From Dysgonomonas sp. Marseille-P4677 (GTDB lineage Bacteria > Bacteroidota > Bacteroidia > Bacteroidales > Dysgonomonadaceae), in the NCBI RefSeq assembly GCF_016652235.1, contig NZ_JAEPKU010000015.1, forward strand, positions 1 through 51,428: 51,428 bases of DNA, written 5' to 3'. Of the stretch, positions 1 to 51,428 are shown one piece after another. Position 1 is the first letter of the stretch. Every line of letters begins with the position of its first letter. Position numbers and translations under genes: made by a program. Under the pieces are notes generated by a model that saw only the letters and a list, made by a program, of their open reading frames with translations, was not told the DNA's origin and searched no databases.

Positions 1-1
1 G

Positions 2-1108
2 CAATGGCGCGAGATAGGTCCTGTTGCAAGAGAATTGCGTGAGGAAGTCTGGACAAAATTTAAAGATGCTTCGACAGCTATCAATAAAGAATACCAAACC
101 CACTTCGAATCATTAAAAGGTAAAGAGGAAGAAAATCTAGCAGAAAAAACGGCCATTTGTGAAGCTTTGAAAGCAATCGATTACTCTGCTCTTACGTCAT
201 TCAAAGAATGGGATGAAAAAAGCAAAGAGGTTATTGAGTTGCAAGCTAAATGGAAAACTATCGGCTTTGTCCCTAAAAAAGTAAATACTCAAATATTTGA
301 AGAATTCCGTGGATTATGCGATGCTTTTTTTGAAAAGAAAAGTGAATTCTTTAGAGGTGTGCGTGATGAGATGGATATTAATCTGGAAAAGAAACGCTCA
401 TTATGCGAACAAGCAAAAATGCTGAAAGATAGTACAGAGTGGAGATCAACAGCTGATAAATTGATTGCCATACAAAGAGAATGGAAAACGATAGGACCTG
501 TTCCTCGTAAATATTCGGATGCAATCTGGAAAGAATTTGTAAACGCTTGTGATTATTTCTTTGAGCAAAAGAAGAAAAACGAATCTTCACAAAAAGGAGA
601 AGAGTTAGAGAATCTAACAGCGAAAAAAGAAATTATCGAAAAAATAAAGAATGTAGATCAATCACTAGAATCGTCTGAACTAATTGCGCAGGTACGTACT
701 CTTGCCGATGAATGGCATAAAATAGGATTTGTTCCGTTCAAAGAGAAAGACAAAATCTATAAAGAGTTCCATGAGGCAGTTGACGCTCATTACGACCGAC
801 TTAAAATAGATAAGACAGAACGTAGGTTCGAGGCTTTCAAATCGAATGTAAAAGATGCAGCCAGACAGGATAATCCTAAGAAAATATTATATAAAGAAAG
901 AGATCATCTTATGCATCAGTACAATAAGGTGAAGACCGATCTTCAAACATATGAGAATAATATGAACTTCCTTTCTGTATCATCTAAAGGTGGAGGTGGA
1001 TTATTGAAAGATATCACTCATAAGATAGAAAATCTAAAAAATGAGATGGATTTACTCGTTAAGAAGATCGAAGCTATCGATGAAAGTCTAAATGAACTGG
1101 AGAAATAA
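2..1108 (+). CDS. DUF349 domain protein, 5'-truncated by window edge
   Basis: The open frame runs in from the left edge: codons from base 2 read QWREIGPVAREL, in phase with the rest, so the TTG at 35 is not the true start and the N-terminus lies outside the window. Four copies of the DUF349 signature (W-x-x-I-G-x-V-P-like) are visible: WREIGPV, WKTIGFVPKK, WKTIGPVPRK and WHKIGFVPFK. Between them are charged, Lys/Glu-rich helices that look like coiled coil. Complete Bacteroidetes members are usually longer, around 600 residues from memory, so roughly a third to a half may be missing. It has no enzymatic motif. The biochemical role of the family is not established, and I propose none. It ends just before a strong convergent hairpin. 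Confidence 0.85.
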   Translation, partial: QWREIGPVARELREEVWTKFKDASTAINKEYQTHFESLKGKEEENLAEKTAICEALKAIDYSALTSFKEWDEKSKEVIELQAKWKTIGFVPKKVNTQIFEEFRGLCDAFFEKKSEFFRGVRDEMDINLEKKRSLCEQAKMLKDSTEWRSTADKLIAIQREWKTIGPVPRKYSDAIWKEFVNACDYFFEQKKKNESSQKGEELENLTAKKEIIEKIKNVDQSLESSELIAQVRTLADEWHKIGFVPFKEKDKIYKEFHEAVDAHYDRLKIDKTERRFEAFKSNVKDAARQDNPKKILYKERDHLMHQYNKVKTDLQTYENNMNFLSVSSKGGGGLLKDITHKIENLKNEMDLLVKKIEAIDESLNELEK

Positions 1109-1121
1109 AATACAAAACAAA

Positions 1122-1154
1122 AAATGGAGTCTAAAAAATAAGACTCCATTTTTG
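1122..1154. terminator. Bidirectional rho-independent terminator
   Basis: An 11-bp perfect inverted repeat, AAATGGAGTCT (1122-1132) and AGACTCCATTT (1141-1151), encloses an 8-base loop. A-rich and T-rich flanks on both sides suit termination in both directions. It lies between the convergent DUF349 and vWA genes. Confidence 0.85.
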
Positions 1155-1174
1155 TATACTGACATTCTTTAATT

Positions 1175-2944
1175 TTAGTTTTTAGTTAATCCTTTAGCAG
1201 TCTCCATCAATCGTACAAATTCGCGGCGATACCCCTGACTATCATTACTATATCCTGATCGAGCCAGCAATATTGCTTTATCGAACGATCCATCACCTTT
1301 ATATTGAGAATCTTTCATTACTTGTCCAAACATAGCTACGGCAGACGCAAAACGGAAATCATCAGATACTTCATCTCTCTTATTATCAATTAATGGTACT
1401 TCTATTTTCTTGCTTGTATCTCCATTGGGTTGTTTATACCTCAACTTCACTGTTAATAAATCCGGGTGAAAACTGGAGTTTATCTGTTTTTGAATTGGAG
1501 TTTTGGCTTCGTCCTGATATTTTAGAGGATCAACATTCCCCAGAAGGTTAGTTTTTATACCGACAGGTATAATTTCGTAGAAGGCAGTAACGGTATGGCC
1601 TGCACCCATTTCGCCAGCATCTTTTGTATCATCATTAAAATCTTCTTTATTCAGCAGACGTGTTTCATACCCAACTAACCTATATGCCTGGACATTCGCG
1701 GGATTAAATTCTATTTGTAGCTTGACATCTTTTGCTACAGTATACATAGTAGCACCAAACTCATTTACCAAAACCTTATTTGCTTCCTGTAGATTATCAA
1801 TGTACGCATGATTGCCATTACCTGCCTGTGCAAGAGTTTGCATCTTACTATCTTTATAATTACCCATTCCGTAACCTAATATTGATAAGAAGACGCCTGT
1901 TTTGCGCTCGTTCTCAATCAATTTTTGCAAACCTTCATTACTTGATACTCCTACATTAAAATCTCCGTCTGTACAAAGGATAATACGGTTATTGCCACCT
2001 TTTATAAAGTTTTTCTTGGCTATCTTATATGCCAACTGAATCCCTTCTCCTCCGGCGGTAGAACCACCAGCCGATAGATCGTTCAAAGCTTCTCTTATCC
2101 TTTGTTTATTCTCTCCCGAAGTGGACGGAAGCACCTCTCCTGCCGAACCTGCATAAACAACAATAGCTACACGATCTTTGCTCCGAAGATTATTAACCAA
2201 CAGCTTTAAGGATGACTTAACTAAATCCAGACGAGTAGGTCCTTCCATAGACCCTGATACATCTATAAGAAATACAAAATTAGACGCAGGCAAATTATCC
2301 GAAGCCATACTTTTAGCTTTTAAACCAATCCTCACCAAACGATTTTGGGTATTCCACGGACAAGATCCAACTTCGGTGGTTATCTTGACGGGATCATCGC
2401 CCGTTGGTTCGGGATAGTTATAACTAAAATAATTAATCAGCTCCTCTATACGCACAGCATCTTTATACGGTAACTCTCCCTTATTTATAAATCTCCGCAT
2501 ATTACTATATGACGCAGCATCTACATCTACTGAAAATGTAGAAAGTGGTTCTTCTCTAGCAATACGAAACGTATTTTCTGCAAACTGACTATACTCTTCG
2601 TTCTTTTGCCTATCATACTGAGAGGGTGCTATATAACAAAAGATCTGAGGCGCCTCTTCAGCGACTATCATTTTATGTTCCTTCAATTCAGCTATACTTA
2701 TCGCCTGTTTATCATCACATCCCACAATATTTTCAACACTTACCATTTCCTTTTCATCAGGAGCAATTACAGGTGGCACAAATTTCTGATTTGCCATCAT
2801 TGGTGGCGGTGGTAACTCCTCCTCAACCTGAATATTTTCTAATACCATATAAGCCTCATCTGTCGAAGTCTTTTGTTTATTTCCGCCACATGAGAAAAAG
2901 AATAATCCGGATAGAAGAAAGATTCCCAATTTGTATGTTTTCAT
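1175..2944 (-). CDS. vWA-domain lipoprotein, YfbK-like
   Basis: A 589-residue protein with a lipoprotein signal (hydrophobic segment then FFFSC, Cys19), so it is probably anchored in a membrane facing the periplasm. Residues about 130-200 match the N-terminal von Willebrand-associated region (PLSTFSVDVDAASYSNMRR). A vWA domain follows from about 222 to 395 with a complete MIDAS motif, DVSGS at 228-232, and the later TDGDFN near 325. The C-terminal third resembles the DUF3520 region of YfbK-type proteins. The intact MIDAS suggests metal-dependent protein binding, but the partner is unknown. Related proteins are often labelled Ca-activated chloride channel homologues; nothing here supports channel activity. 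It appears monocistronic, bounded by terminators. Confidence 0.85.
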   Translation of the reverse strand: MKTYKLGIFLLSGLFFFSCGGNKQKTSTDEAYMVLENIQVEEELPPPPMMANQKFVPPVIAPDEKEMVSVENIVGCDDKQAISIAELKEHKMIVAEEAPQIFCYIAPSQYDRQKNEEYSQFAENTFRIAREEPLSTFSVDVDAASYSNMRRFINKGELPYKDAVRIEELINYFSYNYPEPTGDDPVKITTEVGSCPWNTQNRLVRIGLKAKSMASDNLPASNFVFLIDVSGSMEGPTRLDLVKSSLKLLVNNLRSKDRVAIVVYAGSAGEVLPSTSGENKQRIREALNDLSAGGSTAGGEGIQLAYKIAKKNFIKGGNNRIILCTDGDFNVGVSSNEGLQKLIENERKTGVFLSILGYGMGNYKDSKMQTLAQAGNGNHAYIDNLQEANKVLVNEFGATMYTVAKDVKLQIEFNPANVQAYRLVGYETRLLNKEDFNDDTKDAGEMGAGHTVTAFYEIIPVGIKTNLLGNVDPLKYQDEAKTPIQKQINSSFHPDLLTVKLRYKQPNGDTSKKIEVPLIDNKRDEVSDDFRFASAVAMFGQVMKDSQYKGDGSFDKAILLARSGYSNDSQGYRREFVRLMETAKGLTKN

Positions 2945-3054
2945 AATCTATTTGTATTAAGTTAATAATTTTAATAATTCAACGTTTAATACATAGATCA
3001 AAAAAATCTCTTATTCCATAATTACATCAAAGAAAACAGCCCCACCCTAAAAAG

Positions 3055-3090
3055 AAAAGTACCTCAACATTATATAGCTGAGGTACTTTT
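3055..3090 (-). terminator. Rho-independent terminator of the AsmA-like gene
   Basis: A 12-bp perfect stem, AAAAGTACCTCA (3055-3066) and TGAGGTACTTTT (3079-3090), with a 12-base loop. Read leftward it is followed by TCTTTTT, so it ends transcription from the gene that stops at 3113. Confidence 0.85.
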
Positions 3091-3112
3091 CAAAAAGAGA
3101 ATTAAATATTTT

Positions 3113-5776
3113 TTATTCTGCTGGAGCCGCTTCCGAACCTTCCAGTTTCTTTATTTGCTCTTCAGCTTTATTTCTTAAGTTCTGGCCTTGCTTTTCAGCT
3201 TCTTGAACCAATTTTTTCCCGGCCGCCTTAGCTGCAGTTTTTGCTAATGGGTTACTTCCTGCTTTATCGACTAAGGCTTGTGATTGTTTTTCAGCTTCTT
3301 CAACAAGTTTTTTAGCTGTATTATCCGCTTCTGTTCTTAGTTTTTCTATCTGTTTTGCTTTTTCTTCAGATAATGAAGCCGAGGCATCCCCATCTTTTCC
3401 TCCAAGCAATTGATTAGCCAAAGATGAAGCGGCGTCAGTCAATAGACCTTTAGTATCTACACCAATCTTAGGATTTGAGAAAGTACCACCTATTGTAATC
3501 GGAACATTATTAATAAAATTATTAGCCATTGATTTAGGTAAGGTTACAGTTCCTTTATAATTGATGCTTTGATCTAGTCCTGTCGAACCTTCCAACTTCA
3601 TCATTCCGCCATTACCTATATTAATATTAAATGGTTTTGTTATTAACTTACCATTATCAATAGAAAACGGTAAATTTAAATCTTTAGGGGATATCGTTTT
3701 CAGAGCATCGGTTTTCAGAGCAGAAGATAAAGCAGTTAATGCTGCTACATTCTGCACCTTGATATCACTGGTCTGCAAAGCTCCACTACCGGTAAGACTG
3801 GCTAATGTTTGCATAATAGATTGGCCAAGTGATGTATTAAACTTCAGATTCATAGAATAAGTACCAAGTAGGTTTTCGAATATCGGGGCAAACTTCTGAA
3901 TAGATTCTACTGACTTAAATGTTTCGGCAAACGACACTTTTGATAGTGCTATATCAAAATCTACTTTTGGAGTCTTAGGGTCAGATGTATTGTATGAACC
4001 ACTAACTTTACATGAGCCTCCTAAAGCATTTGCGCCTACATTATTCAATGTAAGTATACCGTTTCTTACAGTCATAGCTCCTACCATATTGGTGATATTC
4101 ATTTTACCATACACAATCTGATTAAGAGCAGCATTTAACGTAAAATCTATATTCTTTGGTATAATAATATCCTCCGATGTAGCTGTAGTATCTGCAGCTG
4201 CACCTGATGTCTCGCTACTGATAAAATCGTTAGCATTCAGATAATTCGATTTAATATTTAATTGACCTTTCAAAGTCTGGTCTTTCAAAGCATAAGCAAT
4301 AAAGTTTTCTAAACGTCCATTCGCTGAAATATCATTCTTCCCTATCTTCACATCTAATGCAGGAAGATTTACATAACGAGGTGTAAACTCAAGAGCAGCA
4401 TTATTTATCAATACCTCAGGCATATCAGCTCCCTTATATACCATATTGCTTAGTTTCAGACTACCTGAAGCAGATACATTCTCATATTGTTCTTTCTCTA
4501 TAGCCGACATTCTTGTGGCAATATTGAGATCAGCTGCAATCGTTCCATTCAGCTCAGTACCTTTTTCTAATGGATATACTTCTTTTATCATACCCAGATT
4601 GATTGTTCCATTAGCATGAGCCTTCAAATTAGGATCGCTCATTGGAGTCGTAATGTTCAGGTTTCCACTGAATGGATTACCCCCCAGATTGAAACTAAAC
4701 TTACTAATATCGATTACTGTGTTATCTAACGATCCACCTTTACTATTTACAGCTATAGCAACATTAATATCATTTACTGATTTTGGCAAAGATGGATATT
4801 GGAACATAGCATTATTTACCAAAATTTTCACATCGAATGCAGGATACGTTTCATCTTGCATCAACCCTTTGATATAAGCATCTAAAGAAGCCGTACCTGA
4901 TGTCTTCACATCTTTGAAATCGGCTGTATACATAGCAGGAAGTAAAGATAAAATATCTTTGAACTGTGTATCGGGCGCATTTAGTTTCAGGTCGAAGTCC
5001 ATTCCTTCATAATCCTTACCCACCATTGCAAAAGACCCGTCTATAGAAGCTTTCAACTCGTTTAGCTGTAGATCGCTTTCGGTGAAAGTAAATTTCATAT
5101 TATCAAGATTGGCATTCACTGTTGCTTTAGCAATAGCCTTTACCCTGTTCAAATAAGGGATACCATCCATAATAAACGAAACCTCATCTATTGTTGAACT
5201 CGTTTTAAGAGTAGTTTCACTAGCAGAAAAGTCTCCTGATATCTCACCATTCCACTTATTTAAAACAACTTTCATTTTTGTAGAATCATCCTGATACACA
5301 ACATTACAGTCATTTAAGGATACTTTCTTCAGGTTCAGTTTGAAAGGAGTTTCGCTCTCTGCTTCAACAGTAGCAGTAGAGTCAACCTTCATTATATCGT
5401 AGTTAACCCTGCCATCTGCCAATATCTTAGCATATACTGAAGCCTTATCTAAATTAATTTTAGAGATATTATAATTACTGCCGAACAAACTCATCAAGTC
5501 GATGGTCACACTTGCCGATTGGGCCTGCAATAAAGTATCCTTTTCAAAATCTCCTACCCCAATTACTGTTGCATCATCAAGAGACAATGTAGCATTCGGA
5601 AAGTTAGAGAACAGATTTAATCCAAAATCTTTGATATCTACTTTAGCATTCAACTGCTCGTTTGCTGCACTCAATACAGCATCTTTTATCTTGCCTTTAA
5701 ACAAGAATGGGATAGCTATCATAGCTACAATAATAACAGCTAGTATAACACCAACAATAGTTAGTCCTTTCTTCAT
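3113..5776 (-). CDS. AsmA-family protein
   Basis: An 887-residue protein with one N-terminal membrane segment (about residues 5-28) and a long beta-rich body typical of AsmA-like proteins, which span the periplasm and are linked to outer-membrane lipid homeostasis. The N-terminal AsmA pattern (KIKDAVLSAANEQLNAKVDI..FPNATLSLDDATV) and the AsmA C-terminal region (LTGSGALQTSDIKVQN..GGMMKLEGSTGL) are visible. After about residue 790 comes an Ala/Lys/Glu-rich helical tail (EKAKQIEKLRTEADNTAKKL, then further QAEK/KAGSNP-type repeats), likely a coiled coil. It stands alone, with its own terminator. By analogy it may form a hydrophobic groove for lipid transport; this is an inference from the family, not shown by any residue here. 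Confidence 0.85.
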   Translation of the reverse strand: MKKGLTIVGVILAVIIVAMIAIPFLFKGKIKDAVLSAANEQLNAKVDIKDFGLNLFSNFPNATLSLDDATVIGVGDFEKDTLLQAQSASVTIDLMSLFGSNYNISKINLDKASVYAKILADGRVNYDIMKVDSTATVEAESETPFKLNLKKVSLNDCNVVYQDDSTKMKVVLNKWNGEISGDFSASETTLKTSSTIDEVSFIMDGIPYLNRVKAIAKATVNANLDNMKFTFTESDLQLNELKASIDGSFAMVGKDYEGMDFDLKLNAPDTQFKDILSLLPAMYTADFKDVKTSGTASLDAYIKGLMQDETYPAFDVKILVNNAMFQYPSLPKSVNDINVAIAVNSKGGSLDNTVIDISKFSFNLGGNPFSGNLNITTPMSDPNLKAHANGTINLGMIKEVYPLEKGTELNGTIAADLNIATRMSAIEKEQYENVSASGSLKLSNMVYKGADMPEVLINNAALEFTPRYVNLPALDVKIGKNDISANGRLENFIAYALKDQTLKGQLNIKSNYLNANDFISSETSGAAADTTATSEDIIIPKNIDFTLNAALNQIVYGKMNITNMVGAMTVRNGILTLNNVGANALGGSCKVSGSYNTSDPKTPKVDFDIALSKVSFAETFKSVESIQKFAPIFENLLGTYSMNLKFNTSLGQSIMQTLASLTGSGALQTSDIKVQNVAALTALSSALKTDALKTISPKDLNLPFSIDNGKLITKPFNINIGNGGMMKLEGSTGLDQSINYKGTVTLPKSMANNFINNVPITIGGTFSNPKIGVDTKGLLTDAASSLANQLLGGKDGDASASLSEEKAKQIEKLRTEADNTAKKLVEEAEKQSQALVDKAGSNPLAKTAAKAAGKKLVQEAEKQGQNLRNKAEEQIKKLEGSEAAPAE

Positions 5777-5801
5777 AATTTTATTGATTTACGTAATTTT
5801 T

Positions 5802-5818
5802 CGTTTAATTTTTAAACG
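5802..5818. repeat. Short inverted repeat upstream of the AsmA-like gene
   Basis: CGTTTAA, three T, TTAAACG forms a 7-bp inverted repeat, 26 bases before the AsmA-like start codon. It could be an operator or a leader hairpin. I found no clear TAnnTTTG promoter element beside it. Confidence 0.35.
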
Positions 5819-5926
5819 TAAAATTTGTGTTTTTGTTTTCTTTTGTTTGTTAAGAATATAGCTCAAAGTTAGTGTTTTTTTGAATATGGCAGAAATACAA
5901 TCGAGTAAATGTAACTATATATTACT

Positions 5927-7027
5927 TTAGTTCTCTTTTATCGACCTTGTTAGCTTGTCCAGCATCGGTTCAATTAACTTATTATAAAAAAGAGACATTG
6001 CAAATGATATCACAATAGTCAAAAGCAGGTGTTCTAAGGCCAACAATAATACATCAGGCTGATCTTTTCCATAAACATATCTAATGGTATACGCTCGCAA
6101 TGGACCATTAATTAAGAACATGAACATACTAATACTTCCAATAAAGAACAACGATTTCTGAATAATCTTAGAAGAATTATTGTATATCGGATAGCATACA
6201 TATAATATCAGAACAGTTGCCGAAGCAAAACTAAAAGGAAAGAAATATTGAGAAAAATTGGATAAAACAAATAATAAAAGAGCCGGCAATACAATTTTAT
6301 AATCTAACCTAAACTCTTTAAACATAGCAAATCCCATCGCTAAGATAAATTCAGGCAGATGTCCTATAAAATTAGCAAACAACGGGATATTTAAAGTATT
6401 AAAGATTGGATATAGGCCATAGATCAATAAGTAACTGAAGCCAATCAAAATGAAGAATCCTTTCTCTTTATATTTATCCAACAAATAATATAAGATAGGA
6501 AATATCAGATAGAGCTGAATTATAAATCCAAAATACCACCACGGACCAGCATAGGGATAAAAAAACAGCGTATCGAAAGAAAAGTTATTGCATAATAAAA
6601 GAGAGGATTTGACAAATTCTAAATACAAATCTACCGAAATAACATTGATACGGTAAAGAAGGAGAAAATAACAAGCCAAACCAAAAAGAATCAATCCATA
6701 TATTTTAATAATCTTAGGTAAAATATAAACCATATACGATGAAGGCTCCCTCTTCATAAACTGCTTTACTAAGCCATAACCACTAGCAAAAATAAATATT
6801 TGTACTCCAAAATGACCGAAATAAGTAAAGCAAGCATTTATCAATGAAAGAGGATCATTTGCAACGGTATCTATCAATCCTTGAATATGACTACTTTTAA
6901 ATACAAATTCATTTTCTCCTATAGAATTAGTCCAATGAAAAAAATTGTGTAAAACAATAGCAAGCATACCCAAGCCTTTCGCCAAGGTAATTTGGTTTTT
7001 GGAAAGATTGTATAAGGATATTTTCAT
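5927..7027 (-). CDS. Acyltransferase family 3 membrane protein
   Basis: A 366-residue polytopic membrane protein with about ten hydrophobic helices. The N-terminal region has the family-3 features: GLGMLAIVLHNFFHW with the conserved His, and FTYFGHFGVQIFIFASGYGL. Such enzymes transfer O-acyl groups to sugars or lipids of the envelope; the substrate cannot be read from the sequence. It begins 3 bases after the methyltransferase gene, so it is the last gene of a three-gene leftward operon. Alternative membership in a broader group of uncharacterised acyltransferase-like membrane proteins cannot be excluded. Confidence 0.8.
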   Translation of the reverse strand: MKISLYNLSKNQITLAKGLGMLAIVLHNFFHWTNSIGENEFVFKSSHIQGLIDTVANDPLSLINACFTYFGHFGVQIFIFASGYGLVKQFMKREPSSYMVYILPKIIKIYGLILFGLACYFLLLYRINVISVDLYLEFVKSSLLLCNNFSFDTLFFYPYAGPWWYFGFIIQLYLIFPILYYLLDKYKEKGFFILIGFSYLLIYGLYPIFNTLNIPLFANFIGHLPEFILAMGFAMFKEFRLDYKIVLPALLLFVLSNFSQYFFPFSFASATVLILYVCYPIYNNSSKIIQKSLFFIGSISMFMFLINGPLRAYTIRYVYGKDQPDVLLLALEHLLLTIVISFAMSLFYNKLIEPMLDKLTRSIKEN

Positions 7028-7030
7028 TAG

Positions 7031-7924
7031 TTATTTCTTAAACCGCGCATATACACTCAATGGGAGATTTTTTCCCAACCGCTCCGGTATAATTAACTCT
7101 CCAAACTGACAATCCTTTACCTCCGGGAAATAGTCTTTAATTAAGTTTTCTGCAATCACAGCCGAGAAACCCATCGAATATAGATTAAGTATGAGGAAAG
7201 AATTCTTGTCTTCCAGCAAACTACTGCACAATGACATTAATTCGGATATATTCTCCTCTAATATCCAACGTTCGCCATCGGGCCCACGACCATATGCGGG
7301 TGGATCGAGTATAATTCCATTATATTTTTTTTCACGCTTAACTTCTCTACGACAAAACTTCAGAGCGTCTTCGACAATCCAACGAATATTATCCAACTCC
7401 GAGGCTTCCATATTCTCCCGAGACCATGTAATTACCTGACGAACAGAATCGACATGGGTAACATCCGCCCCGGCACTTTTTGCCGCAATAGATGCACCTC
7501 CGGTATATGCAAAGAGGTTTAGAACCTTAGGTTCGTCTACAGTTATACCTTTAATTGTATCATAAATAAAGTTCCAATTTTCGGACTGCTCAGGAAAAAT
7601 ACCTACATGCTTAAAAGAAGTCAAACCCAATCTAAATTTGAGAGCCATCCCTTTGTACTTATAATTTATGAACCATTGATCTGGCATACCCTTCTTTTGC
7701 ACCCATATTCCTTTGTCATTGCCATCTTGGGAGGTCTTCCCTTTTTCACGTTTAAATGTAGCATCAGACCGGCTTTCCCACTCGTATTCGGATAGCGATT
7801 TACGCCAAACAGCCTGTGGTTCGGGACGACGGATAATATATTTACCAAATCGTTCAAGTTTTTCGTATTCTCCCGAATCGATCAGTTCGTAGTCGATCCA
7901 GTGTTGAGGTTTTAATAATTGCAT
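7031..7924 (-). CDS. Class I SAM-dependent RNA methyltransferase, RlmI-like
   Basis: A 297-residue protein. The SAM-binding motif I is VLNLFAYTGGASIAA, followed by the acidic VTHVDSVRQVITWSRENM and the catalytic-region motif IILDPPAYGRGPDGERW. This arrangement is that of the PF10672/RlmI-RlmK group, which methylates cytosine or guanine in 23S rRNA. The PUA domain of true RlmI is absent; the N-terminal ~100 residues form a different region, so the exact target is uncertain. The gene starts 6 bases after the HerA-like gene and ends 3 bases before the acyltransferase. Confidence 0.8.
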   Translation of the reverse strand: MQLLKPQHWIDYELIDSGEYEKLERFGKYIIRRPEPQAVWRKSLSEYEWESRSDATFKREKGKTSQDGNDKGIWVQKKGMPDQWFINYKYKGMALKFRLGLTSFKHVGIFPEQSENWNFIYDTIKGITVDEPKVLNLFAYTGGASIAAKSAGADVTHVDSVRQVITWSRENMEASELDNIRWIVEDALKFCRREVKREKKYNGIILDPPAYGRGPDGERWILEENISELMSLCSSLLEDKNSFLILNLYSMGFSAVIAENLIKDYFPEVKDCQFGELIIPERLGKNLPLSVYARFKK

Positions 7925-7930
7925 TAATAT

Positions 7931-9436
7931 TTATTTCTTTTTCGATGATCCTTTAAAGAAAGTACTGATAAATTGTTTTGCTAATGGAACAACAACTCCT
8001 GTAGCTATAGTTCCCCAAAAGCGTTTTCGCTGAACAGCTTCCTGACGTGCAATCTTTTCTTGTTCTTTTTGTAACTTCTCCTGTTCCTTCTGAGCTTTGG
8101 CTTCGGCTTTGGCTTGTGCAGCCTGTTCTTTTTCGCTCAGGGTTCCTTGCAAGCGTTCTGTCAAGATTTCGTAAGCTGATGCCCGATCTTGTGCTTCTGC
8201 GTAGTGCCTGTATAGAAGTGATGTTTCTGTCATCTTCTTACGTTCTGCTATATCGAGAGGTCCTATTTGTCCTTGAGGAGGTAGAATAAAAGCTCTTTCA
8301 ACTTCGTTAGGCCGTCCTTTCTCGTCAAGAAACGAGACTAAGGCCTCACCTGTACCAAGCTCAGATATAACGGTTTCGGTATCAAATTTAGGATTAGCAC
8401 GGAAAGTCTGAGCTGCAACCTTAACAGCTTTTTGATCTTTAGGTGTATACGCACGTAGGGCGTGCTGAACCCTATTCCCTAACTGTCCCAATACGGAATC
8501 GGGAATATCAGCCGGAGTTTGGGAAATGAAATAAACACCTATTCCTTTCGAGCGAATAAGACGTACGACCTGTTCTATTTTTTCTAACAACGCTTTTGGA
8601 GCATCTGAGAATAGCAGATGCGCTTCATCAAAGAAGAAAACCATCTTTGGCTTATCCGGGTCTCCGACTTCGGGCATTACTTCAAACAGCTTTGTCATCA
8701 ACCACATGAGAAAGGTTGTATAAACTTTCGGCGAATTCATCAACTTATCCGCTGCCAGAATATTTATGACTCCCTTATCCCCTTCTGTCTGAATAAGATC
8801 ATCTATATTAAGATTCGGTTCTCCAAAGAACTGATCCGCCCCATCATGCTCCAATGTTATCAATCCACGTTGAATAGCTCCGATACTGGCTGTAGATATA
8901 TTTCCGTATGATGTTGTAAATTTATTTGAATTATTACCTACATATTCCAATAGTTTTTGCAAATCTTTCAAATCAATAATTTCTAAAGATTCATCTTTTG
9001 CTATCTTGAATATAATAGTTAAGACAGCCGACTGAGTGTCGTTTAACGACAACAAGCGACTCAGCAGCAATGGCCCCATATCTGCGACTGTCGCTCTGAT
9101 AGGAGTTCCTTGTTCTCCGAACACATCCCAAAACTGCACCGGAAAAGCTTGAAATTTAAATCCTTTTTCACCCAATTGATAAGACTCTACACGCTGGGTT
9201 ACACTTTCTTTATTTCCTCCGAGAGCTGCAACACCCGACAAGTCACCTTTTATATCGGCCGCAAACACAGGCACTCCCATTTGGCTGAATGTCTCTGCCA
9301 TAGTTTGTAATGTCACTGTTTTACCTGTCCCTGTAGCACCGGTTATTAATCCATGACGGTTTGCCATTTTGGGTATCAAGCAAACTTCTTTACCTTCCGA
9401 TATGGCTATAAAAGCTCTTTTCTCATTATCAAACAT
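7931..9436 (-). CDS. HerA-like / DUF853 (YjgR-type) ATPase
   Basis: A 501-residue cytoplasmic ATPase. Walker A is GATGTGKT (residues 33-40) and Walker B ends in [10 protein letters not shown] (DEAH at 270-273). A downstream [20 protein letters not shown] segment is typical of the DUF853/YjgR group of HerA-FtsK-type ATPases. The C-terminal ~90 residues are a Glu/Lys/Gln-rich helix followed by a short hydrophobic patch ([11 protein letters not shown]). The cellular role of YjgR-like proteins is not established; a DNA-translocase-like function is possible by homology. No NurA-like nuclease gene is adjacent, unlike archaeal HerA loci. It heads the operon with the methyltransferase and acyltransferase genes. 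Confidence 0.85.
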
Positions 9437-9514
9437 TGCTTTTCAATTTAGATGTTCCCAATATATTTTATTATTAGAAAACTTAGAACGAAAAAAAGTT
9501 CGTGAATTATAGAA

Positions 9515-9522
9515 CAAAAGTA
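9515..9522 (-). promoter_or_regulatory. Candidate -7 promoter element for the HerA-like operon
   Basis: Read leftward, the sequence is TACTTTTG, a match to the Bacteroidetes -7 consensus TAnnTTTG, about 80 bases before the start codon. No good -33 TTTG is present at the usual distance, so the call rests on one element. Confidence 0.45.
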
Positions 9523-9692
9523 ATCATTTATTTAAATCCCTGATAATTGTACCTTCAGTTTGGCATACTTTTCTTTCAACATGCAAGGCTAATAGTAAAA
9601 GCAAATAAAATATCTCCATTTTCCACAGTATATTTTATAGAATTATTATACCTTGGCAAACAGAATTAGACTTCAAAATGTTTTACAAAAAA

Positions 9693-9711
9693 CAATTTAA
9701 ATTATAAATTG
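9693..9711 (+). repeat. Inverted repeat covering the TTG start of the GT39-like gene
   Basis: CAATTTA, AATTA, TAAATTG forms a 7-bp inverted repeat whose last three bases are the TTG start codon. It is all A/T except for the terminal pair, so the hairpin would be weak. Confidence 0.35.
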
Positions 9712-11037
9712 AAACAGAGTAGCAAAATATGGATATGGTGTAATGATAATCCTATAAAAACGATTATCATCATAGGTGTATTCATACGTATTATAATTGC
9801 AATTTTGTATGGACATATTACCTTATATCCCGATAGTAAAGATTACATCAATTTAGCAGAACGCCTGTTGAATTTCGATTTAGCAGGTTATCAAGGAGAA
9901 AGACCTCCGGGTTATCCCCTATTTCTATCTATCAATGGTATATCTAATATTATCACAGTACTACTCCAATCAGCAATGGGCGTATGTACGCTAATATTTG
10001 CCTATAAGACTCTAATATTAGGCGGAGCAAAACGGCAATTAGCATTAACCATTACATTAATTCTGGCATGTTATCTGCCATCTATTTTTTTTGAGTTCGC
10101 AATTCTTACCGAAAGTCTCACTTTACTAATTATAACACTTATATTCTATATATTCTTTGGCATTATACAGAATGATAAATCTGAAACGAAACATTATATA
10201 TGGTTAGCCTTGCTATGTGGATATCTGGTTATGATAAAAATGTTTTACATATATCTTGCTTGCTTATTGTTTATGATATTAATATTTCACAATCATAAGT
10301 CAATAAAAACGATTATCAGTAAATATCTTTTAGTCATAATTATTCCTATATCCATTTTTCTTGGCTGGTCTTATGTAAACAAAATAAATACAGGATACTT
10401 TACATCCTCCACTTTTTATGGTTTCAATATTGCTCAAAACTGTGTTTGGTTCTCAGAAAACACAACACCCGAATATCAAGAAATAGGAGACATCTATGCA
10501 AGCTACAGATATGATGATCCTAAAGAAAAAGAAGTTGCGATGACTATTTGGGAAGCTTACCCTGAATTAGTAGCAAAAACAGATTTATCTTTTCCCGACT
10601 TGTCAAAAAAATTATATGACTACAGCATTGCTACAATTAAGAAGAACCCTATTAAATACTTGGAACAAGTCTCTATTTCGTGGCGCGACTTTTGGAAAAC
10701 ATCTCTTTATTGGGAAGCTTATAGTTTTTCTGTACCTCAGGCTAGCAATGTCATTCTCTATATTTGCTATATGGAACGAGTATTGTTACAACTTGTGAAA
10801 ATGATTTTCGTTCTATTGATTCCATATAATATTTTTATTGCCTTTAGACGAAAAGTAATCGCGCCCCCTATGATTATAACAATTGTAGTCTTTGCAGCAT
10901 CAATACTTCAAGCCTTTGCCACATACGGCACAAACTCCCGATTCAGCTACCCATTCGAGATTCTAATGATAACATCTGTCATAATTAATATTTTAGAATA
11001 TACCAGATATAGGTCAAAACAAAAAGCTACATCTTGA
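9709..11037 (+). CDS. GT39-like membrane glycosyltransferase
   Basis: A 442-residue polytopic membrane protein with about ten hydrophobic segments. Just after the first helix is an acidic loop, YPDSKDYINLAERL, followed by GERPPGYPLFLSI. This is the arrangement of GT39/ArnT/PMT-type enzymes, which use a polyprenyl-phosphate sugar donor on the periplasmic face. Donor and acceptor are unknown. The start is taken as TTG at 9709: the frame is open back to a TAG at 9667-9669, but no ATG exists in frame before the first helix. The start codon lies in an inverted repeat. The gene is monocistronic, between divergent HerA and convergent tyrA. Confidence 0.75.
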   Translation: MKQSSKIWIWCNDNPIKTIIIIGVFIRIIIAILYGHITLYPDSKDYINLAERLLNFDLAGYQGERPPGYPLFLSINGISNIITVLLQSAMGVCTLIFAYKTLILGGAKRQLALTITLILACYLPSIFFEFAILTESLTLLIITLIFYIFFGIIQNDKSETKHYIWLALLCGYLVMIKMFYIYLACLLFMILIFHNHKSIKTIISKYLLVIIIPISIFLGWSYVNKINTGYFTSSTFYGFNIAQNCVWFSENTTPEYQEIGDIYASYRYDDPKEKEVAMTIWEAYPELVAKTDLSFPDLSKKLYDYSIATIKKNPIKYLEQVSISWRDFWKTSLYWEAYSFSVPQASNVILYICYMERVLLQLVKMIFVLLIPYNIFIAFRRKVIAPPMIITIVVFAASILQAFATYGTNSRFSYPFEILMITSVIINILEYTRYRSKQKATS

Positions 11038-11056
11038 ACTATCAAAATGCAGCTTT
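11023..11056. terminator. Imperfect hairpin between convergent genes, possible terminator
   Basis: AAAGCTACAT (11023-11032) and ATGCAGCTTT (11047-11056) pair with one mismatch, which becomes a G-U pair when read leftward. It overlaps the last codons of the GT39-like gene. T-runs are short, so it is a weak candidate. Confidence 0.35.
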
Positions 11057-11081
11057 ACTCTTTATTCTTAATAAGATTACT

Positions 11082-11873
11082 TTACTTATCCAACTCTTTA
11101 TCTGCAATATTCTGTCTGGCTTTAGTCAGAAATTGTAACATAGCAGTACTATCTTTGTTCTCTATTATCTCTAAAAGTAATTTAAGCTCTTTACGAATGC
11201 CTTCTACCTGTGCAGGTGTGTATGGATTGAATAATATTTCGGTCAACAAGTAATCATCTTCGGAAAGCAATCCTTTAGCAATATCCATATGACGCTTAAA
11301 TGTTGTGCCCGGAGCTTCCTGATGTTTCATTACCGAAGTAAAGACAAGAGTAGAAGCAAAAGGAATAGAAAGAGAATACGCAATAGTCTCGTCATGCTCT
11401 TCAAAGGTGTATTCAAATACTCTCAGGTTGAGGCTATTATATAAATTTAAGAAAAACTCTTTTCCTTTAGGGCTTGATTCTGATATGACAATAGCACTTT
11501 GAGTGCTCAGATTGCGTAAATCTGCAAAAGTAGGGCCAAACATAGGATGTGATGAAGCAAACGGTTGGTCTACTGTTGCATAAAATTCTTTCAACCCTGT
11601 TTTCACAGATGCAATATCAGAGATTATACAATCTTTACTAATATAAGGCAATATCGTTTTAAAAGCATCAATCGTATACTTTACCGTAGCTGCATTGATA
11701 ACCAACTCCGGATTGAAATCGGCAATCTCCCTTGGATCACTCATCCGTACTGTATTGTATATAAATCTCAACTTTTGAGGGTCTACATCAAATACAGCCA
11801 GTTCGTGATCGAAACTTAAAACATCGCCAAAAAAAGATCCCATTTTTCCGGCACCGAGTATCAAAATTCTCAT
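11082..11873 (-). CDS. tyrA: Prephenate dehydrogenase
   Basis: A 263-residue enzyme that oxidises and decarboxylates prephenate to 4-hydroxyphenylpyruvate, the tyrosine branch point. The N-terminal Rossmann motif is ILGAGKMGSFFGDVL (residues 4-18), with an acidic residue in AVFDVDP for NAD binding. The family motifs IISDIASVKTGL, FASSHPMFGPT and the helical C-terminal dimerisation half are present. It has no ACT domain, so this polypeptide shows no obvious tyrosine feedback site. It is separated by about 15 kb from the pheA-aroF operon with which tyrA is commonly clustered in Bacteroidales (from memory). It has its own candidate promoter. Confidence 0.88.
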   Translation of the reverse strand: MRILILGAGKMGSFFGDVLSFDHELAVFDVDPQKLRFIYNTVRMSDPREIADFNPELVINAATVKYTIDAFKTILPYISKDCIISDIASVKTGLKEFYATVDQPFASSHPMFGPTFADLRNLSTQSAIVISESSPKGKEFFLNLYNSLNLRVFEYTFEEHDETIAYSLSIPFASTLVFTSVMKHQEAPGTTFKRHMDIAKGLLSEDDYLLTEILFNPYTPAQVEGIRKELKLLLEIIENKDSTAMLQFLTKARQNIADKELDK

Positions 11874-11893
11874 ATCTTTTTTATTTTCTGCTG

Positions 11894-11901
11894 CAAAGAT
11901 A
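11894..11901 (-). promoter_or_regulatory. Candidate -7 promoter element for tyrA
   Basis: Leftward reading gives TATCTTTG followed by CAGC, a full match to TAnnTTTG, 20 bases before the tyrA start codon. The leader would be very short, with no room for an attenuator like the one before pheA. The -33 region is poor. Confidence 0.5.
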
Positions 11902-11947
11902 CAAGAATATGAAATAATCTATCATCTTATAAAAAATAATTTACGCC

Positions 11948-13276
11948 TTACAACAAAGTACTAGCAACCTCCGATAAACGGCTTCTCTCCCCTTTCACCA
12001 GATTGACATGAGCAAATAAATCCTGTCCGCTCATTTTATCTATCATATAAGCTAACCCATTAGATTGAGCGTCGAGATATGGAGAATCTATTTGCTGAAG
12101 ATCTCCAGTAAATATCATTTTTGTACCTTCTCCGGCCCGCGTAATAATTGTCTTTATTTCGTGAGGAGTCAGATTTTGAGCCTCATCTATAATACATATC
12201 ATCTCTGACAAACTTCGTCCACGAATATATGCTAATGCTTCTATTTCAAGTTTCTTTGTTTTCTGCATTTCTTCAATATTCCGAGACTCAGATCCTCCGT
12301 AAGGGATATTATTTTTTATAACCAATAAATTATCGAAAAGAGGCTGCATATACGGTGCTATCTTTTGCTTCTCGTCTCCCGGTAAAAACCCTAACTCCTT
12401 GTTGCCTAATGCAACAATAGGCCGAGCTAATAATATCTGATCAAAATCTTCACTCTGTTTAAGCGCCGATGCCAAAGCCAGCAATGTCTTTCCTGTTCCA
12501 GCTTTTCCAGTCAATGCAACCAACTTTATATCCGGATCACATAAAACCTCCATTGCAAATGTTTGCTCTGCATTACGAGGTTGAATTCCGTAAGCAACTT
12601 GCTTATCTATCCGTTTTATCTTATTCGTAAAAGGGTTGTAACGAGCCAAAACACTTTTTCGTCCGTTCTTCATCACAAAACACTCATTGGGTATTACCGG
12701 CGATTCCAAATCAAACTCTTTAATATCTACACCGTCTGCATTTGCATAAAGACTATCGATAAGAGAAGCGTCCATGTCTGTAAAAGTCTTATGCTGCTTT
12801 TCGAAAATAAAAACATCAGCAACCTTATCATTGATATAATCCTCTGCGATAAGGCCAATAGCCCGAGCCTTCATCCTTAGATTAATATCTTTCGTTACAA
12901 GTATTGTTTTATTCTTATCTCTCTCAGATATCTCCAGTACAGCAGATAATATACGATGATCGGGAATTCGTTCGGGAAACATTTGCAAAACTCTTTCTTG
13001 AGCTTTAATCCCTGTTTCCACAAAAAGATTCCCCATACCATTGCCTAAAGAAGTCCCTTTGGTGAAAAGATTATCATCTGTTATGGAGTCTAGCTGGCGT
13101 AGAAATTCACGTGCATTATAATTGATCTGATCATTACCCTTTTTAAATTTATCCAGCTCTTCAAGAACTACTATCGGAAGGTATATATCATTCTCCTCAA
13201 AATTATCTAAACACCTGAAATCGTGCAGTATTACATTTGTATCCAGTACGAAGTTTTTCTTTCTATTTCTGCCCAT
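11948..13276 (-). CDS. PIN-PhoH fusion ATPase
   Basis: A 442-residue protein. The N-terminal PIN domain (about residues 7-140) has FVLDTNVILHD and later acidic residues (SERDKNKTILVTKDINLRMKA), the pattern of a metal-dependent ribonuclease. The C-terminal PhoH domain (about 230-440) has Walker A GKAGTGKT (257-264) and Walker B MICIIDEAQNL. The combination matches the PhoH2/YlaK type, in which an RNA helicase-like ATPase is joined to an RNase. A role in RNA processing or decay is a family-based inference. It is monocistronic or may read toward tyrA, 74 bases downstream, which has its own promoter element. Confidence 0.88.
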   Translation of the reverse strand: MGRNRKKNFVLDTNVILHDFRCLDNFEENDIYLPIVVLEELDKFKKGNDQINYNAREFLRQLDSITDDNLFTKGTSLGNGMGNLFVETGIKAQERVLQMFPERIPDHRILSAVLEISERDKNKTILVTKDINLRMKARAIGLIAEDYINDKVADVFIFEKQHKTFTDMDASLIDSLYANADGVDIKEFDLESPVIPNECFVMKNGRKSVLARYNPFTNKIKRIDKQVAYGIQPRNAEQTFAMEVLCDPDIKLVALTGKAGTGKTLLALASALKQSEDFDQILLARPIVALGNKELGFLPGDEKQKIAPYMQPLFDNLLVIKNNIPYGGSESRNIEEMQKTKKLEIEALAYIRGRSLSEMICIIDEAQNLTPHEIKTIITRAGEGTKMIFTGDLQQIDSPYLDAQSNGLAYMIDKMSGQDLFAHVNLVKGERSRLSEVASTLL

Positions 13277-13354
13277 ACTTATCTTGTTTTATTATATAAC
13301 AATAAATGTAGTCCTTTTGGTTCTCAAGTTACAAATATTATTAAAACAAATCAT

Positions 13355-13362
13355 TACCTTTG
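13355..13362 (+). promoter_or_regulatory. Candidate -7 promoter element for the DUF3868-like gene
   Basis: TACCTTTG followed by CAC is a full match to TAnnTTTG. It would give a 5' untranslated region of about 150 bases before the start at 13520. No convincing TTTG is found at the -33 distance. Confidence 0.5.
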
Positions 13363-13463
13363 CACTTGAAGATATTATGCGGTGTAATTAGACAAGTTAA
13401 GACAAATTAAAATTCAAATTCATTCTAGAAATGAATCTTCTTTTCCTTTATTAATTTTTTACA

Positions 13464-13494
13464 GCATTAATTATTTAAGTGATATAATTAATGC
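13464..13494 (+). promoter_or_regulatory. Leader hairpin upstream of the DUF3868-like gene
   Basis: An 11-bp perfect inverted repeat, GCATTAATTAT (13464-13474) and ATAATTAATGC (13484-13494), with a 9-base loop, ends 25 bases before the start codon and just before AAAAGG. It is flanked by a 10-bp direct repeat TTTTACAGCA (13457-13466 and 13504-13513). A smaller hairpin, ATTCATT/AATGAAT, lies at 13418-13436. It may control translation or mRNA stability. Confidence 0.4.
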
Positions 13495-13519
13495 AAAAGG
13501 TTATTTTACAGCAAAAAAC

Positions 13520-14539
13520 ATGAAAAAGAGAAATATTTTTAACCTCTTGTTGATTCTATTTTGTATTCAACATGGTTTATTCGCTCAGCAAAGCAGCAAA
13601 TATAAGAACGTTGAATACAAGTTCGACCAAAAAGATGTACATGTAAGCATGCATCTATATCTAAGAGATTATTTCATAAACCGGGGAGACTCTTTAACGC
13701 TAACCCCTATTATTAAATCGGAAACCAATACGGCAATCCTTCCCAATATAATTATGATTGGCAACAATTATACATTTTATTGGTCGAATGATAAAAACGT
13801 TTTTCTCAAAGACGGAAATAGTCCCACCTACATTACTTATAGGACGAATATTCCTTATGAGCCATGGATGGAAGACTCCAAGCTAATTATAAAAACAAAT
13901 CTTAACCGAATAGGTGGAGCTGAGCTGTATAATTATACAGAAACTCTAAAAAAAGCTCTTACCGCAGAATACGATCAGCCTATCGGTATTACAACGAACA
14001 GGTCTCCAAATATTACGAATACAGAAACTGCTGATAACCACTCCTTGAAATCTAATATATTTTGTCTAAGATATCCCTATAAGAATGCTATAGAGGTAGC
14101 AAATACTCAAGAACTGAATGATCTGAAAAACATGATGGATTATATAATGGCTAATAAAGAAATTACATTGATCAAAATAGATATCAATGCAATAACCTCT
14201 ATAGACGGCATATATTTCGACAATGAACAACTCACACAGAAACAAGCAACTGTATTTAAGAACTACTTACAACGATCCTATAATATCCCTGAATCTTATT
14301 TTAGGATAAAAGGGAGCAGTGAAGATTGGGATGGCTTAGCCAAATTAGTCGAAGACAGTAATATGCCTTACAAACAAGATGTATTAAATATAATGAGTAA
14401 ATATGGTATTTTTAACGGAAGAGAAAGAGAGTTAATGCTATTAAAAAACGGAGAACCATACATATATATGAAAAATCGAATGTTTTCTCAATCTCAAAAA
14501 ATCGAATGTAAAATTATATATCGTGATATCAAGAAGTAA
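13520..14539 (+). CDS. Secreted DUF3868/OmpA-like protein (fimbria-associated family)
   Basis: A 339-residue protein with a cleavable signal peptide (residues 1-22, ending LFAQ). The N-terminal part (about 30-130) resembles DUF3868: alternating strands and a LTLTPIIKSETNTAILPNII segment. The C-terminal part (about 190-335) has an OmpA-like look, with LTQKQATVFKNYLQRSYNIP, FRIKGSSEDWDGLAKLV and MPYKQDVLNIM. This layout occurs in Bacteroidales genes linked to fimbrillin operons. No fimbrillin, anchor or usher gene is nearby, so it is an orphan here. A cell-surface or periplasmic peptidoglycan-associated role is plausible. The domain assignment is from recalled family patterns. Confidence 0.6.
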   Translation: MKKRNIFNLLLILFCIQHGLFAQQSSKYKNVEYKFDQKDVHVSMHLYLRDYFINRGDSLTLTPIIKSETNTAILPNIIMIGNNYTFYWSNDKNVFLKDGNSPTYITYRTNIPYEPWMEDSKLIIKTNLNRIGGAELYNYTETLKKALTAEYDQPIGITTNRSPNITNTETADNHSLKSNIFCLRYPYKNAIEVANTQELNDLKNMMDYIMANKEITLIKIDINAITSIDGIYFDNEQLTQKQATVFKNYLQRSYNIPESYFRIKGSSEDWDGLAKLVEDSNMPYKQDVLNIMSKYGIFNGRERELMLLKNGEPYIYMKNRMFSQSQKIECKIIYRDIKK

Positions 14540-14552
14540 AATATTAAATATA

Positions 14553-14596
14553 AATAATGAAGTCCTTGTTGACAGATTAACAAGGGCTTCATTATT
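14553..14596 (+). terminator. Hairpin terminator after the DUF3868-like gene
   Basis: An 18-bp stem with one G-U pair: AATAATGAAGTCCTTGTT (14553-14570) and AACAAGGGCTTCATTATT (14579-14596), with an 8-base loop. The following T-run is interrupted (ATTATTTATAAT), but the stem is very stable. Confidence 0.75.
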
Positions 14597-14669
14597 TATA
14601 ATCTCCTAATTAGAACTAGTATTACAAAACTATCTTTACCAAAAATCAAATATAAAAACATAATATTTG

Positions 14670-14677
14670 TATCTTTG
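14670..14677 (+). promoter_or_regulatory. Candidate -7 promoter element for the kdsA operon
   Basis: TATCTTTG matches TAnnTTTG, 124 bases before the kdsA start codon. No -33 TTTG is visible at 18-21 bases upstream. The long leader holds only a weak 6-bp GATCTG/CAGATC hairpin (14700-14725). Confidence 0.4.
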
Positions 14678-14801
14678 ATAAAGATTAAAACCACAAAGCG
14701 ATCTGCTAGCTAAGTATAACAGATCAATATTATTGGTGCTAAATCTTAAATAAGGCTATAATTCTTTTGTATACTCAGAAATTAAAAATACTATTTATAA
14801 T

Positions 14802-15602
14802 ATGGATTTGACTAACCTGAAAAATGATAATTTTTTCCTGCTTGCAGGCCCTTGTGTTATTGAAGGAGAAGAGATGGCTCTTCGCATTGCAGATAAAATA
14901 AAAACTATTACAGATAAACTAAATATCCCGTATGTATTTAAAGGGTCATACAAAAAGGCAAACCGATCTCGTGTTGATTCCTTCACCGGTATAGGGGATG
15001 AGAAGGCTTTAAAAATATTGCAAAAAGTAGGAAAGACCTTTGGTATACCAACGGTTACCGACATACACGAAACTAATGAGGCCGCTATGGCTGCCGAATA
15101 TGTAGATGTACTGCAAATACCTGCATTCTTGTGCCGCCAGACCGACTTACTGATTGCTGCTGCGAAAACCGGGAAAATCGTCAATATAAAAAAAGGTCAA
15201 TTCTTGGCTCCAAACGGAATGAAGTTTGCAGCTCAGAAGGTTGTAGACTCAGGCAATAATAATGTTATCATCACCGATAGAGGAACATCTTTTGGTTATT
15301 CGGATCTTGTTGTTGATTTTCGTGGAATACCCGAAATGAAAGAATTTGGTTTCCCTGTAGTTCTAGATGCTACACATTGTTTGCAAAAGCCCAATCAGGC
15401 ATCAGGTGTTACCGGTGGGCAACCCCAACTGATAGAAACAATGTGTAAAGCCGGTATAGCGACAGGAGTAGATGGCTTATTTATAGAAACACATTTCGAT
15501 CCTGCGCACGCCTTATCCGACGGGGCAAACATGCTTCCTCTAGATCAACTGGAAGGACTGATGGTTAAACTAATTCGGATTAAAGAAGCAATAAAAGAAT
15601 GA
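14802..15602 (+). CDS. kdsA: 3-deoxy-8-phosphooctulonate (KDO-8-P) synthase
   Basis: A 266-residue cytoplasmic enzyme that joins phosphoenolpyruvate and D-arabinose 5-phosphate to give KDO-8-phosphate, a precursor of the inner core of lipopolysaccharide. The N-terminal FLLAGPCVIEGEEMALRIAD, FKGSYKKANRSR and the C-terminal ETHFDPAHALSDGANMLPL are family motifs. In the metal-site region, the first motif residues LAGPCV include Cys, suggesting the metal-dependent class; I did not check all four ligands. It heads a rightward operon and its stop codon overlaps the next start (ATGA). Confidence 0.93.
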   Translation: MDLTNLKNDNFFLLAGPCVIEGEEMALRIADKIKTITDKLNIPYVFKGSYKKANRSRVDSFTGIGDEKALKILQKVGKTFGIPTVTDIHETNEAAMAAEYVDVLQIPAFLCRQTDLLIAAAKTGKIVNIKKGQFLAPNGMKFAAQKVVDSGNNNVIITDRGTSFGYSDLVVDFRGIPEMKEFGFPVVLDATHCLQKPNQASGVTGGQPQLIETMCKAGIATGVDGLFIETHFDPAHALSDGANMLPLDQLEGLMVKLIRIKEAIKE

Positions 15603-16312
15603 AAATAGAAGTCTGCTTCTCCCCTGCTTTATATCCCTATTATACAAGCAACAACGATAAAATTGTCGTTGTTGTAGATATATTCAGAGCCACAACCTCG
15701 ATGTGCGCAGCATTAAAAAATGGTGCAAAATGTATTATACCCGTAGCTTCTATCGAAGAAGCTCAGGATTATAAAGCAAAAGGATATTTGGTCGGTGCAG
15801 AACGAAATGTAAAACGATGTGATTTTGCCGATTTTGGCAATTCTCCGTTCGACTACACACCTGAGAAAGTAAAAGATAAAGAAATCGTCTTTACAACAAC
15901 CAATGGCACACAGGCTATCGAAGCTGCAAATGACGCGCATATTTTAATTATCGGGGCATTTTCAAACATAAGTATTATAGCTGATTTTTGTAATAAGGAA
16001 CAAAAAGATGTAATAGTGCTTTGCTCAGGATGGAATAACCGCTTCAATATAGAAGATACTTTATTTGGAGGAGCTTTGGTTTGGAGACTACTACAAAAAG
16101 GATACTCTATTAGTTCAGATGCAGCTAAAGTAGCTCTTTCTATGTGGATGGAGGCTGAATCCGATGTTCGTGAATACATCAATCGGTCAGAACATATAAA
16201 GCGTCTGGAAGCTAACAATCTGCAAGATTCTGTAAATTATTGCCTGACTGAGGATACCGTAAACCTAGTTCCTATTTACAATAAAGAAACAAAACAAATT
16301 ACGGCTCTCTGA
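15599..16312 (+). CDS. ComB-like 2-phosphosulfolactate phosphatase family protein
   Basis: A 237-residue protein of the ComB family, whose founding member removes phosphate from 2-phosphosulfolactate in coenzyme M synthesis. Characteristic segments are VVVVDIFRATTSMCAAL, FTTTNGTQAIEAA and VLCSGWNNRFNIEDTLFGG. The start overlaps the kdsA stop by 4 bases, so the two are probably translationally coupled. Coenzyme M is not expected in a Bacteroidales cell, and no comA or comC is present in the window. The real substrate is therefore uncertain; a small phosphorylated acid is a guess from the family. Confidence 0.85.
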   Translation: MKIEVCFSPALYPYYTSNNDKIVVVVDIFRATTSMCAALKNGAKCIIPVASIEEAQDYKAKGYLVGAERNVKRCDFADFGNSPFDYTPEKVKDKEIVFTTTNGTQAIEAANDAHILIIGAFSNISIIADFCNKEQKDVIVLCSGWNNRFNIEDTLFGGALVWRLLQKGYSISSDAAKVALSMWMEAESDVREYINRSEHIKRLEANNLQDSVNYCLTEDTVNLVPIYNKETKQITAL

Positions 16313-16318
16313 AATAAT

Positions 16319-16684
16319 ATGGCCGAACATAACGACATAGGAAAAAAAGGAGAAGATACCGCGGTAGATTTTCTACAGAAAGAAGGGTATCAGATAATTG
16401 AACGTAATTGGATAAACGAAAAATACGAAATTGATATTATTGCCCGTAACGAAGAGTATATCGTTTTTGTAGAAGTAAAAACAAGAAGTTCTGATAGGTG
16501 GGGTAATCCAGAAGAGGCAGTTTCTAATAACAAAATAAAAAGAATAGTGGCCGCTGCCGATTTCTACCTCAAAAAATACGACATAGATATGCCAGCCCGT
16601 TTTGACATAATTTCGGCTATATGGACTGGAAAAACTTTTAAAATAGAGCATATCGACGATGCTTTTTTAGCACCTATAAATTAG
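16319..16684 (+). CDS. yraN: YraN / UPF0102 family nuclease-like protein
   Basis: A 121-residue protein of the UPF0102 family with a predicted restriction-endonuclease-like fold. Visible motifs are IGKKGEDTAVDFLQKEGYQI, YEIDIIARNEEYIVFVEVKT and the basic NNKIKRIVAAADFYL. The acidic E/D-x-V-E-V-K pattern corresponds to the PD-(D/E)xK core. The function in vivo is unsettled, with a DNA-processing role often proposed. It follows comB-like by 6 bases. Confidence 0.9.
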   Translation: MAEHNDIGKKGEDTAVDFLQKEGYQIIERNWINEKYEIDIIARNEEYIVFVEVKTRSSDRWGNPEEAVSNNKIKRIVAAADFYLKKYDIDMPARFDIISAIWTGKTFKIEHIDDAFLAPIN

Positions 16685-16689
16685 TCATT

Positions 16690-17064
16690 ATGAATATAGA
16701 AGAAGTTCGCGAAGCTTGTCTTTCCATCAAAGGAGCAACCGAGAGTTTTCCTTTTGGAGAAGATACATTGGTGTATAAAGTAATGGATAAGATGTTTGCA
16801 TACATGGGGCTAGAATCTCGGGATGGTGAATTTTGGCTAAGTCTGAAATGCGACCCGGAAAAAGCCATTGATCTACGCGAATTATATACCGGAATTAGAC
16901 CTGGATATCATTCAAACAAAAAATATTGGAACACAATTGTCATAGAAAGTGATGTTCCCGATAGAATGATTTTAGAACTCATTCAGCATTCAGTAGATGA
17001 AGTAATAAAAAAACTACCTAAGACAAAACAAGCAGAGTATAACAATCAACTTAACGGCTACTAA
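16690..17064 (+). CDS. MmcQ/YjbR family protein
   Basis: A 124-residue protein of the MmcQ/YjbR family. It has the typical start (NIEEVREACLSIKGATESFPF), a central DGEFWLSLKCDPEKAIDLRE and the late PGYHSNKKYWNTIVI. The fold is a CyaY-like DNA-binding-type module by family. The role is unknown. It lies 5 bases after yraN and 7 before birA, so it is co-transcribed. Confidence 0.88.
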   Translation: MNIEEVREACLSIKGATESFPFGEDTLVYKVMDKMFAYMGLESRDGEFWLSLKCDPEKAIDLRELYTGIRPGYHSNKKYWNTIVIESDVPDRMILELIQHSVDEVIKKLPKTKQAEYNNQLNGY

Positions 17065-17071
17065 AACGAAA

Positions 17072-17818
17072 ATGCCTCCAATAATACACCTCATAGAAAC
17101 CGATTCTACAAATAACTATATTAAAAACCTTTTGGTAGAAGAAACCATAGAAGAAGGGACTATTGTATATACAAATTTCCAAACCGCTGGTAAAGGACAA
17201 AGAGGAAACAGTTGGGAATCGGAGAAAGAGAAAAACTTATCATTCAGTATTGTTCTTTACCCCAAAAGAATAAAGGCTAACGAGCAATTCATCTTATCGC
17301 AAATAGTTTCACTTGCAATTGCTGATTATATAAGATTTAGGATCGACAATATACACATCGATGATATTACGATAAAATGGCCAAATGACATATATTGGCA
17401 AGACAAGAAATTATGTGGTATATTAATTGAAAGCACATTGATAAATGATAAAATAGATGTCTCTGTTATAGGTATCGGAATCAATATAAACCAAACTGAA
17501 TTTAGGAGCAATGCTCCAAATCCTATTTCACTGAAGCAAATAACAGGACAGAATTATGATATTCAATATCTGATACAAGATATACAAGATTATATACTTG
17601 ATTATTATACAAGACTACAACAACATAGAGCAGAACTTGCTCTACAATATAAAAATATCCTTTTTCGCAACAATGGTTATCATTTATACAATGATGGAAA
17701 AGCCAATTTTACGGCTAGGATAAAAGATATCAAACCTTCCGGAATACTGGTACTAGAAACTAAAGATGGAGAAGAAAGATGTTTTGCTTTCAAAGAAGTA
17801 AAATATATCCTCTCTTAA
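17072..17818 (+). CDS. birA: Biotin-[acetyl-CoA-carboxylase] ligase
   Basis: A 248-residue enzyme that activates biotin as biotinyl-AMP and attaches it to carboxylase carrier proteins. The adenylate-binding loop is AGKGQRGNSW (a GRGRRGR variant) and the catalytic region is TIKWPNDIYWQDKKLCGILIE; both match BPL_LplA. The C-terminal domain (about residues 200-248) is present. The N-terminal helix-turn-helix of E. coli BirA is missing, so it is a group I ligase without repressor function. It is the last gene of the kdsA operon. Confidence 0.9.
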   Translation: MPPIIHLIETDSTNNYIKNLLVEETIEEGTIVYTNFQTAGKGQRGNSWESEKEKNLSFSIVLYPKRIKANEQFILSQIVSLAIADYIRFRIDNIHIDDITIKWPNDIYWQDKKLCGILIESTLINDKIDVSVIGIGININQTEFRSNAPNPISLKQITGQNYDIQYLIQDIQDYILDYYTRLQQHRAELALQYKNILFRNNGYHLYNDGKANFTARIKDIKPSGILVLETKDGEERCFAFKEVKYILS

Positions 17819-17829
17819 CTTCTCCTAGA

Positions 17830-17843
17830 AATAAGTACTTATT
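17830..17843. repeat. 14-bp perfect palindrome upstream of argR
   Basis: AATAAGTACTTATT is a perfect dyad between birA and the argR promoter. It may be an operator, or simply a chance AT-rich palindrome. No T-run follows, so it is not a terminator. Confidence 0.35.
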
Positions 17844-17874
17844 AAGAATTTAGACTTTTTTATCCTGGAAAAGT

Positions 17875-17904
17875 TTTGAATATGCATATTTATGTATATT
17901 TTTG
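17875..17904 (+). promoter_or_regulatory. argR operon promoter (-33 TTTG, -7 TATTTTTG)
   Basis: TTTG at 17875-17878, an 18-base spacer and TATTTTTG at 17897-17904 match the Bacteroidetes sigma-ABfr promoter closely. Transcription would start near 17911. This is the best two-element promoter in the window along with that of pheA. It is overlapped by ArgR-box-like repeats. Confidence 0.7.
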
Positions 17905-17928
17905 CATCAAAATTGCATATTCATACAT
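17884..17928 (+). promoter_or_regulatory. Putative ArgR operator: two copies of GCATATTyATryAT
   Basis: GCATATTTATGTAT (17884-17897) and GCATATTCATACAT (17915-17928) differ at 3 of 14 positions and start 31 bases apart, about three helical turns. One lies between the -33 and -7 elements and the other runs up to the argR start codon at 17931. The second contains TGCATATTCAT, similar to half of the ARG box (TGAATAWWWATTCA) known in other bacteria. ATATGCATAT (17880-17889) is also a palindrome. Autoregulation is inferred. Confidence 0.5.
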
Positions 17929-17930
17929 AA

Positions 17931-18389
17931 ATGACTAAAAAATATAGACATAAAATAATAAAAGAAATATTGGCTGAAGTAAATGTCAGTAGTCAAGACA
18001 TGCTTCTTAAGATACTTACAGAAAAAGGGTTTGCACTTACACAAGCTACTCTTTCGCGTGACATTAAAGAACTTCAGATAATCAAATTACCAACATCTCA
18101 GGGCGGATATATTTATCAAATGTCAGGTGGATTAAACAGCAATCAAAGTGACATGTCTCATCTCTCGGCCATTGGATTTGTCAATATCGAATTTTCGGGA
18201 CAACTGGCCGTGATGAAAACCCGCCCCGGATATGCTATGGCCATTGCCAGCGAAATAGACAGTAAAGCATCGGAATATATATTAGGTACAGTAGCGGGTG
18301 ACGACACAATATTACTGATTCCAAGAGAAAATATAAGCAGAGAGCAAGTTATTGCTTCCCTTTCTACATTTATACAAAACATCCAATAG
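17931..18389 (+). CDS. argR: Arginine repressor
   Basis: A 152-residue regulator. The N-terminal winged helix (about residues 1-70) includes ILTEKGFALTQATLSRDIKEL, matching the ArgR SR-containing recognition helix. The C-terminal oligomerisation and arginine-binding domain (about 80-152) includes the acidic TVAGDDTILLI motif, the GxxxDDT arginine contact. It would repress the operon in the presence of arginine. It is the first gene of argR-GNAT-argG and probably regulates its own promoter. Confidence 0.93.
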   Translation: MTKKYRHKIIKEILAEVNVSSQDMLLKILTEKGFALTQATLSRDIKELQIIKLPTSQGGYIYQMSGGLNSNQSDMSHLSAIGFVNIEFSGQLAVMKTRPGYAMAIASEIDSKASEYILGTVAGDDTILLIPRENISREQVIASLSTFIQNIQ

Positions 18390-18398
18390 TAAGTAACA

Positions 18399-19034
18399 AT
18401 GAATAATATAGACGAACTTGTATTAAAACAGCCAATGGAGCAGCAAGATCAACTGACAATACAAATAGCTAATGAAAGCCATTTAGAATATGTACAAACC
18501 ATCTTAGACACTATAGAAGCCGCCGCTAAAGTACGTGGTACCGGTATTGCAAAAAGAAGCCCTGAATATCTGGAGCTGAAGATGAAAGAAGGCAAAGCAA
18601 TCATAGCGCTCATGGGTAAAGAGTTTGCAGGTTTTTGTTACATAGAGTCATGGGGGAACAAACAATTTGTAGCCAACTCGGGACTTATCGTTGTAGAAAA
18701 ATTCAGACAGCACGGCTTAGCTAAGAAAGTAAAGCAATATGCATTTTCTCTCGCCAGAGCGATGTTTCCCGATGCAAAAGTATTCGGCTTAACATCCGGT
18801 GCTGCTGTAATGAAAATAAATACAGAATTAGGTTATGTACCTGTTACATTCGCTCAATTGACGGATGACGAATCATTCTGGCGTGGTTGCCAGGGGTGTG
18901 TCAACTACGATATACTTACTCGCACCGACAGAAAATACTGTATCTGTACTGCCATGCTTTTCGATCCGGAAAAGCAGAAAGAAAAGAAAGAAATAAAAAA
19001 CTTAATAAAAGACCTAAAAAAGCAATTGAAATGA
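18399..19034 (+). CDS. GNAT acetyltransferase in the arginine operon (likely N-acyl-glutamate synthase)
   Basis: A 211-residue GNAT-fold protein. The acyl-CoA region is seen at FVANSGLIVVEKFRQHGLAKKVKQYAF. The N-terminal part carries TILDTIEAAAKVRGTGIAKRSPEYL. Its place between argR and argG, with its stop overlapping the argG start (ATGA), argues for the first step of arginine synthesis, acylation of glutamate. Some Bacteroides are known to use N-succinyl rather than N-acetyl intermediates at the ornithine transcarbamylase step, so it could be a succinyl transferase. That is an inference; the sequence does not reveal the acyl donor. Confidence 0.75.
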   Translation: MNNIDELVLKQPMEQQDQLTIQIANESHLEYVQTILDTIEAAAKVRGTGIAKRSPEYLELKMKEGKAIIALMGKEFAGFCYIESWGNKQFVANSGLIVVEKFRQHGLAKKVKQYAFSLARAMFPDAKVFGLTSGAAVMKINTELGYVPVTFAQLTDDESFWRGCQGCVNYDILTRTDRKYCICTAMLFDPEKQKEKKEIKNLIKDLKKQLK

Positions 19035-20233
19035 AGAAGAAAGTTGTCTTGGCATTTAGTGGAGGATTAGATACATCGTTTTGTGCAAAATACTTATCAG
19101 CTGATCTGGGCTATGAAGTATACACAGCAATAGCAAATACAGGAGGATTTTCTCCTGAAGAACTCAAAGTTGTAGAAGAAAAAGCATATAAGCTTGGCGC
19201 AGCAAAACATGTTAGCCTTGATATTACACAAGAATATTACGAAAAAAGCATCAAATATATGATCTTCGGAAATGTACTTCGTAATGGTACATATCCCATT
19301 TCAGTAAGCTCGGAACGTATTTTTCAAGCGATTGCCATTATCAATTATGCAAAAGAAATCGGAGCCGATGCCGTTGCTCATGGTAGCACTGGAGCAGGAA
19401 ACGATCAGGTGCGTTTCGATCTCACTTTTGATGTGCTAGCACCGGGGATTGAAATCATTACTCCTACCCGCGATATGCTCCTTACACGTGAATATGAAAT
19501 CAACTATCTGAAAGAGCATGGATATGTTGCTGATTTCACAAAAATGGAATATTCAATAAATAAAGGTCTTTGGGGTACAAGCATCGGAGGCAAAGAGACA
19601 TTGAAATCGGAACAAACGCTGCCGGAAAATGCTTATCCATCTCAATTGACAAAACATGAATCGGAAGTTTTGACTCTCGACTTCGAACAAGGTGAAATAG
19701 TCGCTGTAAACGGTGAGAAGTATGCAGACAAAGTAACGGCTATTCAGAAGATAGAAGAAATTACCTCTGCGTATGCTATCGGACGCGATATGCACATCGG
19801 TGATACAATTATAGGGATCAAGGGGCGTGTAGGATTTGAAGCTGCTGCACCATTGGTTATCATCAATGCACATAAAATGTTGGAAAAACATACACTAACC
19901 AAATGGCAACAATACTGGAAAGATCAAGTCGGAAACTGGTATGGCATGTTCCTCCACGAAGCTCAATATTTGGAACCTGTTATGCGGGACATAGAAGCAA
20001 TGCTTTCAAGCTCTCAACAAAACGTAACCGGACGTGTAAGCATCAGATTACAACCATATCATTATACACTTATTGGCGTAGAAAGTGACTTCGACTTAAT
20101 GAAAGCAGATTTTGGAGAGTACGGAGAAGTTAATAAAGCCTGGACATCTGATGATGCTAAAGGGTTTACTAAAATATATGCTATTCCTACTAAAATATTC
20201 CATAGTGTTCAGAAGAAAAACGGAAAAGAATAA
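19031..20233 (+). CDS. argG: Argininosuccinate synthase
   Basis: A 400-residue enzyme that joins citrulline and aspartate with ATP. The start chosen is ATG 19031, giving KKKVVLAFSGGLDTSF with the ATP-binding P-loop motif SGGLDTS at residues 9-15; a longer frame from 18887 would add 48 unrelated residues that overlap the GNAT gene. The 4-base ATGA overlap with the GNAT stop supports this start. Other motifs are AHGSTGAGNDQVRF and the citrulline-binding-region sequence ITPTRDMLLTREYEINYL. A stem-loop follows the gene before argC. Confidence 0.93.
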   Translation: MKKKVVLAFSGGLDTSFCAKYLSADLGYEVYTAIANTGGFSPEELKVVEEKAYKLGAAKHVSLDITQEYYEKSIKYMIFGNVLRNGTYPISVSSERIFQAIAIINYAKEIGADAVAHGSTGAGNDQVRFDLTFDVLAPGIEIITPTRDMLLTREYEINYLKEHGYVADFTKMEYSINKGLWGTSIGGKETLKSEQTLPENAYPSQLTKHESEVLTLDFEQGEIVAVNGEKYADKVTAIQKIEEITSAYAIGRDMHIGDTIIGIKGRVGFEAAAPLVIINAHKMLEKHTLTKWQQYWKDQVGNWYGMFLHEAQYLEPVMRDIEAMLSSSQQNVTGRVSIRLQPYHYTLIGVESDFDLMKADFGEYGEVNKAWTSDDAKGFTKIYAIPTKIFHSVQKKNGKE

Positions 20234-20289
20234 TACATATATTTTCCAATTATCTATATAAATAGTCATAAAAGAATGGCTTAGCAGAT

Positions 20290-20329
20290 AAAAGTAACAG
20301 TAACAAAACGCAAATAAACTGTTACTTTT
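20290..20329 (+). terminator. Hairpin between argG and argC
   Basis: A 12-bp perfect stem, AAAAGTAACAGT (20290-20301) and ACTGTTACTTTT (20318-20329), with a 16-base loop, followed by GTCACTTTTTAG. It may be a full or partial terminator. No clear TAnnTTTG lies between it and argC, so argC probably depends on readthrough or on an unrecognised promoter. Confidence 0.7.
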
Positions 20330-20461
20330 GTCACTTTTTAGTTAAATATACTAGTCAGGTAAATTTTATAAAGTATTTTTATGGAAAACAAATTGATGTT
20401 TTCTCTATAAGTTAAGAACCATAAAGATACATTTCTAAGAATTCCCGAAATAATAAATAAT

Positions 20462-21430
20462 ATGATAAGAGCAGGAATTATAGGTGGAGCCGGTTATACT
20501 GCCGGAGAACTAATTAGAATATTAATAAATCATCCGAATGTAGATTTGGTATTTGTAAATAGCACTAGTAATGCCGGAAATAAACTCACAGATGTACATT
20601 CCGGATTATTGGGTGAAACTGAAATCAGCTTTACCGATCAACTACCTTACGACAAAATAGATGTTTTATTTTTCTGTACAGCACATGGAGATACAAAGAA
20701 ATTCTTAGAAGCTAACGAAGTGTCAAAACATCTAAAAATAATTGATCTATCAACAGACTATCGCCACAAAGCTGAAGGTAATAATTTCATTTATGGATTG
20801 CCGGAGTTGAATAAAGAAGAAATTAAAAAGGCCTCATACATCGCTAATCCCGGTTGTTTTGCAACTGCAATACAGTTAGCTCTACTTCCTATGGCCAAGG
20901 CGGGTCTATTAAATAGCGAAATACATGTAAACGCTATAACCGGCTCAACTGGTGCTGGTGTAAAATCCTCTGCAACATCCCATTATAGTTGGAGAGAAAA
21001 TAATATATCTGTATATAAAGCATTCGAACATCAACATTTGGCCGAGATCCGTCAATCTTTAGAAAAGCTATATCCTGATTTTGATGAAGATATAAACTTT
21101 ATACCTGTTAGAGGTAATTTTACACGGGGTATTTTTGTGTCTAGTTATCTTGAGTATAATGATTCTATTGATGAAGCTTACAAGCTGTATCAGGAATTTT
21201 ATAAAGACAGTCCGTTTGTTATAATTTCCGAAAAAAATATAGACTTGAAACAAGTTGTAAATACAAACAAATGTATTCTGCATTTAGAAAAACACGGAAA
21301 TAAGTTACTTATTCTTTCATGCATCGACAATCTTGTAAAAGGAGCTTCGGGACAGGCTGTACACAATATGAACCTAATCTTCGATCTAGAAGAAACAACA
21401 GGATTAAGATTAAAAGCCAGTGCATTTTAA
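20462..21430 (+). CDS. argC: N-acetyl(succinyl)-gamma-glutamyl-phosphate reductase
   Basis: A 322-residue NADPH-dependent enzyme that reduces acyl-glutamyl phosphate to the semialdehyde. The Rossmann start is AGIIGGAGYTAGELIRIL and the catalytic Cys motif is ASYIANPGCFATA. The substrate-region motifs VNAITGSTGAGVKSSA and HQHLAEI are also present. If this organism uses succinylated intermediates, the natural substrate would be the N-succinyl form. It is followed by the glycosyltransferase after 21 bases. Confidence 0.93.
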   Translation: MIRAGIIGGAGYTAGELIRILINHPNVDLVFVNSTSNAGNKLTDVHSGLLGETEISFTDQLPYDKIDVLFFCTAHGDTKKFLEANEVSKHLKIIDLSTDYRHKAEGNNFIYGLPELNKEEIKKASYIANPGCFATAIQLALLPMAKAGLLNSEIHVNAITGSTGAGVKSSATSHYSWRENNISVYKAFEHQHLAEIRQSLEKLYPDFDEDINFIPVRGNFTRGIFVSSYLEYNDSIDEAYKLYQEFYKDSPFVIISEKNIDLKQVVNTNKCILHLEKHGNKLLILSCIDNLVKGASGQAVHNMNLIFDLEETTGLRLKASAF

Positions 21431-21451
21431 CTTATCTCCAAACACGATCAT

Positions 21452-22579
21452 ATGAACATAACTTTTGCTACAACATTCCCTTCAATAGATATTAAATACT
21501 GGTCTGGAACAGTTTTTTTCATGGCTAAAAACCTAGAAAAAAAAGCATCGGTGGACTACATCACTAATATGGAAGATGTGAATCCCCTATCTCTCAAATT
21601 GAAAAGGCGATTATTTAATCGTAATAAAGTCTACTATACCGATAGGTCTCCTGAGGTAGGAAAAGGTTATGCAAAAGAGATAATAAAAAGGATGTCTTCT
21701 TCCTCAGATATAGTATTTTCGCCAAGTTCCATCCCATTAACCTATCTTGATGTAAAGCAGCCAAAAGTATTTTACACAGATTCTACCTTTTCGTCTATGA
21801 TCGGATATTATAATTGGTTCGACAATGCTTGTTCCAGATATATCAAAGAAGGAATTAAAGCCGAACGCAAATCGCTAGAAAACTGTAACTTGGCCATCTA
21901 TTCTTCACACTGGGCTGCTGAGAGTGCTATAAACGACTATGGAATAAATCCTCAAAAAGTTAAAGTGGTTCCTTTTGGAGCAAATATTCACAGAAGTTTA
22001 TTATTAGATGATATAAAAGATATAATAAAAAAACGAGATCCACAAATATGTAAAATTCTTTTTCTTGGTGTAGAATGGCAACGAAAAGGCGCAGACATTG
22101 TTGTTGAAGCGGTGAAGATCTTAAATGATATGGGATTACCGACAGAATTGCATATGGTGGGTCTTCCCGAACTTCCGATAAATGAAATCCCACCTTATAT
22201 CAAGAATCATGGATTTATAAGTAAAGCTACAAATGACGGACTAAAAAAGATAGAGGACTTGATTCAATCTAGTCATTTTTTATTTGTACCATCCAGAGCA
22301 GAAGCTTATGGCGTAGTATTTAGTGAAGCTATGTCGTTGGGTGTCCCTTGTATATCTGCCAAAACAGGAGGAATTCCTTCTATTGTAAAAAACGAGCTAA
22401 ATGGAATAATCCTCGATTTAGATGCCAAACCAAGAGAATATGCAAAAAACATATACAATACATATTCAGATAAAAATTATTACAATAAATTATCTTTATC
22501 TGCATTCAATGACTTTGAAACCCGACTCAACTGGGATGTCGCCATGGATACCATAATTAAATATATGAAAGGATTATAA
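21452..22579 (+). CDS. GT4-like glycosyltransferase within the arginine operon
   Basis: A 375-residue cytoplasmic glycosyltransferase of the GT-B fold. The C-terminal donor-binding region carries SRAEAYGVVFSEAMSLGVP, matching the GT4 E-x7-E motif, followed by CISAKTGGIPSIV. The N-terminal half is less conserved. The sugar donor and acceptor are unknown. It sits between argC (21 bases) and the MutS-like gene (1 base), in the same direction, so it is co-transcribed. A link to arginine synthesis is not evident; see the finding on this insertion. Confidence 0.8.
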   Translation: MNITFATTFPSIDIKYWSGTVFFMAKNLEKKASVDYITNMEDVNPLSLKLKRRLFNRNKVYYTDRSPEVGKGYAKEIIKRMSSSSDIVFSPSSIPLTYLDVKQPKVFYTDSTFSSMIGYYNWFDNACSRYIKEGIKAERKSLENCNLAIYSSHWAAESAINDYGINPQKVKVVPFGANIHRSLLLDDIKDIIKKRDPQICKILFLGVEWQRKGADIVVEAVKILNDMGLPTELHMVGLPELPINEIPPYIKNHGFISKATNDGLKKIEDLIQSSHFLFVPSRAEAYGVVFSEAMSLGVPCISAKTGGIPSIVKNELNGIILDLDAKPREYAKNIYNTYSDKNYYNKLSLSAFNDFETRLNWDVAMDTIIKYMKGL

Positions 22580-22580
22580 T

Positions 22581-23927
22581 ATGAAGTTTGAAGTTGACTC
22601 GCAAACCTTAAAAGACTTGGAAATCTTTGATACAGTCAAAGACGGTACATCTGTTTTTAGTCTATTCAATTTTACCCAATGTCATGGTGGTAGAAGAGTG
22701 CTTTATAACTTTCTGTCAAATCCGCTGACCGACATAGATACAATCACCGAACGAACAGATACAATTGCTTTCTTTCAGAAATATCATCCGGATGGTCTGA
22801 GGGTAGATAAGAATTCTTTAGATTTTGCCGAATACTACCTCAGGCATAATGATTTTCCACCGCGCACGCCATCCTGGTTTACGGCAATCGAACGAATGAT
22901 AAGTGATCGAATAAGCGCTAATGCTGAATATTATTTTGTAAAGAAAGGCGTGGAGTCAATTGTCGATTTAATAAAATCGATCAACAAATTCTTTCATATA
23001 ATTACTCAAATATCTGATAAAAATAAACTCCCTAGGCTTTTAGAAAAAAATAATGAAGAGCTATCAAAAATACTCTCTAAAGGAGAATATGCTGATGTAT
23101 TGAAGTTAAATACTATCAGAGCTTATGATACGTCTACTTTAGACTATATGTTTCGTAAAACACATAAGAAAGATATTTCCTTTTTTTTGGAACTTATATA
23201 TGAATATGATGCTTTCTTATCTGTAGCAAAAGCAGCTATAAAACACAACTTTAGCTATGCTAAAATTGTACCTGATTCGGAGAATTGTTTTGATATAAAA
23301 GGCTTGTATCATCCATTTGTGACTAATGCTATAGCAAACGATGTAAAATTTGAACAAGCATCCAACCTCCTATTCATCTCCGGCCCCAATATGGCAGGAA
23401 AATCAACTTTTCTAAAAGCAATGGGGCTAGCTATTTATTTGGCCCATATAGGATTTCCTGTTCCGGCTTCAGTCATGAGGTTAAGTGTATTATCCGGACT
23501 ATGTACTGCTATAAATATTTCCGACAACTTAAATTCGGGATATAGTCATTTCTATGCCGAAGTAATGAGGATAAAAAATGTTGCCTACAAACTGAAAACA
23601 AATAAGAATATGCTGGTTATATTCGACGAATTATTCAGAGGTACAAATGTAAAAGATGCTTACGATGGAACATTGGCTGTCGTATCAGCTTTTACCGATA
23701 TAAAAAGTTCCTTCTTTGTTATATCATCTCACATTGTTGAGGTCACTAAAGAATTACAGGAAAATAAAAGTATCGAATTTGCTCATTTCGAAATCTTAGA
23801 AGAAAACGGGCATCCCCAATATACATATAAATTAAAAGAAGGTATATCGGATGTAAGATTGGGTATGTATATAATAAATAAAGAAAATCTGATAGAAATA
23901 ATAAACGATATAAATAAAGAAAACTAA
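22581..23927 (+). CDS. Short MutS-family ATPase lacking mismatch-recognition domain
   Basis: A 448-residue MutS-type ATPase. Walker A is GPNMAGKST (residues 268-276), and the Walker B-like region has LVIFDELFRGTN (DELFRGTN at 349-356). The N-terminal half is a helical core/lever region (MutS domain III type) and the C-terminal half is the ABC-like ATPase. There is no domain I with the mismatch-binding Phe-x-Glu and no C-terminal Smr nuclease domain. It is therefore not canonical MutS or MutS2. Short MutS-like proteins of this kind occur in Bacteroidetes; their substrate is unknown. It is 1 base from each neighbour. Confidence 0.85.
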   Translation: MKFEVDSQTLKDLEIFDTVKDGTSVFSLFNFTQCHGGRRVLYNFLSNPLTDIDTITERTDTIAFFQKYHPDGLRVDKNSLDFAEYYLRHNDFPPRTPSWFTAIERMISDRISANAEYYFVKKGVESIVDLIKSINKFFHIITQISDKNKLPRLLEKNNEELSKILSKGEYADVLKLNTIRAYDTSTLDYMFRKTHKKDISFFLELIYEYDAFLSVAKAAIKHNFSYAKIVPDSENCFDIKGLYHPFVTNAIANDVKFEQASNLLFISGPNMAGKSTFLKAMGLAIYLAHIGFPVPASVMRLSVLSGLCTAINISDNLNSGYSHFYAEVMRIKNVAYKLKTNKNMLVIFDELFRGTNVKDAYDGTLAVVSAFTDIKSSFFVISSHIVEVTKELQENKSIEFAHFEILEENGHPQYTYKLKEGISDVRLGMYIINKENLIEIINDINKEN

Positions 23928-23928
23928 A

Positions 23929-25050
23929 ATGAAACTATTTGACGTATTCCCTCTATTTAACCTAAATATAGTAAAAGGTGAAGGCTGCTATGTATATGAT
24001 GATAAAGGGGATGAATATCTAGATCTATACGGTGGCCATGCTGTCATTTCGGTAGGACATACACATCCTTATTATGTAGAAAAAATAACTGATCAATTAA
24101 ATAAAATTGGGTTTTACTCCAATTCTGTAATAAATGAGCTTCAACAAGAAGTTGCACAAAAACTAGGGGAACAATGCGGTTATCCTGATTACTTCCTATT
24201 TCTTATCAATTCAGGAGCAGAAGCAAATGAAAATGCAATAAAACTGGCATCATTTCACAATGGACGTAAAAAAGTTTTAGCATTCAAAAAAGCATTTCAC
24301 GGACGGACATCTGTAACTGTTGCCACCACAGATATTCCGGCCTATTCTGCACCTGTAAACGAAAATACGAACGTAACCTTTGTTCCGTTCAACGACATCA
24401 ATCTTGTAAAAAAAGAACTAGAAACAAAAGAATATTGCTCTGTAATTATTGAAGGAATACAAGGAGTTGCCGGCATACAAATACCGGATGACGAGTTCAT
24501 GAAACAACTTCGTAAGGTATGTACCGAAACCGGAACGATCCTCATTCTTGATGAAATACAATCGGGATACGGACGTAGCGGAAAATTCTTTGCCCATCAA
24601 TATACAGGAATAGAAGCCGATATCATTACGGTTGCGAAAGGAATAGGAAACGGTTTTCCTATGGCTGGTGTCTTGATTAATCCTATGTTCAAAGCTGTAT
24701 ACGGACAGTTAGGTACAACCTTTGGAGGCAACCATCTGGCTTGTACTGCAGCTATTGCTGTTTTGGATATAATGAAAGAAGAAAGATTAATTGAAAACTC
24801 ATACAAAGTTGGAGAATTCCTGATAGATGAACTCAGAAAATTCCCTCAGATAAAAGAAGTCAGAGGCCGCGGTTTAATGATAGGTATGGAATTTGACAAA
24901 CCTATTAAAGAAAAACGGAGCAAACTGTTGTACGAAGAAAAAGTCTTCACTGGAGCTACCGGAACAAATGTATTTCGCTTATTGCCTCCACTTTGCCTGA
25001 CAATAGAACAAGCAAAAGTATTTCTGGAAAGATTCAAAAAAGTTTTATAA
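23929..25050 (+). CDS. argD: Acetylornithine (succinylornithine) aminotransferase
   Basis: A 373-residue class III PLP aminotransferase converting acyl-glutamate semialdehyde to acylornithine. Visible motifs are LINSGAEANENAIKLA, AFHGRTSVTVATT, the cofactor-binding LILDEIQSGYGRSGKF and the lysine region TVAKGIGNGFPMAGVL. It is the last gene of the operon and ends at a stem-loop. In a succinylated pathway it would act on N-succinylornithine. The downstream arginine genes argB, argF and argH are not in the window. Confidence 0.92.
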   Translation: MKLFDVFPLFNLNIVKGEGCYVYDDKGDEYLDLYGGHAVISVGHTHPYYVEKITDQLNKIGFYSNSVINELQQEVAQKLGEQCGYPDYFLFLINSGAEANENAIKLASFHNGRKKVLAFKKAFHGRTSVTVATTDIPAYSAPVNENTNVTFVPFNDINLVKKELETKEYCSVIIEGIQGVAGIQIPDDEFMKQLRKVCTETGTILILDEIQSGYGRSGKFFAHQYTGIEADIITVAKGIGNGFPMAGVLINPMFKAVYGQLGTTFGGNHLACTAAIAVLDIMKEERLIENSYKVGEFLIDELRKFPQIKEVRGRGLMIGMEFDKPIKEKRSKLLYEEKVFTGATGTNVFRLLPPLCLTIEQAKVFLERFKKVL

Positions 25051-25051
25051 T

Positions 25052-25080
25052 AGAGGGGAGTCTACCTCTCCTCTTATTTT
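25052..25080. terminator. Terminator between argD and DUF2752
   Basis: AGAGGGGAG (25052-25060) and CTCTCCTCT (25066-25074) form a 9-bp stem with one G-U pair and a 5-base loop, followed by TATTTTATT. It ends argD transcription and overlaps the end of the convergent DUF2752 gene. Confidence 0.7.
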
Positions 25081-25486
25081 ATTGAGGAGGAGCAAGATAA
25101 TAAAAAGGCCAGAGTGGAATATTTCTTAAAATAAAGAACAAAATAACTGATATAAGAAGGCTGTATCCAAAAGTTGATGAGAATACAAAGCTCGTTAGAT
25201 ATTGCTCTTGTTTCAATATATAAACCCTTACAGCCATATAATAAAAGTAAGTAAGAAAAGGCAAAGCGACAAGAAAGAAGATATTATAGCGAAAGGCATT
25301 TAATATATCGCCATGAAGGAGTAAATGCAAGGCGCGCTGCCCGCCACATCCGGGACATTCCAATCCGGTAATTTCTCGAAAGCTACAAAGTGCATTATCT
25401 CCTGTCATATTATAAAACAGATAATAGACAAGGACAATGGCAAAGGGAAATAAAATCGACAGCAGAAGTAACAGATATTTCTTCAT
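25079..25486 (-). CDS. DUF2752 membrane protein
   Basis: A 135-residue membrane protein with three hydrophobic segments. The DUF2752 signature is GLECPGCGGQRALHLLLHGD, with two Cys that may coordinate or form a disulfide. Function is unknown. Its start codon lies immediately behind a hairpin (25495-25523), and the CD225-like gene is 66 bases upstream in the same direction. This pairing of DUF2752 with a CD225/TM2-like small membrane protein recurs in Bacteroidetes, from memory. Confidence 0.85.
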   Translation of the reverse strand: MKKYLLLLLSILFPFAIVLVYYLFYNMTGDNALCSFREITGLECPGCGGQRALHLLLHGDILNAFRYNIFFLVALPFLTYFYYMAVRVYILKQEQYLTSFVFSSTFGYSLLISVILFFILRNIPLWPFYYLAPPQ

Positions 25487-25494
25487 AAAAGAGA

Positions 25495-25523
25495 GGAAGG
25501 TAATTCCGATGAAATTACCTTCC
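25495..25523 (-). terminator. Hairpin between the CD225-like and DUF2752 genes
   Basis: GGAAGGTAATT (25495-25505) and AATTACCTTCC (25513-25523) form an 11-bp perfect stem with a 7-base loop. Read leftward it is followed by TCTCTTTT and then the ATG of DUF2752 at 25486. It looks like a terminator or attenuator, and in a readthrough transcript it would occupy the ribosome-binding region. Confidence 0.65.
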
Positions 25524-25552
25524 CATTTATAATAGATATAAAACTTTCAGGA

Positions 25553-25945
25553 TTAACGATATGCTTCCATCATTGTTTCATACTGTTCCATAATAGCAGC
25601 AATACCACCGGCCATAACAATAGAAATTATGATCCAAACGATAGAAAGAACAACAGTACCTATAGCTATTAATGACAGTAATTTAGCATTCTTTGCTGAA
25701 CTTTCTGCTCCTGCATAATCGCCCGCAAAATATTTTGAATCTACCTGTGTAGAGAAAACAATAGCTATAATACCGAGAATTACCCCAACACAGCTTACCC
25801 AACCACAACAGGTAATTAAACTTACTATTGTTGCAATAATTGCTAGAGCTAGATTATTATTAGGTTTTTCCGGTTTCACTTCGCTATCCCATGCATTAGT
25901 TTGTTGAGCAGGATCTTGATAACTTGGATTGTCTAATTCTGTCAT
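25553..25945 (-). CDS. CD225/dispanin-like small membrane protein
   Basis: A 130-residue protein with a soluble Pro/Asn-rich N-terminus (residues 1-35) and two hydrophobic helices (about 38-66 and 88-122). A CCG segment (LITCCGWVSCVGVILGIIAI) precedes the AGDYAGAESSAKNAKLLSLI linker, typical of CD225/dispanin proteins. Function in bacteria is unknown. It lies upstream of DUF2752 and has a candidate promoter at 25981. Confidence 0.75.
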   Translation of the reverse strand: MTELDNPSYQDPAQQTNAWDSEVKPEKPNNNLALAIIATIVSLITCCGWVSCVGVILGIIAIVFSTQVDSKYFAGDYAGAESSAKNAKLLSLIAIGTVVLSIVWIIISIVMAGGIAAIMEQYETMMEAYR

Positions 25946-25980
25946 AATAGTATATGATTTTAAAGATTGTTAATAGAATT

Positions 25981-25988
25981 CAAATATA
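25981..25988 (-). promoter_or_regulatory. Candidate -7 promoter element for the CD225-like gene
   Basis: Read leftward, TATATTTG matches TAnnTTTG, 35 bases before the CD225-like start codon. The -33 region is not convincing. Confidence 0.4.
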
Positions 25989-26057
25989 TAGAAAAATATA
26001 ATATGCAGAAAGAAAAATTAGTTATAACTTCGTTGCCGCTCCAAATAATGCTTAGTC

Positions 26058-26801
26058 ATGAATAAAAGACATGTTCTATACATCTTTATAACTATCACCT
26101 TGACAGCCATTCTTTGTGGAGGGCTATATATAGGTTTTACCAACGGATATATCCGCATGAACTATCCATCATTCGAGAATTATCCGGTGCAAGGCATTGA
26201 TGTTTCTCACCATCAACAGAAAATAAATTGGGGTAAACTGGATAAAAAGGCTGTTCAGTTCGCATTCTTAAAAGCTACTGAAGGAGGAAATCATAAAGAT
26301 TCCATGTTTCAAGAAAACTGGAGAGAAGCCATCCATCATAATATTCCTGTTGCGGCCTATCATTTTTTCACCTTTTGTAAAGATGGAGAGGAACAAGCCC
26401 GCAACTATATCCATTATGTTCCTAAAGACAGCATTGATCTTCCGCCTATTATCGATCTTGAATATGGGGGAAACTGTGCAATTGAAAATCGTAAAGAAGA
26501 CTTAATCTCTGAAATAGAAAAATATTTCGAAATTATCGAGGACCACTATCAGAGAAAGGTTATAATTTACACAACGAACGAGTTTTATAAGAACTATTTG
26601 ATAAATCAATTCCCGGAAAATCCCATATGGATACGTGATATACTATCCGAGCCTAACCTCCCTGATGGGCGCAATTGGATGTTTTGGCAATTTACAAACA
26701 AAGGAAAACTCGAAGGTATCAATACCCCTGTCGACTTAAATGCTTTTAATGGAAGTAGAGAGGAATTTGAGAAACTACTAATAATTAAGGAGGAGCAATA
26801 A
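26058..26801 (+). CDS. GH25 lysozyme-like muramidase
   Basis: A 247-residue protein with an N-terminal membrane segment (about residues 6-28; signal anchor or signal peptide) followed by a GH25 domain. Motifs include VQGIDVSHHQQKINWGKL, FAFLKATEGGNHKDSMFQEN, VAAYHFFTFC and PPIIDLEYGGNC. The Asp/Glu of GIDVSHHQ and of IIDLEYG correspond to the GH25 catalytic carboxylates. It would cleave beta-1,4 bonds in peptidoglycan, acting in the periplasm for wall remodelling. No phage or lysis genes are beside it. Confidence 0.9.
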   Translation: MNKRHVLYIFITITLTAILCGGLYIGFTNGYIRMNYPSFENYPVQGIDVSHHQQKINWGKLDKKAVQFAFLKATEGGNHKDSMFQENWREAIHHNIPVAAYHFFTFCKDGEEQARNYIHYVPKDSIDLPPIIDLEYGGNCAIENRKEDLISEIEKYFEIIEDHYQRKVIIYTTNEFYKNYLINQFPENPIWIRDILSEPNLPDGRNWMFWQFTNKGKLEGINTPVDLNAFNGSREEFEKLLIIKEEQ

Positions 26802-26946
26802 ATCGAATCTTGTTTATTATTTTCTAAATCCTTTATCTATACTTTAAATCGAAGGTATTCTCATATTAAGAACTAAAAATAATTTCTCTCTAGAAACAGT
26901 AATAAACCCGATTTTACTATTCATTAAATAAAAAGATAGCAAAACG

Positions 26947-26976
26947 CTTGTTTTATTCAAAAAATTATTACTTTTG
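26947..26976 (+). promoter_or_regulatory. pheA operon promoter (-33 CTTG, -7 TACTTTTG)
   Basis: CTTG (26947-26950), an 18-base spacer and TACTTTTG (26969-26976) match the Bacteroidetes consensus with one change in the first element. Transcription should start near 26982, so the leader before pheA would be about 185 bases and a terminated transcript about 170 bases. Confidence 0.65.
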
Positions 26977-27005
26977 CATCTATAATCATAACAAAGGTTA
27001 TTAGA

Positions 27006-27065
27006 ATGAAGAACTTTTCTTATACATACTTTTTCTTTTTTTACTTTTACTTTTTTAGAAGGTAG
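27006..27065 (+). CDS. Phe/Tyr-rich leader peptide of the pheA operon
   Basis: A 19-codon ORF encodes MKNFSYTYFFFFYFYFFRR: 8 Phe (codons 4, 9-12, 14, 16, 17) and 4 Tyr (codons 6, 8, 13, 15). Seven of the eight Phe codons are TTT. The stop TAG at 27063-27065 is one base before the antiterminator 5' arm. AAAGG at 26993-26997, 8 bases upstream, is a weak ribosome-binding site. It resembles enterobacterial pheL in logic, with no sequence relationship needed. It should act in cis as a sensor of charged Phe- and Tyr-tRNA and have no function as a product. Confidence 0.85.
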   Translation: MKNFSYTYFFFFYFYFFRR

Positions 27066-27066
27066 A

Positions 27067-27127
27067 ACAGGATTTTGTATGAGAAAATTGAAAGTTAAGT
27101 AAAACAATCAGATATATAGAATCCTGT
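27067..27127 (+). promoter_or_regulatory. Antiterminator RNA helix of the pheA leader
   Basis: ACAGGATTTTGTATG (27067-27081) can pair with TATATAGAATCCTGT (27113-27127): 15 consecutive pairs, 12 Watson-Crick and 3 G-U, with a 31-base loop. Its 3' arm contains most of the terminator 5' arm, so the two structures exclude each other. A ribosome at the leader stop codon would cover most of its 5' arm, while one stalled at Phe codons 9-16 would leave it free. Confidence 0.75.
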
Positions 27128-27150
27128 CAAGTATGACAGGATTTTTTTTT
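27120..27150 (+). terminator. Attenuator (rho-independent terminator) of the pheA leader
   Basis: AATCCTGTC (27120-27128) and GACAGGATT (27135-27143) form a 9-bp stem with a 6-base loop, followed by a run of seven further T. It lies 17 bases upstream of the pheA start and after the operon promoter, so it can only be a regulated terminator. Confidence 0.85.
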
Positions 27151-27167
27151 GAGAATAACATAACAAC

Positions 27168-28010
27168 ATGAAAAAAGTAGCCATACAAGGAGGATTAGGA
27201 GCATATCACGGTATTGCAGCAGAGAATTTCTTTGGGGAAGAAGTAGAAATAGTACCATGTATCACATTCAGGGATATCTTTTCTACTATAAGGAAAGATC
27301 CCAACACAATAGGTATAATGGCTATAGAAAACACTATTGCCGGAAGCCTACTTTGTAACTACGAATTGTTAAAAGAAAGCAAACTTCCTATCGCCGGAGA
27401 GTATAAGCAACGTATATCACACTGTATCGCTGCGCTACCCGGACAATCAATCCATGAGATAAAAGAAGTACAATCTCATCCCATTGCTTTGATGCAATGC
27501 ACCAGCTACTTAGACACATTACCGGGTATTAAAATAGTTGAGCATGAAGATACGGCACTTGCAGCAAAAGATATTGCGGAAAAACAATTGACTGCTACCG
27601 CTGCAATATGTAGTGTTAGAGCTGCCGAAATTTATGGACTTAATATACTGGCGAGAGGAATTGAAACGAACAAGCACAATTTTACTCGCTTTCTTGTTTT
27701 TGGAAATAAGTGGATCACACAAGAGATTCAGATAGACGAGGTTTTGAACAAATCATCGATTGTATTTACCACACCTCACGATGAAGGAAGTTTGTCTAAA
27801 GTTCTCTCTGTATTTTCTTTTTATGGTATCAATCTGACCAAAATCCAGTCGCTGCCTATTATTGGACGCGAATGGGAATATCAGTTTTATGTAGATCTTA
27901 CATTTTCAGACCTAGAACGCTATCATCAATCTTTAGATGCAATTCGCCCTCTCACTAGCGGACTTCAGATACTGGGAGAATATCCCGAAGGCAGACAAAG
28001 TGAATTATAA
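27168..28010 (+). CDS. pheA: Prephenate dehydratase
   Basis: A 280-residue monofunctional enzyme converting prephenate to phenylpyruvate. The catalytic domain (about residues 1-180) has YHGIAAENFF, AIENTIAGSL and HNFTRFLVFG with the catalytic Thr-Arg-Phe. An ACT domain follows (about 195-275). The ESRP motif used for Phe binding in E. coli reads QSLP here, and GALV reads EGSL, so Phe feedback may be weak or use other residues. No chorismate mutase is fused; that activity sits on the DAHP synthase of this operon. The operon is controlled by the upstream attenuator. Confidence 0.92.
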   Translation: MKKVAIQGGLGAYHGIAAENFFGEEVEIVPCITFRDIFSTIRKDPNTIGIMAIENTIAGSLLCNYELLKESKLPIAGEYKQRISHCIAALPGQSIHEIKEVQSHPIALMQCTSYLDTLPGIKIVEHEDTALAAKDIAEKQLTATAAICSVRAAEIYGLNILARGIETNKHNFTRFLVFGNKWITQEIQIDEVLNKSSIVFTTPHDEGSLSKVLSVFSFYGINLTKIQSLPIIGREWEYQFYVDLTFSDLERYHQSLDAIRPLTSGLQILGEYPEGRQSEL

Positions 28011-28045
28011 CATCGCTAAACAATTAATCCGAAATCTTTAAATAT

Positions 28046-29212
28046 ATGAATATAATTCCGGCAGATCGCCTCAATACTTTTAGTGAATATTACTTCTCTA
28101 CCAAATTGAAAGAAGTAGCTGAAATGAACGCCGCAGGCAAGAATGTTATTAGTTTGGGTATCGGTAGCCCCGACCTGCCTCCTTCTGAAGAAACTGTTAT
28201 AGCCTTAAATGAATCGGCCTCAAAAAGCGATACACATGGCTACCAACCGCACGTGGGTATTCCCGAATTAAGAAAAGCATTTACAGACTGGTATGCAAGA
28301 TGGTATGGAGTTAAGCTTGATTCGGCAAAAGAAGTACAGCCATTAATAGGATCTAAAGAAGGTATTCTACATATATCACTTGCATTTCTAAATCCGGGAG
28401 ATGGAGTATTAGTCCCTAACCCAGGCTATCCTACCTATACATCGGTAAGCAAACTGGTAGGTGCGACAATTCAATCTTATAATCTGGATGAAAATAATGA
28501 TTGGCAACCGGACTTTGAGGCTCTTGAAAAGATGGATCTATCCAAAACTAAATTAATGTGGGTAAACTACCCGAATATGCCAACCGGAGCAAATGGCTCT
28601 TTAGAACTGTTCAGAAAGTTGGTTGACTTCGGGAAAAAGCATAATATTGTCATAGCACACGATAATCCTTATAGCCTTATCTTAAATGAAAGCCCAATCA
28701 GCATATTGCAAATCGAAGGAGCGAAAGATATTTGCGTCGAACTCAATTCGATGAGTAAATCCCACAACATGCCGGGATGGAGAATTGGAATGGTAGCATC
28801 TAATCCTCAATTCATTCAATGGATATTAAAAGTATTAAGTAACATAGAAAGTGGTATTTTAAAACCAATGCAATTAGCGACTGTTGCTGCACTTAACAAT
28901 TCGGATGAGTGGCACAAAAAGAATAACATTGAACTATATGCCAGCCGTCGTCAATATGCAGAAAATATAATGACTCAGCTTGGTTGCACTTTTGATAAGA
29001 GCCAGGTAGGTATGTTTCTTTGGGGTAGGATACCTGATCATTACAAGAATAGTGAAGAGCTTGCCGATAAGATATTATATGATGCAAATGTATTTCTTAC
29101 ACCCGGATTCATTTTTGGAGATAAAGGAGATAGATATATTCGCATATCACTTTGCTGCAACGAAGAAATGTTGAGAGAAGCATTACAAAGAATAAAAAAG
29201 ATACAATCTTGA
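28046..29212 (+). CDS. Class I/II PLP aminotransferase, aromatic operon member
   Basis: A 388-residue PLP enzyme. The lysine motif is SMSKSHNMPGWRIGM, and other fold-type I motifs are PNPGYPTYTSV, NYPNMPTGANGS and a final YIRISLC with the carboxylate-binding Arg. Homologues are labelled aspartate or LL-diaminopimelate aminotransferase. Its place between pheA and DAHP synthase-chorismate mutase suggests transamination of phenylpyruvate and 4-hydroxyphenylpyruvate to Phe and Tyr. It lies 35 bases after pheA. Confidence 0.88.
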   Translation: MNIIPADRLNTFSEYYFSTKLKEVAEMNAAGKNVISLGIGSPDLPPSEETVIALNESASKSDTHGYQPHVGIPELRKAFTDWYARWYGVKLDSAKEVQPLIGSKEGILHISLAFLNPGDGVLVPNPGYPTYTSVSKLVGATIQSYNLDENNDWQPDFEALEKMDLSKTKLMWVNYPNMPTGANGSLELFRKLVDFGKKHNIVIAHDNPYSLILNESPISILQIEGAKDICVELNSMSKSHNMPGWRIGMVASNPQFIQWILKVLSNIESGILKPMQLATVAALNNSDEWHKKNNIELYASRRQYAENIMTQLGCTFDKSQVGMFLWGRIPDHYKNSEELADKILYDANVFLTPGFIFGDKGDRYIRISLCCNEEMLREALQRIKKIQS

Positions 29213-29223
29213 AATACAAACTT

Positions 29224-29889
29224 ATGGAAATGGTAAACTACGACACATTACTAGAGAAGCATGCAGGTATCGCTTTTGAGAAACAATACAATCTGGCTGA
29301 GATAATCGGTGAAAATAACTGGGAGATAGATATGAGTACCGGACTTATATATTTCGGTGACGAACTCAAGTTCCCGATGCAGATACTAGGCTCCTATTCT
29401 TTCGATTCGGGAACATGGCTATGGGCATGGGCAAATGAAGCCTCTAATATTCCTGACAGCCTACTTATAGAGACAAACAGGCTAAAAGAAATAGGAGAAA
29501 CCTATAATATTGAGTTCCTTACTATGCCTGAATATAACATGGAACCAACTGATGTCCATGCACTCGGATTAATTGCATCGGGTGAATTTAATTCGAGCGC
29601 TTATTATGCAGGAAACTATGGCAACGGTATCCTATTGCTTACGTTGAAAGATGAATCGATAGAGAATGTACCTTATAATGAGCAATTACGCATATTAAGC
29701 ATATATCCGGAAATAATTTCAAACTTCGCTATAAACCACAGAAGAACGTTTAAGAACTATCTGGATTCTAAAGGATATAGCATACAAGAAGAAGGAAATA
29801 AGCTAACAACGAATAAAGGAGAAGGCCTGATATCAGCTGAATTCGATGACATGGACCGATTAGTCAAAATAAATGGAGAAGCAAAATAA
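29224..29889 (+). CDS. DUF6882-like cytoplasmic protein inserted in the aromatic operon
   Basis: A 221-residue protein with no signal or membrane segment. I start it at ATG 29224, since the longer frame from 29152 runs through the end of the aminotransferase gene; ATG 29230 is an alternative. The central GTWLWAWANEASNIP segment is typical of DUF6882, as is the overall alternating strand/helix pattern. Function is unknown. It lies 11 bases after the aminotransferase and 31 before the DAHP synthase gene, so it is co-transcribed. It is not a standard aromatic-pathway gene. Confidence 0.65.
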   Translation: MEMVNYDTLLEKHAGIAFEKQYNLAEIIGENNWEIDMSTGLIYFGDELKFPMQILGSYSFDSGTWLWAWANEASNIPDSLLIETNRLKEIGETYNIEFLTMPEYNMEPTDVHALGLIASGEFNSSAYYAGNYGNGILLLTLKDESIENVPYNEQLRILSIYPEIISNFAINHRRTFKNYLDSKGYSIQEEGNKLTTNKGEGLISAEFDDMDRLVKINGEAK

Positions 29890-29920
29890 TAACAAAATAT
29901 AATCATAAAACCCAATAAAG

Positions 29921-30982
29921 ATGAAACTAGATTCAATTTTACTACCGGGCATAGACCCTAAACGTCCTTTGGTTATAGCAGGCCCTTGCAGTGCCGAAAC
30001 CGAAGATCAGGTAATGAATGCAGCAAAGCAACTATCAGCCAATGGCATTAAGATATTACGTGCAGGCATATGGAAACCCCGTACCAAGCCGGGAGGATTT
30101 GAAGGTGTTGGAAGCGAAGGCCTTGCTTGGCTAAAGAAAGTAAAACAGGAAACAGGCATGTATGTATCGACTGAAGTCGCTACACAGAAGCATGTTTATG
30201 AAGCATTGAAATATGGTGTGGATGTACTTTGGATCGGTGCTCGTACAACTGCTAACCCTTTTGCTGTACAGGAGATCGCAGAAGCGCTACAAGGTGTAGA
30301 CATTCCAGTATTAGTAAAGAACCCTGTAAACCCAGATCTTGAGTTATGGATAGGAGCTTTAGAACGCCTGAGCAATGTAGGGTTAACTAAGCTTGGTGCC
30401 ATTCACCGCGGATTTAGCTCGTATGATAAGAAGATTTATCGGAATCTTCCTCAATGGCATATACCTATCGAATTGAAACGCCGCTATCCTGATCTTCCAA
30501 TCATTTGTGACCCTAGTCATATTGGAGGAAAACGTGATCTAATTCAACCGCTTTCGCAACAGGCTATGGATCTTAACTTCGATGGATTGATAATAGAGAG
30601 CCATTGCGATCCTGATAATGCTTGGAGTGATGCTTCACAACAAATTACCCCTATCAGATTGAATGAAATCTTAGATGGATTGATCATCCGTGATAGCAAA
30701 CAATCCACAGAAGACTTATCTGCCCTACGCAGACAAATAGATGAACTGGATGATCAGCTATTGGAATTACTTGCAAAGCGTATGCGTATTTCATGCGAAA
30801 TAGGTACTTTCAAGAAGGAGCACAATATGACCATCGTACAAACAGACCGTTATGACGAAATACTTCACAAACGCATAGCTCAAGCAGAAGGGATGGGTAT
30901 GAACCCGGAGTTTATGCGAGTAGTATTAGAAGCAATACACGAAGAGTCTGTCAGAAAACAAATAGATATATTAAATAAGTAA
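29921..30982 (+). CDS. DAHP synthase-chorismate mutase fusion
   Basis: A 353-residue bifunctional enzyme. Residues 1-260 form a KDO-8-P-synthase-like (type I-beta) DAHP synthase: VIAGPCSAETEDQVM, GIWKPRTKPGGFEG, CDPSHIGGKRDLI and ESHCDPDNAWSDASQQ. Residues about 265-353 form an AroQ-type chorismate mutase: LRRQIDELDDQLLELLAKRMRI, then EIGTFKKEHNM. It catalyses the first shikimate step and the Phe/Tyr branch step. The C-terminal position of the mutase is the Bacteroidetes arrangement, as in Porphyromonas. In the B. subtilis enzyme the mutase is N-terminal. The operon ends here at a strong terminator. Confidence 0.93.
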   Translation: MKLDSILLPGIDPKRPLVIAGPCSAETEDQVMNAAKQLSANGIKILRAGIWKPRTKPGGFEGVGSEGLAWLKKVKQETGMYVSTEVATQKHVYEALKYGVDVLWIGARTTANPFAVQEIAEALQGVDIPVLVKNPVNPDLELWIGALERLSNVGLTKLGAIHRGFSSYDKKIYRNLPQWHIPIELKRRYPDLPIICDPSHIGGKRDLIQPLSQQAMDLNFDGLIIESHCDPDNAWSDASQQITPIRLNEILDGLIIRDSKQSTEDLSALRRQIDELDDQLLELLAKRMRISCEIGTFKKEHNMTIVQTDRYDEILHKRIAQAEGMGMNPEFMRVVLEAIHEESVRKQIDILNK

Positions 30983-30999
30983 AACCTACTTATACATAT

Positions 31000-31037
31000 A
31001 AAAACAGGATGCTAAAATAGCTTAGCATCCTGTTTTT
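31000..31037. terminator. Bidirectional rho-independent terminator
   Basis: A 16-bp perfect stem, AAAAACAGGATGCTAA (31000-31015) and TTAGCATCCTGTTTTT (31022-31037), with a 6-base loop, between the convergent aromatic operon and the M13 peptidase gene. Confidence 0.9.
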
Positions 31038-31058
31038 TATATATCAACCTGATAATAA

Positions 31059-33101
31059 TCACCAAATATCGGCACGTTTTTCCTTCGGAATAAACAATGA
31101 ATCTTTTTCGGTTATATTGAATGCTTCATACCAAGCATTTATATGAGGTAATGTACCGTTCACGCGCCACTTACCAAGTGAGTGTGGATCAATTTTAGTG
31201 AGGCGAAGTACTTCTTCATCACGTATATTTCCGGCCCATACTCCTGCATAAGAAAGAAAGAAACGCTGAGCCGGTGTAAATCCATCAATTTGATCTCCTG
31301 TCTTGGCTTGTTCTGTCTTCTCAAAAGCATTGTAAGCTATTTGCAGACCTCCAAAATCTCCTATATTCTCACCTAATGTAAATTCTCCATTAGCAAATAC
31401 ATTTGGAAGCACCTCTATTTTATTAAAGTGTTGAACCAAAACTTGAGCTCGTTCGGTAAACTTCTTCGAATCATCAGCAGTCCACCAATTTGCAAGATTA
31501 CCGTCTTTATCATATTGACTACCCTGATCATCAAAACCATGAGACATCTCGTGACCGATAACAACACCAATAGCACCATAGTTTACAGCATCATCAGCAT
31601 CAAGGTAGAAGAAAGGAGGCTGTAAAATACCGGCAGGGAAGCATATCTCGTTAGTAGTTGGGTTATAATAAGCATTTACCATTTGCGGAGGCATATGCCA
31701 TTCTGATTTGTCGACCGGTTTACCTATTTTATTGATCATCTCTGTATAGTCGAATTCACTTGCTCTAACAATGTTAGCCCAATAAGAATCTTTCTTTATC
31801 TCAAGTGTCGAGTAATCTTTCCATTTGTCAGGATAACCGATTTTGACTGTAAATGCATTTAGCTTTTCTTGAGCTTTTTCTTTTGTCACATCACTCATCC
31901 AAGAAAGATTATTTATACGTTCTCCCAATGTTTCCTGTAGATTCTTCACTAACTTAATCATTCTATCTTTAGCCTCGGCGGGAAAATATTTAGCTACATA
32001 CATCTGCCCTACAGCTTCACTTAAAGCTCCATCAACTGTCCTTACAGTACGTTTCCATCTTGGTTGTAATACTTTACGTCCGGTTAGTTGCTTTCCATAG
32101 AAATCGAAATTAGCATCAACAAATTCATCGCTCAGATAAGAAGCGGCACTATTTATCACACACCATGAAAGATATGCTTTGGACTCATCCAAAGGTAAGG
32201 TCTGTATCAGTTTTACAGCAGTAGTTATCGGTTTCACCTGAGAAACATTTAGTTCTGTAAACCCTTTGGCACCCGCAGCATCAAAGAATGCAGTCCAATC
32301 AAAGTTGCCAACAGACTTATTAAGGTCTTCAACTTTCATTTTATGATAGTTCAATTCAGGTTTGCGAGTATCTTCTTTTTTGAAATGATCTTGAGCCAAG
32401 GCTGTTTCTATCTTAAGAACTGCATCAGCAGCCTTTATTCCTTCAGCTTCGCTATACCCGGCATTTACGAATTGTACTTTAATCAGATTTTGGTATCCTT
32501 TGCGAAGAGCAATAGACGTAGAATCCTGAGCAACATAATAATCGCGCTCTCCCAATCCTAGTCCTCCCTGATACAACTGTACAAGGTTCATGGAGCTATT
32601 CTTATCGTCAGCACCAACATACAAGCCAAAGAAAGGAGAATTTGCATATCTTCTTATTTCCCCGGCCAGTCTGATTATATCGGCAACATTAGTAGCACTT
32701 TTAATCGCATCTAATTCTGAAGCTATTGGTTTTGCTCCTTCCGAATTTAGGGTTACGCTATCCATCCCCATAGCGAACAAGTCTCCTATTTTTTGCTCAA
32801 TAGAACCCTCTTTATGAGTCGTCTTGCCTAAATCTTCAATAATTTCCTTCACTTGCTCCTGATTCTTCTCCGCTAATTGGTCGAAAGAGCCATAACGCGC
32901 ATATTCATCCTTTATCGGATTGGCTTTTGCCCACCCTCCAGTGGCATATTGATAAAAATCGTTACCCAGGATAGCCGTTGTATCCAAATTAGCAATGTCG
33001 AAATTTTTCACCTCTTCTGTTTTTTCTGTATTTGTTTTATCCTTGCAACTAAATGTAGCAAAAGCAAATACTGCAATTGGTAAATAGTAAATTCTTCTCA
33101 T
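31059..33101 (-). CDS. M13 family metallopeptidase, lipoprotein
   Basis: A 680-residue zinc endopeptidase of the neprilysin/PepO family. The start chosen is the ATG at 33101, because MRRIYYLPIAVFAFATFSC gives a lipoprotein signal with lipobox Cys; the longer frame from 33149 would add 16 residues before it and overlap the GDSL gene by 34 bases. Zinc ligands are HEMSH (about 517-521) and the downstream ENIGDFGG; the substrate-binding NAYYNP is also seen. It probably degrades small peptides in the periplasm or on the outer membrane. It follows the GDSL lipase by 14 bases. Confidence 0.92.
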   Translation of the reverse strand: MRRIYYLPIAVFAFATFSCKDKTNTEKTEEVKNFDIANLDTTAILGNDFYQYATGGWAKANPIKDEYARYGSFDQLAEKNQEQVKEIIEDLGKTTHKEGSIEQKIGDLFAMGMDSVTLNSEGAKPIASELDAIKSATNVADIIRLAGEIRRYANSPFFGLYVGADDKNSSMNLVQLYQGGLGLGERDYYVAQDSTSIALRKGYQNLIKVQFVNAGYSEAEGIKAADAVLKIETALAQDHFKKEDTRKPELNYHKMKVEDLNKSVGNFDWTAFFDAAGAKGFTELNVSQVKPITTAVKLIQTLPLDESKAYLSWCVINSAASYLSDEFVDANFDFYGKQLTGRKVLQPRWKRTVRTVDGALSEAVGQMYVAKYFPAEAKDRMIKLVKNLQETLGERINNLSWMSDVTKEKAQEKLNAFTVKIGYPDKWKDYSTLEIKKDSYWANIVRASEFDYTEMINKIGKPVDKSEWHMPPQMVNAYYNPTTNEICFPAGILQPPFFYLDADDAVNYGAIGVVIGHEMSHGFDDQGSQYDKDGNLANWWTADDSKKFTERAQVLVQHFNKIEVLPNVFANGEFTLGENIGDFGGLQIAYNAFEKTEQAKTGDQIDGFTPAQRFFLSYAGVWAGNIRDEEVLRLTKIDPHSLGKWRVNGTLPHINAWYEAFNITEKDSLFIPKEKRADIW

Positions 33102-33115
33102 ACGTAAACTCTTAT

Positions 33116-33784
33116 TTATTCTATAATTGTTCTGATCTTTTCTATCCAAATAGTATAGCCATCTTCGTTCAAATGTAGACCGTCACCGGTATATTTCGCA
33201 TTCAGCTTTCGCTTCGAGATAAGAAAAGAGGGGTATAAATTTATAAAAACTATATTCTCTTCTTTACAAAATCTATGAATATCTTTATTTAAACGTTCGA
33301 TCTGCTTTTCTTTATTCAACAACCTCTTGTATCTATTATTCTCATTATTGATAGGTAATAAGCTTTGTACAAAAATTTCAGTTGTAGGAGAGCCTGCTTT
33401 CACCTGATATATGATTGATTTAATCCCAATCATTATCTTTTCGTTTGATCTGCCTAACGAAATATCATTAATTCCGGTCAAAATAAAAAGCTTACTTGGC
33501 TTGGCTTCTATAATTTCATGTAAACGGCCAAGGATACCTAACGTGTTATCGCCTGCAATCCCTCTGTTTGCAGGTTTCTGTATAGGAAAATACTCATCCC
33601 ACTTACCTCCTTGGGTCAAACTATTACCGAGAAAAACAATCTGCCCTTGCTTCAACGGATTGTTTCTAAAATAAGCCATTCGGTCGATATAAGTCTGGTT
33701 TTCGAGTATATTCTCATCTATTTCCTGCCCCATAACATGTAATGAAAGTAACATGTATATCAATAATATAATTTTGAACTTCAT
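33116..33784 (-). CDS. SGNH/GDSL hydrolase
   Basis: A 222-residue hydrolase with a signal peptide (residues 1-19, ending VMG). Block I is IVFLGNSLTQGG with the catalytic Ser, block II carries NRGIAGDNTLG, block III GINDISLG and block V GDGLHLNEDGY with the Asp-His pair. All SGNH residues are visible. It is exported and probably removes acyl groups from a lipid or glycan; the substrate is unknown. The M13 gene follows closely in the same direction, so they may be co-transcribed. Confidence 0.88.
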   Translation of the reverse strand: MKFKIILLIYMLLSLHVMGQEIDENILENQTYIDRMAYFRNNPLKQGQIVFLGNSLTQGGKWDEYFPIQKPANRGIAGDNTLGILGRLHEIIEAKPSKLFILTGINDISLGRSNEKIMIGIKSIIYQVKAGSPTTEIFVQSLLPINNENNRYKRLLNKEKQIERLNKDIHRFCKEENIVFINLYPSFLISKRKLNAKYTGDGLHLNEDGYTIWIEKIRTIIE

Positions 33785-33915
33785 ATCTCAATTTGTAAAA
33801 AAAGGTGACAAAAGTTACACTTTTAGATTGTTTTTAATATACTGTATACCATCTACCTGAAGCAAACACACTTACTTTGACTATAGATAAAAGCAATGAT
33901 TTCTAATAACATTTA

Positions 33916-35865
33916 CTAAATATTATCGTTCATATTACTCAGCTCTATAGTTAGTTCTTCCCATTTGCTCATATCGCTTTCCAACTCTTTTGTGAGTAAA
34001 CCGTGTTTCTCGAAAAGAGAAGTATCGGAAGCCCCTTCAGGTGTGGCAAGTTTATTCTCTATTTCGGCAATTTCAGTCTCCTTATTTTCGATTACCTTCT
34101 CTACATCTGCAATTTGTTTTTCAATTCGCTTTATCTGCCGACTTAACTCCTTCCGCTCTTCATACGTAAGTTTATTAACCGATTCTTGCTCTGTTACTTT
34201 TTCCTGAACCTGATTCTTCTGAGGTGTATTTGTTGACACTTCTAATTCTTTGAGGCTATCCATTTTCTTTTTCTCAAGAAATTCATATATGCCGCCAAGA
34301 TGTTCTTTAACTTGCTGATTACCGAATTCATAAACCTTATCGACCAGCCCATTCAAAAAATCACGGTCATGGGAAACAACAATTACTGTACCTTCAAACT
34401 CTCTCAAAGCATCTTTCAAAACATCTTTCGACTTCATATCAAGATGATTTGTTGGCTCGTCAAGAATAAGCAAATTCACAGGTTCCAGTAATAAACGAAT
34501 CATGGCCAAACGGCTACGCTCTCCTCCCGATAGTACTTTTACCTTTTTGTCGGAGGCTTCTCCGCCAAACATGAAAGCTCCGAGTATATCACGTATTTTC
34601 GTACGGATATCGCCTACTGCAACATAATCGATGGTTTCGAAAACCGTCTTCTCTTCATCCAGCAACTGAGCCTGATTCTGAGCAAAGTAACCAATCTTCA
34701 CATTATGTCCTAATTCCAATTTTCCTTTAAAATCGGTTTCGTCCATAATACATTTAACCAAGGTGGACTTACCCTCCCCGTTTTTACCGACAAATGCTAC
34801 TTTATCTCCTCTATTGATAGTTAGTGTAACATTCTTAAATATAAGATGTTCCCCATAACTTTTCTCAACATCTTCTATTATTACAGGATAAGAGCCCGAA
34901 CGTGGAGCCGGAGGAAACTTCAAGTTCAACATAGCATTGTCTTCGTCGTCCACTTCTAATCTTTCCAACTTATCTAATTGTTTTATACGAGATTGTACCT
35001 GTACGGCTTTAGTTGCCTTATAACGAAAACGCTCTATAAACTCTTCCGTTTTTTGTATTTGTTTTTGCTGATTCTCAAAAGCCCGCATTTGCTGTTCCCT
35101 ATGCTCTTTTCGTAGCTCTACATATTTCGAATAAGCCACTTTATAATCATATATCCGCCCCAAAGAGATTTCAATGGTACGTTGGGTAACTGCATCCAGA
35201 AAAGCCTTGTCGTGCGAAACCAATACTACGGCATTTGCACGTGTGGCAAGAAAGTTTTCGAGCCATTGGATCGATTCTATATCCAGATGGTTGGTAGGCT
35301 CATCGAGTAATAACACATCGGGGCGTTGCAATAATAATTTCGCCAATTCGATGCGCATACGCCACCCCCCGCTAAATTCGCTGGTAGGACGTTCAAAGTC
35401 TTTGCGACTAAAGCCCAATCCAGTTAACGTCTTTTCTATTTCGGCCTGAAAGTTGTTGCCTCCCGACATAAGAAATTGCTCGTGGAGATGAGTCGATTTT
35501 TCTATGAGGTTATGATATGCATCCGATTCATAATCTGTCCTTTCGGTGAGCTGTTTGTTCACTTCGTTCAACTCAGCTTCCATTTTTTGAATATGTTCAA
35601 AAGCTAATGAAGCTTCCTCAAAGACAGTATTACCTTCTTTGAGTGTCATGTGCTGCGGCAAATAGCCGATAGTTATATCTTTAGGATATGAAATATTGCC
35701 ACGAGTAGGAGCTTGCAACCCTGCAAACGTTTTGAGCATAGTGCTTTTTCCAGCACCATTCTTTCCTACTAAAGCAATCCGTTCCTTTTTATTTACGACA
35801 AAGGATATGTCATCAAAGAGTGTAAATCCACCGAATTCGACCGTCAGGCCTTCTACTGAAATCAC
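33916..35865 (-). CDS. ABC-F family ATPase
   Basis: A 649-residue soluble protein with two ABC domains. Walker A is GKNGAGKST (34-42) in the first and GKNGEGKST in the second, with signature FSGGWRMR and LSGGERSR and Walker B LLLDEPTNHLD in both. The inter-domain linker (about 235-310) is charged and helical. The C-terminal ~110 residues form a coiled coil rich in Lys/Glu, as in Uup. ABC-F proteins act on the ribosome. There is no membrane domain. It may be an Uup/EttA-type housekeeping factor; an antibiotic-resistance role is not indicated. Confidence 0.92.
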   Translation of the reverse strand: MISVEGLTVEFGGFTLFDDISFVVNKKERIALVGKNGAGKSTMLKTFAGLQAPTRGNISYPKDITIGYLPQHMTLKEGNTVFEEASLAFEHIQKMEAELNEVNKQLTERTDYESDAYHNLIEKSTHLHEQFLMSGGNNFQAEIEKTLTGLGFSRKDFERPTSEFSGGWRMRIELAKLLLQRPDVLLLDEPTNHLDIESIQWLENFLATRANAVVLVSHDKAFLDAVTQRTIEISLGRIYDYKVAYSKYVELRKEHREQQMRAFENQQKQIQKTEEFIERFRYKATKAVQVQSRIKQLDKLERLEVDDEDNAMLNLKFPPAPRSGSYPVIIEDVEKSYGEHLIFKNVTLTINRGDKVAFVGKNGEGKSTLVKCIMDETDFKGKLELGHNVKIGYFAQNQAQLLDEEKTVFETIDYVAVGDIRTKIRDILGAFMFGGEASDKKVKVLSGGERSRLAMIRLLLEPVNLLILDEPTNHLDMKSKDVLKDALREFEGTVIVVSHDRDFLNGLVDKVYEFGNQQVKEHLGGIYEFLEKKKMDSLKELEVSTNTPQKNQVQEKVTEQESVNKLTYEERKELSRQIKRIEKQIADVEKVIENKETEIAEIENKLATPEGASDTSLFEKHGLLTKELESDMSKWEELTIELSNMNDNI

Positions 35866-35890
35866 AATTAATTACGTTTTTAAATATATG

Positions 35891-35898
35891 CAAAAGTA
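35891..35898 (-). promoter_or_regulatory. Candidate -7 promoter element for the ABC-F gene
   Basis: Read leftward, TACTTTTG followed by CATAT matches TAnnTTTG, 25 bases before the start codon. A weak TTTC lies upstream in place of the -33 TTTG. Confidence 0.5.
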
Positions 35899-35923
35899 GG
35901 GAATTTTAAGTGAAAGCCGATAT

Positions 35924-36862
35924 TTATTCTTCTATTTCTACTTTCTTATTAAGTGTCGAAAAACTCCAATTGTACTTCTTATAAAGGAATAAAATAAGGA
36001 TTAAACCAAATATAACCAGTGAGATCAATTCTTTATACGGATTCATTTCCTGTATACTAAATACAGCGTCTGTCTGAAAAGTCGAAGCGGCATGCGTGGT
36101 AAACAAACTAATAAACACATTATTTGCGGCATGTATTCCAATAGCCAATTCTATTCCATCGTCGAGAATACTTATTAATCCGAACATCATACCCATAAGT
36201 ATATACTGAGGCATCATAATCCAGAAGCCAAATTCCTTTACCTCAGGATTAGCAACATGCAAAAGTCCGAAAATAACGGAAGGTATAATCATTACCATCC
36301 ACCTATTTTTAGTTAAGGCTCCAATGCCTTGAGCAAAATATCCTCTCATAGCCAATTCTTCGAAGCTAGATTGTAGAGGAATCATAAGTAATGATATAAA
36401 TACTAACGGTATAAATGAGATTATATCAAATTGACAAACAAAGTTTGACGGATCGATGATATAGTCTATAATCAAACTCACAGCCAGAATAGCAGCCCAC
36501 ATTCCTGCTCCGACAAAAACCCTTCTCCATCGAACATTTTTTGTTCCATTAATGATCTCCTGCCATGTCCGATGATGGAAAAGTTTTACAAACAGAAAAA
36601 GAATAAAAACACCTAAAACAAGTGGTAACATGATCAGGAATAAAACCACATTCGATGATATGCCAATTGATGAGAAAGCAGATATATCGGAAAAATTAGC
36701 TAATTCAATTAAATTTCCGCCACTTTGTATAAGTTTATAAATAAGGACGATATACAATGGTATTGATCCGACAAGGCTAGCTAGAAAGAAAGAGATTATC
36801 AATACAACAATATATTTCCAAAACTGATTACCTGGTGTTAAAGCTTTTTCTAAATGTTTCAT
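35924..36862 (-). CDS. CPBP family intramembrane metalloprotease
   Basis: A 312-residue membrane protein with about eight hydrophobic segments. Motif 1 is SFEELAMRGYF, the EExxxR of CPBP (CAAX-processing/bacteriocin-processing) proteases, with Glu at about 168-169 and Arg at 173. Motif 2 is FGLLHVAN with the catalytic His, and motif 3 is GIHAANNVF. The substrate is unknown, and these enzymes may process membrane-associated peptides. It lies 58 bases upstream of the ABC-F gene on the same strand. Confidence 0.88.
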   Translation of the reverse strand: MKHLEKALTPGNQFWKYIVVLIISFFLASLVGSIPLYIVLIYKLIQSGGNLIELANFSDISAFSSIGISSNVVLFLIMLPLVLGVFILFLFVKLFHHRTWQEIINGTKNVRWRRVFVGAGMWAAILAVSLIIDYIIDPSNFVCQFDIISFIPLVFISLLMIPLQSSFEELAMRGYFAQGIGALTKNRWMVMIIPSVIFGLLHVANPEVKEFGFWIMMPQYILMGMMFGLISILDDGIELAIGIHAANNVFISLFTTHAASTFQTDAVFSIQEMNPYKELISLVIFGLILILFLYKKYNWSFSTLNKKVEIEE

Positions 36863-36922
36863 TTTGTAGTATTTGAATTTATATATACATATATGTCGTA
36901 AAGGCTCTATAAAAAATCACAA

Positions 36923-36957
36923 AAGACTGCATAATGACAAAGTCAAAATGCAGTCTT
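36923..36957 (-). terminator. Terminator at the 3' end of the PUL
   Basis: AAGACTGCAT (36923-36932) and ATGCAGTCTT (36948-36957) form a 10-bp perfect stem with a 15-base loop. Read leftward it is followed by TTGTGATTTTTTATAG. It ends the polysaccharide locus after the esterase gene. Confidence 0.75.
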
Positions 36958-37055
36958 CAACCACCTAATAAATAAACCGATTATTCATACTGAATAACAG
37001 TCCAACCTTTAATTAACCTTACCTAAGAAAATAACCTAACACCTAATTGATTAAT

Positions 37056-37820
37056 TTATTTTTTATGTTTGAATAGCCACGGTGCTAATTCTTTTTCCTG
37101 AAAAGCATTTATCCAACTACCATGGTTAACACCTTTGTATTCGGTGTATTCGACATCGGAACCAAGTTCTTTCAAACGGGAATAAATTTCTCTGGAATTT
37201 TGGACAGGAACCACCGAGTCTTCGTCTCCATGAAAAATCCACACAGCAGTATTCTTTGCATAAAGAGACAGTTTATTTACATCTCCGCCTCCGCAAATAG
37301 GAAATGCCGCAGCAAAAGTTTGGGGCATACGCCACAAAAGCTCAAATGTCCCCATACCTCCCATAGAAAGGCCTCCTACATACACTCTACTTATATCCAC
37401 CCTACCCGAAGATAACCAGTCCTGAATAAGTGACATAAGTGTAGACATAGACTGTGTTGGCTGGTCGGTGAGGCCAAAAGTCAACGTCATCTTATTATCA
37501 ATCTGATGTCTTACGACATTTGCCCAATAATTATTTGCCGGACACTGCGGAACTATAACAATGGCAGGATAATCGGAAAGGAAGTTATCTATAAGAAACT
37601 GCTTCCCGTGCGTAAGTTGAGCCTCATTATTATCTCCCCTCTCCCCTGCTCCATGCAGCATGACAAGCAAAGGATACTCACGAGAAGAGTCATAATTATC
37701 CGGAAACATTACCTGGTATGGTAAAGTAAATCCATTTACCATAAATGAGGCGTTCTTAAATTGCCCGAAACTAAAAATTGCGCAAAGTAAAAAACAGCAG
37801 ATTAATAATGTTCTTTTCAT
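37056..37820 (-). CDS. Secreted alpha/beta-hydrolase esterase, last PUL gene
   Basis: A 254-residue hydrolase with a signal peptide (about residues 1-20). The oxyanion region is LLVMLHGAGERGDN. The nucleophile elbow is VYVGGLSMGGMGTFELL with Ser in GLSMGG. The Asp of FHGDEDSVVP and the His of KGVNHGSW complete the triad. It belongs to the feruloyl/acetyl esterase-like phospholipase/carboxylesterase group. In the PUL it probably deacylates the glycan. The gene lies 12 bases after GH43. Confidence 0.85.
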   Translation of the reverse strand: MKRTLLICCFLLCAIFSFGQFKNASFMVNGFTLPYQVMFPDNYDSSREYPLLVMLHGAGERGDNNEAQLTHGKQFLIDNFLSDYPAIVIVPQCPANNYWANVVRHQIDNKMTLTFGLTDQPTQSMSTLMSLIQDWLSSGRVDISRVYVGGLSMGGMGTFELLWRMPQTFAAAFPICGGGDVNKLSLYAKNTAVWIFHGDEDSVVPVQNSREIYSRLKELGSDVEYTEYKGVNHGSWINAFQEKELAPWLFKHKK

Positions 37821-37832
37821 AATTTATTATTT

Positions 37833-39593
37833 TTAGAGGGCTTCAGCTCTTGTCCAAGTAGAAGTCCCATTCTCATTTATTGCTTCTATCGCAAAATAAT
37901 ATGGCTTTGTTCTATCCATACCCGGATAATAGTATTCATTTACATCATAAACCATTACACAATTGTATAACTTATCCGGTTCTTGCCCTATATAGATATT
38001 ATAAGCATATGCGTTTTCAACAGGTTTCCATTTCAACCAAGCATTACGCCTGTCTGTTTCATCAGAACGTAAAGCCATAAACACTTCTACCGCATCAGGT
38101 TTTTGCCCTGCCCCCAAACCAAAGACCCTAAATCCCGAAATAGCGAACTTGCCTGTAGGCATATGTATATTTTCCATTTTCAAATAACGTGCCTTCACCG
38201 GCTTTTGAAGCTCTACATAATCGTGAGGTACATCTTTCTTATTTTTACTCTTATCAATCAATACATTCCATTTTTTACCATCCAACGAATAGTAAATAAT
38301 ATATTGATGATAAATCCCGTGTTGTTTTCCCAAAAACTCAACATCCTGGTCGGCATAGTTAATCTGAACAGCCTTTACAGTAGATAGTTCTCCCAGATCA
38401 GTCATCAACCATTCGCCTTTATCTGCTGTTTTGGCACTCCAATACGTTTTTACATCCTCATTTACCAAATTATTTGCATAATGAGTACCTAGTGTAGAAG
38501 ACACTTGTACTGGTTTATTATAATTTAGAAGCATCCAGCCTGTAAACTGATTTTTCAGATGATCCGCTTTCCCCGTTGGCAAATAATGAGGATAATCACC
38601 GAACGCAGTATTACAATACATCACATCGTCCTTATCAAAACCCGCAGGCCAGATACCGATACGACGTTCAAAATTATTCTTGACATTGATAACCATTGTC
38701 GAGGTATGCCAATAATTCTTCCAATTATCCTGAAATGTTGCACCATGTCCTGCCCCTCGAATAAACCCTCCGGCTTTCATGCTGAAAGGCAAGGATACAT
38801 GTTGAAAATGGTTATCTTCTCCAAGTGGATGATTACTTATTGCTACACCGTCTCCATAATGGCTAAATTCTGTTCCCGGGCCACCCCACTGAAGATAATA
38901 TTTTCCATTGTGTTTGGTCATCCAAGCTCCTTCCATAAATGGCTTAAGAAATGTATTATCCATGTGCTCACCAAAGCGGTGCCATCCGATTTTCTGGTCG
39001 TCTAGTAATAAAAGTTCTTTACGTGTTCCTATAGGTTGAAAAGTCGTTCTGTTTAATTCTATACCATATAGCGGGTATACATTACTGCTTCCGTTATACA
39101 TATACAGGCGTTCGTCGTCATCGATAAAGAAAGCGGGATCCCACCCTCCTATATCGAAATGCTCTACCGCCTTACTCCACTCATTCCCTTTAGGGTTGGT
39201 ACTAACCCAAATAGGGAAAATACGCGAATAAGTAGACCCGAATACACACAATGAATCTCCTTGTACCCAAGCAGCCGGAGCACAAAGGTCGTCCCATTTG
39301 TTGGGTGTGGCATCAATAGCTTCTTGTGTTAAGAAATGACGAGAAACAAAATGCCAGTCAGACATATCGCTACTCCACCAATAACCGTTTTGATTGGTCG
39401 AAAAAAGATAAAAATCTCCTTTATAATTTACAATTACAGGATCAGCTGTAGAGCGATGTTTACCCCATGTAGTAAAGTTTGGTATAGGTCCGTAACCATA
39501 ATCGAGGTTTACAGGATTACAATATGTTTTTTGCTGTGCAGATAGCTGAATAACTGTGACAAATAACGATATGAGTAATATTAGTTTTTTCAT
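37833..39593 (-). CDS. GH43-like glycoside hydrolase with discoidin-like C-terminal region
   Basis: A 586-residue exported enzyme (signal peptide about 1-20). The five-bladed GH43 catalytic domain spans about 30-340. The three expected acids are visible: Asp51 in STADPVIV (base), Asp152 in GGWDPAFF (pKa modulator) and Glu221 in PFMEGAWM (acid). Residues about 355-490 resemble an F5/8 type C (CBM32-like) domain (KAVQINYADQDVEF..RYLKMENIHMP), and the last ~90 resemble a fibronectin III module. GH43 enzymes cleave arabinose, xylose or galactose bonds. The specificity here is unknown and does not obviously fit a beta-glucan. Confidence 0.8.
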   Translation of the reverse strand: MKKLILLISLFVTVIQLSAQQKTYCNPVNLDYGYGPIPNFTTWGKHRSTADPVIVNYKGDFYLFSTNQNGYWWSSDMSDWHFVSRHFLTQEAIDATPNKWDDLCAPAAWVQGDSLCVFGSTYSRIFPIWVSTNPKGNEWSKAVEHFDIGGWDPAFFIDDDERLYMYNGSSNVYPLYGIELNRTTFQPIGTRKELLLLDDQKIGWHRFGEHMDNTFLKPFMEGAWMTKHNGKYYLQWGGPGTEFSHYGDGVAISNHPLGEDNHFQHVSLPFSMKAGGFIRGAGHGATFQDNWKNYWHTSTMVINVKNNFERRIGIWPAGFDKDDVMYCNTAFGDYPHYLPTGKADHLKNQFTGWMLLNYNKPVQVSSTLGTHYANNLVNEDVKTYWSAKTADKGEWLMTDLGELSTVKAVQINYADQDVEFLGKQHGIYHQYIIYYSLDGKKWNVLIDKSKNKKDVPHDYVELQKPVKARYLKMENIHMPTGKFAISGFRVFGLGAGQKPDAVEVFMALRSDETDRRNAWLKWKPVENAYAYNIYIGQEPDKLYNCVMVYDVNEYYYPGMDRTKPYYFAIEAINENGTSTWTRAEAL

Positions 39594-39611
39594 GTTATGA
39601 TTTATAACGTA

Positions 39612-39647
39612 AAGCTAAGAGAAAACTATAAAATTTCCCCTTAGCTT
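39612..39647 (-). terminator. Intercistronic hairpin between GH144-like and GH43 genes
   Basis: AAGCTAAG (39612-39619) and CTTAGCTT (39640-39647) form an 8-bp perfect stem, with a few more pairs possible, in the 61-base gap. The T-run is weak, so partial termination or an mRNA-stability element is likely. Confidence 0.45.
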
Positions 39648-39654
39648 CAAGTAT

Positions 39655-41016
39655 TTATTTTAATGAAGGCGATTCAAAGCCTAGCTTTTTCAACCCTCTT
39701 TGTACATCAGGATGACTCATAAATAGTTTCCATAATAATTGAGAACGATAATTCTCGATCATCACTGCAATTGGCCCTTGATCTATGGCCAAATAACGCT
39801 GTGGATACCAATTATCGGTTTCACTATAAGCATCATAGAATCCATATGGCCCCATTATTTTATCACCCTTACTATAGAGGTATCTTATCACTTTCATTGA
39901 TTCCTCAGGTGTATAAACGATAGAGGATAATGCCGCTGTAGGTGAAATTACACCATGATCTCCTTCTTCCTTAGGTTCGTGAGCTGCATATCCTTTGACT
40001 GAGTAACTTGCTGATAATCCCCAACTATCTTCACCATACCCTTTATAACCTTTCGGATTACGAATACAGTAAGCTCTGTTGATAAGCGTATAGTTCTTCA
40101 TTTCCTCAAAATAATCTGCATATCTGTCTTTCAGTCCATTCGGATTAAGTCCGAGGAAAGAGTAATGTGCCCAAAACAAAGGACCTGCGCCACTTATGCT
40201 TTGATAACGCATATTCAGCTTATAGCCTTCCATCTCGTGCGGCGCAATCATAGCGCCTCCTTCGGCCCACCCCTGATGATATACTTCTGCAGGCACACCA
40301 TGCGAAGGAGAACAAGCAGCTAGAATATATGTTATAAGACATTCATTATATCCGCGAATGGCAAAATTCATTTCCCATGAATGTTCAGGGCTCCAATGCC
40401 AGTATAATACATTCTTTCCGTTACGATGCCAATTCCAATCTACAGCTTTCCATAATTTATCTATGCGCTGAGCTAAAGCTTTTTCCCCATCCGACCCATC
40501 TACATAGTATTGGTGTAAAGCCAACAATCCTTGCATAAGAAATGAAGTTTCAACCAGGTCTCCTCCATTATCTTTATCGCTAAAGCCTCTTACTTTTCCG
40601 GTTTCACCATACCACCAGTGCGGATAAACGCCATGAAAAGAATCTGCATTTTCCAGAAAGTTTATAATACGGGTCATACGATCCAATCCTTGCTCGCGAG
40701 TGATATACCCTCGTTCGATCCCTGAAATCAGAGCCATTATGCCAAATCCACTACCACCTGAGGTGACAACGTTCTTATCATTTTGAGGATATTCTCCATC
40801 TACATGGAAACGTTCGCGAGCCATACCACTGGTTGGTTCTGCCCCATCCCAGAAATACAAGAACGTTTTGCGTTGCACACTATCGAGAAGTGCATCATCT
40901 GATATCTCAACCAGATCAGTTTCTCCTGTTTGTTTACTACTGGTAGCTTTGTCTTTACATCCTGCAATACCAATCAGTAAAGCAAATAATATAATAGAAG
41001 TCTGTATTTTTTTCAT
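39655..41016 (-). CDS. Glycoamylase-like (GH144-like) lipoprotein
   Basis: A 453-residue lipoprotein (lipobox LIGIAGC, Cys20). The domain is of the glycoamylase family (PF10091): QRKTFLYFWDGAEPTSGMA, YPHWWYGETGKVRGF, YWHWSPEHSWEMNFAIRGYN, GLSASYSVKGYAAHEPKEEG and SPTAALSSIVYTPEES. Annotation pipelines call it glucoamylase, but characterised relatives in GH144 are endo-beta-1,2-glucanases. I did not verify the catalytic residue. It lies beside a GH3 gene, the partner expected for beta-1,2-glucan. Confidence 0.8.
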   Translation of the reverse strand: MKKIQTSIILFALLIGIAGCKDKATSSKQTGETDLVEISDDALLDSVQRKTFLYFWDGAEPTSGMARERFHVDGEYPQNDKNVVTSGGSGFGIMALISGIERGYITREQGLDRMTRIINFLENADSFHGVYPHWWYGETGKVRGFSDKDNGGDLVETSFLMQGLLALHQYYVDGSDGEKALAQRIDKLWKAVDWNWHRNGKNVLYWHWSPEHSWEMNFAIRGYNECLITYILAACSPSHGVPAEVYHQGWAEGGAMIAPHEMEGYKLNMRYQSISGAGPLFWAHYSFLGLNPNGLKDRYADYFEEMKNYTLINRAYCIRNPKGYKGYGEDSWGLSASYSVKGYAAHEPKEEGDHGVISPTAALSSIVYTPEESMKVIRYLYSKGDKIMGPYGFYDAYSETDNWYPQRYLAIDQGPIAVMIENYRSQLLWKLFMSHPDVQRGLKKLGFESPSLK

Positions 41017-41032
41017 ATATACTTATTTTTAT

Positions 41033-41079
41033 AAAAAAGAGATTGTACATTTTTTCTCAAATAAGACAACCTCTTTTTT
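41033..41079 (-). terminator. Hairpin with T-run between GH3 and GH144-like genes
   Basis: AAAAAAGAGATTGT (41033-41046) and ACAACCTCTTTTTT (41066-41079) form a 14-bp stem with one G-U pair when read leftward, with a 19-base loop and a T-run on that strand. It is a credible intercistronic terminator or attenuator in the 78-base gap. Confidence 0.6.
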
Positions 41080-41094
41080 AGAAAGTATTTATTT

Positions 41095-43392
41095 TTAATT
41101 TAGCGTGAATCGGGCTGATTTTACATCTCGACTATTTCCTCCAATCATAACCTCGAATTCCCCTGGTTCAAATACATATTGAAGATCATAATTATAAAAC
41201 TTCAACATTTCAGAATTAATTTTAAAGTCTATAATCTTAGACTCCCCGGCTTTAATAAATACCTTATCAAAACCTTTCAGTTCTTTAACCGGACGGGTTA
41301 CACTGCCTACTAAGTCGCGGATATAAAGTTGAACAACTTCAGATCCATCCACAGTACCGTTATTAGTTACAGTCACACTAGCCGTCAACTCGCCATTGGC
41401 ATCAATAGTGGTTGAGGTAAGCTTTACATCACTGTAGTCAAATGTTGTGTAACTTAATCCATAACCAAATGGATAAAGCGGTTCGTTAGATACATCCAAA
41501 TAATTACTCCGGAACTTTTCGAACCACTTACCTTCGCCCAACGGACGGCCTGTATTCTTATGATTATAGAAAAGTGGAACTTGTCCTATATTCTGAGGAA
41601 AAGTAGTTGTTAGTTTTCCACTTGGATTTACATCTCCGAACAACACATCTCCAATAGCTTCAGCAGCTTCGCTACCACCAAACCATACATTAAGAATAGC
41701 AGGAACATTTTCGTCCTCCCATGTCAAAGTCATAGGACGCCCTGTAAATAGAACTAAAACAACAGGTTTGCCTGTTTTTAATAGTTCTTTTAACAGACGT
41801 TGTTGCACATCAGGAATCCCTATTCCGGTACGACTACTAGATTCGCCTGAGAATTCTGAAGATTCGCCTAAAGCCGCCACAATAACGTCAGCATTCTTTG
41901 CTATCTCTAAAGCTTCATTTCTCAGGTCCTCTTCTGTACGGTCATCGCGACCTAAAGACCGGCCAAACATAGTGGCTCTTTCTTCTAAAGCCTGATCAGC
42001 AGTTAGATTGCTTCCTTTCGCATATACTATACTTGCGCTATTACCTGCTACAGATTTTAATCCATCCAATAAAGATTTAGGTTTATCTAAATTCACCGCA
42101 ACGCTCCAAGTTCCGGGCATATTAGATCCTGAGTTTGCCAAAGGACCGACAAGGGCAATAGTACCTTCTTTCTTTAAAGGTAATGTTTTATTTGCATTTT
42201 TCAACAACACAAAACTTTCTGATGCTATTTTGCGGGCTACAGCACGATGTTCGTTTGTATATATTTCTTTTTTAGCTCTATTGACATCACAATATTTGTA
42301 CGGATCAGCAAATAAGCCTAATTTATATTTAGCTTCAAGAATACGACGACATGCTGCATTTATCTCTGCTTCTGTAACTTTTCCTTCATCATATGATTTC
42401 TTTAGAGTTGTAAGGAAACCTTCACTCACCATATCCATATCTATTCCGGCTTTCAGGGCACGAGCAGAAACAGTCTGTAAGTTTCCGATACCGTGATCGA
42501 TCATCTCACTGATACCTGTATAATCGGTCACAACAAAACCGCTGAACCCCCATTGCTTACGTAAAACATCAGTCATCAACCATTTATTAGCAGTAGCAGG
42601 AATTCCATCCACTTCGTTGAATGAAGCCATTGCACTACCAACGCCTGCTTCTACCGCAGCTTGATAAGGATACATATACTCATTAAACATGCGTTGACGG
42701 CTCATATCTACTGTATTGTAATCACGACCGGCTTCACCTGCTCCATAAAGTGCATAGTGTTTTACACAAGCCATAATCTGATTGTTAGAAGAGTAAGCTT
42801 TATCACCTATACCTTGATAACCGCGAACCATCGCCTTAGCGATTTGTCCGCCCAGATACGGATCTTCACCATTACCTTCCGAAACACGTCCCCAACGAGG
42901 ATCTCTTGATATATCTACCATTGGGCTGAACGTCCAGCAAATACCATCGGCACTGGCTTCTACTGCTGCAACTCTTGCTGATTGCTCAATTGCAGCCATA
43001 TCCCAAGAACAAGATAGCCCTAATGGGATTGGGAATACTGTTTCATAACCATGGATTACATCCATTCCGAAAATCAAAGGTATTTTAAGACGGCTTTCTT
43101 CTACAGCTACACGTTGTACATCTTTAATCTTCTCAACGCCTTTTATGTTGAATAACCCTCCGACTTGTCCTTTTTTTATTTTATCGGCGATATTACTACT
43201 TTTTGCTTGTCCGGTTGTAATATCTCCGGAACTGGGCAAATTAAGTTGACCAATCTTTTCTTCAATGGTCATCTTTTTCATTAAATCGTTTATGAACTTG
43301 TCCATTTTAGGGTCTTCCGACACCGAACTTTTTACTTGAGCACTTAAGCTTAAGATACCTAAGCTCAGTGCTACAATCAATAACCTTTTCAT
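41095..43392 (-). CDS. GH3 beta-glucosidase, BglX-like
   Basis: A 765-residue exported enzyme. The start chosen is the ATG at 43392 (MKRLLIVALS signal peptide, cleaved after about LSLSAQ); a longer frame from 43419 would add nine residues. AAAAGG immediately precedes the start. The GH3 N-terminal barrel holds the nucleophile Asp290 in GFVVTDYTG. The C-terminal sandwich carries a likely acid/base, Glu517, in EFSGESSSRTG. A fibronectin III-like domain closes the protein. The residues match BglX-type enzymes. A beta-1,2-glucosidase of B. thetaiotaomicron (BT_3567) belongs to this group. Confidence 0.88.
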   Translation of the reverse strand: MKRLLIVALSLGILSLSAQVKSSVSEDPKMDKFINDLMKKMTIEEKIGQLNLPSSGDITTGQAKSSNIADKIKKGQVGGLFNIKGVEKIKDVQRVAVEESRLKIPLIFGMDVIHGYETVFPIPLGLSCSWDMAAIEQSARVAAVEASADGICWTFSPMVDISRDPRWGRVSEGNGEDPYLGGQIAKAMVRGYQGIGDKAYSSNNQIMACVKHYALYGAGEAGRDYNTVDMSRQRMFNEYMYPYQAAVEAGVGSAMASFNEVDGIPATANKWLMTDVLRKQWGFSGFVVTDYTGISEMIDHGIGNLQTVSARALKAGIDMDMVSEGFLTTLKKSYDEGKVTEAEINAACRRILEAKYKLGLFADPYKYCDVNRAKKEIYTNEHRAVARKIASESFVLLKNANKTLPLKKEGTIALVGPLANSGSNMPGTWSVAVNLDKPKSLLDGLKSVAGNSASIVYAKGSNLTADQALEERATMFGRSLGRDDRTEEDLRNEALEIAKNADVIVAALGESSEFSGESSSRTGIGIPDVQQRLLKELLKTGKPVVLVLFTGRPMTLTWEDENVPAILNVWFGGSEAAEAIGDVLFGDVNPSGKLTTTFPQNIGQVPLFYNHKNTGRPLGEGKWFEKFRSNYLDVSNEPLYPFGYGLSYTTFDYSDVKLTSTTIDANGELTASVTVTNNGTVDGSEVVQLYIRDLVGSVTRPVKELKGFDKVFIKAGESKIIDFKINSEMLKFYNYDLQYVFEPGEFEVMIGGNSRDVKSARFTLN

Positions 43393-43417
43393 CCTTTTAC
43401 CTAATTTAATAATTAGC

Positions 43418-43439
43418 AAGGGCTACCTGGATAGCCCTT
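43418..43439 (-). terminator. Intercistronic hairpin between susD and GH3 genes
   Basis: AAGGGCTA (43418-43425) and TAGCCCTT (43432-43439) form an 8-bp perfect stem with a 6-base loop in the 75-base gap. There is no long T-run, so it may be a stability element or a partial terminator. Confidence 0.5.
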
Positions 43440-43467
43440 ACTATGAAAATATAGTGATACCAAACAA

Positions 43468-45000
43468 TTATGAATTATAATCTGGATTTTGTATCAAAAC
43501 GCCATTCGATTTATCTATTTCTACCTGAGGAATAGGAAGATAACGATGTTTATCCTGATAATTTGTTTTACCTGCAGCATGTAATACATCTTTCGCTATA
43601 CCCCAACGTACTAAATCATAGAAACGGTCAAATTCCAGACCTAATTCAACCCTTCTTTCGTGCTGAATTGCTTTTCTCAATTCTATCTGATCTGTTGTTA
43701 TTACCTTTGGTAAAATAGAACTATTAGTACCTCTCGCATGAGCTCTTACTTGCTCTAGATAATTAAGAGCATCTGTTGTATTTCCGAGTTCATTCTCAGC
43801 TTCTGCAGCCATCAGAAGAACATCTGTATAACGTATAAGACGAATATTCACCCAAAAACCGCCATTAGTATATTGCTTTCTCTTCGAAGGATTAGTATAT
43901 GCCTTCTTATTAAAATAAGCACCATCTGCTGATGATTCTGGAGACTCTCCATATGGAGTATTTGTATTCTCTGGAGTTTTTTCTTCTCCCGGCTTTCTGA
44001 AATATAGAAGAGTTGCATCTTTACGTGGGTCTCCAGACTCAAAAGCAAGTCCCATTTCTTTAGTCCCCATATGCCAACCCCATCCTAAATTCCATTCACC
44101 AGAACCACGCACGCCTTGGACTTCACAGAATTGACTACCAATTGCGAGATCAGCTGGTTTTCCAGCTGTAGATGTACATTGTAATTCAAAAATAGACTCT
44201 CCACAATTCTCACCCTCATCGGTGAATACCTTATCATAAGGTGTATTCAGATTATATACTTTGGAATTAATAACCTCTTTAGCTGCGGAAGCCATATTAG
44301 CCCAATCGTTTCGCATCATATATGTCCTTGCATGCAAAGATCTTGCCGCTCCCCAAGTAAGGCGTCCAATGTATTTAGACTCCCAGCTTATCGGTAAATA
44401 TTTTTCAGCAATAGTCAGATCTTCATCAATCAGCTGATAAATTTCCAAGGCCGATGATTTTGGAATATTAGCCTGCGCTGCGTCATCGACTCTAAAATCA
44501 ATTTTTGGAACATCACCAAATGCTCTTACCAAATTAAAGAAGCAATAAGCTCTAAAAAATTTAGCCTCCGCTAAGTTGATAAGATCTAGTTCTCCCGGAT
44601 TCGTTTTTTCTTCGATACTAGTTATTACTGTATTACAATTATAAATGATAGTATAATTGTGAGTCCAGTATGCACTTACTACACCATTATTATTTGTGTA
44701 ATTAAAATCATCAAAGAAAACAGCCTGATCAGCTCCATCTGAAGCCTGGCTTCCTTTTTCTGAATCTTCAGAACGAAAGCAATGTATAGCAAATGCAGGG
44801 ATACCAGCTGTAATATTATAGCTCCTCATTTGCGCATATATGCTAAACACTTTTCCCTCTTCCATTCCACCTTCGGGAGAATCATTTTCAGTGAGGCTTC
44901 CTTGTGGACTTCTGTCCAAGAAATCATTACAGCTTGTAAAAGTCAAAACAGATGCTGCAATTACCACTCCACATATATATTTATTAATTATTCGTTTCAT
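43468..45000 (-). CDS. SusD-like nutrient-binding lipoprotein
   Basis: A 510-residue outer-membrane lipoprotein with lipobox Cys24 (LTFTSC), followed by NDFLDRSPQGS typical of SusD proteins. Visible features are the TPR-rich N-terminal half, LAEAKFFRAYCFFNLVRAFG, ARSLHARTYM, and the C-terminal RKAIQHERRVELGLEFDRFYDLVRWG and YLPIPQVEIDKSNG. It caps the partner SusC and binds the glycan on the cell surface. The gene begins 20 bases after susC, so they form a coupled pair. Confidence 0.93.
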   Translation of the reverse strand: MKRIINKYICGVVIAASVLTFTSCNDFLDRSPQGSLTENDSPEGGMEEGKVFSIYAQMRSYNITAGIPAFAIHCFRSEDSEKGSQASDGADQAVFFDDFNYTNNNGVVSAYWTHNYTIIYNCNTVITSIEEKTNPGELDLINLAEAKFFRAYCFFNLVRAFGDVPKIDFRVDDAAQANIPKSSALEIYQLIDEDLTIAEKYLPISWESKYIGRLTWGAARSLHARTYMMRNDWANMASAAKEVINSKVYNLNTPYDKVFTDEGENCGESIFELQCTSTAGKPADLAIGSQFCEVQGVRGSGEWNLGWGWHMGTKEMGLAFESGDPRKDATLLYFRKPGEEKTPENTNTPYGESPESSADGAYFNKKAYTNPSKRKQYTNGGFWVNIRLIRYTDVLLMAAEAENELGNTTDALNYLEQVRAHARGTNSSILPKVITTDQIELRKAIQHERRVELGLEFDRFYDLVRWGIAKDVLHAAGKTNYQDKHRYLPIPQVEIDKSNGVLIQNPDYNS

Positions 45001-45020
45001 AATTTATATATCGTTTTTAA

Positions 45021-48000
45021 TTAAAATGTAAGATTCAGACCGAATGTATATACTGCAGGCATGGGATATGTACCTTTATCGATACCAAATGCCGTTGCAG
45101 AACCTCCAATTTCCGGAGTATAACCCGTATTATGTTTCCAAGTCTTTAGATTCTGAATATTTACATAAACTTTCAATGCTCTCGCTCTGATTTTTTGTAA
45201 GATGCTTGTATCAAAAGTATATCCTAACTGTACATTCCTTATTCTAAAGAAGCTTCCGTCTTCAATGTAATATTCAGAATTTTCATTATTTACAGTATGT
45301 TTTGTGTTTAATAATGGTTCTGAGTTAGAAGTGCCTTCTCCATGCCATCTGTCTACACGAGCAGCCAAATAGTTAAATTTAGACCAGTTGTAATTGTCCC
45401 AAGTCCTATATATTTCATTTCCTTGTACCCCCATCATATCAACTGATAAATCAAAGTTTTTGTAACCTAGATTAACCGAGAAACCATATGTAAAATCAGG
45501 TGTTGGATTACCAATCATAGTTCTGTCAGCAGTTGTAATAACTCCATCTCCATTAACATCTACAAATTTAAGGTCTCCTGGTGTAACTTTATATTCTTTG
45601 TTTTCAGGAGAGTTAGCAATATCGTCCAACGATTGATAAACTCCTTCGACCTTATAACCATAGAAATATCCAATCGGATACCCTGCTATAGTATGAGATA
45701 CACTCTTATCTCCATCAATAATAGTATAACCTGACTGAACTAATGAAAGAACTTTATTTTTTATAGTAGTCAAGTTACCACTCACTCCATAAGTAAAGTC
45801 ACCTAATTTATCGGTCCAAGAAAGAGATAGTTCAACCCCTTTATTCTCCATCTGCCCGAGGTTTCCTAAACCAGGAGTAGTACCGGCAATACCAGGAACT
45901 GTAGCTAATAGGTCTTTTGTATTTTTCTTATAATAAACTCCTTCGAAACGTAGTCTATTTTTTAGAGTATATGCTTCCAAGCCAGCTTCCCATGCTTCTA
46001 CCTTTTCCCATCTCAAATTTGGATTTGGTAAATATTTAAGAGAGTATCCCGGTATAATATTGTCACCAAACACAGCAGAAGATGTATTTATTAAGATAGG
46101 TTCTGCCGGGTAGGCCATACTCATATTTTGATTTCCTAAAGTACCCCAAGATCCTTTTATTTTTAAATAATCTAAAAAAGATTTAGTATTTTCCATGAAT
46201 TTCTCTTCGGAAACTACCCATCCACCTCCTACCGAGTAAAAGTTTTGCCACTGATTACCTGTATAATAGAATGCAGAAGAACCATCTCGTCGGAAGGAAC
46301 CGTTAAACAAATACTTATTCTTATAATTGTACAGAACCCTTAATAATCCCGAAAGTGTAGTACGTTCCCATTGCTCACTACCGTTTGTAGAGGCATCTGC
46401 ATCACCTATGCTTACATACCATTTGTCTGGATTATTTGCAATCGGCAATCCCATTCCTTGTCCTCGAGAAGCAGTAAGACTGGACAAACTGTTATAATAA
46501 GTTGTAAAACCTCCTGTTGCCGTAACGTTATGACCTCCAAAGCTATTAGTATATGTTAATAGATAATCACTTTGAACCTTTGTCTCATTCAATTTAGTCT
46601 GAGATATAGCTGTTTTCTTTGTTCCTAATGTAAGAATAGGTTCTCCTGTTGTAATACCTTGATCATATACATTCATAATAGGAGTGTAATTTCGGCTATC
46701 ATCAGATCTGTAATCAAGCGAAAACATTGCTCTGAAATTAAAGTTTTTAAGAAAATTAACTTCTCCAAAGACATTACCACCACCTCTATAGTTAATTGCT
46801 CTTGTAGTTTTTTTCTTCAATTCTACATCAACCATCGGGTTATTAATTTGCGCTTTTTGAAAATCAGGAAGCGTTGTATACAACTGATATTCTTCATTAT
46901 AAATAGGAGCCACAGGTGTCGCACGTATTGCACCCAGTACATCTTTTGCGTCCGGTGGCAAAATCCGAGCTCCGTTAAATTGGAATCCAATCTTAATATC
47001 TTTTGTTAAGTTGTAATCGCTGCTTAGATTAACTGTAATTTTACTAAATTCCTCATGTTTAATATTACCTTGCTCTGAAGAATAACCTACTCCCATATAG
47101 AATCGGCTTTTCTCACCGGCACCCGTAACACTAATATTGTTATTAGTAATAAAACCATTCTGTAATATTTCATCTTGCCAATCTGTATCTGCATTCCAAT
47201 TAGAAAAATCGAAAGGGGAAGAACCTTCATTCGTTAATTGTTCGTTATACAATTCTTTGAATTGGGCAGCATTAGTTAATTTAATTTTATCAACTACAGC
47301 TTTAAAACCAAAAGAAGTATTAATATTAACAAGAGTCTGTCCCTCTTTGGCTTTCTTAGTTGTTACTATAATAACACCATTAGCCCCACGTACCCCAAAT
47401 ATAGCCAAAGATGAAGGGTCTTTTAAAATTTCCATAGACTCAATGTCTGATGGATTCAAGAAGTTAATATTATCATTAAACAATCCATCAACAACATATA
47501 ATGGAGTAAATCCATTTATTGAATTTGTTCCCCTTATCCGAATCTCTGGATCTTGACCAGCTCTACCAGTATTGATAACCTGCACACCTGAGATCTTACC
47601 TTGTAGAGAAGCTAATGGGTTAGCAGAAGGCTTGTTTGCTATCTCATCCGCTTTTATACTTACAATAGAACCTGTTAGATCCCGCTTCTTTGCACTACCA
47701 TAACCAATAACAACTGTTTCACTAAGTAGCTGGGCATCGTCTTCCAATGTCACATTAATCGAAGTTTGAGTACCAACTGTAATAAGTTGAGTTTTCATAC
47801 CTATATAGGAAAACTCCAAAACATCACTCGATTTGGCTGATAGCGAATAAGCCCCATCAATATCGGTGACTGTACCGACTGTAGTTCCCTGTATCTTTAC
47901 ACTTACGCCTATCAGCGGTTCGTTGACGGCATCAGTAACTTTACCTGAGATCGTCTTGTTTTGAGCATAAATACTTACAGTACTTGCTAGAAGAAAGCAC

Positions 48001-48077
48001 GTAAGGAATAAGAATCCCTTCATAAGAAAAGAACCTGTTCCCATTGTAAAAAATGTTCTTTTAGGTTTAATTTTCAT
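45021..48077 (-). CDS. SusC-like TonB-dependent outer-membrane transporter
   Basis: A 1018-residue outer-membrane protein. A signal peptide (about 17-38, ending VSIYAQ) precedes a carboxypeptidase-regulatory-like N-terminal domain (about 42-115). The TonB box is probably SETVVIGYG. The plug starts after SIVSIKADEI and includes GVQVINTGRAGQDPEIRIRG and DPSSLAIFGVRGANGVIIVTT. A 22-strand barrel fills the rest and ends in the aromatic TFGLNLTF. No N-terminal STN domain is seen, so it is not an anti-sigma transducer. It would import the glycan oligomers released by the locus's enzymes. Confidence 0.95.
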   Translation of the reverse strand: MKIKPKRTFFTMGTGSFLMKGFLFLTCFLLASTVSIYAQNKTISGKVTDAVNEPLIGVSVKIQGTTVGTVTDIDGAYSLSAKSSDVLEFSYIGMKTQLITVGTQTSINVTLEDDAQLLSETVVIGYGSAKKRDLTGSIVSIKADEIANKPSANPLASLQGKISGVQVINTGRAGQDPEIRIRGTNSINGFTPLYVVDGLFNDNINFLNPSDIESMEILKDPSSLAIFGVRGANGVIIVTTKKAKEGQTLVNINTSFGFKAVVDKIKLTNAAQFKELYNEQLTNEGSSPFDFSNWNADTDWQDEILQNGFITNNNISVTGAGEKSRFYMGVGYSSEQGNIKHEEFSKITVNLSSDYNLTKDIKIGFQFNGARILPPDAKDVLGAIRATPVAPIYNEEYQLYTTLPDFQKAQINNPMVDVELKKKTTRAINYRGGGNVFGEVNFLKNFNFRAMFSLDYRSDDSRNYTPIMNVYDQGITTGEPILTLGTKKTAISQTKLNETKVQSDYLLTYTNSFGGHNVTATGGFTTYYNSLSSLTASRGQGMGLPIANNPDKWYVSIGDADASTNGSEQWERTTLSGLLRVLYNYKNKYLFNGSFRRDGSSAFYYTGNQWQNFYSVGGGWVVSEEKFMENTKSFLDYLKIKGSWGTLGNQNMSMAYPAEPILINTSSAVFGDNIIPGYSLKYLPNPNLRWEKVEAWEAGLEAYTLKNRLRFEGVYYKKNTKDLLATVPGIAGTTPGLGNLGQMENKGVELSLSWTDKLGDFTYGVSGNLTTIKNKVLSLVQSGYTIIDGDKSVSHTIAGYPIGYFYGYKVEGVYQSLDDIANSPENKEYKVTPGDLKFVDVNGDGVITTADRTMIGNPTPDFTYGFSVNLGYKNFDLSVDMMGVQGNEIYRTWDNYNWSKFNYLAARVDRWHGEGTSNSEPLLNTKHTVNNENSEYYIEDGSFFRIRNVQLGYTFDTSILQKIRARALKVYVNIQNLKTWKHNTGYTPEIGGSATAFGIDKGTYPMPAVYTFGLNLTF

Positions 48078-48102
48078 AGTTTTACTTTTTATTTAAACAC
48101 AT

Positions 48103-48362
48103 CTCTCAAATAAAATCTACTATGACGACGGATAGAAATCGAAATGGCAATTATTGGAATCGTTAAGGTATATTTATTGTTATTCTTTATTTATAAAAAT
48201 AAACTTAAGCTTACCATTGTATTTTAATCGGATCGTGATACTAGATTTTTCTTTCAAATGTAGAGAATGTGACAAAAGTGTTTTAAAAAGTTAATACACC
48301 CTAAATACACGCCCTTGTTTTTTAACAGTACCACTACCTCATTATCACCTCTCAAATAAAAT
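48103..48362. repeat. 14-bp direct repeat, two copies 246 bases apart
   Basis: CTCTCAAATAAAAT occurs at 48103-48116 and 48349-48362. One copy is 25 bases upstream of the susC start, and the other lies at the other end of the intergenic region, close to the 3' end of the regulator gene. The copies could be protein-binding sites or a chance AT-rich repeat. Confidence 0.4.
48255..48262 (-). promoter_or_regulatory. Candidate -7 promoter element for susC
   Basis: Read leftward, TACATTTG matches TAnnTTTG, about 178 bases before the susC start codon. A TTTTG lies only 10 bases upstream of it, so the -33 is not in register; regulated sus promoters often have poor -33 elements. Confidence 0.4.
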
Positions 48363-48395
48363 TAAAACATTGTATATAAACAAAATAATATATAC

Positions 48396-51224
48396 TCAAT
48401 CTATACTCAAAAAGAACTCATTTAAATTCTGGGAAGGCTGAATATTTAACTTTTTGCGTAAACGATAGCGACTATTTTCAATTGCTCTTACTGATAAATT
48501 CATTAATGATGCTATTTCTTTTGTCTCCAAATTTAGTTTAAGGCAGGCACATAGTCGAAGATCGTTATTAGTTAACTGAGGATATAAAGCTTTCATTTTT
48601 TTGAAAAATCCTGTATGCTTTTCCTCAAACTTTATCAAGAACATTTTCCAATCATCTTCAGAGTTCATATTATTATTGAGCAAAGCATTTATTTTTTGAT
48701 ACAATGGCAGTAAAGAATTAATTTTATTTTTAGCATAAAATTCATCAACAATATCTTTAACCTTAAGTATTAACTCATTCTTCTGGATTATAAAAGATGT
48801 TTGCGTAAATAATTCCGCATTTTTCTGATCTACTTCTTGCTGAAGTTCTCCGGCTAAAGTTCTTAATCGCTTTGTTTCTCTCAATCTTATTTTCTGTAGA
48901 TGAAGATTTCTATATCGCCTCAATATCAGCATCCATACAGCATACAATATCACAATAATCAACACTATATACAATATATATGCCCAAACAGTGAAATACC
49001 AAGGAGGAGATATTACAAACTTATATGAAACAGAAGGCGAGTAGTTACCTAAGTGATCTACTGTGCGTACCATAAATGTATATTCTCCGGAAGGCAAACG
49101 TGCATAAGACACACTATTAATCCTTTGGGGTATTGACCAATCCAGATCTACATTTTCTATCATATACTGAAATGACAGATTAGAGGCAAAGGCATTATTC
49201 GAAGAAAAACTAAACTGTAAAGTATTATAGTCGTAAGAAATCTGAGGCGTCTCTAATAAATTTTCATAATCTGTATTTCCTGCCATATTTGAAGTTTGCA
49301 ACGACTCCAAATATGGAGTAGGTAGCTCTTTATATAAATTTATTGCTCTTTTATCAGTACCATTATTATATAAAAGGAATCCATTATCGAGACAAATAAG
49401 GCTAGTTGAATTATTTAATATGCTTACATTCTCATAAGCATTAACCATAGATAAATTCATACCCAAATTATAGTTCTCGAGAATAGATGCGTCGTAACCA
49501 TCGAATGAGAATTTATAAATAGAAGTTGTTGTTAAAGCCCAAAAGACATCTTCTCCAATAGGTATTATTTGTTTGATATTCTTTATATTTTCGAAACACC
49601 TGTTGAGTAAAGTACTTGGTACTATTTTATTCCCAATATCATCATATGTATAGAATTGGTCGTTACCAAGAAGCATAATACGCCCTCCGACCTTGAATAT
49701 TCTAAGTTTATAAGGTAAGCTATCTTTATTGTTTCCTCCATAATAAGAGAAAGTTCGAAACCCTGATAAATCCTCTTCCAATTTGCAACGATATACACCT
49801 CTATTAAAATGCTCAAGCCAAAGATTTCCCAAATGATCAAACTGAGCATTTATTATAGGTTCCGATATTTGCCCAGGAGTTAATATCTCTTTTGTTCTTG
49901 GATCTAATATCTGTATTGATTGATAAGTAGATAATATAAAATAATCTTTGTCTTTTATTTTTGATTCGAACAAATTATATACACCTATACCAACCTTCCC
50001 GACATCAACAACCGTCAGATTCTTACGAATTTCTTTCAAGCCTCTATTATGTGAACAATATAAAACATCGTCAACAACTTTCAGATTCCATGTTTGTCCC
50101 TGAGTACCATCAATCAATTTCATATTAGCTAAAGCATTTGGCTTGTTAAGACCGTCTTTATCAATATAAAATACGCCTTGATTAGTTCCTACAAATAATC
50201 TATCACCCCATAAAGCAGCACAATATACCGCACCCGTACTTCCTCCGGGATCTGTATAGCAACTCATATTTTCTATATACTGAATATATGCCAGCCCTCG
50301 GTCCAAAGCAGCCCAGATATTACCAAGATTATCCTCTGACAGGGAAAGTATTGTATTATTTTGAAGATTATTTCTTGAAGAAATATGATCTATTATTTTC
50401 CCCTCAATATCTACTTCATATATTCCATCCAGAATGGTACCTAAATAATATGTTCCTTTTGTACTTAATAAACCGCAATTCAACTCCTTCGAATTCATTA
50501 TGGCAGAAAGACTCGGATTCCATTCTGTAAATTGAACTCCATCATATAAATAAATGCCCTTCGTTGTTGTTCCTATCAGATATTTATCTCTAAGGTAGGG
50601 CAATATAACCCTGACATCCGTATCATTGAAAATATCACTGCCTTCTATTTTTGACAATTTCTGATCTTTTAGACGAAATAAAGCTCCTCTCATTTGTTGC
50701 ACAATAAATTCATCTCTCACCTTCGTTAGGAAGAGAAAACCCTTCTCTGACGGTATCCTTTTCACTGTCTTATAGTCATACATATATATAGAAGAAAATG
50801 ACTGGAAATAAACACAATTTTCGGCAATCCATATTTTCCAGAAATCGTCATTTTTGAAAAGAGCTTTATCTAAACTATCACTCAGTGATGTATAGACGAG
50901 TTTACCGGAAATAGCTCTATCCCATCTCCCGAATTCTTCATAGCTTCCTGTGAATATCGTCTTGTGAGAAAGAACAGCCAGAGATCTAAGGACTAATGAA
51001 TTAGGAAGACGATTCAGATTCCATTCTACTCCGTCAAAGTCTAACAAGCCAACATCATTTCCAAAATACATCGTTCCACGTTCGTCCTGACCTATCGACC
51101 AGTTTTTATTATCGGCATGATATTTCTCTCGGTATATATTAATAATATGTGGTTTATTGGGATAAATGTCTTTTGCAACAAATATAACTACGATAAAAAA
51201 TATTTGTCTCAGATACTTTCTCAT
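48396..51224 (-). CDS. SusR-like PUL regulator (beta-propeller, Y_Y_Y, HTH)
   Basis: A 942-residue protein. A signal-like N-terminus (about 1-22) precedes a periplasmic propeller of repeats such as WSIGQDERGTMYFGNDVGLLDFDG and SLSEDNLGNIWAALDRGLAY. A Y_Y_Y-type domain near 660-735 (YMIENVDLDWS..SGEYTFMVRTVDHLGNYSP) is followed by one membrane helix at about 742-770 and a coiled segment. The C-terminus (about 881-942) is a LuxR-like helix-turn-helix: NLETKEIASLMNLSVRAIENSRYRLRKKL. There is no histidine kinase or receiver domain, so it resembles SusR, not a hybrid two-component sensor. It would sense oligosaccharides in the periplasm and activate susC. Confidence 0.9.
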   Translation of the reverse strand: MRKYLRQIFFIVVIFVAKDIYPNKPHIINIYREKYHADNKNWSIGQDERGTMYFGNDVGLLDFDGVEWNLNRLPNSLVLRSLAVLSHKTIFTGSYEEFGRWDRAISGKLVYTSLSDSLDKALFKNDDFWKIWIAENCVYFQSFSSIYMYDYKTVKRIPSEKGFLFLTKVRDEFIVQQMRGALFRLKDQKLSKIEGSDIFNDTDVRVILPYLRDKYLIGTTTKGIYLYDGVQFTEWNPSLSAIMNSKELNCGLLSTKGTYYLGTILDGIYEVDIEGKIIDHISSRNNLQNNTILSLSEDNLGNIWAALDRGLAYIQYIENMSCYTDPGGSTGAVYCAALWGDRLFVGTNQGVFYIDKDGLNKPNALANMKLIDGTQGQTWNLKVVDDVLYCSHNRGLKEIRKNLTVVDVGKVGIGVYNLFESKIKDKDYFILSTYQSIQILDPRTKEILTPGQISEPIINAQFDHLGNLWLEHFNRGVYRCKLEEDLSGFRTFSYYGGNNKDSLPYKLRIFKVGGRIMLLGNDQFYTYDDIGNKIVPSTLLNRCFENIKNIKQIIPIGEDVFWALTTTSIYKFSFDGYDASILENYNLGMNLSMVNAYENVSILNNSTSLICLDNGFLLYNNGTDKRAINLYKELPTPYLESLQTSNMAGNTDYENLLETPQISYDYNTLQFSFSSNNAFASNLSFQYMIENVDLDWSIPQRINSVSYARLPSGEYTFMVRTVDHLGNYSPSVSYKFVISPPWYFTVWAYILYIVLIIVILYAVWMLILRRYRNLHLQKIRLRETKRLRTLAGELQQEVDQKNAELFTQTSFIIQKNELILKVKDIVDEFYAKNKINSLLPLYQKINALLNNNMNSEDDWKMFLIKFEEKHTGFFKKMKALYPQLTNNDLRLCACLKLNLETKEIASLMNLSVRAIENSRYRLRKKLNIQPSQNLNEFFLSID

Positions 51225-51264
51225 AAAAAAGTTATTTTACTTGTGTAATTATATATAAAACTTT

Positions 51265-51299
51265 CAAAAATAGTACATTTATTAAAGAACTATGTCAAA
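51265..51299 (-). promoter_or_regulatory. Candidate promoter of the PUL regulator
   Basis: Read leftward, TTTG (51299-51296), a 23-base spacer and TATTTTTG (51272-51265) form an approximate Bacteroidetes promoter; the spacer is 2-4 bases too long. The start codon is at 51224, about 40 bases downstream. Confidence 0.4.
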
Positions 51300-51428
51300 C
51301 TAAAATATGTTAACATCTAGAAACAACAATAGTTTTTACTTATCCTTACATAAAAGTAAAAGATGGATAGAGTTTCAATCTACATTAAAATCCCAAAATA
51401 TATCATAATTTTGTATTAAATATTAGAC

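Follow-up and report, generated by a model that had tools for sequence, protein, structure and literature searches.

A Candidate Phe/Tyr Leader-Peptide Attenuator Upstream of pheA in Dysgonomonas and Other Bacteroidales

On comparative sequence evidence, the pheA operon of Dysgonomonas sp. Marseille-P4677 is very probably controlled by ribosome-mediated transcription attenuation through a leader peptide built largely of Phe and Tyr. A preliminary description of this DNA had proposed such a Phe/Tyr leader-peptide attenuator of pheA, and the proposal gains support from conservation, from compensatory base changes, and from a match between leader codons and operon content. The pheA leader would represent the classic E. 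coli-type mechanism in a version that lacks an Rfam model; the kind is known, and this member is new. What is surprising is its reach, a natural codon swap, and the recurrence of tandem copies, more than the mechanism.

Layout of the Leader and the pheA Operon

The window (the whole stretch of DNA analyzed, 51,428 nt) is a single contig of a 4.73-Mb Dysgonomonas genome. Its relevant features are listed here, with the evidence for them in parentheses.

11082-11873, - strand: tyrA, prephenate-dehydrogenase-like (weak PF02153 match), remote from the pheA operon and on the opposite strand
26058-26801: glycosyl-hydrolase-25 gene; the leader sits between its end and pheA
26948-26950, + strand: TTG, putative upstream (-33) promoter element (sequence; relatives)
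26969-26976, + strand: TACTTTTG, putative Bacteroidetes-type -7 element (TAnnTTTG in 81/82 relatives)
27006-27065, + strand: leader ORF MKNFSYTYFFFFYFYFFRR with its stop codon, 19 codons, 8 Phe and 4 Tyr (sequence; ORFs in relatives)
27015-27026, + strand: segment 1, within the leader ORF, partner 27076-27087 (fold; covariation of its counterpart, in the register that most relatives share; swap test)
27046-27066, + strand: inner hairpin, in which 27046-27054 (last Tyr/Phe codons) pairs with 27058-27066 (stop-codon region) (fold; synonymous-codon test; weak covariation)
27067-27081, + strand: segment 2, 5' arm of the antiterminator (fold; covariation; string kept across reading frames)
27076-27087, + strand: 3' side of the 1:2 helix, sharing bases with segment 2 (fold; covariation)
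27113-27127, + strand: segment 3, 3' arm of the antiterminator and also 5' arm of the terminator (fold; covariation)
27118-27145, + strand: predicted intrinsic terminator stem, 12 pairs (terminator prediction; 98.6% of cells paired in the alignment)
27142-27150, + strand: run of nine T of the terminator (sequence)
27168-28010, + strand: pheA, prephenate dehydratase (Pfam PF00800, E 1.3e-53)
28046-29212, + strand: class I/II aminotransferase (Pfam PF00155)
29224-29889, + strand: DUF6882 protein, ATG at 29224 (Pfam PF21813, query from 29227; relatives)
29921-30982, + strand: DAHP synthase-chorismate mutase (Pfam PF00793 and PF01817)

Gene content around pheA differs among relatives. In G009 and G289, a tyrA homologue sits downstream of pheA, following DAHP synthase, and G009 also carries a DUF6882 gene within its aromatic operon. 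The slot corresponding to 29224-29889 holds an acetyltransferase gene in several relatives and in G019 (locus L010) is too short to contain one.

The Leader ORF and Its Promoter

The 19-codon ORF with eight Phe and four Tyr codons reported in the preliminary description is borne out as MKNFSYTYFFFFYFYFFRR at 27006-27065. First-order resamples of the region yielded an ATG-initiated ORF with at least 8 F/Y in 9 residues once in 4,000 trials, and the observed 9/9 F/Y core in none of 4,000. The AT-richness of the region would favor a chance origin, in which a T-rich stretch merely reads as Phe codons beside the ordinary terminator of the upstream gene; we assign this a negligible probability, since the resamples fail to match the core and the comparative data below, with their conservation and covariation, contradict it. 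Across relatives, F or Y fills 627 of the 664 residues of an eight-codon core (378 Phe and 249 Tyr), with Ser at 26. F and Y swap for each other along the core, the length and ends of the leader vary, and non-aromatic preferences are confined to few positions, for example a basic residue near the end.

The two-element promoter noted earlier holds up as well: TTG at 26948-26950 and TACTTTTG at 26969-26976, which fits TAnnTTTG, both recur in relatives. We take the TAnnTTTG consensus to be the Bacteroidetes-type -7 promoter element. Of the 82 relatives tested, 81 have it within the 75 nt that precede the leader ATG, against 6.2 expected from first-order resamples. Among the 81 relatives having the motif, it lies 33-39 nt ahead of the leader ATG in 68, and a TTG stands 14-24 nt 5' of it in 70. 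Transcription would start at about 26982-26988. A general sigma-70 scan, whose range does not extend to this promoter type, found no promoter at the leader and gave sites at the chance rate (9 versus 9.3).

Conservation and Spread of the Leader

The leader is conserved well beyond the genus. We examined 102 pheA loci, corresponding to 88 distinct upstream regions, and found an aromatic-rich leader ORF in 84 of the 88, with a terminator hairpin behind the ORF in all 84. The other four comprise L055 and L097, which have no more than 50 nt of upstream DNA, and L101 and L102, which have no leader at all. An order-wide sample of 119 genomes contained PheA in 53 and a TyrA-like match in 61; exclusion of G133, where pheA lies at a contig end, left 52 pheA upstream regions. 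An F/Y ORF followed by a terminator occurs in 43 of these 52, compared with 1 of 208 resampled controls. Nine of the 52 fail our strict detector, among them G125, G076, G044, and G297, in which an F/Y-rich ORF is present and the terminator rule failed. In a class-wide sample, visual reading found ORF and terminator in 19 of 40 pheA upstream regions, two of which (L130 and L150) were not positioned at the gene start.

A covariance model built from the pheA leaders was searched against 295 genomes of the order, giving matches at E no greater than 0.001 in 121 genomes and at 60 bits or more in 54; matches below about 45 bits were taken as probable chance. As read by eye from ORF starts, the next gene at the best 30 loci in the order is pheA in 23 and the pathway's aminotransferase in 3, with a contig edge in 4, a bias toward positions before pheA that is partly by construction since the model derives from pheA leaders. 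The leader peptide is hydrophobic and conserved, as a small working peptide would be (a hydrophobic membrane peptide, say, or one resembling a type I toxin) whose proximity to pheA is incidental. Such a peptide has only a very slight probability in our judgment, as all 26 of the best covariance loci with downstream sequence precede pheA or the pathway's aminotransferase, the ORF overlaps covarying helices, and Tyr is few or absent where pheA stands alone (see below).

Three Covarying Helices

The preliminary description had proposed a two-structure design, of which the antiterminator and terminator stand; the alignment backs a full set of three helices, 1:2, 2:3, and 3:4. The 15-bp antiterminator is present exactly as described, with 15 pairs between 27067-27081 and 27113-27127, and its 3' arm is indeed shared with the 5' side of the terminator, 27113-27127 overlapping the stem at 27118-27145. 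On paper, the two structures exclude each other. The leader stop codon (27063-27065) ends one base 5' of the antiterminator, in line with the earlier remark that the two abut. A terminator with its T-run (T27142-27150) is likewise there; its stem is 12 pairs long, and the 9 bp given earlier are its core. By sequence-based criteria, this intrinsic terminator lies between the leader ORF and pheA. Overlooked at first were the 1:2 helix, pairing 27015-27026 with 27076-27087, and an inner hairpin, pairing 27046-27054 with 27058-27066. The leader RNA as a whole folds better than 200 of 200 shuffles (z -3.39).

Alignment of pheA upstream regions, which the preliminary description had suggested, shows the F/Y ORF and the antiterminator and terminator arms conserved beyond the genus with compensatory changes. 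The alignment has 83 rows, an identical row (L017) having been dropped. Cells are paired in 98.6% for the terminator, 87.4% for the antiterminator, and 86.4% for the 1:2 helix, with both-side changes at 6 of 12, 5 of 10, and 7 of 10 pairs, respectively. One compensatory change in the 1:2 helix turns a Thr codon, ACA, into the Ala codon GCA, with the partner base going from U to C. The counts of both-side changes were equaled by 16 of 500 shuffles for the terminator, 15 of 500 for the antiterminator, and 3 of 500 for the 1:2 helix, and the covariation score of each helix was reached by none of 500. These scores also exceed those of versions slid along the alignment: 0.432 versus at most 0.172 for the terminator and 0.211 versus at most 0.096 for the 1:2 helix. 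For the antiterminator, the margin on this score is thin (0.209 versus at most 0.179), and the share of paired cells is 87.4% versus at most 49.2%.

Furthermore, the duplexes became weaker when pairing partners were exchanged between the 30 sequence clusters, from -13.7 kcal/mol (own) to -10.4 kcal/mol (swapped) for 1:2 and from -19.5 to -16.0 kcal/mol for 2:3; none of 20,000 permutations equaled the own pairing of either (p 5e-5 each). In leaders that have lost the stop codon, the string ACAGGATTTTGTATG is kept but translated in differing frames (TGFCM or QDFV), and it is therefore maintained as RNA and not as peptide.

The inner hairpin at 27046-27066 covaries weakly, with 153 of 500 shuffles reaching its score and both-side change at 1 of 4 pairs. 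Codon choice supports the hairpin: of 83 relatives, 79 have TAC as the last Tyr codon of the leader, compared with 114 of 229 earlier leader Tyr codons and 51 of 213 Tyr codons in 13 window genes. In a synonymous-codon test, 29 of the 30 clusters gave the hairpin a lower energy than the mean of random versions. The hairpin, formed with the stop region, may act as a polymerase pause signal.

Predicted Folding and a Proposed Switch

We folded the leader with a translating ribosome masking part of the RNA, its leading edge assumed to lie 16 nt from the start of the P-site codon. Stalling at each of six tested positions, from F4 to F17, gives the full 15-bp antiterminator at -16 to -21 kcal/mol (free RNA, before segment 4), and a ribosome at the stop codon destroys it, leaving just -1.3 kcal/mol in the masked fold. 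These modeled folds agree with the earlier suggestion that a stalled ribosome would free the 5' arm of the antiterminator and a ribosome finishing the peptide would hide it. Untranslated RNA with polymerase at 27088 adopts the 1:2 structure (-20.8 kcal/mol), segment 3 being still unmade. At equilibrium and without a ribosome, RNA extending to 27127 would fold as the antiterminator and not as 1:2, so that termination of an untranslated leader requires 1:2 to persist once segment 3 has emerged. The terminator is preferred over the antiterminator in every fold of the full-length RNA, and the decision of the switch must thus be kinetic.

In the mechanism that we propose, RNA polymerase would start at about 26982 and transcribe the leader ORF with a ribosome trailing behind. 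When charged tRNA is plentiful, the ribosome would presumably complete the peptide and cover segment 2, leaving segment 3 to pair with segment 4 and the transcript to end near 27150. Uncharged tRNA-Phe or tRNA-Tyr would stall the ribosome within the aromatic run and leave segment 2 free; should segment 2 then pair with segment 3 ahead of the synthesis of segment 4, polymerase would read through into pheA, the aminotransferase, the DUF6882 gene, and DAHP synthase-chorismate mutase. If the leader is left untranslated, segment 1 may pair with segment 2 before segment 3 exists, favoring termination. The trp attenuator terminates when its leader is untranslated. Translation of the leader, termination, the response to Phe and Tyr supply, and the timing of these steps are what we infer from the conserved parts and predicted folds.

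Leader Codons Track Operon Content

Mixed Phe and Tyr codons had been thought to suit an operon of pheA, an aminotransferase, and DAHP synthase-chorismate mutase. Pfam confirms these genes, and codon content follows operon content among relatives. Operon content came from tblastn searches with the window proteins, the first module was counted where a genome has two, and pheA was called solo when no aminotransferase, DAHP synthase, or TyrA followed it within the 2-3 kb examined. Leaders precede solo pheA in five genomes from four families (G038, G112, G047, G463, and G057), with 0, 1, 0, 0, and 0 Tyr, respectively, in the core and 0, 1, 2, 0, and 0 in the whole ORF. Joint operons have at least two Tyr in 37 of 38 cores (the exception, G080, has one) and in 38 of 38 whole ORFs. 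The contrast between solo leaders with 0-1 Tyr and joint leaders with at least 2 is significant for cores (5/5 versus 37/38; Fisher p 6.2e-6, kinship ignored) and for whole ORFs (4/5 versus 38/38; Fisher p 4.1e-5, kinship ignored). Solo pheA genes of G296, G121, and G088 had no leader in the order-wide scan.

The same relation is seen within one family, where G038 and G288 differ in their leaders as codon sensing predicts. G038 has split operons: its tyrA leader (L194), MNNTFGYYAFYYYFFYNN, has six Tyr and four Phe, and its pheA leader (L195) is Phe-only. In G047 and G296, the leaders of aminotransferase-led operons contain five Tyr and four Phe. Leaders of the tyrA-led operons of G057 and G463 contain more Phe than Tyr, and a second leader at the joint operon of G086 (not a module by our strict rule) has one Tyr, so leader codons do not map simply onto genes. 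Tracking of operon content by codon identity is nevertheless what codon sensing predicts, and it supports the attenuator reading.

The TnaC peptide arrests the ribosome with tryptophan, and the pheA leader peptide might similarly stall it when a small molecule binds, be it free Phe, free Tyr, or some other. Conservation of the leader at the amino acid level, with its few non-aromatic preferences such as the basic residue near the end, would suit arrest of this kind. We consider it improbable: F and Y interchange in the core, length and ends vary, composition follows operon content, and the string after the stop is kept across reading frames, hence as RNA. Codon-sensing attenuation remains the reading that we favor.

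Tandem Copies and Other Leaders

Two complete Phe/Tyr modules stand before pheA in 6 of the 52 order-wide upstream regions (G107, G340, G043, G373, G030, and G119). Beyond that sample, G103 and G334 also have two modules, and the covariance model finds both. These tandem loci (L175, L176, L191, L210, L222, L229, L271, and L272) come from several families of the order. A second aromatic ORF with an unconfirmed terminator is found in G422, G314, and G077 (L172, L179, and L202). Both tandem copies contain Phe and Tyr codons, inspection by eye showed no division of labor between them for Phe and Tyr, and the window has a single copy.

The same Dysgonomonas genome carries further candidate leaders, each with a terminator: a His leader, MYNKAHHHHLLLLPKGE, before hisG (L321 and L342); a Trp leader, MSFLLTNTFWWWHSQLKKS, before trpB-trpE (L337); and a branched-chain leader, MTNCFLHVLILNILLVGLNK, before ilvD (L344). 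Starts of the His and Trp leaders are internal ATG codons picked by analogy with relatives. A Thr leader was sought before aspartokinase-homoserine dehydrogenase in seven regions; in the five that reach the gene start, neither a terminator nor an adjacent ORF rich in Thr/Ile was present.

A second Phe/Tyr leader in this genome, MNNLSFTYGFYYFYPKDKSRVNL, with TAnnTTTG and a terminator, lies ahead of a stand-alone GNAT acetyltransferase gene (L188:673-1367, equivalent to G000 contig 250, 17672-18366; 57.3 bits with the covariance model). A homologue of this acetyltransferase occurs in other genomes of the family: within the pheA operon, between aminotransferase and DAHP synthase, in G010, G017, G003, and G289, and before DAHP synthase in G024. 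Together, its own Phe/Tyr leader and the homologues within pheA operons of relatives suggest a link of the acetyltransferase to the Phe/Tyr regulon.

More tentatively, these leaders may belong to a genome-wide set of Bacteroidales attenuators for Phe/Tyr, His, Trp, and branched-chain amino acids, a reading that we find plausible and still somewhat doubtful. In such a set, the coding run would form part of the switch RNA, the inner hairpin that holds the last Tyr at TAC may make polymerase wait for the ribosome, and the serial Phe/Tyr attenuators of several families may sharpen the response or lower its leak. If so, transcription and translation would be tightly coupled at these leaders.

Discussion

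The pheA leader is a well-supported candidate cis-regulator of aromatic amino acid synthesis that lacks an Rfam model, in an order to which major gut bacteria belong. Leaders of solo pheA genes, with few Tyr codons or none, amount to a natural codon-swap experiment. In addition, the leader can help assign genes to the Phe/Tyr regulon, the acetyltransferase being an example. Bacteroidota mostly lack Shine-Dalgarno sites, and the proposed mechanism would imply close coupling of transcription and translation at a leader in this phylum, which a reporter built on the leader makes directly testable.

No Rfam family matches at its gathering score in the window or in the leaders of 10 pheA loci, which were among 16 loci searched. 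Phe_leader (RF01859), the family of the enterobacterial pheL-pheA attenuator, gives the pheA leader 17.1 bits, below its gathering score of 55. No T-box reaches its gathering score in the window or the 16 loci, and the His (L321) and ilvD (L344) leaders match no Rfam family at that level. A terminator and antiterminator taken alone would also fit a different device acting on the same terminator, such as a T-box or a protein-bound antiterminator, with the ORF secondary. We regard this as highly improbable in light of the Rfam searches of the window and 10 pheA loci and of leader codons that vary with operon content. Attenuation by the Phe/Tyr leader peptide accommodates both.

The region also matches a described RNA weakly. 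BTnc231 (RF04180) is a B. thetaiotaomicron sRNA whose expression was confirmed on Northern blots, as reported in the transcriptome article (PMC7366714). As the possible pheA leader of Bacteroides it was rejected: the region scores 14.7 bits against a gathering score of 80.4, the order-wide matches, in 11 of 119 genomes, are all below the cut-off, and none of the ORFs listed at 13 such loci is PheA-like (by eye, first 45 residues). A 2010 work by Lopatovskaya may cover Bacteroidetes. Among the matches listed from open-access literature, outside which most subscription papers fall, none describes a Bacteroidales pheA attenuator.

Related elements have been described. In the B. thetaiotaomicron transcriptome article, short ORFs within long 5' UTRs are likened to leader peptides (PMC7366714). 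For Flavobacterium psychrophilum, a 2021 study presents structured 5' elements that stand ahead of pheA and hisG and have no Rfam match, and it speaks of "strong clues" for leader-peptide attenuation of amino acid operons (PMC9723704). Its pheA element resembles ours in standing before pheA and matching no Rfam family and differs in coming from another bacterial family, Flavobacteriaceae; the passages of that study on the pheA element give no leader peptide for the gene and no codon or covariation analysis (PMC9723704). Bacteroid-trp (RF01692), the Bacteroidete tryptophan peptide leader RNA, is listed as cis-regulatory in Bacteroidetes by Weinberg 2010 (PMC2864571). That family matches the Trp leader L337 of the Dysgonomonas genome (50.8 bits; gathering 49) and the Trp leader of G103, and it has no match at the pheA leader in the window or the 10 pheA loci; it shares with the pheA leader the phylum and the kind of leader and differs in operon and codons.

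A close counterpart is the enterobacterial pheL-pheA attenuator, which likewise has a Phe-rich leader peptide followed by an antiterminator and a terminator before pheA, whereas the leader described here mixes Phe and Tyr codons in front of an operon serving both amino acids. Enterobacterial trp and his attenuators, as set out in PMC1183508, share the segments I:II, II:III, and III:IV and the regulatory codons. The likeness lies in the design, and here two aromatic amino acids would be sensed jointly. The tandem attenuators of Salmonella mgtCBR, in the account of PMC3641672, similarly place two leader-ORF attenuators in series; those respond to two different signals, whereas the tandem copies in relatives of Dysgonomonas each carry both Phe and Tyr codons.
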